A program made the translations under genes and the position numbers. Positions 1-64,000 of a stretch of 64,000 bases of DNA are shown one piece after another. Positions within the stretch are counted from its first letter, which is position 1; every line of letters starts with the position of its first letter. The stretch is from Winogradskyella marincola (GTDB lineage Bacteria > Bacteroidota > Bacteroidia > Flavobacteriales > Flavobacteriaceae): contig NZ_JARSBN010000003.1 in the NCBI RefSeq assembly GCF_029624125.1, forward strand, positions 437,466 to 501,465. The letters are read 5' to 3'. A model generated the notes under the pieces. The model worked only from the letters and a program-made list of their open reading frames with translations, did no database searches and was not told where the DNA came from.

Positions 1-270
1 TAGACTATTGGCCGAACAACAAGCTAAAGAAGAGGCAGAAAGAAAAGCGCAACAAGAAGCTGAAGCTAGAGCTAAACAATTGGCTGAGCAAAAAGCTAAA
101 GAAGAAGCTGAAGCTAAAGCCAAGGAGCAACAATTAGCAGAACAAAAGGCTCGTGAAGAAGCAGCTGAAAAAGCTAGACTGTTGGCCGAACAAAAAGCTA
201 AAGAAGAGGCAGAAAGAAAAGCGCAACAAGAAGTTGAAGCTAAACAATTGGCAGAGCAAAAAGCCAAAGA
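1..270 (+). repeat. 174-bp-period imperfect tandem repeat inside the coiled-coil gene
   Basis: The DNA beginning at 1 (tagactattggccgaacaa) recurs at 175 (tagactgttggccgaacaa) and stays nearly identical for about 80 bases, including the AERKAQQE codons, apart from a six-base (two-codon) indel near 65. The period of 174 bp is 58 codons, so copy changes would stay in frame. Shorter LAEQKA units lie between. The array probably continues upstream of the window. Confidence 0.75.
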
Positions 271-1174
271 GGAAGCCGATGCTAAAGACGAGTTAATAGA
301 AAATCCTAAAGATGAAATAGGAAAAACTATAGCTTCACTTACTAAAGATGCAGAATCAACTAACGCTCAACAAAATAAACTTTTAGAAGAGTTTGAAAAA
401 ATTGTTGACATAAAAGATGAGGATTTAAAAGATTTAAAAGAAGAAAACGATTTAAGTGATCAAGGTATTACTGTACAGCCAAAACCATTTAAAAGTGTCA
501 CTGCAGAAAATAACAAACTTAATGCTATAAAGTCTGATTTAGATGAAGTCATTAAATCACAAACAGAGAAAATAGATTCTTTAAATTCACTTTATGAAGA
601 ACGCTACAAGACTACAAAACTTGATGAAGTTAACTTGTTCTATAGAAAGAAAATAGAAAATTTAAAACTCAAGCAAGCTGAAGCAAAAACATTAAGATTA
701 CAGCTTAACAATAGATTAGAATTAATTAAGGAAGCAACAGAGTTTGAAAAGCGAAGACGAATTAAGCGTGCTGCTTTTGATAATGAACAAGATAGATATG
801 CTCAAGATAGAGCAATGCTTCAAAATATAAAACGAACAACTAAACCAACAGAGACTGCTTACACATCAGATGATTTTGATTTTGGTCAACAACAGAGTGA
901 AAACATTCAAATTTTGAAGAATGTTCGTCATACCGAAAGCGGTTACTATCTTATTATTGCTGTACACAGCGATATAAAAAAGAGAAATGAATTTATAACT
1001 AAAGTCATAGCTTCAGGACGTACTAATGTAGATTTCTTCTACGATGTTAACACTAGTAAATATTACATTTACTATAATAAATTTGATAGTATTAGTACAG
1101 CCAATAAAGCTATGGAAGATAAAGGAAATAGACCTTATAATGTAAAAATGTCCCTCGTAAAAATAGAAAATTAA
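2..1174 (+). CDS. C-terminal part of a coiled-coil protein with SPOR-like tail (5' end outside window)
   Basis: The gene enters from the left and only its last 390 or so residues are visible; the TTG at 8 is inside the repeat and is not a start. The visible part begins with a highly charged Ala/Glu/Lys/Gln coiled coil made of LAEQKAKEEAE-type repeats (to about residue 95), continues as a helical Asp/Lys/Glu-rich stretch, and ends in a compact domain of about 90 residues ('SGYYLIIAVHSD') that resembles SPOR-like tails. It lies 66 bp upstream of an SprB-repeat adhesin in the same direction. Long PorP/SprF-family or OmpA-like envelope proteins of flavobacteria often carry such extensions, so a T9SS or cell-envelope role is inferred; the diagnostic N-terminus is missing and the family cannot be fixed. 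Confidence 0.75.
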   Translation, partial: RLLAEQQAKEEAERKAQQEAEARAKQLAEQKAKEEAEAKAKEQQLAEQKAREEAAEKARLLAEQKAKEEAERKAQQEVEAKQLAEQKAKEEADAKDELIENPKDEIGKTIASLTKDAESTNAQQNKLLEEFEKIVDIKDEDLKDLKEENDLSDQGITVQPKPFKSVTAENNKLNAIKSDLDEVIKSQTEKIDSLNSLYEERYKTTKLDEVNLFYRKKIENLKLKQAEAKTLRLQLNNRLELIKEATEFEKRRRIKRAAFDNEQDRYAQDRAMLQNIKRTTKPTETAYTSDDFDFGQQQSENIQILKNVRHTESGYYLIIAVHSDIKKRNEFITKVIASGRTNVDFFYDVNTSKYYIYYNKFDSISTANKAMEDKGNRPYNVKMSLVKIEN

Positions 1175-1187
1175 ATAAGTTAAGCCG

Positions 1188-1225
1188 TTCTTCTTACAGA
1201 CTTTGCCCCAAGAATGTAAGAGGAA
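1188..1225 (+). promoter_or_regulatory. Intercistronic hairpin before the SprB-like adhesin
   Basis: Bases 1188-1198 (TTCTTCTTACA) pair with 1215-1225 (TGTAAGAGGAA) over 11 positions (10 Watson-Crick, one G-U), enclosing a 16-base loop. No T-run follows, so it does not look like an intrinsic terminator. It ends 15 bases before the adhesin ATG and covers most of the 66-bp gap, which suggests a role in mRNA processing or stability, or in translation (inference). Confidence 0.5.
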
Positions 1226-1240
1226 GTAAAACCTACTATC

Positions 1241-4200
1241 ATGAAAAAACCTACTTTTTCAAGAGCATTAATAGTCGTACTGGCACTTTGCTTTGGCATG
1301 GTCAGTTATGCACAAAATTACGTGCCATTCACACCAAGATTTAATGAAGATTTAAAAGGAGACATTGTATTAATTGGGAATAATATTCTGGGTCCAAATA
1401 ATGACGCATTTAACAATGGTAGTGTCTACAATCACAATGTTAATATGCAATATATAGACATTGATGGAGATGCTTCTACATTTAGCTCATCGAGTGCAGA
1501 TTTAGAAATTCCAAACCCTAATTGTTACCGAATTATATATGCAGGCTTATATTGGGGAGCCGTAAATCCTGGTAGCGAACCCATAACCGAAGTTAAAATA
1601 AAAGGACCAACAGGTGCATATAATGATGTTACTGGTACTGTTATTTTTGAAGCAAACGGCTCATCAATTGATGGTGGAGATAGTTTTTCTTACGCTTGTT
1701 TTGCAGATGTTACAAATTTTGTAACCAGTTTTGGGTCTGGTGCCGATTTAGGTACATATACAGTAGCAAACGTATCATCTGGTGTTGGAGAAACTGCAAA
1801 TTTCAACCCATACAACGGAACAGGTCAATCCGCAGGTTGGTCTCTTTTTATAGTTTATGAAGATCCAACACTTCCTGGAAAATCTATCACTAGTTTTGAT
1901 GGTTTTAGCGCCATTAGTGTTCCTGGTGGAAATCCTAACTTAGATATTCCTGTTAATGGTTTTAGAACCGTTCCTGCTCCTGCTCCAGTAAGAGCTAATT
2001 TTGCTTTTGCTACGTTAGAAGGAGACAGTCCAATATTAGGAGATAGACTACGATTAAATGGTGTTAGTTTATCTACTACAGACCGTCCTGTGTCTAATTT
2101 TTTCAATAGTTCTGTAACACGATTGGATGCAACTCCGGTTACAAACCGAGTGCCTAATAGTACAAATACACTTGGTTTTGACACTGGTACAATTGCGATT
2201 CCTAATCCTGGAAACTCAGTAATAGCCAATGACGCAACGTCTGGTACAATTCGGTTAGAAACAAGTGGAGATACTTATTTTCCTTATTTCTTTGCTTTTG
2301 CTGTAGAAATCATTGAACCAGATATAGTACTTACTAAAATTGTTGAAGATGATGCTGGCAACGATATTGGTGGTCAATTGGTAGATCTTGGCGCTCAATT
2401 AAATTATGTCATAGGGTTTCAAAATGTCGGAAATGATAATGCTACTAATTTTCAGATTAGAGACATTTTACCAATCAATATTATTTACAACCATCCTACA
2501 GATTTAATTCTTCCTCCTGGTGTCACAGTTGCTAGTTACAATCCTGTAACTAGAGAGCTGGTTTTTGATATAGACAACTCTCTTGTTGAAGAAAATGATC
2601 CACAATATGAAATTCGAATTGAAGTACAAGTAGTAAATAGCTGTGGTGATCTGGCTGATGCGTGTTCAAATATTATCAACAACCAGGCTTATGCAACTTA
2701 TAATGGATTTTATAATCCAACATTTCAGATTACAGATGATCCAAGTTTAAATAGCAATACAGGCTGTTTATTAACACCACAAGCAACTAACTTCTTAGCA
2801 GATTTAGATTGTGAATTTGTTGAAGAAATCATTCTTTGTGGTGATACTGTAGAGCTTACTGCTGCCAATGGTTATGATTCTTATGCTTGGTCTACAAGTC
2901 CAACAGGAACACCTGTTATTGGTAATACTCAAACTATTACAGTTGATGCAACTGGAACTTATTATTCATTCAATACTGCTGTTGCGCCTTGTCAATCTAT
3001 AGAGCAAATTTATGAAGTTGAACTTTTTGGTGGTGATATTGAAAACCCAGTAATTCCTTATGCTGATGAAGTTGTAACTTGTCCTAATGATGGTAAATTA
3101 TTACCTAACATTTTTCTTTGTGGTGCTGATGATTCAAGATTTATAGAAACAAATATATCTGATTCTATTTCTATAATCTGGGAACAATTAGACGAGTCTA
3201 GCTGTGCTGCTGTATCAGATCCAGATTGTGCTAACGAAGATGCTGCTTGTACTTGGAATGAAGTCGCTACAGGTGCAGATTTTCTAGCAAATGCTGCTGG
3301 TCAGTTTAGACTAACTATTAATTATCCTGGAGGTTGTTTCAACAGATTCTATTTTAATGTTTATCAAAACTTATTAGTACCAACTGTTGTTTCTACTGAT
3401 ATCATTTGTACAACTCAAGGTAGTATTACAGTTAACGATGTGCCTTCTGGATACGAGTTTAGTATCGATGGCACCAACTTTCAATCGAGTAATGTATTTA
3501 CAGTAACAACACCTGGAACTTATCAAGTTTATGTAAGACAGATTGGTGTACCAACTAATCCTTGTATTTTCTCTGTTCCAGATGTTTTAATTAGAGAACG
3601 TGATTTTACAGTAACTTCTACAGTGTTTCAACCGCTTTGTTTTGGTGATAAAGGAAGCATACAACTCGCTGCTAATGATGTAGATCCACAATACACTTTT
3701 ACATTAAGTGAAAACGGAACTGTGGTAAACACTGTTGGCCCAATAATAGAAAACACTTATGAGTTTGAAAACTTAAATCCAGGAACTTACACAGCAACAG
3801 TAGAAACTGAAAATGGATGTTTATACACCGAAGATGTTACTATTGTTGAGCCACCTTTATTAATGGTAACTGCTGCTGTAACAGTACCGTTAACCTGTAC
3901 TGAAGGTGAAATTACTATTTATCCTGAAGGAGGAACACCCCCTTACTTCTACTTTATTAATGGTTATACAGATTTTCAAACTGTACCAGAAATTGTAGTG
4001 ACTTCAGGAGGAACGTTTGATATACTTGTAGTTGACTCTAACAACTGTACTGCAACAACCACAATTTCTGTGGATGAAATTCCTGCACCAGAATTTAACG
4101 TAACATCAACAGATATTCTATGTGGTGGTACAGGAGATACTGGTACCATTACGATAAATGTTACCAATCCAAATGGAAATGCTATTGAGTATAGTATTGA

Positions 4201-7200
4201 TGGCGGAACTACATTCTCTAACGCATCATTATTTACAGGTTTAGTTGCAGGAAATTACGACGTAGTTTTACAATACACGTCAGGTCCTTCGGTTTGTACA
4301 ACAGATCCTCAAACTATAACTATAATTGAAAATGCAGCCATTTCTGGAACAGCAGAATTGTCAGCACCTTTTACTTGTAATGGCACTGGTGAGATAACTG
4401 TAACAAGCGTATCTGGTGGAAATCCTCCTTATGAATACAGTATAGATGGTGTTAATTTTCAAACCAGTAATGTATTCACAGGCTTAACACAAGGTACATA
4501 TACCATTACTATTAGCGATACTAATATTTGTACAGCTGTTACAAACACTATTACTATAGATGCTTTAAATCCTCCAACAGACATGGATTTTACTAGTACT
4601 CCTGTAACCTGTCCTGCATTAACTAGCGATGTTACAATATCTAATGTTGTTGGCGGAAATGGTACTTTAGAATATCAAATTATAGCTCCAGCCTCTGCTG
4701 CAACAGCATATCAAACTTCAAATGTGTTTACTGGTCTTGCACCAGATACGTATACGTTTCAGGTAAGAGATGAAAATGATTGTACCTATAACGAATCTTA
4801 TACTATAGATCCTATCCCAAGTCCAACTATAAATGTTGTACTTACTGAAACTTTAGACTGTACTGCAACTCCTGATGCTGAATTAACAGGAACCATTACA
4901 GGTACTGCTCCTTACACTTATGAAGTTTCTATTAATGGAGCAGCTTATAGTGCTTTAGGAAGTACTCCTTCAACATTTACTTATAATACTGCTACAGCAG
5001 GTACATATCAATTCCAAGTGACGGATGCGAATGGTTGTACTGCTGAATCTGGTATTATAACGGTAAACCCAATTTCACCACCTGCTTTTAGTGCAGTTGT
5101 TGAAAGTCAACCTATACTTTGTAATGGAGATGCAAATGGTTCTATAGACATTACTATAGATACTACTGTTGGTACTCCGCCATTTACTATAAATGTGAAT
5201 AATGATACCACAGGAACGGATTACGGTACACAAACATCTGGTTTAACTGCTGGTACATATACCATCACAATAACTGATGCCAATTCATGTTCTACAACTG
5301 AAACTATAACTCTTTCTGAGCCAGATGCCATCACTTTCGATTTAAGTAAAGTAGATATTACATGTAATAATCCTGGAGGTTCTTCTTTAGGTTCTATTAC
5401 CGTTGAAAATGTTGCTGGTGGTACTGCGCCATTTACCTATTTTATTTCTAACAATTTTGGTGATGTTATTCCTGGCAACCCATATAATGCGACTTCAAAT
5501 GAAGATCATACATTCAATATTATTAACTATGGAAATTATACTGTTAATGTAGTAGATGCTAATGGTTGTAGTTTGTCTCAACAAATAACGATGGCTTCAC
5601 CTCCATCAGATTTAATTATTAATGTTAATATTTCTGTACCAGATTGTACAACAGGTGGTACTGCTGAAGTTACTGCTGTATCAGCTGTAGGTAGTGGTAG
5701 TTATGAGTTCGGAATTTTAGAATTCAATACAATTCCATATACAACAAGTTATTTACCACCAGATACACCAGGTGGAGATACTAGAACGTTTACCAACTTG
5801 ATTCCAGGTGTGGTTTATACCTTTGTTGTTCATGATTTAGTGACAGATTGTTACTTTGTAAAATCTGCAGATGCAGCTATAGATCCTGCTTCTACCCTAA
5901 CTTCTACTGTAGCTCCAAACAATGTTACATGTCTTGGTGCAGCTGATGGAAGTGTGACCTTTACAATAGATAATTTTGATAGCACAACAACCTCTGTTGA
6001 TTACACCATCTATTCAGCTTATGATAATCAATTGGTAGATGGACCAAACACTATTGCGGTAACATTTGGTACTCCTGAAACGGTTACAACTCCAAACCCA
6101 GGAACATTATCACCTGGTCAATATTACTTAGTGTTTACAGAAAATGGTTCTGGTTCTTTTAATGGTTGTGAAACTGCTTCACAAATATTCGAAATTCTTG
6201 AATCTCCTGTAGCTTTGGATTTAACAGTTTCTGTTGATCAAAACGCTAATTGTAATCCAAACTCTGGTGTTATTAGTGCCATAGGACAAAATGGAACGGC
6301 ACCATATCAATATCAAATTACAACTACTGCTACTGCTCCACTAGCTACTGATGCTGGTTGGGATGTTTCAAGTGTATTTAATGTCGATGCTGGTACTTAC
6401 TACATTCATGTTTTAGATGCTTATGGATGTATTGTAACAAGTCCTGCTAGCATTGTTGATATGGATGACTCACCTCAAATATCAGCTTCAGTAACTAATG
6501 CTTGTGAGCTACAAGATGGTGATTATGAAATTGTAGTAAACTTAGACACACCAAGTACTGCACCATATAGTTTTAGTATAGATGGAGGTGCTTTTCAAAC
6601 ACAGTCTGCACCTTTCACAATCTCTAATGTATTTGCAGGTACACATACTATAGAAATTCAAGATGCTAATGGTTGTTCTGATTTGGTAACTATTGATGTT
6701 GCTGAACCAATCGATGTTGTTGCAGATGTTACTGCAATGCCGTCTTGTAATAATGATGATGGTGAAATTACAGTAACAGGTTCTGGTGGTTCTGGTACTT
6801 ATGCTTATAGTATTTCTCCTAGTCCTGCTTCAGTAAGTTTATCTGGTAACATCTTTACTGGTGTACCTTCAGGTATTTATACAATTACAATTACGGATAC
6901 GGTATTGTCTTGTACTTCTGAAACTACAATTTCAGTAAGCGAGCCAACTTCACCGCAATTTACATTAACATCTGATAGTGTGACGTGTTTTGGTGATAAT
7001 ACTGGGACATTCGAGATTAACATCACAAACTTTACAGGTGCTTATACCTATGAAGTATTTGATAGTGTTGGTACATCTGTTACAGGTATTGTAAATGCTA
7101 ACACAGCTACAAATCCATTGACGGTAACAGGTATGGAAGCTGGTAGTTTTGATGTTGTAATCACTCAAACAGATTTCCCATATTGTTCTAATTCAGGAAG

Positions 7201-9463
7201 TGTGGTTATAAGTTCTCCGCAAGAGGCTTTGACTTTAAATCTAGTTGAATCTTCAAACGTAACATGTACTGATAGTGAAGGTACAATAACAGCTATTGCA
7301 GATGGTGGTTGGGGCAATTACGAATATGAATTAACAGGTGATGCTACAGTTGCTTTTTCTTCAAATAATGTATTCGAAAATTTATCAGCTGGTACATACA
7401 CAGTAAATGTTAGAGATGCTGAAGGTTGTTTTGCTTCAGAAACAATAATCCTTAGTTTACCTGATCCAATTACAGCAACATTTACGCCAAGTACCACTGT
7501 TTTAGATTGTTTTGGCGATCAGAATGCAAGTATAACTGTAGATATGGTTTCTGGTGGACAAGGCAGCAACTATGTATATACTTTAAATACTATTGCACCT
7601 GTTGCAAGTTCTTCTGGTCCACAAACGTCTAACGTGTTTAACGATTTAGGAGCAGGAACTTACACAGTAACTATAACTGATGGTTTTGACTGTGAAATGA
7701 CGTCTCTTGAAATTGAAATAGAAAACCCTACTCCACTTGATGTTAATTTAGTAAGAACAACAACACAAACGTGTTTAACTGAATCTACATTAACGCTTAG
7801 TGCCTCTGGTGGCACAGGACCATACGAGTATAGTAGCACTGTTGATTTTACAACAGTTATAGGAAGTTTTGCGTCTTCAACAACGTTCTCAGTTCCTGAA
7901 GGTACTTATAACTACTACGTGAGAGATGCTAACGGTTGTATTTCTAACGTATCTAACGATATTACAGTTGATCCATTACCTGAGTTAGTAATAAATCTAG
8001 AATCTTCTAATCCTACTATTAATTGTGCTGGTGACAATACTGGATCAATTTTAGCCACAGCTCAAGGTGGATTAGGAGATTATAGTTACACGCTTCAAGA
8101 TACATCAGGTGCAACTATAAATGCGACTCAAAATACACCTGGATATTTTACAGAATTAGTAGCAGGTGATTATTTGGTCCTGGTAGAAAGTGGAGATTGT
8201 GAAGTAACTTCTGCACCAATATCAATTACTGAGCCTACAACAGCATTAGACGCAACTATTGACGTTAATAACATTACATGTGCTGGAAGCAATAATGGCT
8301 CTGTAATCGTTTCTGCTACTGGTGGAACAGGTACAATTCAATATGCAATTTCACCACAATTAAATCAGTTTTTTGAAACCAATACTTTTGAAAACCTTTC
8401 TGCTGGTGAGTACACTTTAATTGTTCAAGATCAATTGGGTTGTTATTTAACGTTCGATTTTACAATTGTAGATCCAGAGCCAGTAATTATTACAATATTA
8501 CCAGATGCTTTCTTCCCAGAATTGTGTGCTGGTGATGGTGATGGAGAATTTAGTATTGAAATAGATGGTGGAAATCTACCATACAGTGTAAGTCTTGATA
8601 GTTATGAAGGTCCTTATACAACAGGAAGTGCAACACAAACGGTATTCGATTTTACCAATCTTGAAGGAGGTGATCATATCGTTTATGTTAGAGATGCTCA
8701 AGGTTGTGAATCTGAATGGAACATCACGTTCCCTGAGCCTATAGTCTTTAATCCTGAAATTACTTTAGAATATACCTGTGAGAATAATGCGCAAAGTAAT
8801 ATGGTAACTGTAATACTTGATGTATCTGATGAAGAATTATCAGAGTTTGATTATTCTTTGGATGGTGGAGACTATCAATTAAGTAATCTGTTTGAAAATG
8901 TGCCTGTAGGAACAGGACATTATATAGACGTAAGACATACTAATGGATGTATCCAAAGAACAGAATTGTTTGATATTGAAGGTTATGAGCCTATTGGTTT
9001 AACCTTGGCTGAAGGTGAGCTTAATGAAATCATAGCAAGTGCTACTGGTGGAACTGGAGATTACACCTTTACCATGAATGATGAAAACTATGGAAGCACA
9101 AACACATATAATATTACTGAAACTGGTGTCTATGTTGTAACGGTTACAGATAGCGCTGGATGTACTGCTGAAGCAGAAATTGAACTAGAATTTGTTGGAC
9201 CATGTATACCTAATTGGTTTACACCAAATGGTGATGGCGAATATGATACTTGGGCTCCTGGTTGTGTGGACAACTACCCTAACTTAACCTTCGATATTTT
9301 TGACCGTTATGGTCGTAAAATAGCAACCTACAGAGTTGGTGAAGTTTGGGATGGCAGATACAATGGTCACGAATTACCTACTGGTGACTACTGGTTTGTT
9401 GTACAAACTAACGACCCAAATGTGAATAAAGAATTTGTTGGCCACTTTACGCTATACAGATAA
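1241..9463 (+). CDS. SprB-repeat surface adhesin, gliding-motility type, with T9SS type B sorting domain
   Basis: This 2740-residue secreted protein has a Sec signal peptide (residues 1-25, ending VSYAQ). An N-terminal domain of about 340 residues ('RIIYAGLYWGA', 'GWSLFIVYED') comes first. A DUF11-like domain follows (about 362-470, 'VLTKIVEDDAGNDIGG'), then a PKD-like segment near 530-600. About 22 SprB-type repeats of 80-90 residues occupy about 715-2600, each with Cys near its start, a G-S/E-I-T strand, 'PYxYSIDG' and 'GTYTxxxxDxxGC'. The last 85 residues ('PNWFTPNGDGEYDTWAPG', 'FDRYGRK', 'WDGRYNGHELPTGDYWF') are the CHU_C/gliding-motility C-terminal signal that targets cargo through T9SS. 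SprB of Flavobacterium johnsoniae is a mobile cell-surface adhesin of about 6500 residues; this is a smaller relative, so a role in gliding or attachment is inferred. A PorP/SprF gene follows after 32 bp. Confidence 0.93.
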   Translation: MKKPTFSRALIVVLALCFGMVSYAQNYVPFTPRFNEDLKGDIVLIGNNILGPNNDAFNNGSVYNHNVNMQYIDIDGDASTFSSSSADLEIPNPNCYRIIYAGLYWGAVNPGSEPITEVKIKGPTGAYNDVTGTVIFEANGSSIDGGDSFSYACFADVTNFVTSFGSGADLGTYTVANVSSGVGETANFNPYNGTGQSAGWSLFIVYEDPTLPGKSITSFDGFSAISVPGGNPNLDIPVNGFRTVPAPAPVRANFAFATLEGDSPILGDRLRLNGVSLSTTDRPVSNFFNSSVTRLDATPVTNRVPNSTNTLGFDTGTIAIPNPGNSVIANDATSGTIRLETSGDTYFPYFFAFAVEIIEPDIVLTKIVEDDAGNDIGGQLVDLGAQLNYVIGFQNVGNDNATNFQIRDILPINIIYNHPTDLILPPGVTVASYNPVTRELVFDIDNSLVEENDPQYEIRIEVQVVNSCGDLADACSNIINNQAYATYNGFYNPTFQITDDPSLNSNTGCLLTPQATNFLADLDCEFVEEIILCGDTVELTAANGYDSYAWSTSPTGTPVIGNTQTITVDATGTYYSFNTAVAPCQSIEQIYEVELFGGDIENPVIPYADEVVTCPNDGKLLPNIFLCGADDSRFIETNISDSISIIWEQLDESSCAAVSDPDCANEDAACTWNEVATGADFLANAAGQFRLTINYPGGCFNRFYFNVYQNLLVPTVVSTDIICTTQGSITVNDVPSGYEFSIDGTNFQSSNVFTVTTPGTYQVYVRQIGVPTNPCIFSVPDVLIRERDFTVTSTVFQPLCFGDKGSIQLAANDVDPQYTFTLSENGTVVNTVGPIIENTYEFENLNPGTYTATVETENGCLYTEDVTIVEPPLLMVTAAVTVPLTCTEGEITIYPEGGTPPYFYFINGYTDFQTVPEIVVTSGGTFDILVVDSNNCTATTTISVDEIPAPEFNVTSTDILCGGTGDTGTITINVTNPNGNAIEYSIDGGTTFSNASLFTGLVAGNYDVVLQYTSGPSVCTTDPQTITIIENAAISGTAELSAPFTCNGTGEITVTSVSGGNPPYEYSIDGVNFQTSNVFTGLTQGTYTITISDTNICTAVTNTITIDALNPPTDMDFTSTPVTCPALTSDVTISNVVGGNGTLEYQIIAPASAATAYQTSNVFTGLAPDTYTFQVRDENDCTYNESYTIDPIPSPTINVVLTETLDCTATPDAELTGTITGTAPYTYEVSINGAAYSALGSTPSTFTYNTATAGTYQFQVTDANGCTAESGIITVNPISPPAFSAVVESQPILCNGDANGSIDITIDTTVGTPPFTINVNNDTTGTDYGTQTSGLTAGTYTITITDANSCSTTETITLSEPDAITFDLSKVDITCNNPGGSSLGSITVENVAGGTAPFTYFISNNFGDVIPGNPYNATSNEDHTFNIINYGNYTVNVVDANGCSLSQQITMASPPSDLIINVNISVPDCTTGGTAEVTAVSAVGSGSYEFGILEFNTIPYTTSYLPPDTPGGDTRTFTNLIPGVVYTFVVHDLVTDCYFVKSADAAIDPASTLTSTVAPNNVTCLGAADGSVTFTIDNFDSTTTSVDYTIYSAYDNQLVDGPNTIAVTFGTPETVTTPNPGTLSPGQYYLVFTENGSGSFNGCETASQIFEILESPVALDLTVSVDQNANCNPNSGVISAIGQNGTAPYQYQITTTATAPLATDAGWDVSSVFNVDAGTYYIHVLDAYGCIVTSPASIVDMDDSPQISASVTNACELQDGDYEIVVNLDTPSTAPYSFSIDGGAFQTQSAPFTISNVFAGTHTIEIQDANGCSDLVTIDVAEPIDVVADVTAMPSCNNDDGEITVTGSGGSGTYAYSISPSPASVSLSGNIFTGVPSGIYTITITDTVLSCTSETTISVSEPTSPQFTLTSDSVTCFGDNTGTFEINITNFTGAYTYEVFDSVGTSVTGIVNANTATNPLTVTGMEAGSFDVVITQTDFPYCSNSGSVVISSPQEALTLNLVESSNVTCTDSEGTITAIADGGWGNYEYELTGDATVAFSSNNVFENLSAGTYTVNVRDAEGCFASETIILSLPDPITATFTPSTTVLDCFGDQNASITVDMVSGGQGSNYVYTLNTIAPVASSSGPQTSNVFNDLGAGTYTVTITDGFDCEMTSLEIEIENPTPLDVNLVRTTTQTCLTESTLTLSASGGTGPYEYSSTVDFTTVIGSFASSTTFSVPEGTYNYYVRDANGCISNVSNDITVDPLPELVINLESSNPTINCAGDNTGSILATAQGGLGDYSYTLQDTSGATINATQNTPGYFTELVAGDYLVLVESGDCEVTSAPISITEPTTALDATIDVNNITCAGSNNGSVIVSATGGTGTIQYAISPQLNQFFETNTFENLSAGEYTLIVQDQLGCYLTFDFTIVDPEPVIITILPDAFFPELCAGDGDGEFSIEIDGGNLPYSVSLDSYEGPYTTGSATQTVFDFTNLEGGDHIVYVRDAQGCESEWNITFPEPIVFNPEITLEYTCENNAQSNMVTVILDVSDEELSEFDYSLDGGDYQLSNLFENVPVGTGHYIDVRHTNGCIQRTELFDIEGYEPIGLTLAEGELNEIIASATGGTGDYTFTMNDENYGSTNTYNITETGVYVVTVTDSAGCTAEAEIELEFVGPCIPNWFTPNGDGEYDTWAPGCVDNYPNLTFDIFDRYGRKIATYRVGEVWDGRYNGHELPTGDYWFVVQTNDPNVNKEFVGHFTLYR

Positions 9464-9495
9464 GCCCCTTAATCTAATGAACTAAACCTAATAAG

Positions 9496-10485
9496 ATGAA
9501 AAGAATTTTAACATATATAGTTTTCCTTACTATAGCGCAAGGCTTTAGTCAAGAGCTCAACTTACCAGTTTGGACACAATACTTGGCTGATAATGATTTT
9601 GTAATTTCACCAACCTATGCTGGTATTGGAGACAATTTAAAAATTAGAGCAAACGGATTAACGCAATGGGTTGGAATTAAAGATGCTCCAGATAATCAAT
9701 CGATTTATGCAGATTTTAGAATATCTAATCGTTCAGGAATTGGAGTATCTGCATACAATGATAAAAATGGTAACACACGCCAAAAAGGTCTTAAGTTATC
9801 TTTTGCGCATCACTTAATTTTAGATTGGAAATCTAAACAGTACTTATCCCTTGGTTTATCATATAACATCAATAATTTTAGAATTGATATTGAAAACTTT
9901 AATACTACGTATGAAATTCCAATTTTAGATCCTGCTATTAATGGAGATAGAGCTGTTAGCAATAACAACTTTGATGCTGGTTTGCTTTACCGATGGAAAG
10001 ATTTCTATCTAAGCTTTAACGCAAACAATATTATCTCAAAAGACATTGAAGATTTTACAGGAGGTATTGAGCCACGTTTATTATTAAACTATCAAGTTTA
10101 TTCTGGTTATGTATATACACCTAAGCACAATAAATATGTGGAGTTTGAACCATCTGTTTTCTTTCAGTTTTTTGATAGTGATAATCGTTCTGCAACAGAC
10201 CTTAATTTTAAGTACAGAAAGTTTAACAGAAATGGAGACTACTATTGGATTGGTGCTTCGTATCGTTTCTTAAACGATCAGTTTTTAGATCCTTTAAACC
10301 TTGGCCCTATGGCTGGTATACTTCATAACAAGCTATATTTTGCATACTCATACCAATTAACATTCAACGATTTATCTGGTTACAATTCAGGTACACATGT
10401 TGTAACGATTGGTCTTAACTTAATGCAAAGTGCCAGTAATTGTCCATGTACAAAAGGTAGTAGTCAGAGTTACTACAGATTATAA
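9496..10485 (+). CDS. PorP/SprF family type IX secretion membrane protein
   Basis: This 329-residue outer-membrane beta-barrel protein has a signal peptide (MKRILTYIVFLTIAQGFSQ) followed by the family's opening 'LPVWTQYLADNDFVISPTYAGI'-like segment. Family members attach to T9SS and are needed for secretion or surface anchoring of a partner adhesin; SprF serves SprB. Its place 32 bp after the SprB-like gene, in the same direction and closed by a terminator at 10507, makes it the probable dedicated partner of that adhesin. Its length matches the family's usual 300-340 residues. Confidence 0.9.
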   Translation: MKRILTYIVFLTIAQGFSQELNLPVWTQYLADNDFVISPTYAGIGDNLKIRANGLTQWVGIKDAPDNQSIYADFRISNRSGIGVSAYNDKNGNTRQKGLKLSFAHHLILDWKSKQYLSLGLSYNINNFRIDIENFNTTYEIPILDPAINGDRAVSNNNFDAGLLYRWKDFYLSFNANNIISKDIEDFTGGIEPRLLLNYQVYSGYVYTPKHNKYVEFEPSVFFQFFDSDNRSATDLNFKYRKFNRNGDYYWIGASYRFLNDQFLDPLNLGPMAGILHNKLYFAYSYQLTFNDLSGYNSGTHVVTIGLNLMQSASNCPCTKGSSQSYYRL

Positions 10486-10506
10486 AGTTCATTATTTTCT
10501 TATATA

Positions 10507-10542
10507 AAAAGCCACGACTACATATCGTGGCTTTTATTTTTT
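10507..10542 (+). terminator. Rho-independent terminator of the adhesin locus
   Basis: AAAAGCCACGA (10507-10517) and TCGTGGCTTTT (10525-10535) form an 11-bp stem with a seven-base loop, followed by a T-rich run. It lies 22 bases after the PorP/SprF stop. Confidence 0.9.
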
Positions 10543-10592
10543 TAAATCTAAAAATAGAATTCAATCTAAGTCAGTTTTAACGATGGTTTCTA

Positions 10593-10600
10593 TAATTTTG
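10593..10600 (+). promoter_or_regulatory. Bacteroidota -7 element (TAATTTTG)
   Basis: The sequence matches the TAnnTTTG consensus of Bacteroidota housekeeping promoters. It lies 30 bases before the TTG at 10631, so the mRNA leader would be short. This supports that TTG as the start. No clear -33 TTG was seen. Confidence 0.45.
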
Positions 10601-10630
10601 TACCTCTTTTAAAGATATAAATAACATTTT

Positions 10631-11446
10631 TTGGCTGAAAGTTTAGATTTTAAAGATAGATTTATTGGTTTTCAAAACACAGCTCTTTTATGGAATATTA
10701 ATTCTGTAAAATCACTGGTTCAGTTTTCTATTTTATCTACTCAACAAGAATTCTGTAACAATACAATTCAAAAGAAATTAAGATTAGGAAAGTGGATTGA
10801 AGTATTTACTCTATTTCAGTTACAACAAATGGATACTGTTGAAATTCTGGCAGAAAACCTTCAGATTAAAAACAACAAACAAACTATTGGAGAAATTGAT
10901 TTACTATTGCTTCAGAATGAATTACCTATTCATTTAGAAATCGCATATAAATTTTACTTGTTTGATGATTCACAAACGTATTTAAATCCTTTAGATTACT
11001 GGATTGGTCCAAACCGAAATGATAGTTTATCGCTTAAACTACAAAAATTAAAGGACAAACAATTGCCTTTACTGCACAAACCAGAAACGAAAACGGTATT
11101 AAAAACATTGGGTTATGAAAGTCATCAATTTGAACAGTTTGTTAATTTTAAAGCTCAATTATTTTTGCCGTACCATAATCAAAACATAGCTTTCGACACA
11201 TTAAACAAAGCCTGTATTAAAGGGTTTTATATACATTTTAATGAGATAAAATTATTCAGAAGTTATCAATTTTATATTCCAAATAAACTAGACTGGTTGG
11301 TAGAACCAAAACTTGATGTAAATTGGCTAAGCTATAACGAAGCTGTTAATGTCATTGAAAGGTTTATGACAAAAAAACAATCACCTCTTTGCTGGTTAAA
11401 GGACAAAAATAATCAGCTTTCAAAATGCTTTATAACTTGGTGGTAA
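10631..11446 (+). CDS. DUF1853 family protein
   Basis: This 271-residue cytoplasmic protein lacks signal or membrane segments. It matches my recollection of DUF1853: an N-terminal helical part ('RFIGFQNTALLWNINSVKSL'), a central restriction-endonuclease-like stretch ('EIDLLLLQNELPIHLEIAYKFYL', E-x-D then E-x-A-x-K), and an aromatic C-terminus ('SPLCWLKDK'). The D...ExK-like pattern suggests a PD-(D/E)XK fold, but biochemical function is unknown. The start is TTG, because no in-frame ATG occurs before residue 80 and a -7 promoter element lies 30 bases upstream. It abuts the rluE start with no gap, so the two are probably co-transcribed. Confidence 0.75.
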   Translation: MAESLDFKDRFIGFQNTALLWNINSVKSLVQFSILSTQQEFCNNTIQKKLRLGKWIEVFTLFQLQQMDTVEILAENLQIKNNKQTIGEIDLLLLQNELPIHLEIAYKFYLFDDSQTYLNPLDYWIGPNRNDSLSLKLQKLKDKQLPLLHKPETKTVLKTLGYESHQFEQFVNFKAQLFLPYHNQNIAFDTLNKACIKGFYIHFNEIKLFRSYQFYIPNKLDWLVEPKLDVNWLSYNEAVNVIERFMTKKQSPLCWLKDKNNQLSKCFITWW

Positions 11447-12007
11447 ATGGAGAACGCATATTACAAAATATACAAGCCTTATGGTTATTTGAGTCAGTTT
11501 GTGAACAACCAAAACAGACGAAAAAACAAAAAACTATTATCTGAAATTTATAACCTTTCTGAGAGTATCATGGCCGTTGGAAGATTGGATGAAAAATCTG
11601 AAGGTTTATTATTGCTTACAACAGATGGTAAATTTAGTAATCATATAACCAGCTCTAAAATTGAAAAGGAATACCATGTTATGGTTGATGGGTTAATTAC
11701 TAATGAGCAGATTGAAATTTTAAAAGGAGGTGTAGAAATTTCTGTAAACGGAAAACCTTACCATACAAAACCTTGTATTGCAGAATTACTAAAAGATACA
11801 TCGCACATTGTTGAGCGCTTTGTTCGTGATGAAAAACACGGTCCTACATCTTGGTTAAAAATTACTTTGAAAGAAGGCAAGTTTAGACAAGTACGAAAAA
11901 TGACTGCTAAAATAGGATTTCCTACACTGAGATTGGTACGTGTAAGAATTGGAAATTATTACTTAGAGAATATGAAACCTAAAGACATTAAAACCATTAG
12001 TTATTAG
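11447..12007 (+). CDS. rluE: 23S rRNA pseudouridine synthase RluE-like
   Basis: This 186-residue RsuA-family pseudouridine synthase has the catalytic motif GRLDEKSEGLLLLT at residues 45-58, with catalytic Asp48. It begins directly in the catalytic domain and lacks the N-terminal S4 RNA-binding domain of RsuA/RluB/RluF, which is the RluE arrangement; RluE makes pseudouridine 2457 of 23S rRNA in E. coli. The C-terminal 'KLKEGKFRQVRKMTAKIGFPTLRLVR'-type block (shown here as 'EGKFRQVRKMTAKIGFP') is also typical. It starts at the base after the DUF1853 stop codon, and its 3' end overlaps the convergent gene at 11997 by 11 bp. Confidence 0.9.
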   Translation: MENAYYKIYKPYGYLSQFVNNQNRRKNKKLLSEIYNLSESIMAVGRLDEKSEGLLLLTTDGKFSNHITSSKIEKEYHVMVDGLITNEQIEILKGGVEISVNGKPYHTKPCIAELLKDTSHIVERFVRDEKHGPTSWLKITLKEGKFRQVRKMTAKIGFPTLRLVRVRIGNYYLENMKPKDIKTISY

Positions 12008-12737
12008 AAGCAGTTTCTTCTTTTTCTGATGCTTTTTCTTCTTCTGTTTTAGGTTTTATAACCGTTTTTTCATTGTTGAATACAATGATGGCCTTAACAC
12101 CTGTTAACAAATTCCATTCTTTAGAAGAAATTTCTTTGCCTTGATCGTCATATACGATAAACTCAGCTGTATTAGGACCTGATTCTCCTTGATTTAAAGC
12201 TGTTATTTCAACAGTGTTTTTACCTTGAATTAAGTCTACTTCTACCCTTCTGTAGCTACTGGTTAAAACCAAGTTTTGATTAACAACTAATCCATTTATA
12301 GAAATACTTACACGATCTCCATCAGGATATTCGTGGTCTCTGCAAATTATATTTACAAATTTGGTATCTACACGATGTTCTCCTAAGAACTGGTCGGACA
12401 TGGTTTTAACCACACCTCCTTTTTCCAGATCTTTTGACCATCGCTTTTCATATATTTCAGCAGGACTTTTAAGGCCGTCTTGCTCTGTCATAGAAAACGG
12501 CTTGTCAGACTTTTTAATGATAAACTTCTTTTTTTCATCATCCTTACCGCTTGTTTTATCTTCTTCTTTATCAAGCTTTGGCGCTACTTTTATCTTTGTA
12601 GGTAAAGAGTCTTTTTTGGTTTTAGCAGGTTCTGCAGGAATACGTATAGTTTTATTCTCCTTATCTGTTACTTGAGAAAATGCAACAGAAAAAGTGAGAA
12701 AGCTAAATAAGAGTAATATGTGTCTAAAAATTTTCAC
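11997..12737 (-). CDS. Secreted protein of unknown function
   Basis: The protein has 246 residues, with a Sec signal peptide (MKIFRHILLLFSFLTFSVAFSQ), a long Lys/Asp/Glu-rich low-complexity linker (about 25-75), and a folded domain (about 80-220). That domain includes 'YPDGDRVSISINGLVVNQ' and 'VEITALNQGESGPNTAEF', an all-beta pattern. A Glu/Lys-rich tail follows. I do not recognise the family; similar secreted proteins seem common in Flavobacteriaceae. No lipobox or T9SS tail is visible, so it is probably periplasmic. It is convergent with rluE and overlaps it by 11 bp. Confidence 0.75.
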   Translation of the reverse strand: MKIFRHILLLFSFLTFSVAFSQVTDKENKTIRIPAEPAKTKKDSLPTKIKVAPKLDKEEDKTSGKDDEKKKFIIKKSDKPFSMTEQDGLKSPAEIYEKRWSKDLEKGGVVKTMSDQFLGEHRVDTKFVNIICRDHEYPDGDRVSISINGLVVNQNLVLTSSYRRVEVDLIQGKNTVEITALNQGESGPNTAEFIVYDDQGKEISSKEWNLLTGVKAIIVFNNEKTVIKPKTEEEKASEKEETASNN

Positions 12738-12834
12738 TAAAATTTAGATGAGTTACTGGTTATAAACTTGTGGTACAAAAACCATACCTACTTCAAAATA
12801 AACGTATAAAAATGTAATTCCTTACAAAAAAACG

Positions 12835-14343
12835 TTAAAACTTACCATTAAAGCTAATGCGTAATTTACGGTTATACTCTTCAAACAACCAATCTTTATA
12901 ATTATCTGTACTATTCATTATACAGTAACAATATTGTTTTATACGGTAAGCAATTTCATCTTGAAGTAACTTAACAAGGTCTCTTGCGTCGTACACATCT
13001 TCACTATTTTCTATACAAATTTGCGAATGTTGCGCTATAGATCTTTCGATAACCGCAAAAGACTTTTTTCCTGAATTTATTACATCTTTATATTCCGTTT
13101 TTACATCAAATTCTAGATTGTCAGAATTTTTAAGCTTTGTTTTTAAAGTGTCTGGCATAACATATACAAAATCTCGCTCTAAGGCTTCATCGTCTATTAT
13201 GTTTTCAAGATATAAATCTGGATATTTAAAAATGTGTTGCCAATCTACAGGCTGACTCCATGGTCCAAAACGAGAGATATTGTTTCCTAAATCTATAACC
13301 TGAAACGTTTTTCTGTCTTTGTATATACGACTACCACGACCAATCATCTGAAAATATAATGTTAACGACCTTGTAGCTCTATTAAGAATTATAGACTCTA
13401 CAGAAGGCTCATCAAAACCTGTAGTTAGTATACTTACAGAAGACAACACAGCATCTGGTGTGTTCTTAAACCACTTAAGAATATCTTTTCGTTCTTGCTT
13501 ACTGGCTGTATTATCTAAATGCTGAACGTTATAACCCGCTTTTTTAAACGTATAATATACTTCCTTTGAAGTATAGATACCATTGTTAAAGATTAAGGTT
13601 TTTTTGCCTTTTGCCAACTCTTCATAAGCTGTAAGCAATTTGGTTTGCATTAAAGAATTAGTGTATAAAGCCTCAGAAGATTTTACAGTATAATCTCCAT
13701 TAATACCAATTTTTAATGAGGTTAAACCAACATCGTAATGGTATACATCTGCACTTGCCAAAAATCCATTACTTATTAAAGTAGATATATCATCGCCAAC
13801 TATAAGTTTATCATAGTTGTCTTTCATAGGCAGCTTAATGTTACTACTTAACGGAGTTGCTGTAACACCAAGAATGAAGCAATGTTCAAAGAATTTAAAG
13901 AGTTTCCGAAAAGAGTTATAGTGAGCTTCATCTATAATAACTAATCCTACATTTTTTAGTTGAAAATCGTTATCAGACAAACGGTTATTTAAAGTCTCAA
14001 CCATGGCTACAAAACACTGATATTCATCTTGGTCAGGTAGTGTTTTAACCTTACTGTTTATGACCTTATTTTTTACATTAAAACCAGAAAGTACATTAGA
14101 CGTTTGCTTACACAACTCAATTCTGTGGGTAAGAATTACTACTTTTTTTTGGTGTTTTTCTACATAACGTCTAACGATTTCAGAAAAGATAACCGTTTTA
14201 CCACCACCTGTAGGTAATTGATATAGCAGATTAAAATTATTTGCTTCTTCTGCCATAACATCAAAAATGCGATACAAATCTTTGACTTGATAATCGTATA
14301 ACCTCTTTTCTGATGTAGTATCCTTAATGATGTTTGTAGACAT
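12835..14343 (-). CDS. Superfamily 2 DEAD/DEAH-box helicase
   Basis: The protein has 502 residues with the full SF2 set: Q-motif region, Walker A PTGGGKT (44-50), DEAH box 'VIIDEAHYNS' (138-141), 'GVTATPLS' motif III, 'SILTTGFDEPSVES' motif V and 'MIGRGSRIYKDRK' motif VI. It resembles the helicase part of type I/III restriction enzymes and stand-alone RadD/YejH-like helicases. No restriction or methylase gene lies nearby, so a DNA repair or RNA remodelling role is more likely than restriction (inference). It is transcribed divergently from exbD with a 146-bp gap. A TATTTTTG -7 element lies at 14373-14380 on this strand. Confidence 0.88.
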   Translation of the reverse strand: MSTNIIKDTTSEKRLYDYQVKDLYRIFDVMAEEANNFNLLYQLPTGGGKTVIFSEIVRRYVEKHQKKVVILTHRIELCKQTSNVLSGFNVKNKVINSKVKTLPDQDEYQCFVAMVETLNNRLSDNDFQLKNVGLVIIDEAHYNSFRKLFKFFEHCFILGVTATPLSSNIKLPMKDNYDKLIVGDDISTLISNGFLASADVYHYDVGLTSLKIGINGDYTVKSSEALYTNSLMQTKLLTAYEELAKGKKTLIFNNGIYTSKEVYYTFKKAGYNVQHLDNTASKQERKDILKWFKNTPDAVLSSVSILTTGFDEPSVESIILNRATRSLTLYFQMIGRGSRIYKDRKTFQVIDLGNNISRFGPWSQPVDWQHIFKYPDLYLENIIDDEALERDFVYVMPDTLKTKLKNSDNLEFDVKTEYKDVINSGKKSFAVIERSIAQHSQICIENSEDVYDARDLVKLLQDEIAYRIKQYCYCIMNSTDNYKDWLFEEYNRKLRISFNGKF

Positions 14344-14364
14344 ATAGCAAATTCGCTCAAACGT

Positions 14365-14380
14365 TAATTTTGCAAAAATA
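14365..14380. promoter_or_regulatory. Back-to-back -7 elements between helicase and exbD
   Basis: TAATTTTG at 14365-14372 (plus strand) directly abuts the complement of TATTTTTG at 14373-14380 (minus strand). Both match TAnnTTTG. The minus copy sits 30 bases before the helicase start. The plus copy is about 118 bases before exbD, so its use is less sure. Confidence 0.35.
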
Positions 14381-14467
14381 ACATATTGTAAGTGTTTTTG
14401 TTATGAATTGTTAATAACCTTTAACAAGAATGGTATTGTTCTTGTGATTAAGAAAATATTAACATTT

Positions 14468-14487
14468 TAAATAAATAAATAAATAAA
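14468..14487 (+). repeat. (TAAA)5 microsatellite next to the exbD start
   Basis: Five perfect TAAA units end two bases before the ATG at 14490. The tract occupies the place of a ribosome binding site; A-rich leaders promote initiation in Bacteroidota. Copy-number slippage could change the leader without altering the protein. Confidence 0.7.
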
Positions 14488-14489
14488 TT

Positions 14490-15056
14490 ATGAAATCATT
14501 TCGAAGACATTCTGCGACGGTCAACGCAGGATCTATGGCAGACATTGCCTTTCTGTTACTCATTTTCTTTTTAGTAACAACGACCATTTCTGCAGACAAA
14601 GGGATATTACGACAATTGCCAAGCGATTGTCCCAATATTGAAGAGTGTATAAAAGACATCAATGAACGAAATCTGTTAAGAATAGAATTAAACCATAAAC
14701 AAGAAATCTTTATTGAAGGAGACGTTGTAACCCTCAACGAAGTTAAAAACATCGTTAAAGCTTTTGTTGACAACAATGGTGCATCGGATTGTGATTATTG
14801 CACAGGCGAACAACTAGCGGAATCATCTGATCATCCCAGAGAGGCTGTGGTTTCATTAAGCCATGATGCTTTAACAAAGTATGAGTTGTTTATTTCTGTA
14901 CAAGATGAAATTACAAAGGCTTATTATGACTTAAGAGCAAGATATATTGAAAATGAATTCAATAAAACTCCAAACCAAATTACAGATAATGAGTTTAAAA
15001 TTGTAAAGGAAGTATATCCTTTTATAGTATCTGAAGTTATGGTTAAAAGAGACTAA
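14490..15056 (+). CDS. exbD: ExbD/TolR family biopolymer transport protein
   Basis: This 188-residue inner-membrane protein has a single transmembrane helix ('MADIAFLLLIFFLVTTTI', about 16-34). The helix carries Asp18, equivalent to the proton-path Asp of E. coli ExbD. A periplasmic domain follows ('IEGDVVTLNEVKNIVKAF', about 75-95). ExbD works with ExbB and TonB, or in Bacteroidota sometimes with gliding or T9SS-related motors, to use proton motive force. No exbB or second exbD is adjacent, so it is an orphan copy here. A (TAAA)5 tract directly precedes the ATG, and its end overlaps the convergent lipoprotein gene by 4 bp. Confidence 0.88.
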   Translation: MKSFRRHSATVNAGSMADIAFLLLIFFLVTTTISADKGILRQLPSDCPNIEECIKDINERNLLRIELNHKQEIFIEGDVVTLNEVKNIVKAFVDNNGASDCDYCTGEQLAESSDHPREAVVSLSHDALTKYELFISVQDEITKAYYDLRARYIENEFNKTPNQITDNEFKIVKEVYPFIVSEVMVKRD

Positions 15057-15463
15057 TGCAATGAGTCTTTAGCTTGAATGCAGTATTCAATGTTTAGCTT
15101 TTTTTTGCCCCATTTCTTTGCTTTATGTACATCTTTACCCATGTAAATATCAATGCGCTTTCGCCAACGTCTATTCATTTTATCTTTTACTGTAAAAAGG
15201 CTATCAAAGCCTTCAATTTTTACTTGGGTATTATGTACTAAACCAGAATCTATTAAATCTCTAGATACAGCAATATATCTTAATCCAGGTACTAAGCTAT
15301 CTCCAAAAGCTGTAATATTAGGATGGGAATTGGTTTGGTATGCAAGAGAATTGTAAGCTGTAGCAGTAACCTCAAAAGATTTTGAAGTACACTTTTCTTC
15401 TATCGTCTTAGAACAAGATAAAAATACAAGACAACCAATTAGTATAACTGCTTTTTTGCTCAC
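15053..15463 (-). CDS. 3D-domain lipoprotein
   Basis: This lipoprotein has about 136 residues from the GTG at 15463 (SKKAVILIGCLVFLSCS, lipobox LSC); a GTG at 15478 would add five residues. The mature part is a 3D (Asp-Asp-Asp) domain, the double-psi beta-barrel also found at the end of MltA and in RlpA relatives: 'VTATAYNSLAYQTN', 'AFGDSLVPGLRYIAVSRDL', 'VKDKMNRRWRKRIDIYMG'. The domain is associated with peptidoglycan binding or cleavage. The three Asp-containing motifs are present, so activity on peptidoglycan is plausible but not proven. Confidence 0.82.
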   Translation of the reverse strand: MSKKAVILIGCLVFLSCSKTIEEKCTSKSFEVTATAYNSLAYQTNSHPNITAFGDSLVPGLRYIAVSRDLIDSGLVHNTQVKIEGFDSLFTVKDKMNRRWRKRIDIYMGKDVHKAKKWGKKKLNIEYCIQAKDSLH

Positions 15464-15478
15464 AAAATAAAGATACAC

Positions 15479-15581
15479 ATAAAGTTAAAAACTGTTAAAC
15501 TGTAACCTGTTAATTATTAAGGGTGTAACATTTTTATTTTTTGGTCGTCTATTAAGTGTAATCAATTAAAAAACAAAAATC
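15479..15581. other. Leader region of the micro-ORF unit
   Basis: This AT-rich stretch separates the divergent 3D lipoprotein from the micro-ORFs. It contains a near-promoter TATTTTTTGG (around 15535-15545; one base too long for TAnnTTTG) about 40 bases before the ATG at 15582, and the partial repeats CTGTTAA/CTGTAA/CTGTTAA. Nothing else was recognised. Confidence 0.3.
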
Positions 15582-15668
15582 ATGAGAACTTTAAACAACA
15601 ATCAATTAACAAGTACAACTACAGAATCAAGAAGCTATACTTGGAACAGCAAGAGACGTTATAGATAA
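15582..15668 (+). CDS. Candidate micro-protein 1 (28 residues)
   Basis: ATG to TAA gives 28 residues starting MRTLNNNQLTSTTTESRSY and ending WNSKRRYR. It has a polar, Asn/Thr-rich front and a basic aromatic tail. The ATG has an A-rich leader (AAAAACAAAAATC), typical of translated Bacteroidota genes. No family is recognised. It is the first of three tiny frames ending at a strong terminator. It could equally be part of a non-coding RNA. Confidence 0.4.
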   Translation: MRTLNNNQLTSTTTESRSYTWNSKRRYR

Positions 15669-15706
15669 CAACGCTATCATCATCAATCATTAAAAATCAA
15701 ACAATT

Positions 15707-15778
15707 ATGAAAACACTGTCTAAAATCGTCAATACATCTAATAGTTTAGATGATGACTTAGAAAACATTAAATTATGA
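15707..15778 (+). CDS. Candidate micro-protein 2 (23 residues)
   Basis: ATG to TGA gives MKTLSKIVNTSNSLDDDLE followed by NIKL. It lies 38 bases after micro-ORF 1 and has an A-rich upstream region (AATCAAACAATT). The acidic second half contrasts with the basic tail of peptide 1. Its stop overlaps the next ATG (ATGA), a translational-coupling arrangement. Function unknown. Confidence 0.38.
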   Translation: MKTLSKIVNTSNSLDDDLENIKL

Positions 15779-15810
15779 ATTGGATTCATCACCCAAAAGC
15801 ATTGAAATAA
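15775..15810 (+). CDS. Candidate micro-protein 3 (11 residues)
   Basis: ATG to TAA gives MNWIHHPKALK. The ATG overlaps the stop of micro-ORF 2 by four bases, and its own stop touches the A-run of the terminator stem. The peptide is too short for any family assignment. Coupling and position are the only support. Confidence 0.28.
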   Translation: MNWIHHPKALK

Positions 15811-15844
15811 AAAAACCAACACTTCAATTGTGTTGGTTTTTTTT
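15809..15844. terminator. Strong bidirectional terminator
   Basis: AAAAAAACCAACAC (15809-15822) and GTGTTGGTTTTTTTT (15830-15844) form a stem with a seven-base loop and a T-run on either strand. It ends the micro-ORF unit rightward and the secreted protease gene leftward. Confidence 0.92.
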
Positions 15845-15863
15845 ATCTTATAAATTGTAGTGA

Positions 15864-18173
15864 TTAATCCTTTACAATTTTTTGAGTTAAACTTCTAGAA
15901 CCAGAAGTAAGCTTTATAAAGTAAACACCACTTTGATACTGAGACATATTTACAGAATGCGAAGTTGTATTAGCATTAAAAGTTCCTTTAGACATCTGTT
16001 GACCTAAAGCATTAAACATTTCATAACGTACATCTTCGTTTATAGTATTAAATATAACATTAAGATTATTATTTACAGGATTAGGATAAAAATCTACGAC
16101 ATTCTCCAAACTATAATCATCTATACTTAAAGCATCTTTAGCTGTAAAAGTAACAGACTCAGAGTTACCAAAGTTACCACCAGATATAATAACATTTCCA
16201 TTTTCATCTTCTAAGCTATAAGATCCATTTCCCCAACTACAGCATATTCCGTCTCCATAAGCATCAAAAATTGAAAAACTATAACACTCATCTAGAGTTG
16301 GTATTGGGATGATTTCTTGGTAAGTAGAATTATTAGCATAATCAGTTGCAGGACCATTAGCAATTATAGTATTATTGCTATCTAATAATTGCCAAGTTGT
16401 TTCATTTCCATAGTTATCTGTTGTTACGTTAAGTACCACTTCGGTAGTAGTGTATGACGGAGCTATATCAAAATCTAAAGTAAATACATCGTTAGCTGTG
16501 TTTTCATCAGCAACACCATTAGGGTTAGATACAGAAACATTAAATGTATGGGTACCAACGGCTAAATCTGTGTAAGATGGTGCAGCTACAACAACCTGTG
16601 AATCGTTAGATAAAGAACCTGTCCAGTTAACAACTGTCTCTGGTCCACCATCCAAAGAATAAGTTATTGTTGCAGAATTAATAGCTAAACTTCCTCTATT
16701 AACTAATGCTACCTCTGGTGTAAAATCAGTATAGCAAGCATTATTACCTCCTGAAGCTAAAACTACAGATGCATCGTTATTATAAATTGGGAAATAGTTT
16801 ATACTAACAGCTCCTGTATTAGTTGGGTCTAACCAGTCACTTAACCTGCTAGACGCAGAACTACCATATCCCCAAGCAACACCAAATCGTCCATAAAAAT
16901 CAGGTTGACCATTATTGCTCGTACCATTACAAGCTGCTGCACCACCCGAAAGCACACCAATTAAGCGCCCATCTTGATTAAATAAACCAGATCCTGAAGA
17001 CCCTTGTTCTGTAACACCCAATTCCCACTCAGAAATAAACCACATTTGAGTATTAGCATTTCCATTGAAAGATATTGCTTGTCTAGTAGCACCATCATCA
17101 TCTCTACAAACTTTTTGTATATCTCCACTTGGATGATGAATACCAAAGTTAAGAGCTGGTACTTGTGTTGTAGATCTATTCCATCCAACCCAAACCACAT
17201 CTGGGTTGTTATTAAAAAAACTTGCATCAGTAATTTCAACCAACTCCATATCAGACTGAGAACTATTAGCTCTTAATATAGAGCCACTCACCGTTTGGTT
17301 AAAAGAGCCATTTGGGCTACTTGTAACTGTAGAACACGAAGGGTTTGGACTTCTCCAGTTAAACCTAAAGGCCCAACCTGCTTCTCCACCACCACAGTGA
17401 TTAGCTGTCATAAAATAAGGTGTACCATCATTGCTAGTGTTGTTTATAAGAGTTCCAGAACAAAATCCTGTACTTCCTGTAACTAACATAGCAGATGCTC
17501 TTTTTATTTTTTCTTTTACATTGTCTAAATCATAAGGATCTGCACCAGGAGGTGTAATGTCGCAGTCTACGTCTTGATTACAAGATCCTGAATCATTAAG
17601 TGCTTTTTGATACATCGCTGCTGTTCTGTATCCATGCACAACAGAACCTACAGTTAATTTTGCTTCACCAACAGCATTTGCAGGCTCATAATACTCTATC
17701 CAGGCTTTATCACCAGTTACCAACCAGGTTCCTAGCACCTCTTCTGGATTATTATTGTTATGAGTAAAAGGTCTTAATAAATCATCCTTTTCATCATTGT
17801 AAACATAAAGTTTTGCGCCTTCAGGTAATTTAAATACATCAAACATAAAATTAATAGATGTCGCATTTTCTGAATAATAAGACATTCTCCAAATTTTATC
17901 TCCATTGCTTAAAGTTGTCCATACTCCAACTTCATTAAAATCATGGTCTACATAAATATCATGGCCAAATCTCCAAGGCTTAGACTTATTCTTATCATTA
18001 ATTATATCTTCCTCATGTAGCTTTTTTAAATCAAACGAAGCTAGTTTATGAGCTTTAACATTGGGTAAGTTGGTCATATTCCAACTTGGTGGCTTTACAT
18101 CTTCAGGAATAATTTGTGCAAAAGAAATCACTGAAGTCATAAGAAGTGTAACTAGAAGTAGTTTTGTTTTCAT
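15864..18173 (-). CDS. Secreted lysyl-endopeptidase-like serine protease with T9SS type A tail
   Basis: The protein has 769 residues with a signal peptide (MKTKLLLVTLLMTSVISFAQ) and a propeptide-like region (to about 225). A trypsin-fold (S1) protease domain resembling Achromobacter lysyl endopeptidase spans about 226-460. The probable catalytic triad is His259 (TANHCGGG), Asp308 (SQSDMELVEI) and Ser393 (QGSSGSGLF). CARDB-like and propeller-type beta domains follow ('NACYTDFTPEVALVNRG', 'CYSFSIFDAYGDGICCSWG'). The last 75 residues ('VDFYPNPVNNNLNV', 'GVYFIKLTSGS', 'KIVKD') are a type A T9SS sorting signal, so the enzyme should be exported across the outer membrane and released or anchored. 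Lys specificity is inferred from overall similarity only. The gene appears monocistronic. Confidence 0.9.
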   Translation of the reverse strand: MKTKLLLVTLLMTSVISFAQIIPEDVKPPSWNMTNLPNVKAHKLASFDLKKLHEEDIINDKNKSKPWRFGHDIYVDHDFNEVGVWTTLSNGDKIWRMSYYSENATSINFMFDVFKLPEGAKLYVYNDEKDDLLRPFTHNNNNPEEVLGTWLVTGDKAWIEYYEPANAVGEAKLTVGSVVHGYRTAAMYQKALNDSGSCNQDVDCDITPPGADPYDLDNVKEKIKRASAMLVTGSTGFCSGTLINNTSNDGTPYFMTANHCGGGEAGWAFRFNWRSPNPSCSTVTSSPNGSFNQTVSGSILRANSSQSDMELVEITDASFFNNNPDVVWVGWNRSTTQVPALNFGIHHPSGDIQKVCRDDDGATRQAISFNGNANTQMWFISEWELGVTEQGSSGSGLFNQDGRLIGVLSGGAAACNGTSNNGQPDFYGRFGVAWGYGSSASSRLSDWLDPTNTGAVSINYFPIYNNDASVVLASGGNNACYTDFTPEVALVNRGSLAINSATITYSLDGGPETVVNWTGSLSNDSQVVVAAPSYTDLAVGTHTFNVSVSNPNGVADENTANDVFTLDFDIAPSYTTTEVVLNVTTDNYGNETTWQLLDSNNTIIANGPATDYANNSTYQEIIPIPTLDECYSFSIFDAYGDGICCSWGNGSYSLEDENGNVIISGGNFGNSESVTFTAKDALSIDDYSLENVVDFYPNPVNNNLNVIFNTINEDVRYEMFNALGQQMSKGTFNANTTSHSVNMSQYQSGVYFIKLTSGSRSLTQKIVKD

Positions 18174-18337
18174 GTGAAAAATTTTATTTAGAATATGTAA
18201 AAATAAGGTTCTATTTTTATCTAGCGAGCAATATAATTATCAATTAATATCCAATCGACCAAAAGCAATTTTAATCGACAACAAGATATTTCAATGTAAA
18301 AAATAATGACAACAGATGTAGCGAACTGGTTATGTAA

Positions 18338-20338
18338 CTAGTAATTTAAAAGTTCTTTTAAAGCACTTTCAAATTTTCCTTTAGCTAAATACTGTTGTTC
18401 TAATTGTGGTGCAAACGGAATTGGTGTTTCCATACTCGCTACACGCTTTACAGGCGCATCTAAATACTCAAAGCACTCTTCCATTAGCATTGCAGAAATA
18501 TCACTCGCAATACCACCAAACATACTATCTTCTTGTAGAATAATAGCTTTTCCTGTCTTTTTTACAGAGTTTAAAATTGCTTCTTTATCTAAGGGTTGAA
18601 GTGTTCTTAGATCTAATAAATCAGCGGAAATATTTGAGTTATTTTCTAAAGTCTCTAAAGCCCAATGTACGCCAGATCCATATGTAATAATTGTAACTGC
18701 TTCACCTTCTTTTAGTAGTGCCGCTTTACCAAAAGGCAAAGTGTAATAATCTGTTGGTACATCTTGTCTTATACTTCTATATAAAGCTTTATGCTCAAAG
18801 AACAAAACTGGGTTTGGATCATTAATAGCATTAGCTAACAGACCTTTAGCATCATAAGGAAATGCAGGATAAACTACCTTAAGTCCTGGAGTCTTGGTAA
18901 ACCAAGCTTCATTGGTTTGCGAATGAAAAGGACCTGCTGCAACACCTGCACCACAAGGCATTCTAACCACAACATCTGCTTGCTGCTCCCAGCGATAGTG
19001 CGATTTTGCTAAATAATTTACTATAGGATTAAAACCTGATGTTACAAAATCAGAAAATTGCATTTCTACAACAGCTTTCATACCTGCTATAGATAAACCC
19101 ATACCAGCTTCAACTATTGCAGATTCGCATATTGGTGTATTTCTTACTCTATCTTTACCAAATTGTTCTACAAAACCTTCTGTAATTTTAAATACACCTC
19201 CGTACTCAGCAATATCTTGACCCATAATTACTAAGTCATCATGCTTTTCCATTGACTGCTTTAAACCTTCAGAAATGGCATCAACTAGACGTAGCTCTTT
19301 CACTTCAGGACCAGGCTTACAACCCTTATAATCAAATGATTTGTATATGTCATTTAACTCGTTAGTTTCACTTGGTATAATTTCAGATTCTGCATAAGCA
19401 GACTCAAGCGAAGCATCAATATCAGCTTTTATTTCAGCAACATATTTATCATCAATTTCAGCTGATAATATTTTTTTACTAAACAAGTAGCTTCTAAAAT
19501 TTTCTATTGGGTCTTTAGCTTCCCATTCTTCCATTAATTCTTGTGGTACATATTTAGTACCACTAGCTTCTTCATGGCCACGACGTCTAAATGTTTTAAA
19601 CTCAATTAATATAGGCCTTGGACGTTTTCTAATACTTTCTGCTAGTTTTTTTACTTTAGAATACGTTTCAATAATATTATTTCCATCTATAATAAAAGAC
19701 TCAATACCGTAACCTTTGCCTCTATCTGCTAAATGTTTACAGAAATACTGCTCATTTGTAGGAGTAGACAAACCATAACCATTATTTTCTATACAGAAAA
19801 TTACTGGCAATTGCCATACAGAAGCTACATTTAGCGCTTCATGAAAGTCTCCTTCACTTGTTCCACCTTCACCTGTAAAAACTGCTGTAACTTCTTCTTT
19901 GTTTTTTAAAAGATTTGCTAAAGCAATACCATCGGCCACACCTAGTTGTGGTCCTAAATGAGAAATCATACCTACAATATTGTATTCTTGTGTTCCAAAA
20001 TGAAACGAACGATCTCTACCTTTTGTAAAACCACTAGATTTTCCTTGCCATTGGCAAAATAAGCGATGAAGCGGAATTTCTCTAGTTGTAAAAACACCAA
20101 GATTTCTATGCATTGGCAAAATATATTCGCTTGGTTTTAAAGCCATTGTTACACCAACCGAGATTGCCTCTTGCCCAATACCAGAAAACCACTTAGATAT
20201 TTTGCCTTGTCTAAGCAGTATTAACATTTTTTCCTCTATTAGTCGAGGTCTCAACATGTTATAATAAAGTTTTAATAATACTTTATCACTTAAATTGCGC
20301 TTATCGTACTCTATGATGCTTTTGGTTATGGTTGGCAT
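18338..20338 (-). CDS. Fused E1 alpha/beta of a 2-oxoacid (branched-chain) dehydrogenase
   Basis: The 666-residue protein joins both E1 subunits. The alpha half (1 to about 330) has the thiamine diphosphate site 'GEGGTSEGDFHEALNVA ... IENNGYG'. The beta half (about 345-666) starts 'LRLVDAISEGLKQSMEKHD' and includes 'GQDIAEYGGVFKITEGF'. It decarboxylates branched-chain 2-oxoacids (2-oxoisovalerate type) and passes the acyl group to lipoyl-E2, feeding iso-fatty-acid synthesis that is prominent in Flavobacteriaceae. Pyruvate as substrate cannot be excluded. The single-chain form is usual in Bacteroidota. No E2 or E3 gene is adjacent. Minus-strand -7 elements lie at 20360-20367 and 20380-20387. 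Confidence 0.9.
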   Translation of the reverse strand: MPTITKSIIEYDKRNLSDKVLLKLYYNMLRPRLIEEKMLILLRQGKISKWFSGIGQEAISVGVTMALKPSEYILPMHRNLGVFTTREIPLHRLFCQWQGKSSGFTKGRDRSFHFGTQEYNIVGMISHLGPQLGVADGIALANLLKNKEEVTAVFTGEGGTSEGDFHEALNVASVWQLPVIFCIENNGYGLSTPTNEQYFCKHLADRGKGYGIESFIIDGNNIIETYSKVKKLAESIRKRPRPILIEFKTFRRRGHEEASGTKYVPQELMEEWEAKDPIENFRSYLFSKKILSAEIDDKYVAEIKADIDASLESAYAESEIIPSETNELNDIYKSFDYKGCKPGPEVKELRLVDAISEGLKQSMEKHDDLVIMGQDIAEYGGVFKITEGFVEQFGKDRVRNTPICESAIVEAGMGLSIAGMKAVVEMQFSDFVTSGFNPIVNYLAKSHYRWEQQADVVVRMPCGAGVAAGPFHSQTNEAWFTKTPGLKVVYPAFPYDAKGLLANAINDPNPVLFFEHKALYRSIRQDVPTDYYTLPFGKAALLKEGEAVTIITYGSGVHWALETLENNSNISADLLDLRTLQPLDKEAILNSVKKTGKAIILQEDSMFGGIASDISAMLMEECFEYLDAPVKRVASMETPIPFAPQLEQQYLAKGKFESALKELLNY

Positions 20339-20359
20339 ATGTTATAAATTCTAATGCTT

Positions 20360-20387
20360 CAAATGTAAATAAAATGCATCAAAATTA
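20360..20387 (-). promoter_or_regulatory. Two -7 elements upstream of the E1 gene
   Basis: On the minus strand TACATTTG (20360-20367) and TAATTTTG (20380-20387) both fit TAnnTTTG. The nearer one would leave a leader of about 17 bases before the ATG at 20338. Confidence 0.45.
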
Positions 20388-20443
20388 TATAATCTACTTT
20401 GTAAATGTATTTACATCATAATTATAATTTACTACTATTTCGT

Positions 20444-20451
20444 TACTTTTG
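20444..20451 (+). promoter_or_regulatory. -7 element (TACTTTTG) of the oxygenase operon
   Basis: The element matches TAnnTTTG and lies 33 bases before the ATG at 20485. It is divergent from the E1 promoters, which are 60-90 bases away. Confidence 0.5.
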
Positions 20452-20484
20452 TATATTGACTTAATTTTTTAAAATAAAATTCCT

Positions 20485-21435
20485 ATGGATAGAATACCTA
20501 GCGTAGATTTAAAGGATTTCCTTTCAGAAGACCCAAATAGAAAACAAAAATTTATTGATGAAATTGGTAAAGCATATCAAGACATAGGTTTTGTAGCTTT
20601 AAAAGGACATTTTTTAGATGATGAATTAGTAGATAGACTTTATGCTGAAGTAAAAAACTTTTTTGAATTACCGCTTGAGGTTAAAGAAAGTTATGAAATA
20701 CCTGGTATTGGCGGTCAAAGAGGTTATGTGTCTTTTGGAAAAGAAAGTGCTAAAGGAAAAAAAGAAGGTGACTTAAAAGAGTTTTGGCATTTTGGACAAT
20801 ATGTTGAAGATGATGAAGAGCGTAAAAAAGAATATCCTGCAAATGTTGAAGTAAAAGAGCTTCCAGAATTTAATAAAGTAGGAAAAGAAACCTATCAAAT
20901 GCTAGAGAAGACAGCTAAATATGTGTTACGCGCACTAGCATTACATCTAGATTTAGAAGAAACTTATTTTGATAATTACATACACAATGGTAATTCTATT
21001 TTAAGACCAATTCATTACCCTCCAATTACTCAAGAACCTAAAAATGCTGTAAGAGCTGCTGCTCATGGAGACATTAATCTTATTACACTTTTAATGGGAG
21101 CTCAAGGTAGAGGTTTACAAGTGCAAAGACATGATGGCGAATGGTTAGATGCTATAGCAGAACCAGACGAATTAATGATAAATGTTGGAGATATGCTATC
21201 CAGACACTCTAATAACAAATTAAAATCTACAATACACCGTGTTGTAAATCCACCTAGAGAACTTTGGGGAACATCGCGCTACTCTATTCCTTTCTTTATG
21301 CATCCAATTAGCGAAATGAAACTGGATGTATTAGACAGTTGTGTTGACGAAGACAACCCTAAATTATATGAAGACATCTCAGCTGGCGAATTTTTAAATG
21401 AGCGTTTAATTGAACTTGGATTGATTAAAAAATAA
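20485..21435 (+). CDS. 2-oxoglutarate/Fe(II) dioxygenase, isopenicillin-N-synthase family
   Basis: This 316-residue cytoplasmic enzyme has the DIOX_N front ('IPSVDLKDFLSEDPNRK') and the double-stranded beta-helix core. The iron ligands are H194-x-D196 ('AAHGDINLITLL') and His251 ('STIHRVVNP'), and the following 'SRYSIPFFMHP' supplies the RxS pair that binds 2-oxoglutarate. Family members hydroxylate or oxidise small molecules; the substrate here is unknown. Its stop overlaps the SUI1 start by one base (TAATG), and the next two genes also overlap, so it heads a four-gene operon. A -7 element is at 20444. Confidence 0.88.
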   Translation: MDRIPSVDLKDFLSEDPNRKQKFIDEIGKAYQDIGFVALKGHFLDDELVDRLYAEVKNFFELPLEVKESYEIPGIGGQRGYVSFGKESAKGKKEGDLKEFWHFGQYVEDDEERKKEYPANVEVKELPEFNKVGKETYQMLEKTAKYVLRALALHLDLEETYFDNYIHNGNSILRPIHYPPITQEPKNAVRAAAHGDINLITLLMGAQGRGLQVQRHDGEWLDAIAEPDELMINVGDMLSRHSNNKLKSTIHRVVNPPRELWGTSRYSIPFFMHPISEMKLDVLDSCVDEDNPKLYEDISAGEFLNERLIELGLIKK

Positions 21436-21767
21436 TGGACCTGCAAGATCAATTAAAAAATCTATTTCCAGATCACGTTCCGGAACCTTCTAATGATGAT
21501 AATAGTGAAACAAAAAGTAACATTTGGTTACAGGATGATCCTATTATTTGCAAGTACGAAAAACGAAAAGGAAAACCAATAACCATTCTCGAAGGTTATA
21601 CTGGTGCAACTGAAGACTTTAAAAAGCTTGCAAAAGAGCTAAAAACCAAACTAAGTGTTGGTGGCAGTTTTAAGGATGATAAAATTATTATTCAGGGAGA
21701 TTATAGAGACAAAATAATGACCCTTCTCAAAGAAAAAGGTTTTAATGTAAAACGCGTTGGAGGCTAA
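21435..21767 (+). CDS. SUI1/eIF1-like translation factor (YciH family)
   Basis: The protein has 110 residues with a C-terminal SUI1 domain ('ITILEGYTGATEDFKKLAKE', 'KLSVGGSFKDDKIIIQGDY', 'LLKEKGFNVKRVGG'). Bacterial SUI1 proteins resemble eukaryotic eIF1 and are thought to bind the small ribosomal subunit. Their physiological role is poorly defined. The ATG overlaps the oxygenase stop by one base. Confidence 0.93.
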   Translation: MDLQDQLKNLFPDHVPEPSNDDNSETKSNIWLQDDPIICKYEKRKGKPITILEGYTGATEDFKKLAKELKTKLSVGGSFKDDKIIIQGDYRDKIMTLLKEKGFNVKRVGG

Positions 21768-21771
21768 TCTT

Positions 21772-22713
21772 ATGACCAAACAAATTCTTCATATTACCAA
21801 TGGTAGTGTGCTTACCGAATATTTAAGAGATCTAGATTTTAATGACGATATTTTAACTTGGCAAGAAATGCTTTGCGAAGGTCCTACCATTCCAAAGATA
21901 GACTCTGATGAGTTTTTTGAAATACGAGGTCAGTTCTTAAAAGAATATTATGATATCGAAGTTGATGAACATGAACTTAAAAAAGAGCTATCTAAGCTAG
22001 ATAACGTAGATAAATATGATGAAATTCATCTTTGGTTTGAATATGATTTGTTTTGCCATATTAATCTTTTAGGAGTCTTAAATTTATTGCACCAAAGAGA
22101 AATAAAAAAGCCTCTATACCTTATTTGTAGTGGACGTGTGGAAGGCGAAAAAAGCCTAAAAGGTCTTGGTGAACTTTCTCGTTCTCAATTATTAGACCAT
22201 TACAATAAACGTGTAAGGTTAACAAATGAAGATAAAGAATTAGCAATTACTCTGTGGCGAACGTATTGTGGTAAAGATCATAATATCCTAAAACCATACA
22301 TTGTAAAAGAGTCTAGCTTTAAATACATGAGTAATTGTTTAAAAGCTCATTTAAAACGTTTTCCTCATCAAAAAAGTGGACTTAGTGTATTAGAAGACAA
22401 TATACTTCGTATTGTTAGAGATAATGAAATAAGATCTAAGCATCATTTGCTAGGCTACAGTCTCAACTACCAAGGCTATTATGGTTTTGGAGACTCACAA
22501 CATAGTCGTTTAATAGAAAAACTTAGTATCTTTTTTGATGAAGATGATACAAGTCTTAAACTCAACAGAAAAGGGCACGAAGCATTATTAAGACAACACA
22601 ATTTCGCTACAGAAGTTAATAACGATATTACCTACGGAGGTGTTAATCGATTAGAATTTCAGTTTAGCGTAGACCAAAACAAACTTGTAAAGACCATATT
22701 ACATGTCAATTAA
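21772..22713 (+). CDS. DUF1835 domain protein
   Basis: The protein has about 313 residues from the ATG at 21772, 4 bp after the SUI1 stop; a TTG at 21757 would overlap SUI1 and is less likely. The N-terminal block 'ILHITNGSVLTEYLRDL' and the central 'EIHLWFEYDLFCHINLLGVL' fit DUF1835, a family of unknown function. No signal or membrane segment is visible, so it should be cytoplasmic. Its 3' end overlaps the phosphorylase gene by 11 bp, which indicates coupled translation. Confidence 0.82.
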   Translation: MTKQILHITNGSVLTEYLRDLDFNDDILTWQEMLCEGPTIPKIDSDEFFEIRGQFLKEYYDIEVDEHELKKELSKLDNVDKYDEIHLWFEYDLFCHINLLGVLNLLHQREIKKPLYLICSGRVEGEKSLKGLGELSRSQLLDHYNKRVRLTNEDKELAITLWRTYCGKDHNILKPYIVKESSFKYMSNCLKAHLKRFPHQKSGLSVLEDNILRIVRDNEIRSKHHLLGYSLNYQGYYGFGDSQHSRLIEKLSIFFDEDDTSLKLNRKGHEALLRQHNFATEVNNDITYGGVNRLEFQFSVDQNKLVKTILHVN

Positions 22714-23575
22714 AGATTCAGAACTTATATTAAATCCAGATGGAAGTGTTTATCATTTGAATTTAAAACCAGAAAACATCTCAGACACCATCATTTTTGT
22801 TGGTGACCAAGATCGTGTAGAGAAAATCACAAAACATTTTGACAGTATAGAATTCAGTACTCAAAAGCGAGAATTCAAAACGCAAACAGGTTATTATAAA
22901 GACCGTAGAATAACTGTTTTGTCTACTGGTATTGGTCCAGATAATATAGATATTGTTCTTAATGAATTAGATGCATTAGTAAACATCGATCTAAAAACAC
23001 GAAAGCCAAAAACGCAGCTAACCAGCCTTAACATTATAAGAATCGGTACATCTGGCTCATTACAAGCCGATATACCTGTAGATGCGTTTTTAATAAGCTC
23101 TCACGGACTAGATATCAATGGTATGCTTCACTTCTACCAAATAAAAGGTATTAGCAATCCTGAAATTGAAGACGCATTTATAGAACATACTAATTGGGAT
23201 AAAAATAAAGCAAGACCAATAATTATTAATAACAGTAAATACCTTGAAAAATATTTTGAAAGTGATATTATGTTCAAAGGTATGACAGGTACTGCTGGCG
23301 GATTTTACGGACCACAAGGAAGGGTTTTAAGACTGCCATTGCATGATGCTAGTTTAAATTCTAAATTAGATAATTTCAATCACAAAGAATTTAGAATCAC
23401 AAATTTTGAAATGGAAACCTCCGTTATCTATGGGTTATCAAAATTACTTGGCCATGAAGCTTTATCTTTAAATGCTATAATAGCTAACAGAGCTACCGGA
23501 GATTTTAGTAAAGATCCTAAAGGCACAGTAGAAAAATTAATTTTATATGCTTTAGAGCGAATAGTAAATATCTAA
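22703..23575 (+). CDS. Nucleoside phosphorylase (uridine phosphorylase-like)
   Basis: This 290-residue member of the PNP/UDP family has a phosphate/ribose-binding front ('DTIIFVGDQDRVEKI'), 'LSTGIGPDNIDIVLNEL' and 'NIIRIGTSGSLQADIPVDAF'. The late motif 'ITNFEMETSVIYGLSKLLGH' has the Glu-Met-Glu that binds ribose hydroxyls. Uridine phosphorylase is the nearest functional label; base specificity cannot be read from sequence. It is the last gene of the operon starting at 20485. Confidence 0.85.
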   Translation: MSIKDSELILNPDGSVYHLNLKPENISDTIIFVGDQDRVEKITKHFDSIEFSTQKREFKTQTGYYKDRRITVLSTGIGPDNIDIVLNELDALVNIDLKTRKPKTQLTSLNIIRIGTSGSLQADIPVDAFLISSHGLDINGMLHFYQIKGISNPEIEDAFIEHTNWDKNKARPIIINNSKYLEKYFESDIMFKGMTGTAGGFYGPQGRVLRLPLHDASLNSKLDNFNHKEFRITNFEMETSVIYGLSKLLGHEALSLNAIIANRATGDFSKDPKGTVEKLILYALERIVNI

Positions 23576-23665
23576 AACTGTGTTGCAATGAGACACACAT
23601 ATCGCTGTAGCTTTAGCACCAGAACAGTCAAAGTGTCTAATAAGAAAAGTATAATTAAATGAGAC

Positions 23666-23681
23666 ACCCATTTTGATGGGT
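23666..23681 (+). promoter_or_regulatory. Short hairpin over alternative start codons
   Basis: ACCCAT (23666-23671) and ATGGGT (23676-23681) form a six-base stem with a TTTG loop. It encloses the upstream TTG and ATG and leaves the ATG at 23688 free. This weakly supports 23688 as start. Confidence 0.3.
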
Positions 23682-23687
23682 ATTAGT

Positions 23688-24542
23688 ATGAAGAAAGTAA
23701 ATATAGGAGGAGTTCCAGAACATTTTAATTTAGCTTGGTATTTAACCCTTAAAAATGGCGAATACAAAGCAGAAGGTATTAATCTTCGTTGGCACGATTA
23801 TTATGGTGGCACAGGTGCTATGTGCAAAGCTTTACGTTCTGGAGACATTGATATTGCTGTAATTTTAACCGAAGGTATAATTAAAGATATTATAGATGGC
23901 AATCCATCGAGTATAGTACAAACCTTTGTAGAGACTCCTTTAATTTGGGGAATTCATGTTGCTGAGAACTCTAAATTTAAAACCATAGAAGATATCAAAG
24001 GCACCAGAGCTGCTATTAGCCGTTATGGATCTGGCTCTCATTTAATGGCTTATATTAACGCTAAAAACAACAACTGGAATCTCGACACTGATCTTAATTT
24101 CGAAGTCATAAAAAACCTAAATGGCGCTGTTGAAGGCCTAACAAATGGTGATGCCGACTATTTTATGTGGGAAAAATTTACCACAAAACCTTTGGTAGAC
24201 GATGGTACTTTTAGACGTGTTGGTGTCTGCCCTTCTCCTTGGCCATGTTTTGTTATTGCTGTAAGAGACGAGTATATAAAAAATAATGAAGACGATCTAA
24301 AAACTATACTAGATATCATTAATACAACCACATCAGACTTTAAGTCTATTCCTAGTATAGATAGAACAATTTCTAACCGTTACGATCAAGAAATTGAAGA
24401 TGTACAAGAGTGGCTGTCTTTAACCGAATGGTCTCAAGATGTCATGGACAAAAAGACTATAAATAATGTGCAAGAACAACTATTTAATTTAGACATCATT
24501 CCTAAAAAAGTAGATTATTCAGAGCTGGTATATAAGATTTAG
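23688..24542 (+). CDS. Cytoplasmic periplasmic-binding-fold protein (NMT1/THI5/SsuA-like)
   Basis: The protein has about 284 residues from the ATG at 23688; in-frame TTG/ATG codons at 23673 and 23676 lie inside a hairpin. The type II periplasmic-binding fold is suggested by 'VNIGGVPEHFNLAWYLTLKN', 'CKALRSGDIDIAVILTEG', 'IKGTRAAISRYGSGSHLMAY' and 'GLTNGDADYFMWEKF'. There is no signal peptide or lipobox and no ABC permease or ATPase nearby, so it is probably cytosolic. The Cys-rich motif of yeast Thi5 is not seen. It may be a ligand sensor or an enzyme of the Thi5/MqnA type; function unassigned. Confidence 0.8.
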   Translation: MKKVNIGGVPEHFNLAWYLTLKNGEYKAEGINLRWHDYYGGTGAMCKALRSGDIDIAVILTEGIIKDIIDGNPSSIVQTFVETPLIWGIHVAENSKFKTIEDIKGTRAAISRYGSGSHLMAYINAKNNNWNLDTDLNFEVIKNLNGAVEGLTNGDADYFMWEKFTTKPLVDDGTFRRVGVCPSPWPCFVIAVRDEYIKNNEDDLKTILDIINTTTSDFKSIPSIDRTISNRYDQEIEDVQEWLSLTEWSQDVMDKKTINNVQEQLFNLDIIPKKVDYSELVYKI

Positions 24543-24646
24543 AGCTCATTTCGAAGTATTTAACTAAAGTCATATTTAAAACTAAAAACCTGCCAAAACA
24601 CTAGAAAACACAGGTAAAAAGGATAGATACTTATAAAGCATTTTAA

Positions 24647-24669
24647 AGTTAAATCTTACAGATTTAACT
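24647..24669. promoter_or_regulatory. Perfect 10-bp inverted repeat
   Basis: AGTTAAATCT (24647-24656), spacer TAC, AGATTTAACT (24660-24669). It sits in the 204-bp gap between the binding-fold gene and the small membrane protein, 30 bases before a -7 element. Without a T-run it is more operator-like than terminator-like. Confidence 0.45.
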
Positions 24670-24698
24670 CATAACTTTCAGTATTTCAATTTTTTAGT

Positions 24699-24706
24699 TA
24701 CATTTG
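24699..24706 (+). promoter_or_regulatory. -7 element (TACATTTG) for the small membrane protein
   Basis: The element fits TAnnTTTG and lies 41 bases before the ATG at 24747. It is the best evidence that the short gene downstream is transcribed. Confidence 0.45.
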
Positions 24707-24746
24707 TTTAACCAAGTCTAAGCTATTAATCCAGAAAAAGACTAAT

Positions 24747-24938
24747 ATGATTTTAACAATTACTCTGATTCTATCCTTTTTAGTCGCTGTTAACTTTTTA
24801 TTATTAATATTCAGTTGCAACAAAACTTCTAAGAAAGTTGAAACAAAAAAACAACGTGTTATACGTGTTCAAAAGCCTACTCCTACTCTAGTTTCCAATC
24901 AATTATCGACTGGTCAACTTGCTGCAACAGGGAGTTAG
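24747..24938 (+). CDS. Small single-span membrane protein (63 residues)
   Basis: The N-terminus is a clear transmembrane helix (ILTITLILSFLVAVNFLLLI). A Cys ('FSCNK') follows, then a basic Lys/Arg-rich segment and a Pro/Thr/Ser tail. The Cys lies at the end of the hydrophobic stretch, so a lipoprotein-like form cannot be ruled out, although the context is not a classic lipobox. Its last 56 bp run antisense into the end of ung. Promoter-like sequence upstream and the well-formed helix favour a real gene; no family is recognised. Confidence 0.5.
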   Translation: MILTITLILSFLVAVNFLLLIFSCNKTSKKVETKKQRVIRVQKPTPTLVSNQLSTGQLAATGS

Positions 24939-25557
24939 TTTTACTAAAATGTTTATTCCCAAACCAATAACCTCTGTTAGCACTCAATGGAGATGGATGT
25001 CCTGTTTCTAATATTGAATGAGAAGACATATCAATTAACTTCTTCTTCTTTTTAGCAAAACCTCCCCAAAGTAAGAATACTACATTTTGTTTTTTCTCAC
25101 TTATAAGTTTTATAACCGCATCTGTAAATTGCTCCCACCCTTTTTTTTGATGGCTTCCAGCTTGGTGAGCTCTAACCGTTAATGTGGCATTTAGCAAAAG
25201 AACTCCTTGGTCTGCCCAATGAACTAGATTACCATTTTTTGGATACGGAATACCTAAATCAGTTTCTATTTCTTTAAAAATGTTAATTAATGAAGGAGGA
25301 TGCGGAATACCATCGTTAACAGAAAAACACAAACCATTAGCCTGGCCAACACCATGATAAGGATCTTGACCAATTATAACCACTTTAACATCATCAAACG
25401 AACAATGATTAAAAGCATTAAATATCTCTGAACCATCAGGAAAACACAGATGATTATTGTATTCTGTTTTCACAAAATCTGTTAAACTTTTAAAATAAGG
25501 CTTATTAAATTCTGTTTGCAAATAGGGTTTCCAACTTGGATGAATATCAACATTCAT
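24883..25557 (-). CDS. ung: Uracil-DNA glycosylase, family 1
   Basis: The enzyme has about 224 residues from the ATG at 25557; an in-frame start at 25575 would overlap a -7 element at 25573-25580 and is disfavoured. It excises uracil from DNA in base excision repair. The water-activating motif GQDPYHG (Asp65), 'FSVNDGIPHPPSLINIF', 'LLNATLTV' and the minor-groove loop 'HPSPLSANRG' are all present. Length is normal. It is divergent from mutS2, grouping two DNA-maintenance genes. Confidence 0.96.
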   Translation of the reverse strand: MNVDIHPSWKPYLQTEFNKPYFKSLTDFVKTEYNNHLCFPDGSEIFNAFNHCSFDDVKVVIIGQDPYHGVGQANGLCFSVNDGIPHPPSLINIFKEIETDLGIPYPKNGNLVHWADQGVLLLNATLTVRAHQAGSHQKKGWEQFTDAVIKLISEKKQNVVFLLWGGFAKKKKKLIDMSSHSILETGHPSPLSANRGYWFGNKHFSKTNSLLQQVDQSIIDWKLE

Positions 25558-25572
25558 AAATATTAATTTTCT

Positions 25573-25580
25573 CAAAAATA
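25573..25580 (-). promoter_or_regulatory. -7 element (TATTTTTG) of ung
   Basis: The minus-strand element fits TAnnTTTG, with a leader of about 10-15 bases to the ATG at 25557. It decides between the two possible starts of ung. Confidence 0.45.
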
Positions 25581-25626
25581 AGAAATAGCACTTTATATAG
25601 TGTTAGGCATATCACAACATTTACCC

Positions 25627-25634
25627 TAAATTTG
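25627..25634 (+). promoter_or_regulatory. -7 element (TAAATTTG) of mutS2
   Basis: The element fits TAnnTTTG and lies 24 bases before the mutS2 ATG at 25659. Confidence 0.5.
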
Positions 25635-25658
25635 CAACTCTAAAAAATTAAATACCTC

Positions 25659-27824
25659 ATGATACGTATTCATGAAAAAACCTTGAAAGATCTCGAATTT
25701 TTTACGGTTTTAGAACAAATTTCTGAACACACAATAACAGCTTTGGGCAAAGAAGCTGTACTAAATGTACGACCTATTGAGGTAGAGACTCAACTTATTA
25801 GAGAACTAGATTATGTAAATGAATACTTATCATCTTTTGAAAATGATAACCGCATTCCTAACCATGGATTTGAGACAATTTCAAAAGAAATAAAACTTCT
25901 TAATATAGAAAACACCTATTTAGAAGTTGCCAGTCTGCAAAAGTTGGTTAGCATGTCTTTGACATCAAACAGCATTGTAAAGTTTTTAGAAAAATTTAAA
26001 GAATACTATCCAAAATTAAATCAATACAGTAGTCATATAGAAATTAATACAGCTATCATAGAGCAAGTTGATGCTGTAGTAGATCGTTTTGGAGACATAA
26101 AGGACGAAGCTTCGCCTCAATTATCGGAGTTAAGACAAGAAATTACGAAGTTAAAAGGAAAAATAAACAGTAGTTTTTCTTCAGCATTAACAAGATACCA
26201 TGGTCTAGATTATTTAGACGACATAAGAGAATCTGTAGTAGATAACAGACGTGTACTTGCTGTAAAAGCCATGTACAGACGCAAGGTAAAAGGTGCTATA
26301 ATGGGAGGAAGCAAAACTGGTAGCATTGTTTACATAGAGCCAGAAACTACATTACAACACACCAGAGAACTTAATAATCTAGAATATGAAGAAAAAGAAG
26401 AAGTCATTAAAATTCTTAAAGAATTAACCAATTATATAAGGCTTTTTCTTCCTCTTCTTAATGATTATCAAACGTTTTTAACCAAGGTAGATGTTATTTC
26501 TGCAAAGGCCAAATACGCCAGAAGCATGGATGCCATTTTACCAAAAATCACCAACGAACGCACGCTCTTTTTAAAAGATGCATACCATCCGCTTCTTTAT
26601 TTAACTAACAAAGAAAAAGGTGAAAAAACATTTCCGCAGTCTGTAGAGCTAAGTAGCAACAACCGAATTATCGTTATTTCTGGGCCAAATGCTGGTGGAA
26701 AAAGTATAACACTAAAAACAGTTGGGCTTTTACAAGCCATGTTACAAAGCGGAGTACTTATACCTGTGCACGAACGAAGTACTGCTTGCCTTTTTGATCG
26801 TGTGGTGAGTGATATTGGCGATAATCAATCCATAGAAAATCATTTAAGCACATATAGTTACCGATTAAAGCAAATGAATTACTTCTTAAAAAAAGTCAAT
26901 AAAAAAACGCTTTTTTTAATAGATGAATTTGGTACTGGTAGTGATCCGGAACTTGGTGGAGCTTTAGCAGAAACATTCTTAGAAGTATTTTACGAACGTG
27001 AAGCCTTTGGTATTATAACAACCCACTACTCTAATTTAAAGTTGTTAGCTAACGAGTTGCCAAACATGCAAAATGCTAATATGCTTTTTAACGAAAAGAG
27101 TTTAGAACCAATGTACAAATTGGTAACTGGCCAGGCAGGAAGTTCTTTTACGTTTGAAGTTGCTCAGAAGAACGGCATACCATACAGTTTAATCAACAAA
27201 TCTAAAAAGAAGATTGAACGTGGTAAAGTGAGATTCGATGCTACAATTGCTAAACTACAAAAAGAGCGAAGCAAGCTAGAACGTACCGAACGTTCACTAA
27301 AAGAAAACGAAAAGAAAAAACTTTCTGAAGCTGAAAAATTAGAAGAAACTAATGAGAAGATTCAGAAAAAATTAGAAAGCTTTCAAGAGTTGTACGATAG
27401 TAACCAACGCTTAATTTATCTTGGTCAAAAGGTAAATGACTTGGCTGAAAAATTTCAGAACAACAAGAAAAAGCGTGAATTAATGGCTGAGCTATTTCGT
27501 TTAGTTCAGATTGAAAATTCTAAACGAAAAAAAGTATCAGCAAAACAAAAACGTGCAGAAAAAGCTAAGAAAAAGCAGATAAAACAAGAAGCTGAGAAAA
27601 AGGTTGAAGCTATCCGAAAAAAGAAAAAGGAAGCTAAAAAGAAAGAAGTTGTTGTAGAAAAACCTAAACCTATCCTTAAGGTTGGTGATCGTGTACGCAT
27701 GCATGATGGCAAAGCTGTAGGAAGTATAGATGATATAGAAAAAGGTAAAGCAACAGTAAACTATGGTTTGTTTATAACTAATGTTAGTGTAGATCTGCTA
27801 GAATTGGTAGAAGCTAAAAAATAA
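25659..27824 (+). CDS. mutS2: MutS2 family ATPase
   Basis: The protein has 721 residues. Core and lever helices (1 to about 310) precede the ABC-type ATPase, with Walker A GPNAGGKS near residue 342, Walker B 'LFLIDEFGTGSDPE' near 420 and 'TTHYSNLK' near 455. A long Lys/Glu coiled coil follows (about 520-665), then a small KOW-like barrel ('LKVGDRVRMHDGKAVGSIDD'). MutS2 proteins act on recombination intermediates or on collided ribosomes rather than on mismatches. The C-terminal Smr nuclease domain of the Bacillus form is absent, because the protein ends right after the barrel. It is divergent from ung. Confidence 0.92.
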   Translation: MIRIHEKTLKDLEFFTVLEQISEHTITALGKEAVLNVRPIEVETQLIRELDYVNEYLSSFENDNRIPNHGFETISKEIKLLNIENTYLEVASLQKLVSMSLTSNSIVKFLEKFKEYYPKLNQYSSHIEINTAIIEQVDAVVDRFGDIKDEASPQLSELRQEITKLKGKINSSFSSALTRYHGLDYLDDIRESVVDNRRVLAVKAMYRRKVKGAIMGGSKTGSIVYIEPETTLQHTRELNNLEYEEKEEVIKILKELTNYIRLFLPLLNDYQTFLTKVDVISAKAKYARSMDAILPKITNERTLFLKDAYHPLLYLTNKEKGEKTFPQSVELSSNNRIIVISGPNAGGKSITLKTVGLLQAMLQSGVLIPVHERSTACLFDRVVSDIGDNQSIENHLSTYSYRLKQMNYFLKKVNKKTLFLIDEFGTGSDPELGGALAETFLEVFYEREAFGIITTHYSNLKLLANELPNMQNANMLFNEKSLEPMYKLVTGQAGSSFTFEVAQKNGIPYSLINKSKKKIERGKVRFDATIAKLQKERSKLERTERSLKENEKKKLSEAEKLEETNEKIQKKLESFQELYDSNQRLIYLGQKVNDLAEKFQNNKKKRELMAELFRLVQIENSKRKKVSAKQKRAEKAKKKQIKQEAEKKVEAIRKKKKEAKKKEVVVEKPKPILKVGDRVRMHDGKAVGSIDDIEKGKATVNYGLFITNVSVDLLELVEAKK

Positions 27825-27846
27825 TAGGCTTAAGACTCTATTATTT
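27819..27846 (+). terminator. AT-rich inverted repeat straddling the mutS2 stop
   Basis: AAATAATAG (27819-27827) and CTATTATTT (27838-27846) form a nine-base stem with a ten-base loop that contains the end of mutS2. The stem is weak and no long T-run follows, so termination is uncertain. Confidence 0.3.
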
Positions 27847-27871
27847 AAAATTTAAATACTTTTCTAAATCT

Positions 27872-27879
27872 TATCTTTG
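27872..27879 (+). promoter_or_regulatory. -7 element (TATCTTTG) four bases before a start codon
   Basis: The element fits TAnnTTTG and ends at 27879, while the ATG of the DCC gene is at 27884. Transcription would start at or very near the start codon, which implies a leaderless mRNA if the element is used. Confidence 0.45.
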
Positions 27880-27883
27880 TTAC

Positions 27884-28306
27884 ATGGCCAATGATGTCCT
27901 TAAAAATAAGCAACTAATCCTTTTTGATGGTGTGTGCAATCTCTGCAACAGCAGTGTATTATATGTGATAAAGCGAGATTATGAGAATAAGTTTTTATTT
28001 GCACCATTACAAAGCAACATTGCAAAATCAATAACTACTGAGTATAAAATAGACACCAACAAAGTAGACTCTATTCTTCTTTACAATCCTAAAAAGCAAA
28101 AAGTGTATTCTAAATCTACTGCTGCTTTACAAGTTGCCAAACAATTAAATTTTCCTACAAAATTAATGGCTATATTTCTTGTTATACCTGCTTTTGTTAG
28201 AAATTGGGTGTATGATTATGTTGCAAAAAATCGTTATAAATGGTATGGTAAAAAGGAAGCTTGTATGATACCTACTCCAGAATTGAAAGCTAAATTCTTA
28301 ATGTAA
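27884..28306 (+). CDS. DCC family (DUF393) thiol-disulfide oxidoreductase-like protein
   Basis: The 140-residue protein opens with 'LILFDGVCNLCNSSVLYVIK'; Asp15-Gly-Val-Cys18-x-x-Cys21 is the D-x-x-C-x-x-C hallmark of the DCC family, which has a thioredoxin-like fold. Later parts ('STAALQVAKQLNFPTKLM', 'VYDYVAKNRYKWYGKKEACM') are typical too. Redox function is presumed from the CxxC pair; partners are unknown. The only in-frame ATG sits four bases after a -7 element, so the message may be leaderless. Confidence 0.9.
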   Translation: MANDVLKNKQLILFDGVCNLCNSSVLYVIKRDYENKFLFAPLQSNIAKSITTEYKIDTNKVDSILLYNPKKQKVYSKSTAALQVAKQLNFPTKLMAIFLVIPAFVRNWVYDYVAKNRYKWYGKKEACMIPTPELKAKFLM

Positions 28307-28374
28307 AAAAGCCTTCTAAAAATCGATTCTAAAAGGCCTTCTTTAAATTAACAACTTACTTAAAACTAATTTAA

Positions 28375-28416
28375 CTCAAACAAAATTCAATTCGGTTTGA
28401 GGGAAATTTCGAATTG
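28375..28416. ncRNA. Candidate H-type pseudoknot
   Basis: CTCAAAC (28375-28381) pairs with GTTTGAG (28395-28401). CAATTCG (28388-28394) pairs with CGAATTG (28410-28416). The order S1a-S2a-S1b-S2b, with loops of 6, 0 and 8 bases, is that of a classic H-type pseudoknot. Strand is not determined. AT-rich DNA gives short inverted repeats by chance, so this is a candidate only. Confidence 0.3.
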
Positions 28417-28705
28417 GTTAATAGCACAATTTTGTTTCTTCAAATGTATAACAATCGATTGTCTAAGATTAAAAAACTCGACATAAACCCATTATTATTG
28501 TTAAAGTATGTTAATGCTCATAAAATAGCATAAGCTACATTTTTACTAATTAATAAAGCCACTTCCCTACTCTAAATAGTAGTATTACTCATTCTTGATT
28601 TAAAAAATACTGATTATCAAATAGTTTTGAACATGAGCTTTTTTTTAAAGTTAATTAGTTTTTAAGCTTAGTAATTTTTAAATCTCAAAGCAATAAAATT
28701 TTCAG

Positions 28706-28742
28706 TTTAACCCTAACTTCTGTTAGTTAGGAACGAGTTAAA
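28706..28742. other. Bulged stem-loop
   Basis: TTTAAC-CCTAAC (28706-28717) pairs with GTTAGG (28726-28731) and, after a five-base bulge, GTTAAA (28737-28742). It lies about 75-110 bases beyond the leftward QEGLA gene's stop and may close that operon's transcript. Confidence 0.3.
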
Positions 28743-28815
28743 TTCTTAAAAGAAACATGTCTAACTTCTTTAGGTGTCTTAAAATAAAGATAGAAAGTAT
28801 TTGGCTTTGAGGTTT

Positions 28816-29976
28816 TTATTTCAAACTCTTCAAAATAAAATCTAAGTTAGGATTGGTATTATCATTAACCACATAAGCATCTGTATAATACTTTGGTCGT
28901 ATTGCTAAACCTAAATCTATCAATTTATTCATTGTAGGTATATATTCCTGACTAACTTTACCTGTTAAAAGAATACCTAAATCATTTCCGGATTTAGCAT
29001 ATTTGTAAATGTTTCTAATGCCTTTAAGGTATAAATGGTCTTTTGTAAAACCACCTCCTCTGTGTACTCTAAGCGTTATTGCATAAGCCTTATCTCGGTT
29101 TAGCTTGTGCTGATTGTGTAGCAAATGAAATGTGTCAGAAAAATTATAGCCTTTATTGAGACTATCTACAGCAATTACTCTAAAAGCCAACTCTTTTAAA
29201 CGCTCAATTGTTAAGCAACCACTCATAAATTCTGAAAACACAGCTAATCCTTCCTGAGTTTCTACATTATTAGGTAAACCATTAGAAAACACCTTTAAAG
29301 GTTGTATTAAACCATTAAATGTAGTTACCATGTGTACTCCAATCTCATGGTTAGACAGAACTTTAAGTTGATTTAGACTGTACTTATGGCTTTTTCTCAA
29401 CACTAAGGTTTGTGTATTGTTGAGCACCATTGCAGCTGCAGAAAGATTGTTTGAAATCTTTATGTTGTACTTAAAGTCATAACGCTTAGAAAACGTGTCA
29501 AAATAATCTTTCGCTTCACTTGCGTTATACATCGGAAGCATTTCTTCGTCAAACTCAGAATCATCAAAACGAAGAATAAATTTTGCGTTTTCTATATCTT
29601 TCTCTGTTGGTGTGCCATAGCTTTTAAGACTGTTGTAGTAAAATTTACGACCCTGACCAATAGTCTCTATACATTCTATTAACCCAGAATATTCGTAAAT
29701 AATATCTTCATACAATTGTCTAATATCATCATCTTCTATTCGCTCTAAACGTTGCGAAAAAAATAAGCGATGTAATTTATAGCCATTAAATCGCATTTTA
29801 GGATAATTAAACTCTGGCTCATAATTGTACTTTGCTGAAAAAAACTTTTTCTTTTCAGCAGCAATATTCTGAGGATTTATATAGTTGAGTAATTCAATAT
29901 TCTTTACCAATCGATTAAGATTGGCATCAATATCAAACAAATCTTGAAATTCTTGTGTCGTTTTTATTTGAGACAT
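28816..29976 (-). CDS. QEGLA-motif (DUF1704) metallopeptidase-like protein
   Basis: This 386-residue cytoplasmic protein is of the DUF1704/TIGR02421 type ('flavohemoglobin expression-modulating QEGLA motif'). The zinc-site-like HEIGVH lies at 210-215 ('LSNHEIGVHMVTTFNG') and the naming motif QEGLA at 241-245, whose Glu242 could be the third ligand. The family is related to eukaryotic KIAA0895-type (MATCAP) tyrosine carboxypeptidases, so peptide cleavage is plausible; the bacterial substrate is unknown. Its ATG overlaps the stop of the amidohydrolase gene by one base, and it ends the leftward operon. Confidence 0.88.
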   Translation of the reverse strand: MSQIKTTQEFQDLFDIDANLNRLVKNIELLNYINPQNIAAEKKKFFSAKYNYEPEFNYPKMRFNGYKLHRLFFSQRLERIEDDDIRQLYEDIIYEYSGLIECIETIGQGRKFYYNSLKSYGTPTEKDIENAKFILRFDDSEFDEEMLPMYNASEAKDYFDTFSKRYDFKYNIKISNNLSAAAMVLNNTQTLVLRKSHKYSLNQLKVLSNHEIGVHMVTTFNGLIQPLKVFSNGLPNNVETQEGLAVFSEFMSGCLTIERLKELAFRVIAVDSLNKGYNFSDTFHLLHNQHKLNRDKAYAITLRVHRGGGFTKDHLYLKGIRNIYKYAKSGNDLGILLTGKVSQEYIPTMNKLIDLGLAIRPKYYTDAYVVNDNTNPNLDFILKSLK

Positions 29977-30806
29977 TAGGCCTTAAACTTTCTGTAAAAT
30001 TCGTCTGCGTGCTTAGGTATTAAAACTTTTAATTGTTGTTCAACTGCAGCAACAACTTCAGGATAAATAACCTGTTTATACTCATCGCAGTAAACCTTAG
30101 CTATTTCGGTTGCCAAAACTAAAGTATTTTCAAAAGTATTGGTAATGAATTTTAAGAAATATCCATTTCCCTGAAAGGTGTCATTAACCTTTGCTGTTTG
30201 TTTTATATCATGAGGCAACTCAATACTTGCCAGCATTTGTCTCCAAGATTCTACCTGCTCTCCAAAACGAGTATTATCTATATTAGAGGTTCCTAAATTC
30301 CAAGTTGGCACTTCCCTATCCCAACGCTGCCAATTATAGCTATGCATGTCGTAGACTATGCATACACCAAATTTTTCTTCAATCTTAGAAATTAAAGCTT
30401 TTACGACTTGGTAAAAATTAGCATGCTTTTGTAGGCTTTTGGTTTTATCTGTTTTAGGTAAAGGGCTTTTCCAAAGTTGTTTTCCCCAAGCTGTATCAAA
30501 AACAGCATTACTGGGATCTCTATTAAGATCATATTCAAACCTAGAATCGCAACCAGAAATTAAGATTGGGTGAGAAATAATCATGTTTTTAGTTTCAGGA
30601 TCTTCCTCGTACCATCTATCATATTCGGTGTGCAGGCAATTATCCCAAAGCTCTTGTCTAAATTGGTGTCCATCATGCACAGCTCCACATACATAAGGCA
30701 CGTATTTATCTACCTTTAAAGTGAAAGAATAATCATCAGAAACAGCATGAAAGGTCTCTTCTGCCTCAATTTTAGCTATAATTTCATGTATTGAAAGTCG
30801 ATCCAT
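29976..30806 (-). CDS. N-formylglutamate amidohydrolase family protein
   Basis: The 276-residue protein has the FGase pattern: an N-terminal region with 'CGAVHDGHQFRQELW', 'SHPILISGCDSRFEYDLNRD', 'IVYDMHSYNWQRW' and 'DTFQGNGYFLKFI'. The His and Asp/Glu residues in these blocks are candidate zinc ligands. Classical members release formate from N-formylglutamate in histidine breakdown, but no hut gene is near. Next to an ATP-grasp ligase and a peptidase it more likely hydrolyses another glutamyl or acyl amide (inference). It starts on the TerB-like gene's stop (TAATG) and overlaps the next gene in the same way. Confidence 0.85.
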   Translation of the reverse strand: MDRLSIHEIIAKIEAEETFHAVSDDYSFTLKVDKYVPYVCGAVHDGHQFRQELWDNCLHTEYDRWYEEDPETKNMIISHPILISGCDSRFEYDLNRDPSNAVFDTAWGKQLWKSPLPKTDKTKSLQKHANFYQVVKALISKIEEKFGVCIVYDMHSYNWQRWDREVPTWNLGTSNIDNTRFGEQVESWRQMLASIELPHDIKQTAKVNDTFQGNGYFLKFITNTFENTLVLATEIAKVYCDEYKQVIYPEVVAAVEQQLKVLIPKHADEFYRKFKA

Positions 30807-31141
30807 TACAAAGTTTTAAAGAGTCGTTCTAATGATTTAAGCATATTACGCTCATTGATATTAAATTCGCCATCTGAAAAGAATAGTATTTTTATATCTT
30901 CTAGTAAAATCTCAACATCTTCTCTATCGTAATTATGTTGACGCAGACTGGTCATAATTTTCTGAATACCTTGATAATCGTTGTCTTTATCAAACTCATC
31001 ATGTATGTCTTGAAACGTATTCATATCTACTTTAGAGATAATGACATTGCGTTCATGATTATCTTCTTTAAAATCTGAATGTGCAGCAAAAAGTAAAATA
31101 TATGCTACAAGTTCGTCTCTGGTCCAGTCAATTGTTTTCAT
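30806..31141 (-). CDS. Small TerB-like helical protein
   Basis: This 111-residue, acidic, all-helical protein has the pattern 'LVAYILLFAAHSDFKEDNHE' near the front and 'ILFFSDGEFNINERNMLKSL' near the end. Both resemble the acidic turns of TerB/DjlA-type domains ('ADGxIsxxE'), so metal or partner binding is possible. The assignment is tentative. It is translationally coupled to the amidohydrolase by a one-base overlap and sits 57 bp after the sulfurtransferase gene. Confidence 0.7.
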   Translation of the reverse strand: MKTIDWTRDELVAYILLFAAHSDFKEDNHERNVIISKVDMNTFQDIHDEFDKDNDYQGIQKIMTSLRQHNYDREDVEILLEDIKILFFSDGEFNINERNMLKSLERLFKTL

Positions 31142-31198
31142 AATATTATCTGCAATAGCAGGCTTCTTTTTTTAGTTATATTATTTAAGTATTAAACA

Positions 31199-31999
31199 TT
31201 ACGGTTTCAATGTTCCATATTCCGTCCAAGAACCATCATAGACAACAAGATTTTTATAACCACATTGTGTTGCTGCTAAAGCTAAAATACATGCTGTAAT
31301 TCCTGAGCCACAGCTAAACACTATTCTTGTTGTTTGCTCTACTAAGTTATCAAAGATTTTTAAAAGTTGGACTTTAGATTTTAAAATATTACCATCAAAT
31401 AGTTCGGTGTAAGGCAGATTTTTTGAATTTGGAATAGTACCTCGTCTTAAGCCTTCTCTTGGTTCATCTACCAAACATTGAAACCTAAGTGAAGAGCGTG
31501 CATCTAAAATTTGAGTTTTATCGTCCTTAGAAAACTGATTAACACCTTTAAAATCTGTCATTAATTCTGGTTGAAAACTAGAGGTAAAATTTCCTTTATC
31601 AATAGATTCTTCTTTGTATGTTTCTATTGGAAAATTTTGCTTTTTCCATTCTGGCAAACCTCCATCTAAAACAGCAACGTTATTAAAACCAAAAGTTTTG
31701 AATAACCACCAGGCTCTGGCAGAAGAATAAATACCCTTATCGTCATAAACAACAATGAAAGAATCGTTATTTATACCTAAAGTTCTTGCCTCAGTTTCAA
31801 ATTGTAGAGCACTAGGCAAAGTACTTGGAAAGGTCGCTTCTATATCACTAAACTTCTGTTTTATATCAAAAAAACGAGCGTCGGGAATTCTTTCAGAATC
31901 CTCATCTATCTGTTTGTTAATTGTAGCATCTAATAGTACTAGACCAGACAATTGAAGATTAGAATGTAACCATTCTACTGAAACCAAAGCGGATTGCAT
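31199..31999 (-). CDS. Thiosulfate/3-mercaptopyruvate sulfurtransferase (tandem rhodanese)
   Basis: The enzyme has about 266 residues from the ATG at 31999, 4 bp after the ATP-grasp stop; longer starts would overlap that gene. It has two rhodanese domains: an inactive N-terminal one ('VVYDDKGIYSSARAWWLFKT', 'VAVLDGGLPEWKK') and a catalytic C-terminal one with the loop CGSGITAC. That loop resembles 3-mercaptopyruvate sulfurtransferase (CG[S/T]GVTA) more than thiosulfate rhodanese (CRKGVTA). It should transfer sulfur to thiols or proteins. Its place in the ligase/hydrolase run may link the pathway to cysteine or glutathione-like thiols (inference). Confidence 0.88.
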   Translation of the reverse strand: MQSALVSVEWLHSNLQLSGLVLLDATINKQIDEDSERIPDARFFDIKQKFSDIEATFPSTLPSALQFETEARTLGINNDSFIVVYDDKGIYSSARAWWLFKTFGFNNVAVLDGGLPEWKKQNFPIETYKEESIDKGNFTSSFQPELMTDFKGVNQFSKDDKTQILDARSSLRFQCLVDEPREGLRRGTIPNSKNLPYTELFDGNILKSKVQLLKIFDNLVEQTTRIVFSCGSGITACILALAATQCGYKNLVVYDGSWTEYGTLKP

Positions 32000-32003
32000 A
32001 ATA

Positions 32004-33044
32004 CTACGCTTCATCCACAGTTTTACGTAGTCTAGTACGTCTATCAAAAGCTTGAAGTTTATCGAGCACCTTACTCTCTAAGAAGTCTATCACTTTTTCT
32101 TCAACCTTCGTTTTATTTTTATAAACTTTATTGATATATGTGATTCCTCCAGGTGACATTACATTAACCTCAACCAATTTACCACCTATAACATCGATGC
32201 CTACAAAATAAAGACCGTCTTTAACCAATTTTGGTCCTATTTGTTTACAAAGTGCTTTCTCTGCTTTAGTAAGTGAGTGTTTTTGTACTGAGCCTCCTGC
32301 AGTAACATTAGACCTATGATCGTCTGAACCAGGAACACGTTTCATGGCACCTACAGGTTCTCCATTTAGCATTAAGATTCTTACATCGCCTTGGTCTGCA
32401 CCTTCTATATAATCTTGTAATATCACATAATTAGAAGTACCATCAGAATTAGATATATAAAAATCTAACAATGAATTAATGTTGCTCATTGCTGACTTTT
32501 CAATCAAAATAACACCAGAACCACCAAAACCGTTTAGTGGTTTAATGATCATTTTATCTGCTTTAGATTCTTTTATCTGACGTACTAGATACCTCTTATT
32601 TTTAGACACATGTGTGTTAGGAATAATATTACTATGTGCATCACCAAATGCTGCTGTGTATAACTTATTGTTTGCTTCTCTCATGCCTTGCAATGAGTTA
32701 ACAATAAACACATCATCTTTTACAGAGTCTAAAAAATTAAGCATTATTGGGTCTAAAGGTGGATTTGCTCTAAAGAAAATAGCATCAAAACCTGCCAAAG
32801 GCAACATCTCCTCTCTTAATTTCACCTTATTATAAAATGACTTTAGCGTAGAAGGGACTTTATCCATTCTACCTATAACATTGCAAAACGCATTTGTTAC
32901 ACTATCTCTAATAGTAAGATTTGCTGGTGTACACATAGCCACACCATGGCCTCTCTTAGCGCATTCTTTTATTAAAGCTAAAGTGGTATCATTTTCAGGA
33001 TCTATAGTTTCCCAAGGATACATTATGAAGCAGATATTCATCAA
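32004..33044 (-). CDS. Glutathione-synthetase-like ATP-grasp ligase
   Basis: The 346-residue protein has the prokaryotic GSH-synthase plan. An N-terminal Rossmann-like domain (1 to about 120, 'MNICFIMYPWETIDPENDTT', 'AIFFRANPPLDP') precedes an ATP-grasp domain with 'KMIIKPLNGFGGSGVILIEK' (nucleotide-binding Lys and Gly loop), 'QDYIEGADQGDVRILMLNG', and the metal-site ending 'GKLVEVNVMSPGGITYINKV'. It joins a carboxylate to an amine at the cost of ATP. No gamma-glutamylcysteine ligase is adjacent, so true glutathione synthesis is unproven and another amide product is possible. The sulfurtransferase follows after 4 bp, and a symporter gene lies 58 bp upstream. Confidence 0.85.
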   Translation of the reverse strand: MMNICFIMYPWETIDPENDTTLALIKECAKRGHGVAMCTPANLTIRDSVTNAFCNVIGRMDKVPSTLKSFYNKVKLREEMLPLAGFDAIFFRANPPLDPIMLNFLDSVKDDVFIVNSLQGMREANNKLYTAAFGDAHSNIIPNTHVSKNKRYLVRQIKESKADKMIIKPLNGFGGSGVILIEKSAMSNINSLLDFYISNSDGTSNYVILQDYIEGADQGDVRILMLNGEPVGAMKRVPGSDDHRSNVTAGGSVQKHSLTKAEKALCKQIGPKLVKDGLYFVGIDVIGGKLVEVNVMSPGGITYINKVYKNKTKVEEKVIDFLESKVLDKLQAFDRRTRLRKTVDEA

Positions 33045-33102
33045 TTTTGGATTTAGTTGGTTAATGAACTGCCTAATTTAAGAATTTTATTACAATAGAA
33101 AA

Positions 33103-34410
33103 TTATTTTACAGCATCAAAGTTGTCATCCCATTCCTTAGGTTTAGGTTCATGAAGTTTATTTTGAGATTTTGCGACAAGCATAGAAACAGAAGCATCTC
33201 CAGTAACATTAATGACTGTTCTGCACATATCTAAAGGTCTATCTACCGCAAATATTAATGCTAATCCTGCTTCTGGTATTCCTGCATAACCTAGTACACC
33301 AACTAACATAACCATTCCTGCACCAGGAACAGCAGCAGAACCTATAGATGCCAATGTAGCTGTAGCAATTATGCCTAACTGAGTACCAAACGTTAAATCA
33401 ATACCAAAAGCCTGTGCTATAAATAATGCAGCAACAGCTTGATATAGACTTGTGCCATCCATATTTATAGTAGCTCCTACAGGTAATACAAAACTTGCAA
33501 CATCTTCGTCTACACCAAGATGTTCTGTAACTCTTTCCATCGTTACCGGAAGTGTAGCTGCGCTACTACTTGTTGAGAATGCTAACAATTGTGCTGGTGA
33601 AATTCCATTTAAAAAGAATTTTGGTGATCGTTTTGTAAATAAACGAACAGCTGACACATAAATTATAACCATGATGAGTAGGCCGCCAATAACAGAAAGC
33701 GCATACATTGCCAACGCAGCAAACAAGTCTGCACTCGGTGATTCTACAACTAATGCTGCCAATAAAGCAAATACACCATATGGTGCTGCGAGCATTATAA
33801 GATCAACCATTTTTAAAATAACATCATTAACTCCATCAAAAAAGTCCTTAACCGGTTTTCCTTTTTCTTCTGGAATAAGAATCAATGAAATACCAAAAAA
33901 TACCGCAAAGAAAATAACTTGAAGCATATTGCTATTGCTTCTGGCTGCTTCAAAAATATTATCAGGAACTAAATCTACAAGTGGCTGAAGCGGCCCTTTG
34001 TTTTGTTGCTCCATATTTGCTTCTTTTTTTGCAGCTGCATCTGCTGCATAAGCCTCTACAAGTTCGTTTCTGGTTTCTTCTGTTATAGTCTCACCAGGTT
34101 TTACCAGGTTAACAACAATCAGTCCTATGGATACAGCAATAACAGTGGTTAACACATAGGTTATTATTGTTCTGCTTCCCATTTTAGAGAGGCTAGAAAT
34201 GTCTTTTAGATCGGTAATTCCTTTAATTAAAGCAGCCAAAATTAAAGGTATAGCTATCAATTTAAGAGAATTAATAAAAATAGTTCCAAACGGTTTTATC
34301 CAATCTTTTACAAATTGTGCTCCCCATTCAAAATTTATCATTAAAAGTGCAAAAAGCACTCCTAAAACCATTCCTATAATAATCTTCCAGTGTAATGCTA
34401 GTTTCTTCAT
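33103..34410 (-). CDS. Dicarboxylate/amino acid:cation symporter (DAACS family)
   Basis: The 435-residue inner-membrane carrier has 8 transmembrane segments and two re-entrant loops. The Ser-rich loop 'LAFSTSSSAATLPVTMERV' and the cation-site NMDGT ('LPVGATINMDGTSLYQA') identify the GltP/GltT/DctA family. It imports glutamate, aspartate or C4-dicarboxylates with Na+ or H+. It lies in the same leftward run as the ATP-grasp ligase (58 bp gap), so it could supply an acidic substrate to it (inference). An Ala/Glu/Lys-rich cytoplasmic or periplasmic insertion is seen at about 115-150. Confidence 0.92.
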   Translation of the reverse strand: MKKLALHWKIIIGMVLGVLFALLMINFEWGAQFVKDWIKPFGTIFINSLKLIAIPLILAALIKGITDLKDISSLSKMGSRTIITYVLTTVIAVSIGLIVVNLVKPGETITEETRNELVEAYAADAAAKKEANMEQQNKGPLQPLVDLVPDNIFEAARSNSNMLQVIFFAVFFGISLILIPEEKGKPVKDFFDGVNDVILKMVDLIMLAAPYGVFALLAALVVESPSADLFAALAMYALSVIGGLLIMVIIYVSAVRLFTKRSPKFFLNGISPAQLLAFSTSSSAATLPVTMERVTEHLGVDEDVASFVLPVGATINMDGTSLYQAVAALFIAQAFGIDLTFGTQLGIIATATLASIGSAAVPGAGMVMLVGVLGYAGIPEAGLALIFAVDRPLDMCRTVINVTGDASVSMLVAKSQNKLHEPKPKEWDDNFDAVK

Positions 34411-34452
34411 ATTTTTTTGCCGCTAAAACGGTAATATCTTTTATTTAATCTT

Positions 34453-35526
34453 TTACTTCCAGTCGTTAGACTCCTGCCTACGCAGAAGTGTGTAATCTGC
34501 TAAAACCAAAGCAGCCATAGCCTCTACTATGGGCACAGCTCTTGGCACAACACAAGGATCGTGTCTGCCTTTACCTTGCATTTCTACAGTCTCTCCTTTG
34601 CTATTTATAGTCTCTTGTTTTTGCAATGTTGTTGCAACAGGCTTAAAGGCTACTCTAAAGTATATATCCATTCCGTTACTTATTCCGCCTTGTATACCTC
34701 CAGAAAGATTAGATTGTGTAGTTCCATCCTCATTAAACTTATCATTATGTTCACTACCAATCATTTTTGCTCCGCAGAAACCACTTCCATATTCAAAACC
34801 TTTTACTGCATTTATAGATAACATAGCTTTTCCTAATTCGGCATGCAACTTATCAAAAACAGGCTCACCTAAGCCAACTGGCACATTTTGCAACACACAT
34901 GTTATGGTTCCACCAATTGTATCTCCTTCTTTTTTTACTTCTTGAACCCTAGCTATCATGCGTTCTGCAGAAGCTTCGTCTGGACAGCGGATAATGTTAG
35001 ATTCAATTTTACTAAAATCTAAATCCTGATAAGGTTTATCTATAAAAATATCTCCTACAGATGATGTAAAAGCATTAATCTTTATTGAAGATAGCATTTG
35101 CTTAGCTATAGCACCAGCCACTACTCTACTTGCTGTTTCACGTGCAGAACTTCTTCCTCCACCTCTGTAATCTCGTACACCATACTTCTTGTCATAGGTG
35201 TAGTCTGCATGACTAGGTCTATACACATCTTTGATATGCGAATAATCCTTAGACTTTTGATTAGTATTTTTTATAACAAACCCTATTGGAGTTCCTGTTG
35301 TAACACCTTCAAAAACACCAGATAGAAATTCTACTGTATCTGGTTCTTTACGTTGTGTTACTATCTTAGACTGACCTGGCTTACGTCTATCTAATTCGTT
35401 TTGAATTGCATCAAAATCTAATTTTAAACCCGAAGGACATCCATCAATAATTCCACCTATAGCTTCACCATGAGATTCGCCAAACGTTGTGAGTTTAAAA
35501 AGTTTTCCGAAGGAATTTCCTGCCAT
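34453..35526 (-). CDS. aroC: Chorismate synthase
   Basis: The 357-residue enzyme converts 5-enolpyruvylshikimate-3-phosphate to chorismate with reduced FMN. Family signatures are '[18 protein letters not shown]' at the N-terminus, '[16 protein letters not shown]', '[20 protein letters not shown]', and the C-terminal '[19 protein letters not shown]'. Length is normal. It heads the leftward run, 42 bp before the symporter gene. No other aro gene is adjacent. Confidence 0.97.
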
Positions 35527-35734
35527 TAATTCTTATTTTACGCTAATGTAAATGTATTATTACAGAAACAAAAATCATCATCTATTTTTTGAGTTCCTTT
35601 GCTGCTCTTAACACCAAGGTTTTAACACTACTTTTCTCATAACAATTTCATAACAGTTTACTCATAGTTAGTTAATTATCTCATTACAATCAGTTAATAA
35701 CTATATCTGTAATTTGTACTATTGATTATTAGCC

Positions 35735-36586
35735 TTGAATTTAAAAAGAAAAGTAGAAATAGCGGTTATATCTGATGTTCATTTAGGAACTTTTGGTTGT
35801 CAAGCAAAACAACTTTTAACCTATTTGAACAGTATTGAACCTAAGAAAATAATTCTTAATGGAGATATTATTGATATATGGCAATTCAAAAAACGTTACT
35901 TTCCTAAGTCTCACTTAAGTGTTATTAAGAAAATAATGGATTTTGCCGCTAATGGTACTGAAGTTATTTACATCACTGGTAACCATGATGAAATGCTTAG
36001 AAAATTTACGGATACTGAGATTGGTAACATTTCTATAGTCAACAAACTTGTTTTAGATTTAGATGGAAAAAAAGCTTGGTTTTTTCATGGTGATGTTTTT
36101 GATATTTCTATTCAAAATGCAAAATGGCTAGCCAAACTTGGTGGTTGGGGTTACGACCTCTTGATATTATTAAATAGCGTGGTGAATTGGGGATTAGAGA
36201 AGCTTGGGAAAGAGCGATATTCCCTTTCTAAACGCATTAAAAACAGCGTTAAAGGTGCTATAAAATATATAAATGACTTTGAAAAAGTCGCTACTGATCT
36301 TGCCATAGAAAAGGGATATGACTATGTGGTTTGCGGCCATATCCATCAGCCTAAAATGTTGATAAAAGAGAACAAACACGGTAAAACAACGTACCTAAAT
36401 TCTGGTGATTGGGTAGAAAACTTTACAGCTTTAGAATATCAATTTAAACGCTGGAAAGTCTACAACTACAATAACGACAAGCTCTCTCCTTTCTTTGCTG
36501 ACGAGGAACTAAAGGACATGGATGTAAAAGATCTTATTGCTGCCATTACCATAGTTGAACAGCCTAAAAAGAAAAAATCAAAGTAA
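35735..36586 (+). CDS. UDP-2,3-diacylglucosamine diphosphatase-like metallophosphoesterase
   Basis: The 283-residue calcineurin-type phosphoesterase begins at a TTG (no upstream in-frame ATG). Metal-site motifs are 'ISDVHLG' (Asp14, His16), 'ILNGDIIDIW', 'YITGNHDEML' and 'VCGHIHQPKM', with 'FFHGDVFDI' between. The size and the GDxxD/GNHD spacing fit LpxH-like enzymes of lipid A synthesis, which release UMP from UDP-2,3-diacylglucosamine. A different phosphodiester substrate cannot be excluded. The 3' end overlaps the convergent oxidoreductase gene by 9 bp. Confidence 0.83.
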   Translation: MNLKRKVEIAVISDVHLGTFGCQAKQLLTYLNSIEPKKIILNGDIIDIWQFKKRYFPKSHLSVIKKIMDFAANGTEVIYITGNHDEMLRKFTDTEIGNISIVNKLVLDLDGKKAWFFHGDVFDISIQNAKWLAKLGGWGYDLLILLNSVVNWGLEKLGKERYSLSKRIKNSVKGAIKYINDFEKVATDLAIEKGYDYVVCGHIHQPKMLIKENKHGKTTYLNSGDWVENFTALEYQFKRWKVYNYNNDKLSPFFADEELKDMDVKDLIAAITIVEQPKKKKSK

Positions 36587-39490
36587 AGCTTCTCTAAGAA
36601 TTGAAACAGGATGCTTTGCAACACGTCCTGTACCATCCTTTATTTGATGCCTGCAACTTGTACCATTTGCTGCAATTATAGTATCATTAGACGCCTTTCT
36701 TACGGCAGGAAACAAAGTTTGCTCTCCTATTTGCATACTTACCTCATAATTGTCTTTTTCATAACCAAAACTACCTGCCATTCCACAGCAACCACTAGGT
36801 ATTATGGTGACTTTGTAATTTTCTGGTAAATTAAGAATATCAAAGCTAGATTTTTGATTAGCTAACGCCTTTTGATAACAATGGCCATGAAATTTAACTG
36901 TTTTACTTTCCTTAGTAAATCGACTAGATGTAATGAAACCAGATTCTATTTCCTTTTGAATAAATTCTTCAATAAGAAATGTTTTACTTGCAACAAACTG
37001 AGCTGTTTCTTTATCATCAGCTAATTTTAAATACTCATCTTTAAACGTTAAGATGGCAGAAGGTTCAATACCTATCAAACAAAAATCGTCATTAATACAA
37101 TTTTTAAAGAACGATATATTCTTATCAGCTATAGCCTTAGCCTCTTCTAAAAACCCTTTAGACAAAAAACTTCTTCCACTTTCTAAATGACTTATATCTA
37201 TAACATTATACCCTAAACCAAAAAGTAATACTTTAAGATCTAAAACTATATCAAATTCTAAAGAATTACTAAACTCATCTACAAACAAGTAAACTTCTTT
37301 TATTGGGTTTCGTACAAGAAATGATTTCTTTTTAGCCCATTTAGAAAATGATTTAGAAAACAAAGGCAAACTTCTTTTAGGATGAAGATCTAAAGAAGCA
37401 TTCATAAAACCTCTTACAAATTTGGTTTTAAATAAAGTATTAGCCAAATCTGGAAAGCGAGATGCCATTTTGTTATACTTAGTTGCATTGGCATAAAACT
37501 TATCTTTAAAAGATACTCCGTTTTCTTTTTGATATTGATATAAAAATTCAGCTTTTAAACTAGCCACATCCACACTGCTTGGACATTCACTCGCACATGC
37601 TTTACAACTTAAACACAAGCTAAAAACGTCTTTTAATTCTTGATGGTTGAATTTATTCTGCTTTTCAGAAGTCGTTAAATACTCTCGTAATGCATTAGCT
37701 CTCGCTCTTGTGGTATCTTTTTCGTTTCGTGTAGCTCTATAACTCGGACACATTACACCTCCAAACTCAGGTAATTTTCTGCAATCACCAGAGCCATTGC
37801 ATTTTTCAGCCTCTCGGAGAATACCTTGCGAATTCGAAAAATCTAAAAATGTCTCTATTTGCGGTTCGTCTCTATCAGTTTCGTACCGTAGATTTTTATC
37901 CATCGGAAAAGCATCTACAATCTTTCCTGGATTAAAAATATTATCAACATCAAAAGCTGATTTTATTCGTTTTAATAATTGATAATTTTCTTCACCAATC
38001 ATTAAAGGAATAAATTCTCCTCGCACAATACCATCACCATGTTCGCCAGACATTGAGCCTTGATATTTCTTAACTAATTTTGCTACATCTGTGGTTATAC
38101 TTCTAAACAGTTTTACATCACTAGATTGCTTTAGATTTAAGATTGGTCTTAAATGCAACTCACCAGCACCAGCATGCGCATAATAAATAGCTTTTTGTTT
38201 ATAACCATTCATTATTTGTGTAAACTCACTAATATAATTTGCTAAATCTGGAAGCGCAACAGCGGTATCTTCAATACATGCAGCTGACTTTTTATCACCA
38301 ACCATGTTACCCAACAAACCTAAACCTGCTTTTCTAAGCTCGTTGGCTTTATCAATAGCGTTATCCATCAGAATAACATTAGCATAACTTAAGCCTGTTA
38401 ATTCTATAGTTTTTATTAGTGCTTCTACTTCTTTTTTGGCTTCATTAATAGTATTTGCTCTAATTTCACACATTAATATAGCTTCAGGATCACCTTTAAT
38501 AAACTGCCTGTTTGTTTGCTGAACTTTATTATGCTTTGTTAAATCCAATATGGTTTTATCAAGCATTTCACAAGTATACAAGTTGTGATTCATAGTAGCT
38601 GCAACAGCATCAAGACAACTGTTTATAGTACTAAAATGTGCAGCTACCATTATACTTTCGGTTGGTGGTAGCTCGTCAAGTTGTAAAGTAATTTGAGTTG
38701 TAAATGCTAAAGTCCCTTCGCTACCCGAAAGTAGTTTACACATATTAAAAGGTTGCTCCCCTTCAAAAAGTTCGGCATTTATAAGTTCGTCAATAGCATA
38801 ACCAGTATTTCTACGATGTATTTGTGGCTTTGGAAAGTTATCTTTTATTCGATTTTGAACATCTTCAGGTTTCAATTCTTTATAAACTGCTCTGTAGATA
38901 TCTCCTTCTAGAGTATTGAGATTGAGTTTATTTTTAAATTCAGACTTAGATACATCAGAAAATTCGACCTCACTTCCATCACTTAAAAGCGTTTTTAAAC
39001 TCAACACTTTATCGCGTGTTACACCATACTGAATCGATGTTGTACCAGATGAATTGTTACCTACCATACCACCAATCATACAGCGATTAGATGTGGATGT
39101 GTTTGGTCCAAAAAACAAACCATAAGGTTCCAGATAATTATTTAGCTGATCTCTTACAACTCCAGGTTGAACTGTAACAGTTTTTTCAATCTTATTGATG
39201 CTTATTATTTTGGTAAAGTACTTAGAGACATCTACTACAATACCTTTACCTACAACTTGTCCCGCAAGAGAAGTTCCGGCAGTTCTTGGTATGAGTCCTA
39301 TTTTATGTGCTTTTGCAAATGCAATAAGCTTTTTTATATCTGCTGTTGTTTTTGGTAAAGCTACTGCTGTTGGTAGCATCCTGTATACAGAGGCATCGGT
39401 TGCATAAAGCGTTAACAGTAAATCATCGAAGTATAACTCTCCTTCTAATTCTGATTTTAGCTTTGTAAGATTTTGCTTTAATTTATTCAC
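36578..39490 (-). CDS. FAD-linked oxidase / Fe-S protein (D-lactate dehydrogenase or YdiJ-like)
   Basis: The 970-residue fusion has an FAD-binding PCMH domain (about 40-270, 'GLIPRTAGTSLAGQVVGKG', 'IGGMVGNNSSGTTSIQYG') and a FAD-oxidase C domain (to about 530, 'GSMSGEHGDGIVRGEF'). A 4Fe-4S module (about 610-640, 'LCLSCKACASECPSSVD') and a CCG-type heterodisulfide-reductase-like C-terminus ('FHGHCYQKALAN', 'IPSGCCGMAGSFGYE') follow. Such proteins oxidise D-2-hydroxyacids (D-lactate, 2-hydroxyglutarate, glycolate) and pass electrons to quinone. The exact substrate is not determined. The gene stands alone. Confidence 0.9.
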   Translation of the reverse strand: MNKLKQNLTKLKSELEGELYFDDLLLTLYATDASVYRMLPTAVALPKTTADIKKLIAFAKAHKIGLIPRTAGTSLAGQVVGKGIVVDVSKYFTKIISINKIEKTVTVQPGVVRDQLNNYLEPYGLFFGPNTSTSNRCMIGGMVGNNSSGTTSIQYGVTRDKVLSLKTLLSDGSEVEFSDVSKSEFKNKLNLNTLEGDIYRAVYKELKPEDVQNRIKDNFPKPQIHRRNTGYAIDELINAELFEGEQPFNMCKLLSGSEGTLAFTTQITLQLDELPPTESIMVAAHFSTINSCLDAVAATMNHNLYTCEMLDKTILDLTKHNKVQQTNRQFIKGDPEAILMCEIRANTINEAKKEVEALIKTIELTGLSYANVILMDNAIDKANELRKAGLGLLGNMVGDKKSAACIEDTAVALPDLANYISEFTQIMNGYKQKAIYYAHAGAGELHLRPILNLKQSSDVKLFRSITTDVAKLVKKYQGSMSGEHGDGIVRGEFIPLMIGEENYQLLKRIKSAFDVDNIFNPGKIVDAFPMDKNLRYETDRDEPQIETFLDFSNSQGILREAEKCNGSGDCRKLPEFGGVMCPSYRATRNEKDTTRARANALREYLTTSEKQNKFNHQELKDVFSLCLSCKACASECPSSVDVASLKAEFLYQYQKENGVSFKDKFYANATKYNKMASRFPDLANTLFKTKFVRGFMNASLDLHPKRSLPLFSKSFSKWAKKKSFLVRNPIKEVYLFVDEFSNSLEFDIVLDLKVLLFGLGYNVIDISHLESGRSFLSKGFLEEAKAIADKNISFFKNCINDDFCLIGIEPSAILTFKDEYLKLADDKETAQFVASKTFLIEEFIQKEIESGFITSSRFTKESKTVKFHGHCYQKALANQKSSFDILNLPENYKVTIIPSGCCGMAGSFGYEKDNYEVSMQIGEQTLFPAVRKASNDTIIAANGTSCRHQIKDGTGRVAKHPVSILREALL

Positions 39491-39591
39491 TCTTTAACCT
39501 AAATAAAGTGTTAATTAAAATTATAATGTTGTCTTAAAACCCATGGTTAACACTCAATTTTAACATAATTTAGTCGTTATAATTACTAAAA

Positions 39592-39607
39592 CAACAACTT
39601 ATTGTTG
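39592..39607 (+). promoter_or_regulatory. 5'-leader hairpin of the OMP gene
   Basis: CAACAA (39592-39597), loop CTTA, TTGTTG (39602-39607), 30 bases before the ATG at 39638. Stems near the 5' end of abundant OMP messages can stabilise them; here that is inference. Confidence 0.3.
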
Positions 39608-39637
39608 GAAATATAAAAACTAAAACTTAGAAACTTT

Positions 39638-40114
39638 ATGAAAAAATTGATTTTATTATTTACTGTTTTTGCAACCTTTACTTTTGCTGCTAGCGCACAA
39701 GAAATAGCAGACAATGCTATAGGTTTAAGGCTTGGAGATAGTGATGGGTTTGGTGCAGAAGTATCTTACCAACGTGCACTAGGAGATAATAATCGTCTGG
39801 AGGCTGATCTGGGCTGGAGAAGTGGAAATAACTATGATGGTTTTAAACTTACTGGATTATACCAGTGGGTATGGCAATTAGATGGTAACTTTAACTGGTA
39901 CGCAGGTGCTGGTGGTGGACTTGGGTCTTACAGCTTTGACAACAATGATTTTGATGATGAAACATTTGTATTCTTAGCTGGTGATATAGGTATAGAATAT
40001 AATTTTGATATACCTCTATTATTATCATTAGACTTTAGACCAGAACTTGGTTTTGGAGACTTTAGAGACGACTTAGATTTTGATATTGCATTAGGTATCA
40101 GATATCAATTCTAA
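39638..40114 (+). CDS. Small outer-membrane beta-barrel protein
   Basis: The 158-residue protein has a signal peptide (MKKLILLFTVFATFTFAASA, then Q). Alternating hydrophobic strands follow: 'IGLRLGDSDGFGAEVSYQRA', 'NRLEADLGWRSG', 'NWYAGAGGGLGSYSF', ending 'DIALGIRYQF' with the aromatic terminal residue typical of barrels assembled by BAM. It fits an 8-stranded OmpA/OmpW-like barrel. Function unknown; the gene is closed by a strong terminator. Confidence 0.85.
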   Translation: MKKLILLFTVFATFTFAASAQEIADNAIGLRLGDSDGFGAEVSYQRALGDNNRLEADLGWRSGNNYDGFKLTGLYQWVWQLDGNFNWYAGAGGGLGSYSFDNNDFDDETFVFLAGDIGIEYNFDIPLLLSLDFRPELGFGDFRDDLDFDIALGIRYQF

Positions 40115-40132
40115 AAATTGAAAAATTTATAT

Positions 40133-40163
40133 AAAAGCCACCATAATTTAGGTGGCTTTTTTT
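40133..40163 (+). terminator. Rho-independent terminator after the OMP gene
   Basis: AAAAGCCACC (40133-40142) and GGTGGCTTTT (40151-40160) form a ten-base stem with an eight-base loop, followed by more Ts. Confidence 0.92.
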
Positions 40164-40254
40164 ATGATAATAAGCCATAAAATTTCTTTAATTTAGCGCA
40201 ACTTTAAAAAAACCAACTACAATCCTATAATTAGGTAATAAAATATATTATTAA

Positions 40255-41337
40255 ATGAAAAATACTGCTTTAACAGAAACTCACGTAGCCTTAGGTGCAA
40301 AAATGGTTCCTTTTGCTGGATATAACATGCCTGTACAATACGAAGGTGTAAATGTAGAACACGAAACTGTACGAAAATCTGTTGGTGTTTTTGATGTATC
40401 GCATATGGGAGAGTTTTTAATTGAAGGTCCTCATGCACTAGAGCTTATTCAAAAAGTGTCTAGTAATGACGCTTCAAAATTAGAAATTGGAAAAGCACAA
40501 TACAGCTGTTTGCCAAATGATGATGGTGGTATTGTAGATGACCTTATCATATATAAAATAAAGGACGAGACTTACCTACTTGTTGTTAATGCCAGTAATA
40601 TTGAAAAAGACTGGAATTGGATCGCTTCAAAAAATGACGTAGGTGCCGAAATGAAAGATTTAAGTGAAAATTATTCACTTTTAGCAATACAAGGCCCAAA
40701 AGCTGTAGAAGCTATGCAATCTCTAACTAGCCATGATTTATCTGCTATAAAATTCTACAACTTTGTTGTTGGCGATTTTGCAGGTATAGAGCATGTAATT
40801 ATCTCTGCTACAGGTTACACTGGTAGTGGTGGATTTGAGATTTACTGCAAAAACTCTGAAGTAAAGCAAATTTGGGACAAAGTTTTTGAAGCTGGTGCCG
40901 ATTTTGGCATTAAACCAATTGGTCTTGCTGCCAGAGATACATTGCGTCTAGAAATGGGTTATTGCTTATACGGAAATGATATTGACGACACTACATCTCC
41001 TATAGAAGCTGGATTAAGCTGGATCTGCAAATTCAATAAAGAGTTTACAAATAGTGAAGCCATACAAGCTGAAAAAGAACGAACTCCAGAGCGCAAATTA
41101 GTTGCTTTTAAATTAGACGAAAGAGGTATTCCTCGTCAAGGTTACGATATTGTAGATAACAATGGTAATGTTATTGGTAATGTAACATCTGGTACTATGA
41201 GTCCTAGCTTAGGTATTGGTATAGGATTAGGTTATGTTCCAAAAGTATTCTCTAAGGTAGATAGCAAAATAAACATACAGGTACGTAAAAAAGCGATTCC
41301 TGCTACTGTTGTAAAATTACCATTTTACAAAGGGTAA
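40255..41337 (+). CDS. gcvT: Glycine cleavage system aminomethyltransferase (T protein)
   Basis: The 360-residue enzyme moves the methylene of aminomethyl-lipoyl H protein to tetrahydrofolate. Signatures are '[19 protein letters not shown]', '[17 protein letters not shown]', '[16 protein letters not shown]' (folate site), '[19 protein letters not shown]' and '[18 protein letters not shown]'. Length is normal. gcvH and gcvP are not adjacent, as is common in Flavobacteriaceae. No glycine-riboswitch-like structure was seen in the 91-bp gap upstream. Confidence 0.97.
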
Positions 41338-41369
41338 AACGTTTTTAGGAATTTAGGTTGAAGGAATTA

Positions 41370-42200
41370 ATGAAGAAGACGTTAAGCAAACACAGAATCC
41401 TTATTCTTGGTGCTAGTGGATACATTGGTAATGCACTTTATAAAGAGCTAGGCCCTTACTTTAAAACATTTGGTACCTACAGAACTCCCAAAAAAATATT
41501 TGAGAGTAATAAGCAATTCTTTCATTATAATGTAGAGGAAGATGATGTTTACGAAATTTTAGAAGCCACTAAACCTACAATTGTTATATCAGCAATAAGA
41601 GGAGATTTTAACGCACAGACTATTGCGCATCAGCACATTGCAGAATTTGCTTTAGAATATGGCACAAAAGTCATCTTTTTATCCTCTGCTAATGTATTTG
41701 ATGCTTATAGCAAATACCCAAGTTACGAATTAGACAAAACGCTAAGTCATAGCATCTACGGTCATTTTAAAATAAAAATAGAAAACATGCTATTGCGCTT
41801 GCCCAAAAAGCAAGTTGCTGTTTTAAGATTGCCAATGGTATTTGGGCAGCAATGTCCAAGAATACAAGAAATGAAACTATTTATTTCTGAAAACGAATCT
41901 GTTGAAATTTTTCCAAACCTTATAATGAATGTTACCTTAGATAAAAAAGTAACACAGCAAATTCACTATATCATCAACAGAGAAAAATTTGGTATTTTTC
42001 ATTTAGGTAGTACAGATTTAGTACATCACGATGAATTTGTAAAACAAATAATAGAAACTATTAGTCCTAAAAAAGTATTACTAAAACAAGTTTATACTAC
42101 AAACGATGATCGTTACTTAGCCGTACTTCCAAAATTTAATAAATTACCTAAACATCTCGAGATTACAAGTGATAAGGTTTTAGAAGAACTTACAAAATAA
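41370..42200 (+). CDS. NAD(P)-dependent sugar-nucleotide reductase-like protein (RmlD/SDR family)
   Basis: The protein has about 276 residues from the ATG at 41370; a TTG at 41358 is an alternative. The Rossmann nucleotide-binding loop is 'ILILGASGYIGNALYKEL' (GxxGxxG). The YxxxK-like active site appears as 'SIYGHFKIKIENMLL', preceded by 'VIFLSSANVFDAY'. It resembles dTDP-4-dehydrorhamnose reductase and related extended SDR enzymes. No sugar-nucleotide pathway genes adjoin it, so the substrate is open. It follows gcvT by about 32 bp and may be co-transcribed. Confidence 0.82.
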   Translation: MKKTLSKHRILILGASGYIGNALYKELGPYFKTFGTYRTPKKIFESNKQFFHYNVEEDDVYEILEATKPTIVISAIRGDFNAQTIAHQHIAEFALEYGTKVIFLSSANVFDAYSKYPSYELDKTLSHSIYGHFKIKIENMLLRLPKKQVAVLRLPMVFGQQCPRIQEMKLFISENESVEIFPNLIMNVTLDKKVTQQIHYIINREKFGIFHLGSTDLVHHDEFVKQIIETISPKKVLLKQVYTTNDDRYLAVLPKFNKLPKHLEITSDKVLEELTK

Positions 42201-42253
42201 GCTTGACAACCACATGGTATTTTATTAAATTCGATTAATAAATAATTCAACCA

Positions 42254-42541
42254 ATGAAATTAGACGAATCTACAATTGAAAAAAAATTACTTCATTTTCC
42301 AGAATGGGAATATTACGACAATGCAATACATGTAGAATTAGAGTTTGATAACTTTAAGGATTGCTTTAGCGCTATGAGCAGAATTGCTTTTGAGTGCGAA
42401 GCATTAAACCATCATCCTAACTGGAGTAATGTATATAACGTCTTAAAGATATCATTATCTACACATGATGCAGATGGAGTAACACAAAAAGATTTTGATT
42501 TAGCAGAAGCAATAGAAGCTATTGTAGAAGCCGAAGATTAG
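42254..42541 (+). CDS. 4a-hydroxytetrahydrobiopterin dehydratase (pterin-4a-carbinolamine dehydratase)
   Basis: The 95-residue enzyme has the catalytic signature 'CEALNHHPNWSNVYNVLKI' (paired His, then Pro and Trp) and the ending 'GVTQKDFDLAEAIE'. It regenerates pterin cofactor after aromatic-amino-acid hydroxylation. Members also occur in bacteria as moonlighting molybdopterin or transcription cofactors. Phenylalanine hydroxylase is not in this window. Confidence 0.95.
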   Translation: MKLDESTIEKKLLHFPEWEYYDNAIHVELEFDNFKDCFSAMSRIAFECEALNHHPNWSNVYNVLKISLSTHDADGVTQKDFDLAEAIEAIVEAED

Positions 42542-42595
42542 ACTTTAAATAATTAACATATTTAATTACTTTTACGCGAATAAATTTTAAACACT

Positions 42596-43342
42596 ATGGG
42601 AAGAGCTTTTGAGTTTAGAAAAGCAAGAAAAATGAAACGATGGTCTGCCATGAGTAAGGCCTTTACTCGTATTGGTAAAGACATTGTAATGGCTGTAAAA
42701 GAAGGAGGACCAGATCCAGATAGTAACTCTCGTTTAAGAGCTGTAATACAGAATGCCAAATCTGTAAACATGCCTAAAGACAATATAGAGCGTGCTATAA
42801 AAAGAGCTTCTGATAAAAACCAAGGAGATTATAAAGAAGTACTGTTTGAAGGTTATGCTCAACACGGTATTGCTGTACTTATAGAAACCGCTACAGACAA
42901 CAACACACGTACAGTTGCCAATGTACGTAGCTACTTTAACAAATGTGATGGTAGCCTAGGAACATCTGGCTCTGTTGTTTTTATGTTTGATCATACTTGC
43001 AACTTTAAAATTAAAGGTGAAGAACTAGATCTAGAAGAACTAGAATTAGAGCTTATAGATTTTGGTGTAGAAGAAATCTTTGAAGATACAGATGAAGATG
43101 AAGACGGAAACGAAGTAACAAGCATAATGATATACGCTCCTTTTGAAAGTTTTGGTAATATACAATCGTACTTAGAAGAAAACAATATCGAAATAATTTC
43201 ATCTGGATTTGAACGTATTCCTCAAGTCACAAAAAAGCTTTCAGCAGAACAAGCAGAAGATGTTGAGAAACTTCTTGAAAAACTAGAAGAAGATGACGAT
43301 GTGCAAAACGTATATCACACAATGGAAGAATCAGCTGAGTAA
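42596..43342 (+). CDS. yebC: YebC/PmpR/TACO1 family protein
   Basis: The 248-residue protein starts 'MGRAFEFRKARKMKRWSAMS', a Bacteroidota variant of the usual MAGHSKW front. 'NSRLRAVIQNAKSVNMPKDNIERAI' is the strongly conserved helix block. The acidic C-terminal part is typical. YebC proteins were named transcription regulators, but evidence for TACO1-like relief of ribosome stalling at proline stretches is growing. The gene ends in a strong terminator. Confidence 0.95.
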   Translation: MGRAFEFRKARKMKRWSAMSKAFTRIGKDIVMAVKEGGPDPDSNSRLRAVIQNAKSVNMPKDNIERAIKRASDKNQGDYKEVLFEGYAQHGIAVLIETATDNNTRTVANVRSYFNKCDGSLGTSGSVVFMFDHTCNFKIKGEELDLEELELELIDFGVEEIFEDTDEDEDGNEVTSIMIYAPFESFGNIQSYLEENNIEIISSGFERIPQVTKKLSAEQAEDVEKLLEKLEEDDDVQNVYHTMEESAE

Positions 43343-43370
43343 ATAATATATATACTTACGCCAATAATCT

Positions 43371-43395
43371 AAGAGGGCTTCTGCCCTCTTTTTTT
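43371..43395 (+). terminator. Rho-independent terminator after yebC
   Basis: AAGAGGGC (43371-43378), loop TTCT, GCCCTCTT (43383-43390), then a T-run to 43395. Confidence 0.95.
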
Positions 43396-43438
43396 ATGTT
43401 TTTATCTCATTTTGAAAAACGATTAAATCACTAAATCC

Positions 43439-43446
43439 TATCTTTG
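43439..43446 (+). promoter_or_regulatory. -7 element (TATCTTTG) with possible -33 TTTG
   Basis: The element fits TAnnTTTG; TTTG at 43411-43414 lies 24 bases upstream, near the expected -33 spacing. The start TTG at 43466 is 19 bases downstream, which supports that codon as start. Confidence 0.55.
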
Positions 43447-43465
43447 TTATTCAATCAACCAACAA

Positions 43466-44575
43466 TTGAACAAAAAACGTCTTTATTTTATTGATGTCGT
43501 AAGAGCCTTTGCCATCTTAATGATGCTACAAGGTCACTTTATAGATACACTTCTAGATGTATCTTATAGAGATGATAGTAATCTGGCTTTTTCAATTTGG
43601 AAATACTTTAGAGGTATAACTGCTCCTACATTCTTTACCATTTCAGGATTAATATTTTCTTACTTACTAATTAAGGCAAAGCGAAGTGGAGATGTTGTCT
43701 ATAGAATGAAAAAAGGGTTTTACAGAGGTTTGCTTCTTATAGGTATAGGTTATCTTCTGCGAGCACCAATATTTCAATGGTTGTATGGCGATTTTAATTC
43801 TCCATATTTTTTACTTGTTGACGTTCTGCAATGTATTGGTCTATCTTTAATATTGGTAGTTGGTATCTATAAATTAACCTTCAAAAAAACACTACTATTT
43901 TCAATAACAATGTGCCTTTTAGGATTTTTAATTTTCCTTACAGAACCTCTTTACAGATATTTAGATTTACCTGATGTTCCAAAGGTTTTTGCCAATTGGC
44001 TTACAAAAGATTACGGCTCTGTTTTTAATATTATTCCGTGGTTTGGGTATGTTGCCTTTGGTGCATTTATAGCCACCATATTCTATAAATATTTAGAACG
44101 ACCAAAGTTTAAATTAAGCATAATACTAGGCTTTGTTATTTGTGGCTTCTTTTTAATATTAAAATCTGGTTGGTTTTTAATGCAACTCTATTATATAACA
44201 GACATAGAACTACTTAAAGATGTTGCTTATTATAACTATCTCTTTACCAGATTAGGAAATGTATTTGTATTGTTTGCTATATTCTATGCTCTAGAAGACT
44301 ATATAAAACAGCCTTTATTACTTAAGATTGGGCAAAAGACCTTATCGATTTATGTAATACACTTTATCATTATATATGGAAGTTTTACAGGTGTTGGACT
44401 ACACCAACTCATAGGCAAAACATTATTGCCATGGCAGGCTATTATTGGTGCTGCTATATTTTTGTCAACAGTGTGTTTTATTTCTTTTTACTATGTGAAA
44501 ACCAATGCTTTTGTATACCAACACTTAAGACGATTAAGCGATAAAATACGTCATTACAAAGGCAACTTAAAATAA
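43466..44575 (+). CDS. Acyltransferase-like membrane protein (DUF1624/heparan-glucosaminide acetyltransferase type)
   Basis: The 369-residue polytopic protein has about 10 transmembrane helices. The front 'RLYFIDVVRAFAILMMLQGH' (Arg, Asp, and the His of GH) and 'GITAPTFFTISGLIFSYLL' match DUF1624/YeiB-type and HGSNAT-like transmembrane acyltransferases. The likely job is acetyl or acyl transfer to an envelope sugar; the acceptor is unknown. TTG is the start, because no in-frame ATG precedes the first helix and a -7 element lies 20 bases upstream. Confidence 0.82.
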   Translation: MNKKRLYFIDVVRAFAILMMLQGHFIDTLLDVSYRDDSNLAFSIWKYFRGITAPTFFTISGLIFSYLLIKAKRSGDVVYRMKKGFYRGLLLIGIGYLLRAPIFQWLYGDFNSPYFLLVDVLQCIGLSLILVVGIYKLTFKKTLLFSITMCLLGFLIFLTEPLYRYLDLPDVPKVFANWLTKDYGSVFNIIPWFGYVAFGAFIATIFYKYLERPKFKLSIILGFVICGFFLILKSGWFLMQLYYITDIELLKDVAYYNYLFTRLGNVFVLFAIFYALEDYIKQPLLLKIGQKTLSIYVIHFIIIYGSFTGVGLHQLIGKTLLPWQAIIGAAIFLSTVCFISFYYVKTNAFVYQHLRRLSDKIRHYKGNLK

Positions 44576-44576
44576 A

Positions 44577-44606
44577 AAAAGGCTCCCTATTTATAAGGAA
44601 GCCTCT
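44577..44606 (+). terminator. Terminator between convergent acyltransferase and lipoprotein genes
   Basis: AGGCTCCC and GGAAGCCT form an interrupted stem (one mismatch) with flanking A- and T-rich runs directly after the acyltransferase stop. It can serve both strands. Confidence 0.65.
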
Positions 44607-44642
44607 CTCTTTTTCATAACAATTTTAAAACTCAAAAAAATA

Positions 44643-45692
44643 TTAATTGTTAGATAAATACACCGACGAAGCCGATGCTAAAGCGCTATTAAAAAATGGT
44701 GCTAGGTTACCACCAGAACCAATATTGTTAAAGGCCAAAATTCTTCCGCCTCCATTACCAGCTTCTGCAATATAAACCGTTTGAGAATCTGCATCATAAG
44801 CTACATCTACAGGGTTTCCTAATAAAGTAGAACTACCAGCAACACGTGTTTGGCTAGATAATGCTAATGTTGCTCCATTAGAAGTAGCATTTAATTTATT
44901 CGTGAAATTTTCTATCACATGAAAACCTCCATCATCTTGTCCATTAGACGCTAACGCAATATCAGTCATTACTAAAACGTCCGAACCTGCATCGTAAGTA
45001 ATACCATGAGTTCTCACTATACCTTCAATTACTATTCGTTTTGAAGCACTTAATGTCGTTGTTGCTGTGTTTGATAAGAAGTTTGTGAATACTGCTAATT
45101 CATTAGTTGCATCTACAACAGCATATAAATCGTTTCCATTAAAAGTAATTCCCCAAAGTTTAAAATCTGTAGTAATTACATTTCTAAGTGAAAAACTGCC
45201 GTTAGACATGGTATAAACATACAATCTACCATCTGGCGTATTGGTATCTCCATCTACATCTGCATTATCAGCTACAACAAATAAATTGCCATTGACTGCA
45301 ACTTCTCTAGGACTCATCATATCGCTAGTTCCTGTTACACCTACATTAATAACTGAACCACTAACAAGGTCATCAATGTCTAAAAAACCTTCTAAATTAT
45401 TACCAGATCTAGAGGCCTGAAATACAGATTCTGTGTTACTATTATAATAAACTCCGTCTGCAGCAGTAGAAGTGGTAATTAAGGTTTTTGACATAATACT
45501 TTGAGACGATGTTACGTCGTAAACTGTAATGTTACCATTAGAATTGTTTGAGGCAAAAAGGCTAATTGTTTCGTCATCTCCACTATCATTGTTATCATCA
45601 TCGCTACAAGAAGTTGCTAAAAATGACACCATAATAACTAAGGTTGCTATTAGTTTAGAATTTCGATTTTTCATTAGGTTTTGAATTTTCAT
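44643..45692 (-). CDS. Beta-propeller-like surface lipoprotein
   Basis: The 349-residue lipoprotein has the lipobox 'SFLATSC', followed by the acidic SDDDNNDSGDDE. Acidic residues right after the Cys act as a surface-export signal in Bacteroidota lipoproteins. The mature part shows repeated blades ('NGNITVYDV', 'DGRLYVYTMSNGS', 'GNPVDVAYDADSQTVYIAEA', 'GGRILAFNN') like an NHL or lactonase-type propeller. Ligand or partner is unknown. An ATG at 45674 would give a shorter, more typical signal peptide. Confidence 0.8.
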   Translation of the reverse strand: MKIQNLMKNRNSKLIATLVIMVSFLATSCSDDDNNDSGDDETISLFASNNSNGNITVYDVTSSQSIMSKTLITTSTAADGVYYNSNTESVFQASRSGNNLEGFLDIDDLVSGSVINVGVTGTSDMMSPREVAVNGNLFVVADNADVDGDTNTPDGRLYVYTMSNGSFSLRNVITTDFKLWGITFNGNDLYAVVDATNELAVFTNFLSNTATTTLSASKRIVIEGIVRTHGITYDAGSDVLVMTDIALASNGQDDGGFHVIENFTNKLNATSNGATLALSSQTRVAGSSTLLGNPVDVAYDADSQTVYIAEAGNGGGRILAFNNIGSGGNLAPFFNSALASASSVYLSNN

Positions 45693-45793
45693 GATTAAAT
45701 AAGTTTTTTGTTTGTATTTTACTTACGTAATTATGACATGGTGGGTTTTAAAAAAATAAAAAAATCGCCAAAACCAAAACTAAAACACTAATT

Positions 45794-46264
45794 ATGAGTG
45801 ATTTAATTTCAAATTTTTATCAAGCTTTTCATCAACTAGATGCAAAAAAAATGGCTTCATACTATCACAAAGATGTTATTTTTGAAGATCCTGCTTTTGG
45901 TGTTTTAAAGGGTAAACAAGCGCACGCCATGTGGCACATGCTTTGTGAATCTCAGAAAGGAAAAGATTTTAGAGTTGAAGCTTCAAATATTACTGAAAAT
46001 TCTGCGCATTGGGAAGCGTTTTATACTTTTAGTAAAACAGGAAGAAAGGTTCATAACAAAATTGATGCTACATTTGAGTTTAAAGATGGATTAATAATTA
46101 AGCATACTGACCATTTCAATCTTCATACTTGGGCAAAACAAGCTATTGGATTTAAAGGTTGGCTATTAGGTGGTACCGATTTTTTTAGAAAAAAATTGCA
46201 ATCCAAAACAAATTACCTTCTCAAAAAATATATGGCAGAAAAAAAAGCTACCAAATTAGATTGA
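45794..46264 (+). CDS. NTF2-like/SnoaL-like family protein
   Basis: The 156-residue cytoplasmic protein begins 'LISNFYQAFHQLDAKKMASY' and continues 'YHKDVIFEDPAFGVLKGKQA' and 'ATFEFKDGLIIKHTDHFNL', the cone-shaped NTF2-like fold. Family members range from isomerases to small-molecule binders, and no activity can be assigned. A terminator straddles its stop codon. Confidence 0.88.
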   Translation: MSDLISNFYQAFHQLDAKKMASYYHKDVIFEDPAFGVLKGKQAHAMWHMLCESQKGKDFRVEASNITENSAHWEAFYTFSKTGRKVHNKIDATFEFKDGLIIKHTDHFNLHTWAKQAIGFKGWLLGGTDFFRKKLQSKTNYLLKKYMAEKKATKLD

Positions 46265-46273
46265 TAGCTTTTT
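46242..46273 (+). terminator. Terminator overlapping the NTF2-like stop codon
   Basis: AAAAAGCTA (46242-46250) and TAGCTTTTT (46265-46273) form a nine-base stem with a 14-base loop containing the last codons and the TGA. Confidence 0.7.
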
Positions 46274-46356
46274 GAGGCAATGTTTCTTTTTAGGGACTTA
46301 ATAGTTTACTTTATGTTTCATTGCATAATATATAAAACAAATGTTATGCCAAATTC

Positions 46357-46905
46357 TTAACTGTATTCTTTTACTTTACCTTCTACTCCTTGGTAAAAAG
46401 CTTTCATAAACTTAAAATCTTCTTCCATATTATCTGTTGGATAAAAAGGCTCTGAAATTTTATTTTGCTTGTTTTTAAAATCTAAAGTGTACATTATAAT
46501 TGGCACTTTAGCTGTTTTAGCAATGTAATAGAAACCTGTTTTCCAGTCAGAGACTTTTTTCCTTGTTCCTTCTGGCGCTAAGGTAAGTCTAAATTCTTGT
46601 TCATTTTCAAAAAATTTAGCAATTGCTTCTACTTTATTTTGCCCAGAGGTTCTGTCTAAAGCTTTACCACCAACGGCTCTAAAGTAATAACCAAAGGGCC
46701 AACGAAATAGTTCTTTTTTAGCTACAAAATTAGTTTTTACTCCTGTTATTTTTCTTAATAAAATACTAATATAAAAGTCATGCCAGCTTGTGTGTGGCAC
46801 AGCAATTATAACTGCTTTTTTTATATGATCTGTAGAGAAATTGGTATTACCAACCACTTTCCAACCTAAAAGTTTAAAATAAATGAATTTGGCTAACCAA
46901 CGCAT
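46357..46905 (-). CDS. PlsC-like 1-acylglycerol-3-phosphate acyltransferase family protein
   Basis: This 182-residue acyltransferase has the HX4D motif 'VPHTSWHDFY' (His38, Asp43), 'FVAKKELFRWPFGYYFRAVG' and the 'LAPEGTRKK' acceptor motif. It is short for PlsC (usually 230-250) and has little membrane sequence, so the acceptor may differ from lysophosphatidate. It begins one base after the kdnB-like stop, which ties it to an envelope-lipid cluster. Confidence 0.87.
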   Translation of the reverse strand: MRWLAKFIYFKLLGWKVVGNTNFSTDHIKKAVIIAVPHTSWHDFYISILLRKITGVKTNFVAKKELFRWPFGYYFRAVGGKALDRTSGQNKVEAIAKFFENEQEFRLTLAPEGTRKKVSDWKTGFYYIAKTAKVPIIMYTLDFKNKQNKISEPFYPTDNMEEDFKFMKAFYQGVEGKVKEYS

Positions 46906-46906
46906 T

Positions 46907-47989
46907 TTACATTTTTTTGTAGAGCTTTAGAAGTACATCTCTGGTAATCTTAGTTTTCCAGTTTTTGCCAATTGCATTTTCCCATAATGGCTCTAAACTA
47001 AGTGCAACATCTATCATAGTGTTAAACTGAGCATCAGTGAGATCTGCACAAATACCTTGAGGTAGTTCTATTCCATGTTTTTCTTTCATCTTTTTAAACA
47101 TGGCTACACCTTCTGGATAATAATCCTCTAAATGATCAAAAACAATACAATTTCCTATACCATGTTTTACACCTAAAAGATAGCCTAAGCCATAACTCAT
47201 AGCGTGTGCTACACCTACTTGAGAGTATGCTATACTCATACCTCCATGCCAAGAAGCCATCATTAATTTATCTTGAGACTCTTCTTTAGATAAATGATCT
47301 TCTAAGAAAATTTCTTGGCAAAGTTCAAAGGCCTTTTCGCCATAACTTTGACTGAAAGCATTTAAATAAGTACCATTTAAAGATTCTACACAGTGTACAA
47401 AACAATCCATACCTGTATAAAACCATTGATTAGTAGGTACATCTTTAGTTAACTCAGGATCTAGGATTACCTGATCAAAAGGTGTATGGTCACTGTTTAT
47501 TCCTAATTTACGTACTGGTCCTGTAAGTATTGTTGTTCTGGAAACCTCTGCTCCTGTACCCGAAATTGTAGGAATACCAACATGATATATCGCAGGGTTT
47601 TTAATTAAATCCCATCCTTGATAATCTTTAGACTGTCCCTTATTAGTTAGCATTAAAGACACTGCCTTGGCGACATCCATAACAATACCTCCACCAATAC
47701 CAATAATACCAGAAGGCAACTCGCTATACTCTAGAATAATATCTTCTACCAATTGATCTATCTGAGAGGTTTTTGGCTCTTCGTTGGTAGGTATGTAAAT
47801 GATTTTATCATTGTAAGACAACGAAATTCTTGAGGTTAACCAATGATTGCCTTTAAAAACATCATCTACATAAAATATAAATGGCGCATTACGTCCTTTT
47901 CGCTTAGGCGCTAAAATTTCATCTAATTGATTGAAACTTCCACGTCCAAAAACAACTCTGGACACCATTGGATAATTTTTATATGTCAT
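46907..47989 (-). CDS. kdnB: Iron-containing alcohol dehydrogenase, KdnB-like (Kdo 8-oxidase)
   Basis: The 360-residue group III dehydrogenase has the NAD loop 'GIIGIGGGIVMDVAKAVSL', 'VGIPTISGTGAEVSRTTIL' and metal ligands in 'YTGMDCFVHCVESL' and 'SQVGVAHAMSYGLGYLLGVK'. Its similarity to Shewanella KdnB, which oxidises C8 of Kdo before transamination to 8-amino-Kdo, is recalled from the family. kdsB lies 1.4 kb upstream on the same strand. The aminotransferase KdnA is not in the window, so the call rests on family likeness and location. Confidence 0.72.
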   Translation of the reverse strand: MTYKNYPMVSRVVFGRGSFNQLDEILAPKRKGRNAPFIFYVDDVFKGNHWLTSRISLSYNDKIIYIPTNEEPKTSQIDQLVEDIILEYSELPSGIIGIGGGIVMDVAKAVSLMLTNKGQSKDYQGWDLIKNPAIYHVGIPTISGTGAEVSRTTILTGPVRKLGINSDHTPFDQVILDPELTKDVPTNQWFYTGMDCFVHCVESLNGTYLNAFSQSYGEKAFELCQEIFLEDHLSKEESQDKLMMASWHGGMSIAYSQVGVAHAMSYGLGYLLGVKHGIGNCIVFDHLEDYYPEGVAMFKKMKEKHGIELPQGICADLTDAQFNTMIDVALSLEPLWENAIGKNWKTKITRDVLLKLYKKM

Positions 47990-48006
47990 TTACTTTTAAT
48001 CTTTAA

Positions 48007-48032
48007 CAAAAATAATAACAAACTTGTTATTA
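48007..48032. promoter_or_regulatory. Near-perfect palindrome and -7 element before kdnB
   Basis: TAATAACAA (48013-48021), spacer AC, TTGTTATTA (48024-48032). On the minus strand it overlaps TATTTTTG (48007-48014), a TAnnTTTG element 18 bases before the kdnB start. It can be read as an operator over a promoter or as an AT-rich terminator with a short T-run for the upstream acetyltransferase. Confidence 0.45.
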
Positions 48033-48033
48033 C

Positions 48034-48651
48034 CTAGGTATTTAAGTTATTTTGAAATTTTTCAACAAATTGCCCAACATGATAACCATCAACTAGTGCA
48101 TGATTAACATGTATTGACACATTCATTATTAATTGGTTTCCTTCTTTTTTAAATTTTGAAAACGCCAATTCTGGTATTGATTCTATATTGCCAGAAGAAG
48201 GTTCTTTATGTCCTGAAAACTGAAACCAAGGTAACGCAGAACAATGTATACAATCCTGACCATTGACTGGTGGATACAACTCATCTGAGTTTTGTATTCT
48301 CTGTTTTTCTTTATTGAAAGAACTTATAAATTCTTCTAAATCTTCACTATAGTTTATAAACGAAAAACCATAGGTATTATCTTCTCTCGCTATTGTTGCA
48401 GAAGCATGTATAACTTCAAAATCTACAACGTTATCATCAATTATTCTGTATCTAAAATTATCTACAGCATTGATAGCTTTCATACAATCATGTAAGTATT
48501 TTACAAAAAAACTTACGTTATTTTCCTTAGAAAACTCAAATGCTCTTGTAACATCAAACGGTACAACAACACCAAAATAAGGATCTTTTAATTGCATAAA
48601 ATGATTGAACAACCGTTTTCGGTTCCAGGAATCGACATCTATATACTTCAT
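48034..48651 (-). CDS. Chloramphenicol-acetyltransferase-like (CatA fold) acetyltransferase
   Basis: The 205-residue CatA-type trimeric acetyltransferase has the active-site block 'HVNHALVDGYHVGQF', with catalytic His184 and the structural Asp188, and 'HCSALPWFQFSG' near the acyl site. Acetyl-CoA is the expected donor. The canonical CAT block is HHAVCDGFH; this variant, its chromosomal location and its coupling to a HAD/kdsB pair argue for an envelope or housekeeping substrate rather than a mobile resistance gene. Chloramphenicol activity is untested. It overlaps the HAD gene by four bases. Confidence 0.85.
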   Translation of the reverse strand: MKYIDVDSWNRKRLFNHFMQLKDPYFGVVVPFDVTRAFEFSKENNVSFFVKYLHDCMKAINAVDNFRYRIIDDNVVDFEVIHASATIAREDNTYGFSFINYSEDLEEFISSFNKEKQRIQNSDELYPPVNGQDCIHCSALPWFQFSGHKEPSSGNIESIPELAFSKFKKEGNQLIMNVSIHVNHALVDGYHVGQFVEKFQNNLNT

Positions 48652-49352
48652 CTTAAAATGCTTAAAATATCTTTTAAACTTTCAACGGTTTTATACTCTA
48701 ATCCTTCTGTTTCTGTTTTACCCACTTTTTCGTGCTCCCAAGTGGTATGAAAAGGAACATGTATAGCCTCTGCTCCTATATTAATCAATGGTAAAATATC
48801 TGACTTTAAGGAATTACCAATCATTAAAAATTCTGAAGGTTTAATATCTAGATGATTTAACAACTTATCGTAGTTAGCTTCTTGTTTTTCGCTCAACACT
48901 TCAATATGATGAAAATAATCTAAAAGTCCAGATTTTTCTAGTTTACGCTCTTGGTCTAACAGATCTCCTTTTGTTGCAACTATTAATTTGTAATCTTTAG
49001 ATAAGGATTTTAAAACATCTTCTACACCATCTAACAACTCAATTGGCTTGTTAATCATGGTTTTACCAATATCTAATATCTTGGTTATAATTTCGTTAGA
49101 AACTCTTCCATTAGACAACTCAATAGCCAATTCTATCATAGATAACACAAAACCTTTTACTCCATAACCATAGGTTGATAGGTTTTTCATTTCCATTTTA
49201 AAGAGTTCTTGGTCTATTTTGTTTGGTGTCTCGTAATGCGACAACAAACGACCAACCTCTTCTTCTGCCTCTCTAAAATAGGTTTCGTTAACCCAAAGTG
49301 TGTCATCAGCATCAAAGCCAATTACTTTTATGTTGCTATAGTTTATTTCCAC
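48648..49352 (-). CDS. HAD superfamily hydrolase
   Basis: The 234-residue HAD phosphatase has the nucleophile motif 'GFDADDTLW' (Asp14, Asp16), then a helical cap, 'LIVATKGDL' (motif II) and '[20 protein letters not shown]' (motif IV). Its place between kdsB and an acetyltransferase, overlapping both (10 and 4 bp), might suggest Kdo-8-phosphate phosphatase (KdsC). However, KdsC proteins are cap-less and shorter, and this one has a cap, so the substrate is left open. Confidence 0.85.
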
Positions 49353-50071
49353 AATTTTTTGGCTCTTTCTAAATCCTCTGGTGTATCAATTTCTACACCT
49401 TGAACTTGGGTTTCTACCATTTTAATTTTCTTACCATATTCTAAATATCGAATGCACTCAATTTTTTCGGTTGCTTCAATAAATTGCATAGGTAAAACGG
49501 TAAAATCTAATAAAGCTTGTTTTCTAAAGGCATAAATTCCTTTATGCTTAAAATAACGTGCTCCTGCCTGCCTATCTCTCGGAAACGGAATTGGGCTTCT
49601 AGAAAAGTATAAAGCAAAGTTATTTTGATCTACAATGACCTTAACAGTATTTGGGTTGTTGATTTCGTCCCAATCTGTGATTTCTACCATTAGAGATGCT
49701 AAATCAATTTCTTTTTGTTGGTCTTCTTTAAAAACCTCTAATACTTTTCTTAAGCTTTCTGCTTCTGTAAAAGGTTCATCACCTTGTACATTAACAACAA
49801 TATCACAATCTAAATTAGCAACGGCTTCTGCAATTCTATCACTGCCAGACTCGTGTTCTTTTTGGCTCATTATAGCTTTTCCGCCATTATTTACAATTTC
49901 ATTGTAGATAATATCGCTATCTGTTACAACATACACTTCACTAAAGAGATTTGTTGCTACTGTTGCTTCGTAGGTTCTAAGTATTACTGATTTTCCGGCT
50001 AAATTTTGCATTAATTTGCCTGGAAAACGAGATGCACTGTATCGTGCAGGAATCATGGATATAATCTTCAT
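49343..50071 (-). CDS. kdsB: 3-deoxy-manno-octulosonate cytidylyltransferase
   Basis: The 242-residue enzyme activates Kdo with CTP for lipopolysaccharide inner-core synthesis. The family signature '[20 protein letters not shown]' opens it; '[19 protein letters not shown]' and '[11 protein letters not shown]' follow, and the C-terminal '[15 protein letters not shown]' is typical. Length is normal. It heads the overlapping kdsB-HAD-acetyltransferase unit, with a TATTTTTG -7 element (50092-50099) 21 bases upstream. Confidence 0.96.
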
Positions 50072-50091
50072 ATATCTGCTTTATCGGTATT

Positions 50092-50099
50092 CAAAAATA
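50092..50099 (-). promoter_or_regulatory. -7 element (TATTTTTG) of kdsB
   Basis: The element fits TAnnTTTG and would give a leader of about 15 bases. It falls in the short gap between the helicase stop and kdsB start. Confidence 0.4.
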
Positions 50100-50111
50100 A
50101 AGTTTTCTCTT

Positions 50112-51554
50112 TTAATTGACGTCGTTTTCAACAAACATTTCGTCTTTAAATCCTATAAGATAAAGTTTCTCTTTTGCTCGTGTTACTGCAGTGTATAACC
50201 AACGTAAGTAATCTTTATCCATGCCGTTTGGTAAGTATGGTTGCTCTACAAAAATAGTGTTCCATTGCCCTCCTTGAGACTTGTGGCAGGTTATAGCGTA
50301 AGAAAACTTTACTTGCAAGGCGTTAAAGTATTTATTGTTTTTAACACCTAAAAAACGTTTGTAGTTACTGGTCTCATTTGCATAGTCTTTAGCTACTTCT
50401 TGGTACAGTCTGTTAGATTCGTCATAACTTAACGACGCGCTTTCTGCTTCAATTGTATCTAAAAGCAGTACAGTTTCAAAAGGTCGCATTCTAGGATAAT
50501 CGACCATTTTTACTTTAACTTCAGCAAATTTAAAGCCGTATAATTCTTTAATACTAAAAATTTCTAGCACTTCTATAATGTCGCCATTAGCAATAAAGCC
50601 AGCTTCGGTTGTTGGCTTTATCCAATAGTAATTATTCTTTACTACCATGAGGTAGTCGCCTGCCGACAACTCACTTTCGTTAAATAGAATACGCTCTCTT
50701 ATTTGCTTGTTATAAAGATTTGCTCTTTTGTTACTACGAACTATTATTGCTGTTTCTTCATAACCATTACTACTGTATGCATCATTGATGGCATCCATAA
50801 TTTCGTAACCATCAACTAACCGAACGATATCTTTATATGGCGTAACATTGAATTTAAAACTTTCGTAAAAACCCGATTCTAAAGTAGATCTGAGCTCTGT
50901 GGCATTTTCTAAAATACCAGAGTCTTGCTCTTGCCTTACCACTTCATCTAACTCTATACCAGAAACATCTTTGTTATATGCTAAGCCTAACTTATCTGAA
51001 TCTAAAGCTGGACTTAAATCTGATTTTACAGGTGGTAATTGCGCTTTATCTCCTATTAATAATAGTTTGCATTGATGACCAGAGTATACATATTGCATAA
51101 GATCATCTAGAAGAGATCCGTTTTCAAACAATTTTGAATCAGATGGTGTGTCTGGTATCATTGAAGCCTCATCTACAATAAATATGGTGTTTCTGTGTTT
51201 GTTGGGCTGCATCACAAATTTTACACCACCTCCCTTCTCTTTTTTAGGGAAATATATCTTCTTGTGTATTGTAAACGCCTCTTTCTTAGAGTAATTAGAA
51301 ATAACCTTAGCTGCACGTCCTGTAGGTGCTAGTAATACAGCACTTTTTTTTGCTTGCCATAAGTTATTAACTATTGTACCTATAATACTTGTTTTACCTG
51401 TACCTGCATATCCTCTTAACAGATAGGTTTGGTTAGAAGCAGTATCAAAAATAAACTGAGACAATTGCATTAAGACCATGTCTTGTTTAGAAGTTGGAGC
51501 AAATGGAAACTTAGACTTTAATAGTGTATAAAATGCAGAAGCATTAGTAATCAT
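50112..51554 (-). CDS. RecD-like (superfamily 1) ATP-dependent DNA helicase
   Basis: The protein has about 480 residues from the ATG at 51554; an upstream start at 51575 adds seven hydrophobic residues and is less likely. Walker A is 'LLRGYAGTGKTSIIG' (GYAGTGKT near 48-55), motif II 'FIVDEASMIPD', motif III 'LLIGDKAQLPPV', and the C-terminal UvrD-type block is 'YAITCHKSQGGQWNTIF' with 'YTAVTRAKEKLYLIG'. It is shorter than RecD2, lacking the long N-terminal extension. No recB/C/addAB gene is adjacent. Confidence 0.88.
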   Translation of the reverse strand: MITNASAFYTLLKSKFPFAPTSKQDMVLMQLSQFIFDTASNQTYLLRGYAGTGKTSIIGTIVNNLWQAKKSAVLLAPTGRAAKVISNYSKKEAFTIHKKIYFPKKEKGGGVKFVMQPNKHRNTIFIVDEASMIPDTPSDSKLFENGSLLDDLMQYVYSGHQCKLLLIGDKAQLPPVKSDLSPALDSDKLGLAYNKDVSGIELDEVVRQEQDSGILENATELRSTLESGFYESFKFNVTPYKDIVRLVDGYEIMDAINDAYSSNGYEETAIIVRSNKRANLYNKQIRERILFNESELSAGDYLMVVKNNYYWIKPTTEAGFIANGDIIEVLEIFSIKELYGFKFAEVKVKMVDYPRMRPFETVLLLDTIEAESASLSYDESNRLYQEVAKDYANETSNYKRFLGVKNNKYFNALQVKFSYAITCHKSQGGQWNTIFVEQPYLPNGMDKDYLRWLYTAVTRAKEKLYLIGFKDEMFVENDVN

Positions 51555-51663
51555 ATAAAAATAAATTATGAGCAATATACCATTATTATACTGTCATAAA
51601 AAAACCTATTTTGAAATTTGAATGATTTTTATTTAGATAGTTTTTCCCAATAAAAAAAAATTG

Positions 51664-51671
51664 TAGATTTG
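51664..51671 (+). promoter_or_regulatory. -7 element (TAGATTTG)
   Basis: The element fits TAnnTTTG and lies 33 bases before the ATG at 51705; TTTTT at 51641 occupies the -33 region. Confidence 0.5.
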
Positions 51672-51704
51672 CGAGAGAGCTAATTAATAAATAAAAACTA
51701 AAAA

Positions 51705-52427
51705 ATGATAATTGCAGCTATAATTGGTATTATAATTTTAACCATTCTTATTGTGTGGTTAATTGACAAATTTGTTCCTAAAAAATTAAAACCAGTAATT
51801 AACTTAGTGCTTTGGGCACTTATTATTTTTCTTGGGTATATTACCTTTATGTCTGTGTACAAGGAAATACAATTTAACCAATTAAAGGTTGAGCGTTACA
51901 AAGTTGTAATTGACAGATTAGTAGACATTAGAGATTCTCAAGTGGCTTACAAAGAAGTAAAAGGCGAATATGCAGGTAGCTTTGATAAGCTTATTGATTT
52001 TGTTGAAAACGATAGTATTCCTATTACACAAAGAAGAGATACGTTAGTTCTAGACGAAGAGAGAACACGTGCTTTTGGTAATGTAGAAACTATGAAAACT
52101 ATTACTTTAATAGATACACTAGATTACTGGAATGTAAAAGACTCTATCTTTAAAGGAAATAGTCGTTACAAAAGCATGGCAGATGTAGGTATTGGTAAAC
52201 CAGGAGCTAAATTTAAATTAGAAGCTGGAAAACTAGATGAAATCCCTGTGTTTGAAGTTAGCGTAGACAAAGCTATAGTATTAGATGGTCAAGAAAAGTA
52301 TCTAATAGATAAAGAAAAGCAAGCAGTTTCTATTGCTGGTGTTAAAGGAGAATCAGTAAAAATTGGTTCTATGCAAGAAGTTAACACTAGTGGAAATTGG
52401 GGTAAAGACCTTTCTAACAAGGAATAA
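51705..52427 (+). CDS. Two-helix membrane protein of unknown function
   Basis: The 240-residue protein has two N-terminal transmembrane helices ('IIAAIIGIIILTILIVWLID' and 'VINLVLWALIIFLGYITF'). A soluble domain follows, with a coiled segment ('KEIQFNQLKVERYKVVIDRL') and a beta-rich part ('GKLDEIPVFEVSVDKAIVL'). No catalytic motif was seen. Similar proteins seem conserved in Flavobacteriaceae next to the DUF3822-rsmD pair. It is 4 bp upstream of the DUF3822 start and is likely co-transcribed with it. Confidence 0.8.
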   Translation: MIIAAIIGIIILTILIVWLIDKFVPKKLKPVINLVLWALIIFLGYITFMSVYKEIQFNQLKVERYKVVIDRLVDIRDSQVAYKEVKGEYAGSFDKLIDFVENDSIPITQRRDTLVLDEERTRAFGNVETMKTITLIDTLDYWNVKDSIFKGNSRYKSMADVGIGKPGAKFKLEAGKLDEIPVFEVSVDKAIVLDGQEKYLIDKEKQAVSIAGVKGESVKIGSMQEVNTSGNWGKDLSNKE

Positions 52428-52431
52428 AGTT

Positions 52432-53238
52432 TTGAATAAAAATAACATTAAAGAACTGTCCATTCAAGTTAATTTGAATGGGCTTTCTTTTTGTATACTA
52501 AACAGAACCTCTAATACAATTGAGTTTCTTAACAGTATTGTATTTCGTCATAAGCTAAACCCTTTTGATGTTCTAAACCGTCTAAAAACAGAGTTAAGTG
52601 CTAACGCTGTATTTTCTGATGAGTTTGACAGTATAACTGTAGTGCATCAAAATGAACTATCTACATTAGTACCAAAAACACTCTATGACGAAAACAACAA
52701 AGCAGACTATTTAAAATTCAATACAAAAATCTTAAAAACAGATTTCATCACCCACGATGATATTGCTATTAATGATAGTGTTAATGTTTATATACCTTAT
52801 ATAAATATTAATAACTATATATTTGAAACCTTCGGCGAGTTTACCTACAAACATTCTTCTACTGTTTTAGTCGATGCGCTTTTGCAAAAAAAGCACGAGA
52901 GTGATACTACAGAAGTATATCTACACGTAAATAGTAATACTATTGAAATTGCTGTATTAGACAAAAAACAGCTTCAATTATTTAATGTATTTGAGTACCA
53001 CAGCAAAGAAGATTTTATATACTATGTTCTTTTTGTTTTTGAACAACTAAACCTAGATGTTGAAACAACATTGGTATATCTCAGTGGTTTAGTTAATAAA
53101 AATGACGAATTATACACTTTACTGTACACCTATATAAGACATGTAGAGTTTGAAAAACTTAACTTTAATTATAGTTTTTCAGATAAGTTAAACTCAGATC
53201 AATTACACCATCATTATTTGATATTAAATACTTTTTAA
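52432..53238 (+). CDS. DUF3822 family protein
   Basis: The protein has about 268 residues from the TTG at 52432, 4 bp after the preceding stop; longer starts would overlap that gene. The opening 'IKELSIQVNLNGLSFCILNR' and 'VYIPYININNYIFETFGEFT' fit DUF3822, a Bacteroidota family with an actin-like ATPase (ASKHA) look and unknown function, usually found beside rsmD. The stop overlaps the rsmD ATG (TAATG). Confidence 0.82.
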   Translation: MNKNNIKELSIQVNLNGLSFCILNRTSNTIEFLNSIVFRHKLNPFDVLNRLKTELSANAVFSDEFDSITVVHQNELSTLVPKTLYDENNKADYLKFNTKILKTDFITHDDIAINDSVNVYIPYININNYIFETFGEFTYKHSSTVLVDALLQKKHESDTTEVYLHVNSNTIEIAVLDKKQLQLFNVFEYHSKEDFIYYVLFVFEQLNLDVETTLVYLSGLVNKNDELYTLLYTYIRHVEFEKLNFNYSFSDKLNSDQLHHHYLILNTF

Positions 53239-53777
53239 TGCGTATTATTTCAGGAATATATAAAGGCCGAAAAATTGTAGCACCATCTAAACTGCCAGTT
53301 CGCCCAACTACAGACATGGCCAAAGAAGCCCTCTTTAACATTCTTAACAATCAATATTATTTTGATGATATCTCTGTATTAGATTTGTTTTCTGGCACAG
53401 GTAATATAAGCTACGAATTTGCTTCTAGAGGCACAGAGCAAATTACGGCTGTAGACGACCACTTTGGTTGTGTAAAATTTATAAACACTACTGCAGAAGC
53501 ATTTGAAATGCCAATAACAACTATAAAAAGTGATGTTTTTAAATTTTTAGAAAACAATAACCAGCAATACAGTATAATCTTTGCTGATCCACCATATGAT
53601 TTTGAGGTAGAACTATTCTCAAAAATCCCTCAATTAATTTTTGAAAACAACTTACTTCAAGAAGAAGGACTTTTAATTATAGAACACTCTAAACATACCG
53701 ATTTAAGCCACTTAGAGCATTACTCTCATTCTAAAAAATATGGAGGTAATATGTTTAGCTTTTTTGAGTGGAATTAA
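53238..53777 (+). CDS. rsmD: 16S rRNA (guanine(966)-N(2))-methyltransferase
   Basis: The 179-residue enzyme methylates G966 of 16S rRNA. The RsmD front 'MRIISGIYKGRKIVAPSKLP' and 'RPTTDMAKEALFNIL', the SAM loop 'VLDLFSGTGNISYEFASRG' and the catalytic 'IIFADPPYDF' (NPPY-like DPPY) are all present. It is coupled to DUF3822 by a one-base overlap and followed by the hairpin shared with rnpB. Confidence 0.94.
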   Translation: MRIISGIYKGRKIVAPSKLPVRPTTDMAKEALFNILNNQYYFDDISVLDLFSGTGNISYEFASRGTEQITAVDDHFGCVKFINTTAEAFEMPITTIKSDVFKFLENNNQQYSIIFADPPYDFEVELFSKIPQLIFENNLLQEEGLLIIEHSKHTDLSHLEHYSHSKKYGGNMFSFFEWN

Positions 53778-53782
53778 AAAAA

Positions 53783-53814
53783 CAAAGCTTCATGAAGTGC
53801 CATGAAGCTTGTTT
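53783..53814. terminator. Bidirectional terminator of rsmD and rnpB
   Basis: AAGCTTCATG (53785-53794), loop AAGTGC, CATGAAGCTT (53801-53810), a perfect ten-base stem. On the minus strand it is followed by a long T-run, so rnpB is its main client; on the plus strand GTTTT follows. Confidence 0.88.
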
Positions 53815-53819
53815 TAAAA

Positions 53820-54130
53820 AGCAAACCTATAAGCCGAATTCTGTATTGAGACATTTATGGTCTCAACCCTTATCATTTATCTACATTTACTGTTACCAGC
53901 AAACTTTAGCTGCCTACCCTCCAACATCGAACGTGCAGCCCTCAAACGTTGGTATACATGACATTGCACCACATAGAGTTTACCTGATTTCACTACAGCA
54001 TTACCTGTACATACTTTCTGTTGCACTTTTCCTAGCTTCTCAACTGGTGGTTGTTAACCACTATGCTTGCACTATGGTGTTCGGACTTTCCTACCCTAAT
54101 TAAATTAGAATCGATAAGGCGATTTACTAG
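53820..54130 (-). ncRNA. rnpB: RNase P RNA
   Basis: Read on the minus strand, the 5' side has GGAAAGTCCGAACACC and the 3' end has ACAGAATTCGGCTTAT, the two halves of the universally conserved P4 core. Between them are GGTAAACTC and the GAGGGCTGCACG stem region expected of bacterial type A RNA. Bases AGTAAATC (54121-54128 complement) and GGTTTGCT (53821-53828 complement) can pair as P1, which sets the ends to within a few bases. The RNA is the catalytic part of RNase P, which matures tRNA 5' ends. A -7 element (54135-54142) and a terminator (53783) flank it. Confidence 0.95.
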
Positions 54131-54134
54131 CCGT

Positions 54135-54142
54135 CAAAATTA
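54135..54142 (-). promoter_or_regulatory. -7 element (TAATTTTG) of rnpB
   Basis: The minus-strand element fits TAnnTTTG and ends five bases before the predicted RNA 5' end, as expected for a stable RNA promoter. Confidence 0.65.
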
Positions 54143-54207
54143 CACAAATTGTTAATAACTCCTATTTAAATTTTAATCTTAAAAAATGTCTATTTCTATG
54201 TTATTCT

Positions 54208-54215
54208 TAAATTTG
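54208..54215 (+). promoter_or_regulatory. -7 element (TAAATTTG) of dnaX
   Basis: The element fits TAnnTTTG, 61 bases before the TTG start of dnaX, in the gap divergent from rnpB. Confidence 0.4.
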
Positions 54216-54276
54216 TAATTCAGTCTTAAAATTAATTCATTAGCATCTAAGGTGCTAAAAACTAGTTCAGCTTAAA

Positions 54277-56001
54277 TTGGAGCATTTCGTAGTATCGGCA
54301 CGTAAATATAGACCTCAAACCTTTAAGGATGTTGTTGGGCAACAAGCCATTACCAATACGTTATTAAATGCTATTGAAAACAATCACTTAGCGCAAGCAT
54401 TACTATTTACAGGACCTCGTGGTGTTGGTAAAACCACATGTGCTCGTATCTTAGCTAAGATGATAAATAGTGATGGCAATACTAGTGACGATGAAGATTT
54501 TGCCTTTAATATTTTTGAGCTAGATGCTGCATCAAACAACTCTGTAGACGATATTAGAAATCTAACAGATCAGGTTAGAATTCCGCCACAAGTTGGTAAA
54601 TACAAAGTATACATTATTGATGAGGTACATATGCTTTCTCAATCAGCTTTTAATGCTTTTCTAAAAACTTTAGAAGAGCCACCAAAGCATTGTATATTTA
54701 TATTGGCAACTACAGAAAAGCATAAAATTATTCCAACGATTTTATCACGTTGTCAAATTTTTGATTTTAAGCGCATTACTGTTACCGACGCAAAAGAATA
54801 TTTAAAATACATTGCAGAAGAGCAAGATGTGCAGGCAGAAGATGATGCTTTACATATTATTGCCCAAAAAGCTGATGGTGCAATGCGAGATGCCTTATCT
54901 ATCTTTGATAGGGTTGTAAGTTTTTCTGGTAAAAACTTAACAAGACAAGCTGTAACCGAAAACCTTAATGTACTAGACTACGAAACGTATTTTGAAAGTA
55001 CAGACTTAATCTTAGAAAATAAGATTCCAGATTTGTTAGTGCAGTTTAACACTATACTATCCAAAGGTTTTGATGGACATCATTATATTGCTGGTTTAGC
55101 TTCTCACTTTAGAGATTTGATGGTTTGCAAAAACCAAGCCACCATAGATTTACTTGAGGTTGGTGACGAAACCAAACAAAAATATGTAGATCAGTCCAGA
55201 AAAACATCCAACACCTTTCTTCTTAGAGGTATTGAGCTCGCCAATGATTGTGACCTAAAATACAAAACAAGTAAAAATCAAAGATTACTTGTTGAGTTAA
55301 CACTTATGCAATTAGCCTCTATCACTTTTGATGGAGAAAAAAAAAATGACAGACATTTCATAATTCCACCTTCTTATTTTCAAGCAAAAGGCATTACGCC
55401 TATTCCTGTTAATAGAAATAAACAAGAGACTCAAACAACTTCTCGGCCATCTAATATTGAGAAAAAGAAAGTCTCTAAAGCTAAAATTACTACAGCTCCA
55501 CAACCAGTTAGTGTTCCAAAAATATCAATAGATAATGCTAAAAAATCTACTTCTGGATTATCATTAAAGAGCATAAGAAAAAAGAAAGAACACCAAATAA
55601 AACAGCTTGATGTTGTTATAGATGAAGAAGACCTTCCTACAGAGCCTGTTTCGCAAGAAGCGCTAACCGATGCTTGGAATGACTATGCATCTGCAATAAG
55701 TAAAAAAGGTGAAAAAATATTAGCTTCCATATTACAAATGGACAAACCAAAGCTAAAACACACTGCTATTCATCTTACCTATTCTAATAATACCAATAAG
55801 ATTGAATTAGAACGTGCTCAATTTCCACTTCTCGCCTATCTTCGTAAGAGATTAAAGAACTATGATCTACATTTAGAAATTATTGTAAATGAAGAAATAG
55901 CTAAAAAATATGCTTTTACACCAATAGAAAAATACGAGAAGCTAAAAGAAAAAAATCCTAATATTGAGTTGCTAAAAAAGGCATTTGGACTAGACATATA
56001 A
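54277..56001 (+). CDS. dnaX: DNA polymerase III subunit gamma/tau
   Basis: The 574-residue clamp-loader ATPase has Walker A GPRGVGKT at 46-53, Walker B 'VYIIDEVHML' (111-120) and sensor/arginine-finger 'TILSRCQIFDFKRI'. The zinc-binding four-Cys insert normally between Walker A and 'ELDAASN' is replaced by the acidic 'MINSDGNTSDDEDFAFN', a form I recall in other flavobacteria. A Lys-rich linker (about 360-470) leads to the tau-like C-terminus that contacts the polymerase. The start is TTG; the sequence 'EHFVVSARKYRPQTF' begins right after it. Confidence 0.95.
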   Translation: MEHFVVSARKYRPQTFKDVVGQQAITNTLLNAIENNHLAQALLFTGPRGVGKTTCARILAKMINSDGNTSDDEDFAFNIFELDAASNNSVDDIRNLTDQVRIPPQVGKYKVYIIDEVHMLSQSAFNAFLKTLEEPPKHCIFILATTEKHKIIPTILSRCQIFDFKRITVTDAKEYLKYIAEEQDVQAEDDALHIIAQKADGAMRDALSIFDRVVSFSGKNLTRQAVTENLNVLDYETYFESTDLILENKIPDLLVQFNTILSKGFDGHHYIAGLASHFRDLMVCKNQATIDLLEVGDETKQKYVDQSRKTSNTFLLRGIELANDCDLKYKTSKNQRLLVELTLMQLASITFDGEKKNDRHFIIPPSYFQAKGITPIPVNRNKQETQTTSRPSNIEKKKVSKAKITTAPQPVSVPKISIDNAKKSTSGLSLKSIRKKKEHQIKQLDVVIDEEDLPTEPVSQEALTDAWNDYASAISKKGEKILASILQMDKPKLKHTAIHLTYSNNTNKIELERAQFPLLAYLRKRLKNYDLHLEIIVNEEIAKKYAFTPIEKYEKLKEKNPNIELLKKAFGLDI

Positions 56002-56005
56002 GCTT

Positions 56006-56590
56006 ATGAGAAATTTACTTAGCTTTATTATAATTACTGTAATTGCTTTTACAAGTTGTGAAGGCAGAATTACTAAGAACCAAGCTTTATTAAAAGATAT
56101 TGAAGAATATAAAAAAACGGTATCTGTACAAGTAGATGTATACAACCCAGAAAACTATACAGAACGTCAAGTAGACACTTTGCTCAACAACGGTTTTAGA
56201 GTAAAAATAAAAGCGTATACAGACATGGACAACAGTGTTCTTTTTACAAAAATAAAAGACACTATCAACTACCAAACCTACTACAGAAACTTTAAGTTCG
56301 ATATTTTAATTGAGAAAGACAATAAGGTTATTTACAACAAAAGTTTTGACAAAGAAAAAGCTAATAAAGTATTTAGGTTTAATGCCAACTTAGCCAAAGG
56401 TTCGCAATTACACAACTTTAATAAGCTCGCTATTTTAAATGCTATACAACTAGATGACGATCCTAGTTACACCAATATCGTAGCTATTGACGTAATGTAT
56501 GCAATTCCTGATACAGATAAGGTTTCTTACCACAAGATCCTTATAAACGATAAAGGGAAAGCAAATTTTATTCAAACTGAAAAATATTAA
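56006..56590 (+). CDS. Lipoprotein of unknown function
   Basis: The 194-residue lipoprotein has the signal 'LLSFIIITVIAFTSCEG' (lipobox TSC; Glu next). The mature part is rich in charged residues, with beta-like stretches ('FRVKIKAYTDMDNSVLF', 'NFKFDILIEKDNKVIYNKSF'). No family is recognised. It starts 4 bp after dnaX and is followed 6 bp later by miaE, so the three are probably one transcript. Confidence 0.8.
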   Translation: MRNLLSFIIITVIAFTSCEGRITKNQALLKDIEEYKKTVSVQVDVYNPENYTERQVDTLLNNGFRVKIKAYTDMDNSVLFTKIKDTINYQTYYRNFKFDILIEKDNKVIYNKSFDKEKANKVFRFNANLAKGSQLHNFNKLAILNAIQLDDDPSYTNIVAIDVMYAIPDTDKVSYHKILINDKGKANFIQTEKY

Positions 56591-56596
56591 AAAACT

Positions 56597-57178
56597 ATGT
56601 TAGGTCTTAAACTTCCAACAGACCCAAGATGGGTAAACATTGTAGAAAAAAATATTGAAGAAATACTAACAGATCATGCTTACTGTGAGCAAAAAGCTGC
56701 AAGTACAGCTATTTCACTTATTGTTAGTTTTCCGGAATATACTGAGCTTGTACAAGAAATGATTGATTTGGTTGAAGAAGAAATGAGCCATTTTAAAATG
56801 GTACACGACCTTATCTTAGAACGTGGATGGACACTTGGCAGAGATCGTAAGGATGAGTATGTCCTTGCATTATTAAAGTTTTTTCCAAAAGGTGGTAGCA
56901 GAACGACGCAATTAGTACATAGATTACTTTATGCTGCGCTAATTGAAGCACGTAGTTGTGAACGCTTTAGATTGCTATCCGAAGAACTTGAAGATAAAAA
57001 ACTGGCTAAATTCTACAGAAAATTAATGATTAGTGAAGCCAACCACTATACCATGTTTTTAAACTTTGCAAGACAGTATGGAGACAGAAAAGAGGTTGAC
57101 CAAAAATGGCAACAACTTCTTGAATATGAGGCAGGCATCATGAAAGATTTAGGTAAAAAAGAAACTGTACATGGATGA
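56597..57178 (+). CDS. miaE: tRNA-(ms2io6A)-hydroxylase
   Basis: The 193-residue non-haem di-iron hydroxylase modifies the 2-methylthio-isopentenyl group at A37 of tRNAs. Ferritin-like helices carry the iron ligands in 'EEEMSHFKMVHD' (ExxH), 'LIEARSCERF' and 'ISEANHYTMFLNFA' (ExxH). Length is normal for the family. Confidence 0.94.
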   Translation: MLGLKLPTDPRWVNIVEKNIEEILTDHAYCEQKAASTAISLIVSFPEYTELVQEMIDLVEEEMSHFKMVHDLILERGWTLGRDRKDEYVLALLKFFPKGGSRTTQLVHRLLYAALIEARSCERFRLLSEELEDKKLAKFYRKLMISEANHYTMFLNFARQYGDRKEVDQKWQQLLEYEAGIMKDLGKKETVHG

Positions 57179-57186
57179 TATTTTAT

Positions 57187-57214
57187 AAATTAGAGCTATA
57201 ATCAGCTCTAATTT
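57187..57214 (+). promoter_or_regulatory. Perfect 11-bp hairpin at the start of the next gene
   Basis: AAATTAGAGCT (57187-57197), loop ATAATC, AGCTCTAATTT (57204-57214), ending two bases before the ATG at 57217. It could terminate miaE (short T-run only) or mask the translation start of the T9SS cargo gene. Confidence 0.55.
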
Positions 57215-57216
57215 CC

Positions 57217-58335
57217 ATGAAACACATTTACACTTTAATCTTTTTATTTACTTTAATCTCTTTTAAAGCTTCTAGCCAAAATGATTTAATTGGTACTTGG
57301 TATTTAGATCATATCATTAAAGAAGGTGTAACCCATCCTAACTACTTTAATAGCTATAATGTTTTTAGTCTTGAATTCACAAACAGTTCAGGGGATTTAC
57401 CAGGGACTTTGAGTTTTAGTTCTGGACATGGCTGTAATGCTTCTAATGGATCGTATTCAGCAAACACTGATGAAATCATAGTTGATATTTCTGCTACGTT
57501 TGCCGATGATTGTTATACCGCACCTTATGCTATTTATGAGGAACTTTATTTTGATGAATTAAATTGTAATAGTGGTTTAGATTGTATACAAACGTATTCA
57601 ATCACCGGAACAGGAGATAATCAAGTTTTAACCTTAACCAATACAGATGGAAATTCGTTGGTATTTGGCAAACAAGCACCAACCACTTTACTAGTATCAA
57701 CTTGGTGGTTGCATCATATAGATATTCCTGGAAACCCTGTTATAGATATACCTGAGGGAGATTTTCCTAACCTTATTTTAACCAATAATATCGACATGTT
57801 TTTAAATCTACCCGAAGCTAATGGTTTAGGTGAATGTGAAGTTCTTTTTGCCAATTATTTTGTTTCATTTAATGGTGCAAATAATATAAGTATTAGCAAT
57901 TTAGTACAATCGTTATCTGGATGTGCTACCGGCTCTTATGAAATGATTTATTTTCAAATATTAGGTACTGAAACCACCAACTTCTTTGAGTTTGAGATTA
58001 TAGATGAAGGTTCTACATTAATTTTAACTGATTTATTAGGTACAAGATTGATTTTCGGAGATACTACTTTGTCATTAGATGAATATGATGAGAATAGATA
58101 TGATATTTCAATACTACAAAATCCTGTTGAAGACAAACTTTTGCTTAATATAGATAATCAACTTTTATCAGAAAGTATTGAGTACACGATTTATTCAATA
58201 GAGGGCAAACAAGTAAAGTCTTCTGTTTTAAGTAGTGACTCTATTAATGTTGAAGATATGGTTTCTGGAGTTTACTTTATTAGTTTCTTGAGTGAAGATT
58301 CTTCAGCTAAAACTCTAAAGTTTATAAAAAAATAA
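57217..58335 (+). CDS. T9SS cargo protein with two lipocalin-like/META-type repeats
   Basis: The 372-residue secreted protein has the signal peptide MKHIYTLIFLFTLISFKASS (then Q). Two related domains follow: about 22-155 ('NDLIGTWYLDHIIKEGVTHP', 'LTLTNTDGNSLVFG') and about 160-285 ('LVSTWWLHHIDIPGNPVI', 'LILTDLLGTRLIFGD'). Each begins with xxxTWxLxHI and ends with an F/IFG strand, as in lipocalin-like or META domains. The final 75 residues ('ISILQNPVEDKLLLNIDNQ', 'MVSGVYFISF', 'KTLKFIKK') are a type A T9SS sorting signal. The role is unknown. Confidence 0.85.
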   Translation: MKHIYTLIFLFTLISFKASSQNDLIGTWYLDHIIKEGVTHPNYFNSYNVFSLEFTNSSGDLPGTLSFSSGHGCNASNGSYSANTDEIIVDISATFADDCYTAPYAIYEELYFDELNCNSGLDCIQTYSITGTGDNQVLTLTNTDGNSLVFGKQAPTTLLVSTWWLHHIDIPGNPVIDIPEGDFPNLILTNNIDMFLNLPEANGLGECEVLFANYFVSFNGANNISISNLVQSLSGCATGSYEMIYFQILGTETTNFFEFEIIDEGSTLILTDLLGTRLIFGDTTLSLDEYDENRYDISILQNPVEDKLLLNIDNQLLSESIEYTIYSIEGKQVKSSVLSSDSINVEDMVSGVYFISFLSEDSSAKTLKFIKK

Positions 58336-58385
58336 AGGCCTTAACCATACAGTCAAAGCCTATAAAAATTATTTCAATTTATCTT

Positions 58386-58916
58386 TTAAATCTTTATTCC
58401 AAAACCAAATTGCATTACGTGGTTTTTAGCTTCTAGATTTGATGTATCATCATCTAAGATATTTGTTACTCCATAAGAAAATCTGGCATCAACAAATAAC
58501 TCATCTGTAATCATGTACTCAGCACCAACAACACCAGAGAATGTAAAGGTTGAAAAACCGTCGTTGTCTTTCCAAGTTTTTAAAGCCACTTGAGGACCTG
58601 CCATAAAAGATAACCTCTCTGAAGTTGATAGCTTTAATAAAATAGGCATTTGTATATAATCTGCTCTTAGACTTTGGTCTTTACCACCTTCTGCAGACCA
58701 TTGCAACTCTGTATGCAATGCTAAATCTTCTGTAAATCCGTAATCTACAAAACCTGCAAAAGCAAAACCATTTCTATGTTGGTTTTCAAAATTTGCATCT
58801 GGATCAAAGTCTAAATTAGAAACATTTAGCGCTCCTCTAACACCATAACGCACTTCTTGAGCTAGGCAAATTGTAGTAAAACACACTAATAACGAGGTAA
58901 GTAAAAAATTTTTCAT
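58386..58916 (-). CDS. Outer-membrane beta-barrel protein (PorT/opacity-like)
   Basis: The protein has about 176 residues from the ATG at 58916 (signal KNFLLTSLLVCFTTICLAQ); an upstream in-frame ATG at 58955 would add 13 residues before the signal. 'RYGVRGALNVSNLDFDPDAN', 'GFAFAGFVDYGFTEDLALHT', 'YIQMPILLKL' and the ending 'HVMQFGFGIKI' fit the outer-membrane beta-barrel PF13568-type family that includes PorT. True PorT function cannot be claimed. Confidence 0.87.
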   Translation of the reverse strand: MKNFLLTSLLVCFTTICLAQEVRYGVRGALNVSNLDFDPDANFENQHRNGFAFAGFVDYGFTEDLALHTELQWSAEGGKDQSLRADYIQMPILLKLSTSERLSFMAGPQVALKTWKDNDGFSTFTFSGVVGAEYMITDELFVDARFSYGVTNILDDDTSNLEAKNHVMQFGFGIKI

Positions 58917-59024
58917 AAGCTTTAATTTGAGAAAGCGAATATATATTAAATTCACTTATTGTAGTAAATGTATAGATTTTAATAGAAAAAAAATAGTTGA
59001 ACGGTAAATTAAAAATCTTAGCCA

Positions 59025-59933
59025 TTAATTTACAGACACACTAGAAACAGTTTCGTAATAAACACTTTTTATTATACCATCTGACAATCCTATTTTTGGT
59101 ACATATATGTCTTTTGCACCACTCCATTTCATTGCAGAAAGGTAAATTCTTGTTGCCGGAATAATTACATCTGCTCTATCTTGATTTAAGTTTAACTGTG
59201 TTATACGCTCTTCGTAAGAGTATTGCTGCAATGTATTGTAATAGTTACTTAGGTAAAAATATGTTAACGGTTTGCCAAGCTGTTTACCAGAAATCTTGAA
59301 TATTTTATTGATGTTACCACCAGAACCGATTAAATCTATCTTTTCATAAGCTGAAGTGTTTTCCTTAATCCATTGTTCTAATTCGCTCCAAGTTTCTCGG
59401 GTAACAATATCATTAAGAAGCCTTACTGTGCCGACTTTAAAAGACTTTGATTTTATTTTATTTCCATTGTGGATAATTGAAAACTCTGTACTTCCTCCTC
59501 CTACATCTACATAGAGGTAAGTTTTGTTTTCGTCTATATAAGTGCTTAAATCTGTTGCAGCAATAATAGCTGCTTCTTCTTCTCCGTCAATGATATCAAT
59601 ACTTATACCACAACTATCTATAATCTTTTTTGTAAGCGCATCGCTATTATCAGCTTCGCGCATGGCTGATGTTGCACAAGCTTTATAACGTGCAACTCCA
59701 TGAGATTTCATAATTAAGCTAAACGCTTTCATGGTATCCAGCATTCGCTCTTGATTATATTCTGAAATTGTACCATTTAAAAACACATCTGCACCTAATC
59801 TAATAGGTACACGCACTAATGAGTTTTTTTTGAATACGGTTGGTTTTCCGCTTTGCTCTATAATGTTTGAAATTAATAATCTTACTGCGTTAGAACCAAT
59901 ATCTATGGCAGCAAATTTTTGAATCTTCAGCAT
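59025..59933 (-). CDS. ppx: Ppx/GppA family exopolyphosphatase
   Basis: The 302-residue ASKHA-fold phosphatase opens with 'KFAAIDIGSNAVRLLISNI'. The second nucleotide/phosphate loop is 'YLYVDVGGGSTEFSIIHNG' and the catalytic region has 'IDGEEEAAIIAATDL'. It is the short, core-domain form without the HD-like C-terminal domain of E. coli Ppx. It should hydrolyse polyphosphate or pppGpp. It follows ppk1 by one base, pairing synthesis with breakdown. Confidence 0.9.
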   Translation of the reverse strand: MLKIQKFAAIDIGSNAVRLLISNIIEQSGKPTVFKKNSLVRVPIRLGADVFLNGTISEYNQERMLDTMKAFSLIMKSHGVARYKACATSAMREADNSDALTKKIIDSCGISIDIIDGEEEAAIIAATDLSTYIDENKTYLYVDVGGGSTEFSIIHNGNKIKSKSFKVGTVRLLNDIVTRETWSELEQWIKENTSAYEKIDLIGSGGNINKIFKISGKQLGKPLTYFYLSNYYNTLQQYSYEERITQLNLNQDRADVIIPATRIYLSAMKWSGAKDIYVPKIGLSDGIIKSVYYETVSSVSVN

Positions 59934-59934
59934 A

Positions 59935-61989
59935 TTATCCTTCTAGCTTTTTTAAGTAATAGTTATAAGTATCGAACTGAGCTCTAACTTTTTGCTCATT
60001 ATTTCTACGATACATATTATCTTGTGTTTCGTTGATATGACGAGCTTTTACATTATCATTCCAACAAATATCGAATAAATCTTGTAATTCTTGCTTCATA
60101 TCTTCATCATAAATTGGGCAGCTTACCTCTACTCTATGTTCTATGTTTCTGGTCATCCAATCTGCTGAAGATATATACACTAATGGATTATCATTGTTAG
60201 AGAATACATACAGACGTGTATGTTCTAAGAACTTATCTACTATACTAATAATTTCTATGTTTTCACTCATGCCTTCTACACCAGGAACCAAACAACACAA
60301 GCCTCTAACAATCATCTGTATTTTAACACCTGCTCTACTCGCTTCATATAATTTGTCTACCATTTTATAACTGCTTATACTATTCATCTTTAGCTTTATA
60401 TAAGCATTTTTACCATTTTTGGCATTTTCAATCTCTTTGTCTATCAAGGAGAATAATTTTGTCTTAGTGTAATGCGGAGATGCTATAATGTGTTTGTATC
60501 TATTAACGATGTAATTAACTTCTAAGAAATTAAATACTTTATTAATGTCTTTAAGAATCTTTGAATTGGCTGTAAGAAGCGTAAAATCTGTATAAAATTT
60601 GGCTGTAGACTCATTAAAATTACCTGTACTTATAAATCCGTAACGCTTTAGCTTGTTATTTTCTTCGCGCTCAATAACACACATCTTACTGTGTACTTTT
60701 AGTCCTGGCACACCAAATAACATATTAACTCCTGCATCTTGCATTTGTTCTGCATAATTAATGTTCGCCTCTTCGTCAAAACGTGCTCTAAGCTCTATTG
60801 ATACAGTAACATATTTACCATTTTTTGCCGCATTTATAAGAGAACTTGCTACATGCGATATCTGTGCCAACCTGTAAATTGTAATCTTTATAGTTCTTAC
60901 TTTAGGGTCTAAGGCTGCTTCTCTTAAAAACTTTACAACATAAGAAAACGTATGGTATGGTGTGTATACCAAATAATCTTTCTCTGCTATTGTTGTAAAT
61001 ATACTTTCTTGTAAACTTAGTCCCTTAACAGGTAAAGGTTTTATTCTATCATAGAGTAAATCTGTTCTTCCTAAACTAGGGAAATCCATGTAATCTCTAC
61101 GGTTATGGTAGCGACCACCAGGAATAATACTGTCCTTAGAGTCTATTTCCATTCGCTCTAGTAAAAAGCTTAATGTGTCTGGCTCTATATTTTTATCATG
61201 TACAAATCTTACAGGATCACCACTTTGCCTGCCTTTGACACTTCTGGATAATTTATCTACAAAACTCTTACTTAAGTCACTATCAAAATCTAATTCTCCA
61301 TCTCGAGTAATTTTTATCATGTGAGATGAAATAGAATCGTACTTAAAAATATTAAAGATTTCATCTAGACAATATCTAATAACATCATCTACCATTATAA
61401 TGTAATTAGCATCACCTCTATTTGGTAACACTATAAAACGTTCCATACTTTTTGAAATCTCAATAAGTGCATATTGATCTTTTCCTCCAGAGTTAGACAT
61501 TTTTATGGTTAAATACCCTGCGCTATCTTTTAATTCTGGTAACGCTATATCTTCGTCTAACATCATTACAACCAAAGCAGGACTTATTTCTTGGTAGAAA
61601 TAATTTTTGATAAAGTCATGATGATCTCCTTCTATTTCAGTTTCATTGATAATGAAAATATTTTCGCTCTCTAACTCCTGTTCAATCTTATTAAGTATCT
61701 CTACGCTTTCTCTTTGTTGCTCAATAACAACCTGTGTTATTTCTTCTAGCAACTCGCCTGCCTTAATACCTCCAAGTTCGCTTTTACCACCTTTACCTGC
61801 ATCGTAAATTCGTTTTACAGTTGCATATCGTACTTTAAAAAACTCATCTAAGTTATTAGAAAAAATACCTAAAAAACGTAAGCGCTCAATTAAAGGTACT
61901 GTTTCATCAGCAGCTTCTTGAAGCACTCTGGCATTAAACTGCAACCAACTTAATTCTCTATTTATGTATGTGTTCTTATATTTTGTCAT
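59935..61989 (-). CDS. ppk1: Polyphosphate kinase 1
   Basis: The 684-residue enzyme polymerises the gamma phosphate of ATP into polyphosphate. The N domain has 'YINRELSWLQFNARVLQEA' and 'RLRFLGIFSNNLDEFFKVR'. The catalytic phospholipase-D-like pair includes 'GVPGLKVHSKMCVIEREEN', with the autophosphorylated His, and 'FISTGNFNESTAKFYTDFTL'. The C-terminal 'NIEHRVEVSCPIYDEDM' is conserved. It sits in an operon with sixA (4-bp overlap) and ppx. Confidence 0.96.
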   Translation of the reverse strand: MTKYKNTYINRELSWLQFNARVLQEAADETVPLIERLRFLGIFSNNLDEFFKVRYATVKRIYDAGKGGKSELGGIKAGELLEEITQVVIEQQRESVEILNKIEQELESENIFIINETEIEGDHHDFIKNYFYQEISPALVVMMLDEDIALPELKDSAGYLTIKMSNSGGKDQYALIEISKSMERFIVLPNRGDANYIIMVDDVIRYCLDEIFNIFKYDSISSHMIKITRDGELDFDSDLSKSFVDKLSRSVKGRQSGDPVRFVHDKNIEPDTLSFLLERMEIDSKDSIIPGGRYHNRRDYMDFPSLGRTDLLYDRIKPLPVKGLSLQESIFTTIAEKDYLVYTPYHTFSYVVKFLREAALDPKVRTIKITIYRLAQISHVASSLINAAKNGKYVTVSIELRARFDEEANINYAEQMQDAGVNMLFGVPGLKVHSKMCVIEREENNKLKRYGFISTGNFNESTAKFYTDFTLLTANSKILKDINKVFNFLEVNYIVNRYKHIIASPHYTKTKLFSLIDKEIENAKNGKNAYIKLKMNSISSYKMVDKLYEASRAGVKIQMIVRGLCCLVPGVEGMSENIEIISIVDKFLEHTRLYVFSNNDNPLVYISSADWMTRNIEHRVEVSCPIYDEDMKQELQDLFDICWNDNVKARHINETQDNMYRRNNEQKVRAQFDTYNYYLKKLEG

Positions 61990-62474
61990 GCTTTTAATTC
62001 CTTTGGAATAATTATGAGTTCTGTGGTTCCTTTTTTAAAATCTTTCCAATCAGAAATATCAAAATTAAGCTTAATAAGTCCACTTGTAGGAAGATTATCT
62101 ATAAATTTATCACCAAATATATTAGCTATTGATGTAAAAGCATGGTTGTGACCAAATATCATAACCAAATTATAATTATTGGGTAATCTTTTAATAAAGT
62201 TTACCACATTTTCACCTCCAAAATCATACAATTCTTCTTTAACACTTACAGAATCTTCTGACAAGTTAAAAACATCAAGAAATATCTTACAAGTAGAAAA
62301 GGCTCTTACAGCAGGACTAGAATATATGTAATCTGGTAGCTCATGGTTGTCAATAAACTGATTAGCAACTAGTTTTGCATCGCTAATTCCTCTTGTTTTT
62401 AAAGGTCTTAGGGCATCTGAAAGGTCAAATTCCCATGACGATTTTCCGTGTCTTACAAGTATAATTGATTTCAT
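61986..62474 (-). CDS. sixA: SixA-like histidine phosphatase
   Basis: The 162-residue phosphohistidine phosphatase begins 'MKSIILVRHGKSSWEF', with the RHG catalytic triad at 8-10 (nucleophile His9). 'YIYSSPAVRAFSTCKIF' and 'VMIFGHNHAFTSIAN' complete the branch 1 active site. SixA removes phosphate from His-containing phosphotransfer domains. In this operon it may act on phosphohistidine of Ppk1 or related proteins (inference). The coding end overlaps the ppk1 start by four bases. Confidence 0.87.
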   Translation of the reverse strand: MKSIILVRHGKSSWEFDLSDALRPLKTRGISDAKLVANQFIDNHELPDYIYSSPAVRAFSTCKIFLDVFNLSEDSVSVKEELYDFGGENVVNFIKRLPNNYNLVMIFGHNHAFTSIANIFGDKFIDNLPTSGLIKLNFDISDWKDFKKGTTELIIIPKELKA

Positions 62475-62785
62475 TGTATTTCGATTAAGTGCGTTTTTTT
62501 TCGATAAAATGTTGCATATCTCCGTTTTAACGACTATTTTGGCGCTTTAACTCTAATGTTTGTATAAGATTGTGTTTATGAGTTCTTTTGTTTGTAAAAT
62601 TAATGTATGTGACCCCAAATCAAAAAAATTAATCCATTTTGTTATATCACCTATATTAATTAATACTTCCCTCTATAATACATAATTAATACATATTAAG
62701 TTAAAATATTTTTTAAATATAATGACTTAAGAAATTTGTTAGTTGATAACACTGAAGTTATTAACTGGTACTAAAACTAAATACT
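62475..62785. other. 311-bp divergent intergenic region
   Basis: This AT-rich stretch between sixA (leftward) and the small secreted protein (rightward) should contain both promoters. No exact TAnnTTTG element was found on either strand. TTAAGT (62697-62702) and ACTTAA (62725-62730) flank an AT-only inner stretch. No RNA gene or reading frame was recognised. Confidence 0.4.
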
Positions 62786-63274
62786 ATGAGTTCGTATAAT
62801 AAGAGAATATCATTTTATCTTATTCTAACATTTTCGCTCTTGTTCAATATATCTGCACAAGAGAATGACATTAAGTTGTTTGATGAAGACACTACTATTG
62901 AAAAGAAGGTTTCTACAAACGACATAGATATTCTAAACAAATACGTTTATAGCAACATTGCGTCTGCTTATAAGCTTAGTTCTTCTAACCAAACGCCAAT
63001 ATCTAAAGATACTAAGCGTTTATATGTTGATTTAGAAAATCTAAAAACTATAAATTCTGAAAAATCTAATTCTATTGAGGTTGTTATCATTAAACTTTTA
63101 AATGAGAATGATCTTACCCAATCAATCCAATTAGATTTTACAACAAATTTTCCTAATCTAAAATGTGTATATATAAGCTGTGAAGTAAAATCAAGTTTAC
63201 TAGAAATGAAAAAAGCCATCCAAAAACCAAAGCAAAGCATAAAAACATATTTAGGTTTTAATTTACCTGAGTAA
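62786..63274 (+). CDS. Small secreted protein upstream of an adhesin
   Basis: The 162-residue protein has a signal peptide ('RISFYLILTFSLLFNISAQ') and a mature, polar alpha/beta domain ('DLENLKTINSEKSNSIEVVI', 'FPNLKCVYISCEVKSSLLEM') ending in 'FNLPE'. Two Cys residues sit close together. No family is recognised. It lies 37 bp before the second SprB-like adhesin and is probably co-transcribed with it, so it may help that protein's export or function (inference). Confidence 0.75.
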   Translation: MSSYNKRISFYLILTFSLLFNISAQENDIKLFDEDTTIEKKVSTNDIDILNKYVYSNIASAYKLSSSNQTPISKDTKRLYVDLENLKTINSEKSNSIEVVIIKLLNENDLTQSIQLDFTTNFPNLKCVYISCEVKSSLLEMKKAIQKPKQSIKTYLGFNLPE

Positions 63275-63311
63275 GTTGTATATGACTTTAGTTAATTCTT
63301 TATGTAATAAT

Positions 63312-64000
63312 ATGATGAAGAACTACTTTACCCCAATTCTAAAATCTACTGTTCTACTCACTATCCTAATTCTTTCTTCGGTTAGTGCCTACGGTCAGTT
63401 AAGAGTTCCTTTTACGCAAAGAACATCACAGTATACTCCTAATAAAGTAATCTATAATGTTAAAGGGGATTTTACAATGATTGGTAACTCCAATCTAACA
63501 TTACAAAATTATGGCACAAACACCAATAACAGTAACAACTCAATGGTGTTTATAGATGAAGATAATGATCAAAACACTTCAAACTCATCCTCTGCAACCT
63601 TAAGTTTTTCTACAGAAAATGGTGCAAATCCGGAGTGTTCTAATATTATATATGCTGGTCTTTACTGGACTGGTAGAGGTAGCTCTAGTTTAACTGAACA
63701 ACAAATGAGAACAGTTAAATTTAAAGGACCAAATGACACAAATTACTCCACACTTACTGCAACTACTAGCAATATAAGATATCCTGGTGACAACAATATG
63801 TACGCTGGCTACATTGAAGTAACTGACAAAGTTAGAAACAATGGTATAGGCGAATATTATGTAGCTGATATTGCTATTTCAGAAGGAAATGGTGGTACTA
63901 CTGGTTATTATGGTGGTTGGGGAATGATCGTTGTATACGAAAACTCTAAAATGAACTGGAGAGATGTTACCATTTTTGATGGATATGCTTATGTACAAGG
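63312..64000 (+). CDS. N-terminal part of a second SprB-like adhesin (3' end outside window)
   Basis: An open frame of about 230 residues runs off the right edge; ATG codons at 63312 and 63315 are both possible starts. The signal peptide is 'LKSTVLLTILILSSVSAYGQ'. The following domain is paralogous to residues 26-230 of the adhesin at 1241. Shared blocks are the P-F-T-x-R opening, 'KGDFTMIGN', 'NIIYAGLYW', 'FKGPND', 'GGWGMIVVYEN' and 'IFDGYAY'. By that likeness it is predicted to be a large T9SS-exported adhesin, but repeats and sorting tail lie outside the window. Confidence 0.85.
   Translation, partial: MMKNYFTPILKSTVLLTILILSSVSAYGQLRVPFTQRTSQYTPNKVIYNVKGDFTMIGNSNLTLQNYGTNTNNSNNSMVFIDEDNDQNTSNSSSATLSFSTENGANPECSNIIYAGLYWTGRGSSSLTEQQMRTVKFKGPNDTNYSTLTATTSNIRYPGDNNMYAGYIEVTDKVRNNGIGEYYVADIAISEGNGGTTGYYGGWGMIVVYENSKMNWRDVTIFDGYAYVQ

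Follow-up and report, generated by a model that had tools for sequence, protein, structure and literature searches.

The window, a stretch of 64,000 nucleotides from Winogradskyella marincola, carries a conserved set of three enzyme genes that encode a GshB-fold ATP-grasp ligase, an FGase-like zinc hydrolase and a relative of the MATCAP/QEGLA metallocarboxypeptidases. On balance, we lean towards reading this trio as a make-and-trim amide system with a product distinct from glutathione, for which a small acidic peptide is the probable candidate. The ATP-grasp enzyme would activate a carboxylate and couple an amino group to it; the likeliest result is a small peptide or a conjugate of an amino acid, probably of acidic or glutamyl nature. 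The FGase-like hydrolase and the MATCAP-type carboxypeptidase would be coupled in function, trimming or recycling bonds of that type. The substrate, the product, the direction of each step and the role are inferred.

All five leftward open reading frames noticed by the sequence-only reading were confirmed on the minus strand, and the ORF check bore out their tight packing when the likely coding starts (33041, 31999, 31141, 30806 and 29976) are used. The ligase gene (32004..33041, 345 aa) likely begins with the ATG at 33041, one codon past the listed TTG, as it does in relatives. Its stop is separated by a 4-bp gap from the start of a rhodanese-family sulfurtransferase gene (31199..31999, 266 aa), which is followed after a 57-bp gap by a gene for a small all-helical, weakly TerB-like protein (30806..31141, 111 aa). 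This gene joins the FGase gene (29976..30806, 276 aa, clade FG1), and the FGase gene joins the short-type QEGLA gene (28816..29976, 386 aa), through a one-base TAATG overlap at each junction. The motifs that had been claimed for the two hydrolases (HEIGVH, QEGLA, SHPILISG and DMHSYN) are all found in the window sequence. Matches to a Bacteroidota-type promoter motif in a 4-kb stretch numbered 7, with 7.2 expected.

When 198 Bacteroidota genomes were compared, a strong ligase was present in 11, all of them within the 12 that have a QEGLA protein (PF08014). The ligase adjoins QEGLA on the same contig and strand in 11/11 of these genomes, and FGase lies alongside both in 10. All three genes are kept in 76 of the 80 named loci, and the trio also occurs in Photobacterium DA100 and in each of the eight rhizobial plasmid loci opened (8/8, a count of opened loci, not a rate for Pseudomonadota). 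The linkage of ligase, FGase and QEGLA is thus greater than chance and recurs in Bacteroidota and Pseudomonadota, so the association of a ligase with two metallo-hydrolases is a conserved set, not a local accident, and extends to bacteria well beyond this genus. The earlier proposal of a five-gene system did not survive the same comparison: the sulfurtransferase is present in only 29/80 loci and the TerB-like gene in 22/80, and in one locus (L029) a different protein occupies the sulfurtransferase slot.

Sulfurtransferase and TerB-like protein are patchy accessories that some of the observed Flavobacteriaceae loci carry, and because of this they lend no special support to a thiol-containing product. 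The sulfurtransferase scores above the Pfam cut-off for rhodanese (PF00581) and below that of the 3-mercaptopyruvate sulfurtransferase model NF008557 (214.5 versus 250 bits). As for the description ‘TerB-like’, the all-helical nature stands, with six helices in the predicted structure (pLDDT 90.4), and TerB (PF05099) matches 3 of 13 members of the family (best E 0.0089). The likeness itself is weak: the window protein has no Pfam match, a relative in locus L020 reaches 16.9 bits where PF05099 asks for 24.4, and the nearest fold, PG1108 (2h5n), is a weak Foldseek match (E 0.11).

QEGLA is kept without ligase and FGase in 3/80 loci, and in L076, L089 and L100 neither of the two was found in the whole genome, with both recovered in two control genomes. 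Loss of the ligase goes with loss of, or damage to, FGase (these three genomes and a Vibrio fusion described below), which argues for make-and-trim; against it, a single contiguous deletion in each lineage could have removed both genes. Also running counter to this reading are the QEGLA genes without ligase and FGase, a genome (G053) with a long-type QEGLA and a ligase and with FGase absent, a solitary ligase of clade GSHS2 in Ensifer, and a separate QEGLA clade that stands alone (L013, L115 and L116).

The ligase is probably not glutathione synthetase in this organism, because the three GshA families tested (PF04262, PF04107 and PF08886) have no match in the whole genome (PF08886 being a soft test, as its controls score under the cut-off), the bacillithiol gene BshC is present, and the ligase belongs to a clade of its own. 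The claim that no gamma-glutamylcysteine ligase accompanies it therefore holds genome-wide for these three families, including for a partner encoded away from the locus, and PF04262 was found in 0/198 Bacteroidota genomes. The ligase is like GshB in both domains (PF02955, 185.3 bits; PF02951, 85.5 bits; both above the Pfam cut-off), in fold (1gsa, E 1.7e-38) and in its ATP-grasp residues. Its best model is NF009110, which it passes with 459.4 against a cut-off of 408 bits, and it stays below the cut-offs of the RimK models TIGR00768 (89.7 versus 143.4) and PRK10446 (42.1 versus 331 bits). Unlike GshB, the ligases of the set form their own clades, GSHS1 (which includes the window ligase) and GSHS2, in a tree that, like the QEGLA tree, is unrooted and has long branches that meet; the SPT loop of GshB reads SPG, with Thr replaced by Gly, in every GSHS1 and GSHS2 sequence seen. 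We consider it very improbable that the enzyme is a plain glutathione synthetase whose partner went unrecognised, or which relies on gamma-glutamylcysteine taken up from outside, with the neighbouring hydrolases serving unrelated functions. Such an enzyme would fit the score above the glutathione synthase cut-off of NF003573 (284.5 versus 272), which also counts against make-and-trim, as well as the residues invariant across GSHS1, GSHS2 and two GshB sequences, which include the ATP-grasp core, and the habit of annotators and authors of naming such genes glutathione synthase. It is at odds with the missed TIGR01380 cut-off (235.2 versus 299 bits), the GshA searches, BshC, the separate long-branched clade and the altered loop. 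Another function is thereby suggested for ‘glutathione synthase’ genes in parts of Bacteroidota, rhizobia and Photobacterium.

The FGase-like protein passes PF05013 (48.6 bits versus a cut-off of 28.9), and its predicted structure (pLDDT 92.8) has the M14 fold, matching 2q7s with Z 23.7 and rmsd 2.4 over 237 residues and carboxypeptidase 2c1c with Z 12.5. It agrees with N-formylglutamate amidohydrolase/HutG (2q7s) in fold, motif positions and family, but a role as the HutG N-formylglutamate deformylase was rejected on score (18.4 versus an equivalog cut-off of 278.75 bits) and on context, as the gene lies outside any hut cluster. The statement that no hut genes accompany the ligase holds at the locus, but the genome has a HutH gene elsewhere, with no obvious hut cluster next to it.

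The QEGLA protein of the window reaches 337.4 bits for PF08014 (cut-off 27), and its residues H210, E211, H215, E242 and G243 are invariant in an alignment of 11 sequences. It is below the TIGR02421 equivalog cut-off (318.9 versus 338.65 bits), which is passed by a Photobacterium fusion (459.9) and by a long-type protein of Aminobacter (354.3). Fusions of FGase to QEGLA were found in one Bacteroidota genome (L016) and in two Vibrionaceae (Photobacterium and Vibrio); in the Vibrio fusion the FGase active-site positions are altered, and the ligase was not found on its replicon. In the long type, the N-terminal 235 residues match FG1 (hhalign 96.3%, E 1.2e-9), with 11 other profiles at 0.3% or less; there was no hhalign match to FG2, no match to the QEGLA profile and no PDB match by sequence, and the rhizobial N-termini taken alone match neither FGase group. 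This region looks like a dead FGase domain. The fusions and the FG1-like N-terminus speak for make-and-trim; the unlikeness to FG2 and the rhizobial N-termini that match neither group speak against it. Bacterial MATCAP/QEGLA proteins, whose name so far comes from an effect on the expression of flavohemoglobin, now gain fixed enzymatic partners and, therefore, testable substrates.

The main rival of make-and-trim is a protein-tail cycle, in which the ligase would add an amino acid to a protein C-terminal tail or side chain and the two carboxypeptidase-like enzymes would remove it, and we regard this as fairly unlikely. Parallels exist in the TTL/TTLL ligases and the CCP and MATCAP carboxypeptidases acting on tubulin, and in RimK/RimB acting on a ribosomal protein; the M14 fold of FGase is also that of the CCP enzymes. 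The family profile of QEGLA finds human MATCAP (7z5g, E 4.8e-16), and MATCAP/TMCP1 trims tubulin tails (PMC10499314). Relative to the tubulin carboxypeptidases, the window protein shares the family PF08014 and the HExxxH and EG third-ligand motifs but is bacterial, has no tubulin tail, is about 30% identical or lower, and comes with ligase and FGase as fixed partners. RimK/RimB, which adds and removes S6 polyglutamylation, gives a bacterial ligase-protease precedent (PMC11957791): there too an ATP-grasp ligase is paired with an unrelated hydrolase that undoes its addition, and fused forms occur (RimBK there, FGase-QEGLA here), but the window ligase falls in the GshB clade instead of with RimK, and has no known ribosomal target. 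The trio neighbours are, moreover, PF05013 and PF08014 proteins in place of the RimB retropepsin-like protease. A ribosomally made precursor peptide was rejected: among 473 short ORFs in the neighbourhood of the trio, the 25 common to most loci are all found past the end of QEGLA, in the region of the genes that come next, and on the whole resemble shadow frames of these genes. As a precursor gene was not found beside the trio, the target could be a protein encoded elsewhere. Counting against a protein tail, the known members of the ligase and FGase families act on small molecules (1gsa and 2q7s), and the residues of GshB that do not vary within the set are retained. A more speculative view, which we hold to be quite unlikely, casts the trio as the bacterial equivalent, and a possible evolutionary ancestor, of the tubulin-tail toolkit: it would reversibly modify the end of a new acidic peptide or protein tail, the abundance of which would vary with salinity, and a catalytically dead FGase domain would be a fixed docking half in long MATCAP proteins.

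Iyer and others reportedly predicted, in 2009, ATP-grasp amidoligase-peptidase networks with ligases beside unrelated peptidases, an idea like the present one. A description of the trio was not recognised in the open-licence literature searched. A phage or defence system was also considered and dropped: PHROG gave nothing for the four proteins compared with it, PADLOC gave nothing for all five, and one scan of viral contigs with QEGLA gave no relatives.

Low salt raises the expression of adjacent ‘GshB’ and ‘QEGLA’ genes of Photobacterium damselae 38.4- and 27.5-fold (PMC10308900), a co-induction that favours make-and-trim; we equate this pair with the trio genes solely from their locus tags and product names. 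The gene singled out in that salinity study is probably one of the ‘glutathione synthase’ genes discussed above (PMC10308900). Should the product be identified, it would count as a new small peptide or a new modification of proteins, perhaps linked to salinity change, and would bear on the origin of the tubulin-trimming enzymes. Upstream of the window trio lies a gene for an SDF-family dicarboxylate/glutamate symporter (33103..34410, minus strand; PF00375, 415.1 bits), a frequent neighbour (63/80 loci, including the three without ligase and FGase) whose link to the trio is uncertain. It would suit a scavenging or detoxifying operon, in which the hydrolases would degrade peptides or acyl-amino acids, a fragment would be re-capped or recycled by the ligase, and the system would serve mainly breakdown; FGase and its structural neighbours (2q7s and succinylglutamate desuccinylase) are likewise mostly catabolic. 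We rate this as improbable, since breakdown leaves the linkage of an ATP-using ligase in 11/11 genomes unexplained, the ligase is missing where FGase is missing, and the symporter remains at loci that lost both. Another dicarboxylate symporter of P. damselae, in line with scavenging, is up 7.8-fold at low salt (PMC10308900).

On the minus strand of the window, reading from right to left, an SDF (dicarboxylate/glutamate) symporter gene is followed by those for the GshB-fold ATP-grasp ligase, a sulfurtransferase, a small helical (TerB-like) protein, the FGase and QEGLA. With the likely starts at ATG 33041 for the ligase and ATG 31999 for the sulfurtransferase, the gene spacing given in the sequence-only reading proved exact. 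The Pfam families at the locus are PF08014 (MATCAP), PF05013 (FGase), PF00581 (rhodanese) and the glutathione synthetase domains PF02951/PF02955. When scored with NCBIfam models, the ligase lies above the NF009110 and NF003573 cut-offs and below TIGR01380, the FGase misses the HutG cut-off by far, and QEGLA and the sulfurtransferase fall below TIGR02421 and NF008557, respectively. PDB searches matched the QEGLA profile to human MATCAP (KIAA0895-like, 7z5g; E 4.8e-16) and the ligase to E. coli glutathione synthetase (1gsa; E 1.7e-38). Because sequence search of the PDB gave no relative of the FGase, its structure was modelled (input alignment of 54; pLDDT 92.8). The model matches N-formylglutamate amidohydrolase 2q7s (Z 23.7, rmsd 2.4, 237 residues) and 2odf (Z 21.3), followed by an insect carboxypeptidase (Z 12.5, rmsd 3.9, 209 residues), succinylglutamate desuccinylase (Z 10.9), Csd4 (Z 10.8) and poly-gamma-glutamate hydrolase (Z 10.4); the predicted fold is therefore one common to FGases and M14 carboxypeptidases. 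Catalytic motifs are intact in both hydrolases. Elsewhere in the window's genome a HutH-family gene stands alone (L122:9378-10913, plus strand), with no evident hut genes nearby.

To assess linkage we drew 198 genomes from the phylum Bacteroidota. NF009110 has 84 matches among them at E <= 0.001, and strong ligase copies (at least 396 bits, the next best scoring 215) number 13 in 11 genomes, 10 of which pass the NF009110 cut-off. All 11 fall within the 12 genomes carrying PF08014, an overlap for which counting alone gives p ~3e-17, an overstatement because the genomes are related. In every one of the 11, ligase and QEGLA share contig and strand and lie less than 5 kb apart. PF05013 matches occur in 28 of the 198 genomes, and FGase adjoins the other two genes in 10 of the 11, leaving G053 with ligase and QEGLA only. 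In the twelfth PF08014 genome, G186, QEGLA belongs to another clade and has neither ligase nor FGase beside it. The set is patchy even within one genus (g3), where G088 carries it and G029 has neither a PF08014 match nor a strong ligase.

Among the 80 best of at least 572 confirmed matches, all close relatives, ligase, FGase and QEGLA occur together in 76 loci. Winogradskyella supplies the closest named relatives among the matches listed, and the QEGLA of locus L024 is 94% identical to the window's. One further locus (L041) runs off its contig end with FGase and QEGLA visible, and three, L076 (Flagellimonas), L089 and L100 (Arenibacter), keep the symporter and QEGLA but are missing both ligase and FGase. 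Searches of these three whole genomes found no strong ligase (<=99 bits) and no FGase, while two control genomes have both; the site upstream of QEGLA (which lies at ~7.97 kb) is otherwise conserved in the three loci despite this absence. Of the 80 loci, 63 have the SDF symporter upstream, and since these include all three with the double loss, the symporter may be tied to the set by position only. In Winogradskyella luteola an unrelated protein of 276 aa, whose N-terminus is hydrophobic, occupies the sulfurtransferase slot (L029:5988-6818, plus strand). The proposal that five families co-occur as one make-and-cut amide/peptide system held for the linked ligase, QEGLA and FGase and was not borne out for the sulfurtransferase (29/80 loci) and TerB-like protein (22/80; both in 17/80), which are patchy, so that the trio is a three-gene system with accessories.

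QEGLA relatives were also found on 127 of 72,556 plasmid records, and we opened 12 regions around QEGLA genes. All eight rhizobial regions opened, with genes taken from annotation or ORFs, have the order FGase, long QEGLA, ligase. In Photobacterium DA100, a ligase 60% identical to the window's overlaps a fused FGase-QEGLA gene. Vibrio HDW18 has a similar fused gene (L104:5122-7113, plus strand), with no NF009110 match on the 599-kb replicon bearing it, the one searched. No ligase or FGase lies near the QEGLA of Legionella adelaidensis or of Pseudoalteromonas, and an Ensifer region opened for its ligase has a GSHS2 ligase standing alone. The clustering of ligase and hydrolases noticed in the window is real and goes beyond this one locus: it is seen in Bacteroidota, rhizobia and Photobacterium.

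Short-type QEGLA, as in the window, comes with a ligase of clade GSHS1 and an FGase of group FG1; the long type (about 610-670 aa) pairs with GSHS2, joined by FG2 in rhizobia and loci L019, L021 and L022. FGase is absent from long-type locus L023, while L017 and L018 mix GSHS1, FG1, long QEGLA and GSHS2. In single hhalign comparisons, the ~235 extra residues of the long type matched a mixed FGase alignment (91.4%, E 8.8e-7) and 83 FG1 sequences (96.3%, E 1.2e-9), as against at most 0.3% for 11 other profiles. Counting against the FGase link, FG2 and FG3 belong to those 11, and seven rhizobial N-termini on their own did not match any FGase group. The FG1 segments with H44 and S88-R96 align to gaps in this region, and FG1 H155 and E234 stand opposite different residues in L017. 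The long type therefore appears to be an ancient fusion of FGase with QEGLA in which the FGase part no longer catalyses. Of 13 FGase positions checked, four (47, 69, 155 and 156) are changed in the Vibrio fusion, a similar decay of its FGase half, and all 13 are kept in the Photobacterium fusion, which a ligase accompanies. Judged from sequence, the fusions, gene order and long-type FGase-like domain argue that FGase and QEGLA may act in physical contact.

For the ligase, the NF003573 score counts against a non-glutathione reading. The window's genome has no PF04262, PF04107 or PF08886 match (the last a soft result, the controls themselves falling below the cut-off), PF04262 is found in none of the 198 Bacteroidota genomes, and the window's genome has a strong match to BshC (458.6 bits), a bacillithiol enzyme. 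The tree separates GSHS1, GSHS2 and a GshB set (two genes annotated gshB and a third that is GshB-like) as three clades on long branches. Among the positions that both gshB products share and both GSHS groups have lost is the SPT-loop Thr, which is Gly in all 22 GSHS1/GSHS2 sequences. The window set's product is probably not glutathione.

GshB-fold ligases proceed via an acyl phosphate to an amide. The ligase would make an amide product that the FGase and QEGLA pair would trim or recycle, one common product for all three enzymes being the simplest account. A small acidic peptide is favoured as the product, since the families of two of the three enzymes include members that act on small molecules and a short-ORF search of the loci found no precursor gene beside the trio. 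MATCAP/TMCP1 is described in PMC10499314 as removing C-terminal residues of tubulin. In its proposed working the trio resembles ligase-hydrolase pairs such as RimK/RimB (PMC11957791), and lies outside that family.

Expression data exist for Photobacterium damselae RM-71, where, in an RNA-seq study (PMC10308900), A0J47_RS17020 ('Glutathione synthase GshB', treated by its authors as true GshB) and A0J47_RS17025 ('QEGLA motif protein') are up 38.4-fold and 27.5-fold, respectively, at 1% vs 3% NaCl. The consecutive tags and the DA100 gene arrangement suggest that these are the GSHS ligase and the FGase-QEGLA fusion. The same table has RimK up 52-fold and a Na+/H+-dicarboxylate symporter up 7.8-fold; as 888 genes are raised in that comparison, the expression data are only suggestive. 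We speculate that free osmotically active amino acids might be packed into fewer peptide molecules at low salt.

Some other loci were noted. Four Bacteroidota genomes have adjacent genes for a C39-like peptidase (~231-245 aa), a RimK-like ATP-grasp protein (~487 aa), a GCS2-like ligase (~415 aa) and an FG3 FGase, at L117:5701-9818 and L118:6072-10174 (minus strand) and L119:5094-9192 and L120:4226-8351 (plus strand); the names C39-like peptidase and GCS2 carboxylate-amine ligase are presumptive, based on motifs. On a Desulfocapsa plasmid (L125:4001-7681, plus strand), the annotated gene directly downstream of a GshB-like gene encodes a C45-family peptidase, and a radical SAM gene comes next, perhaps a further ligase-peptidase set. 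In Brucella, PMC8315932 places a site predicted for a stress sigma factor ahead of a gene for N-formylglutamate amidohydrolase.
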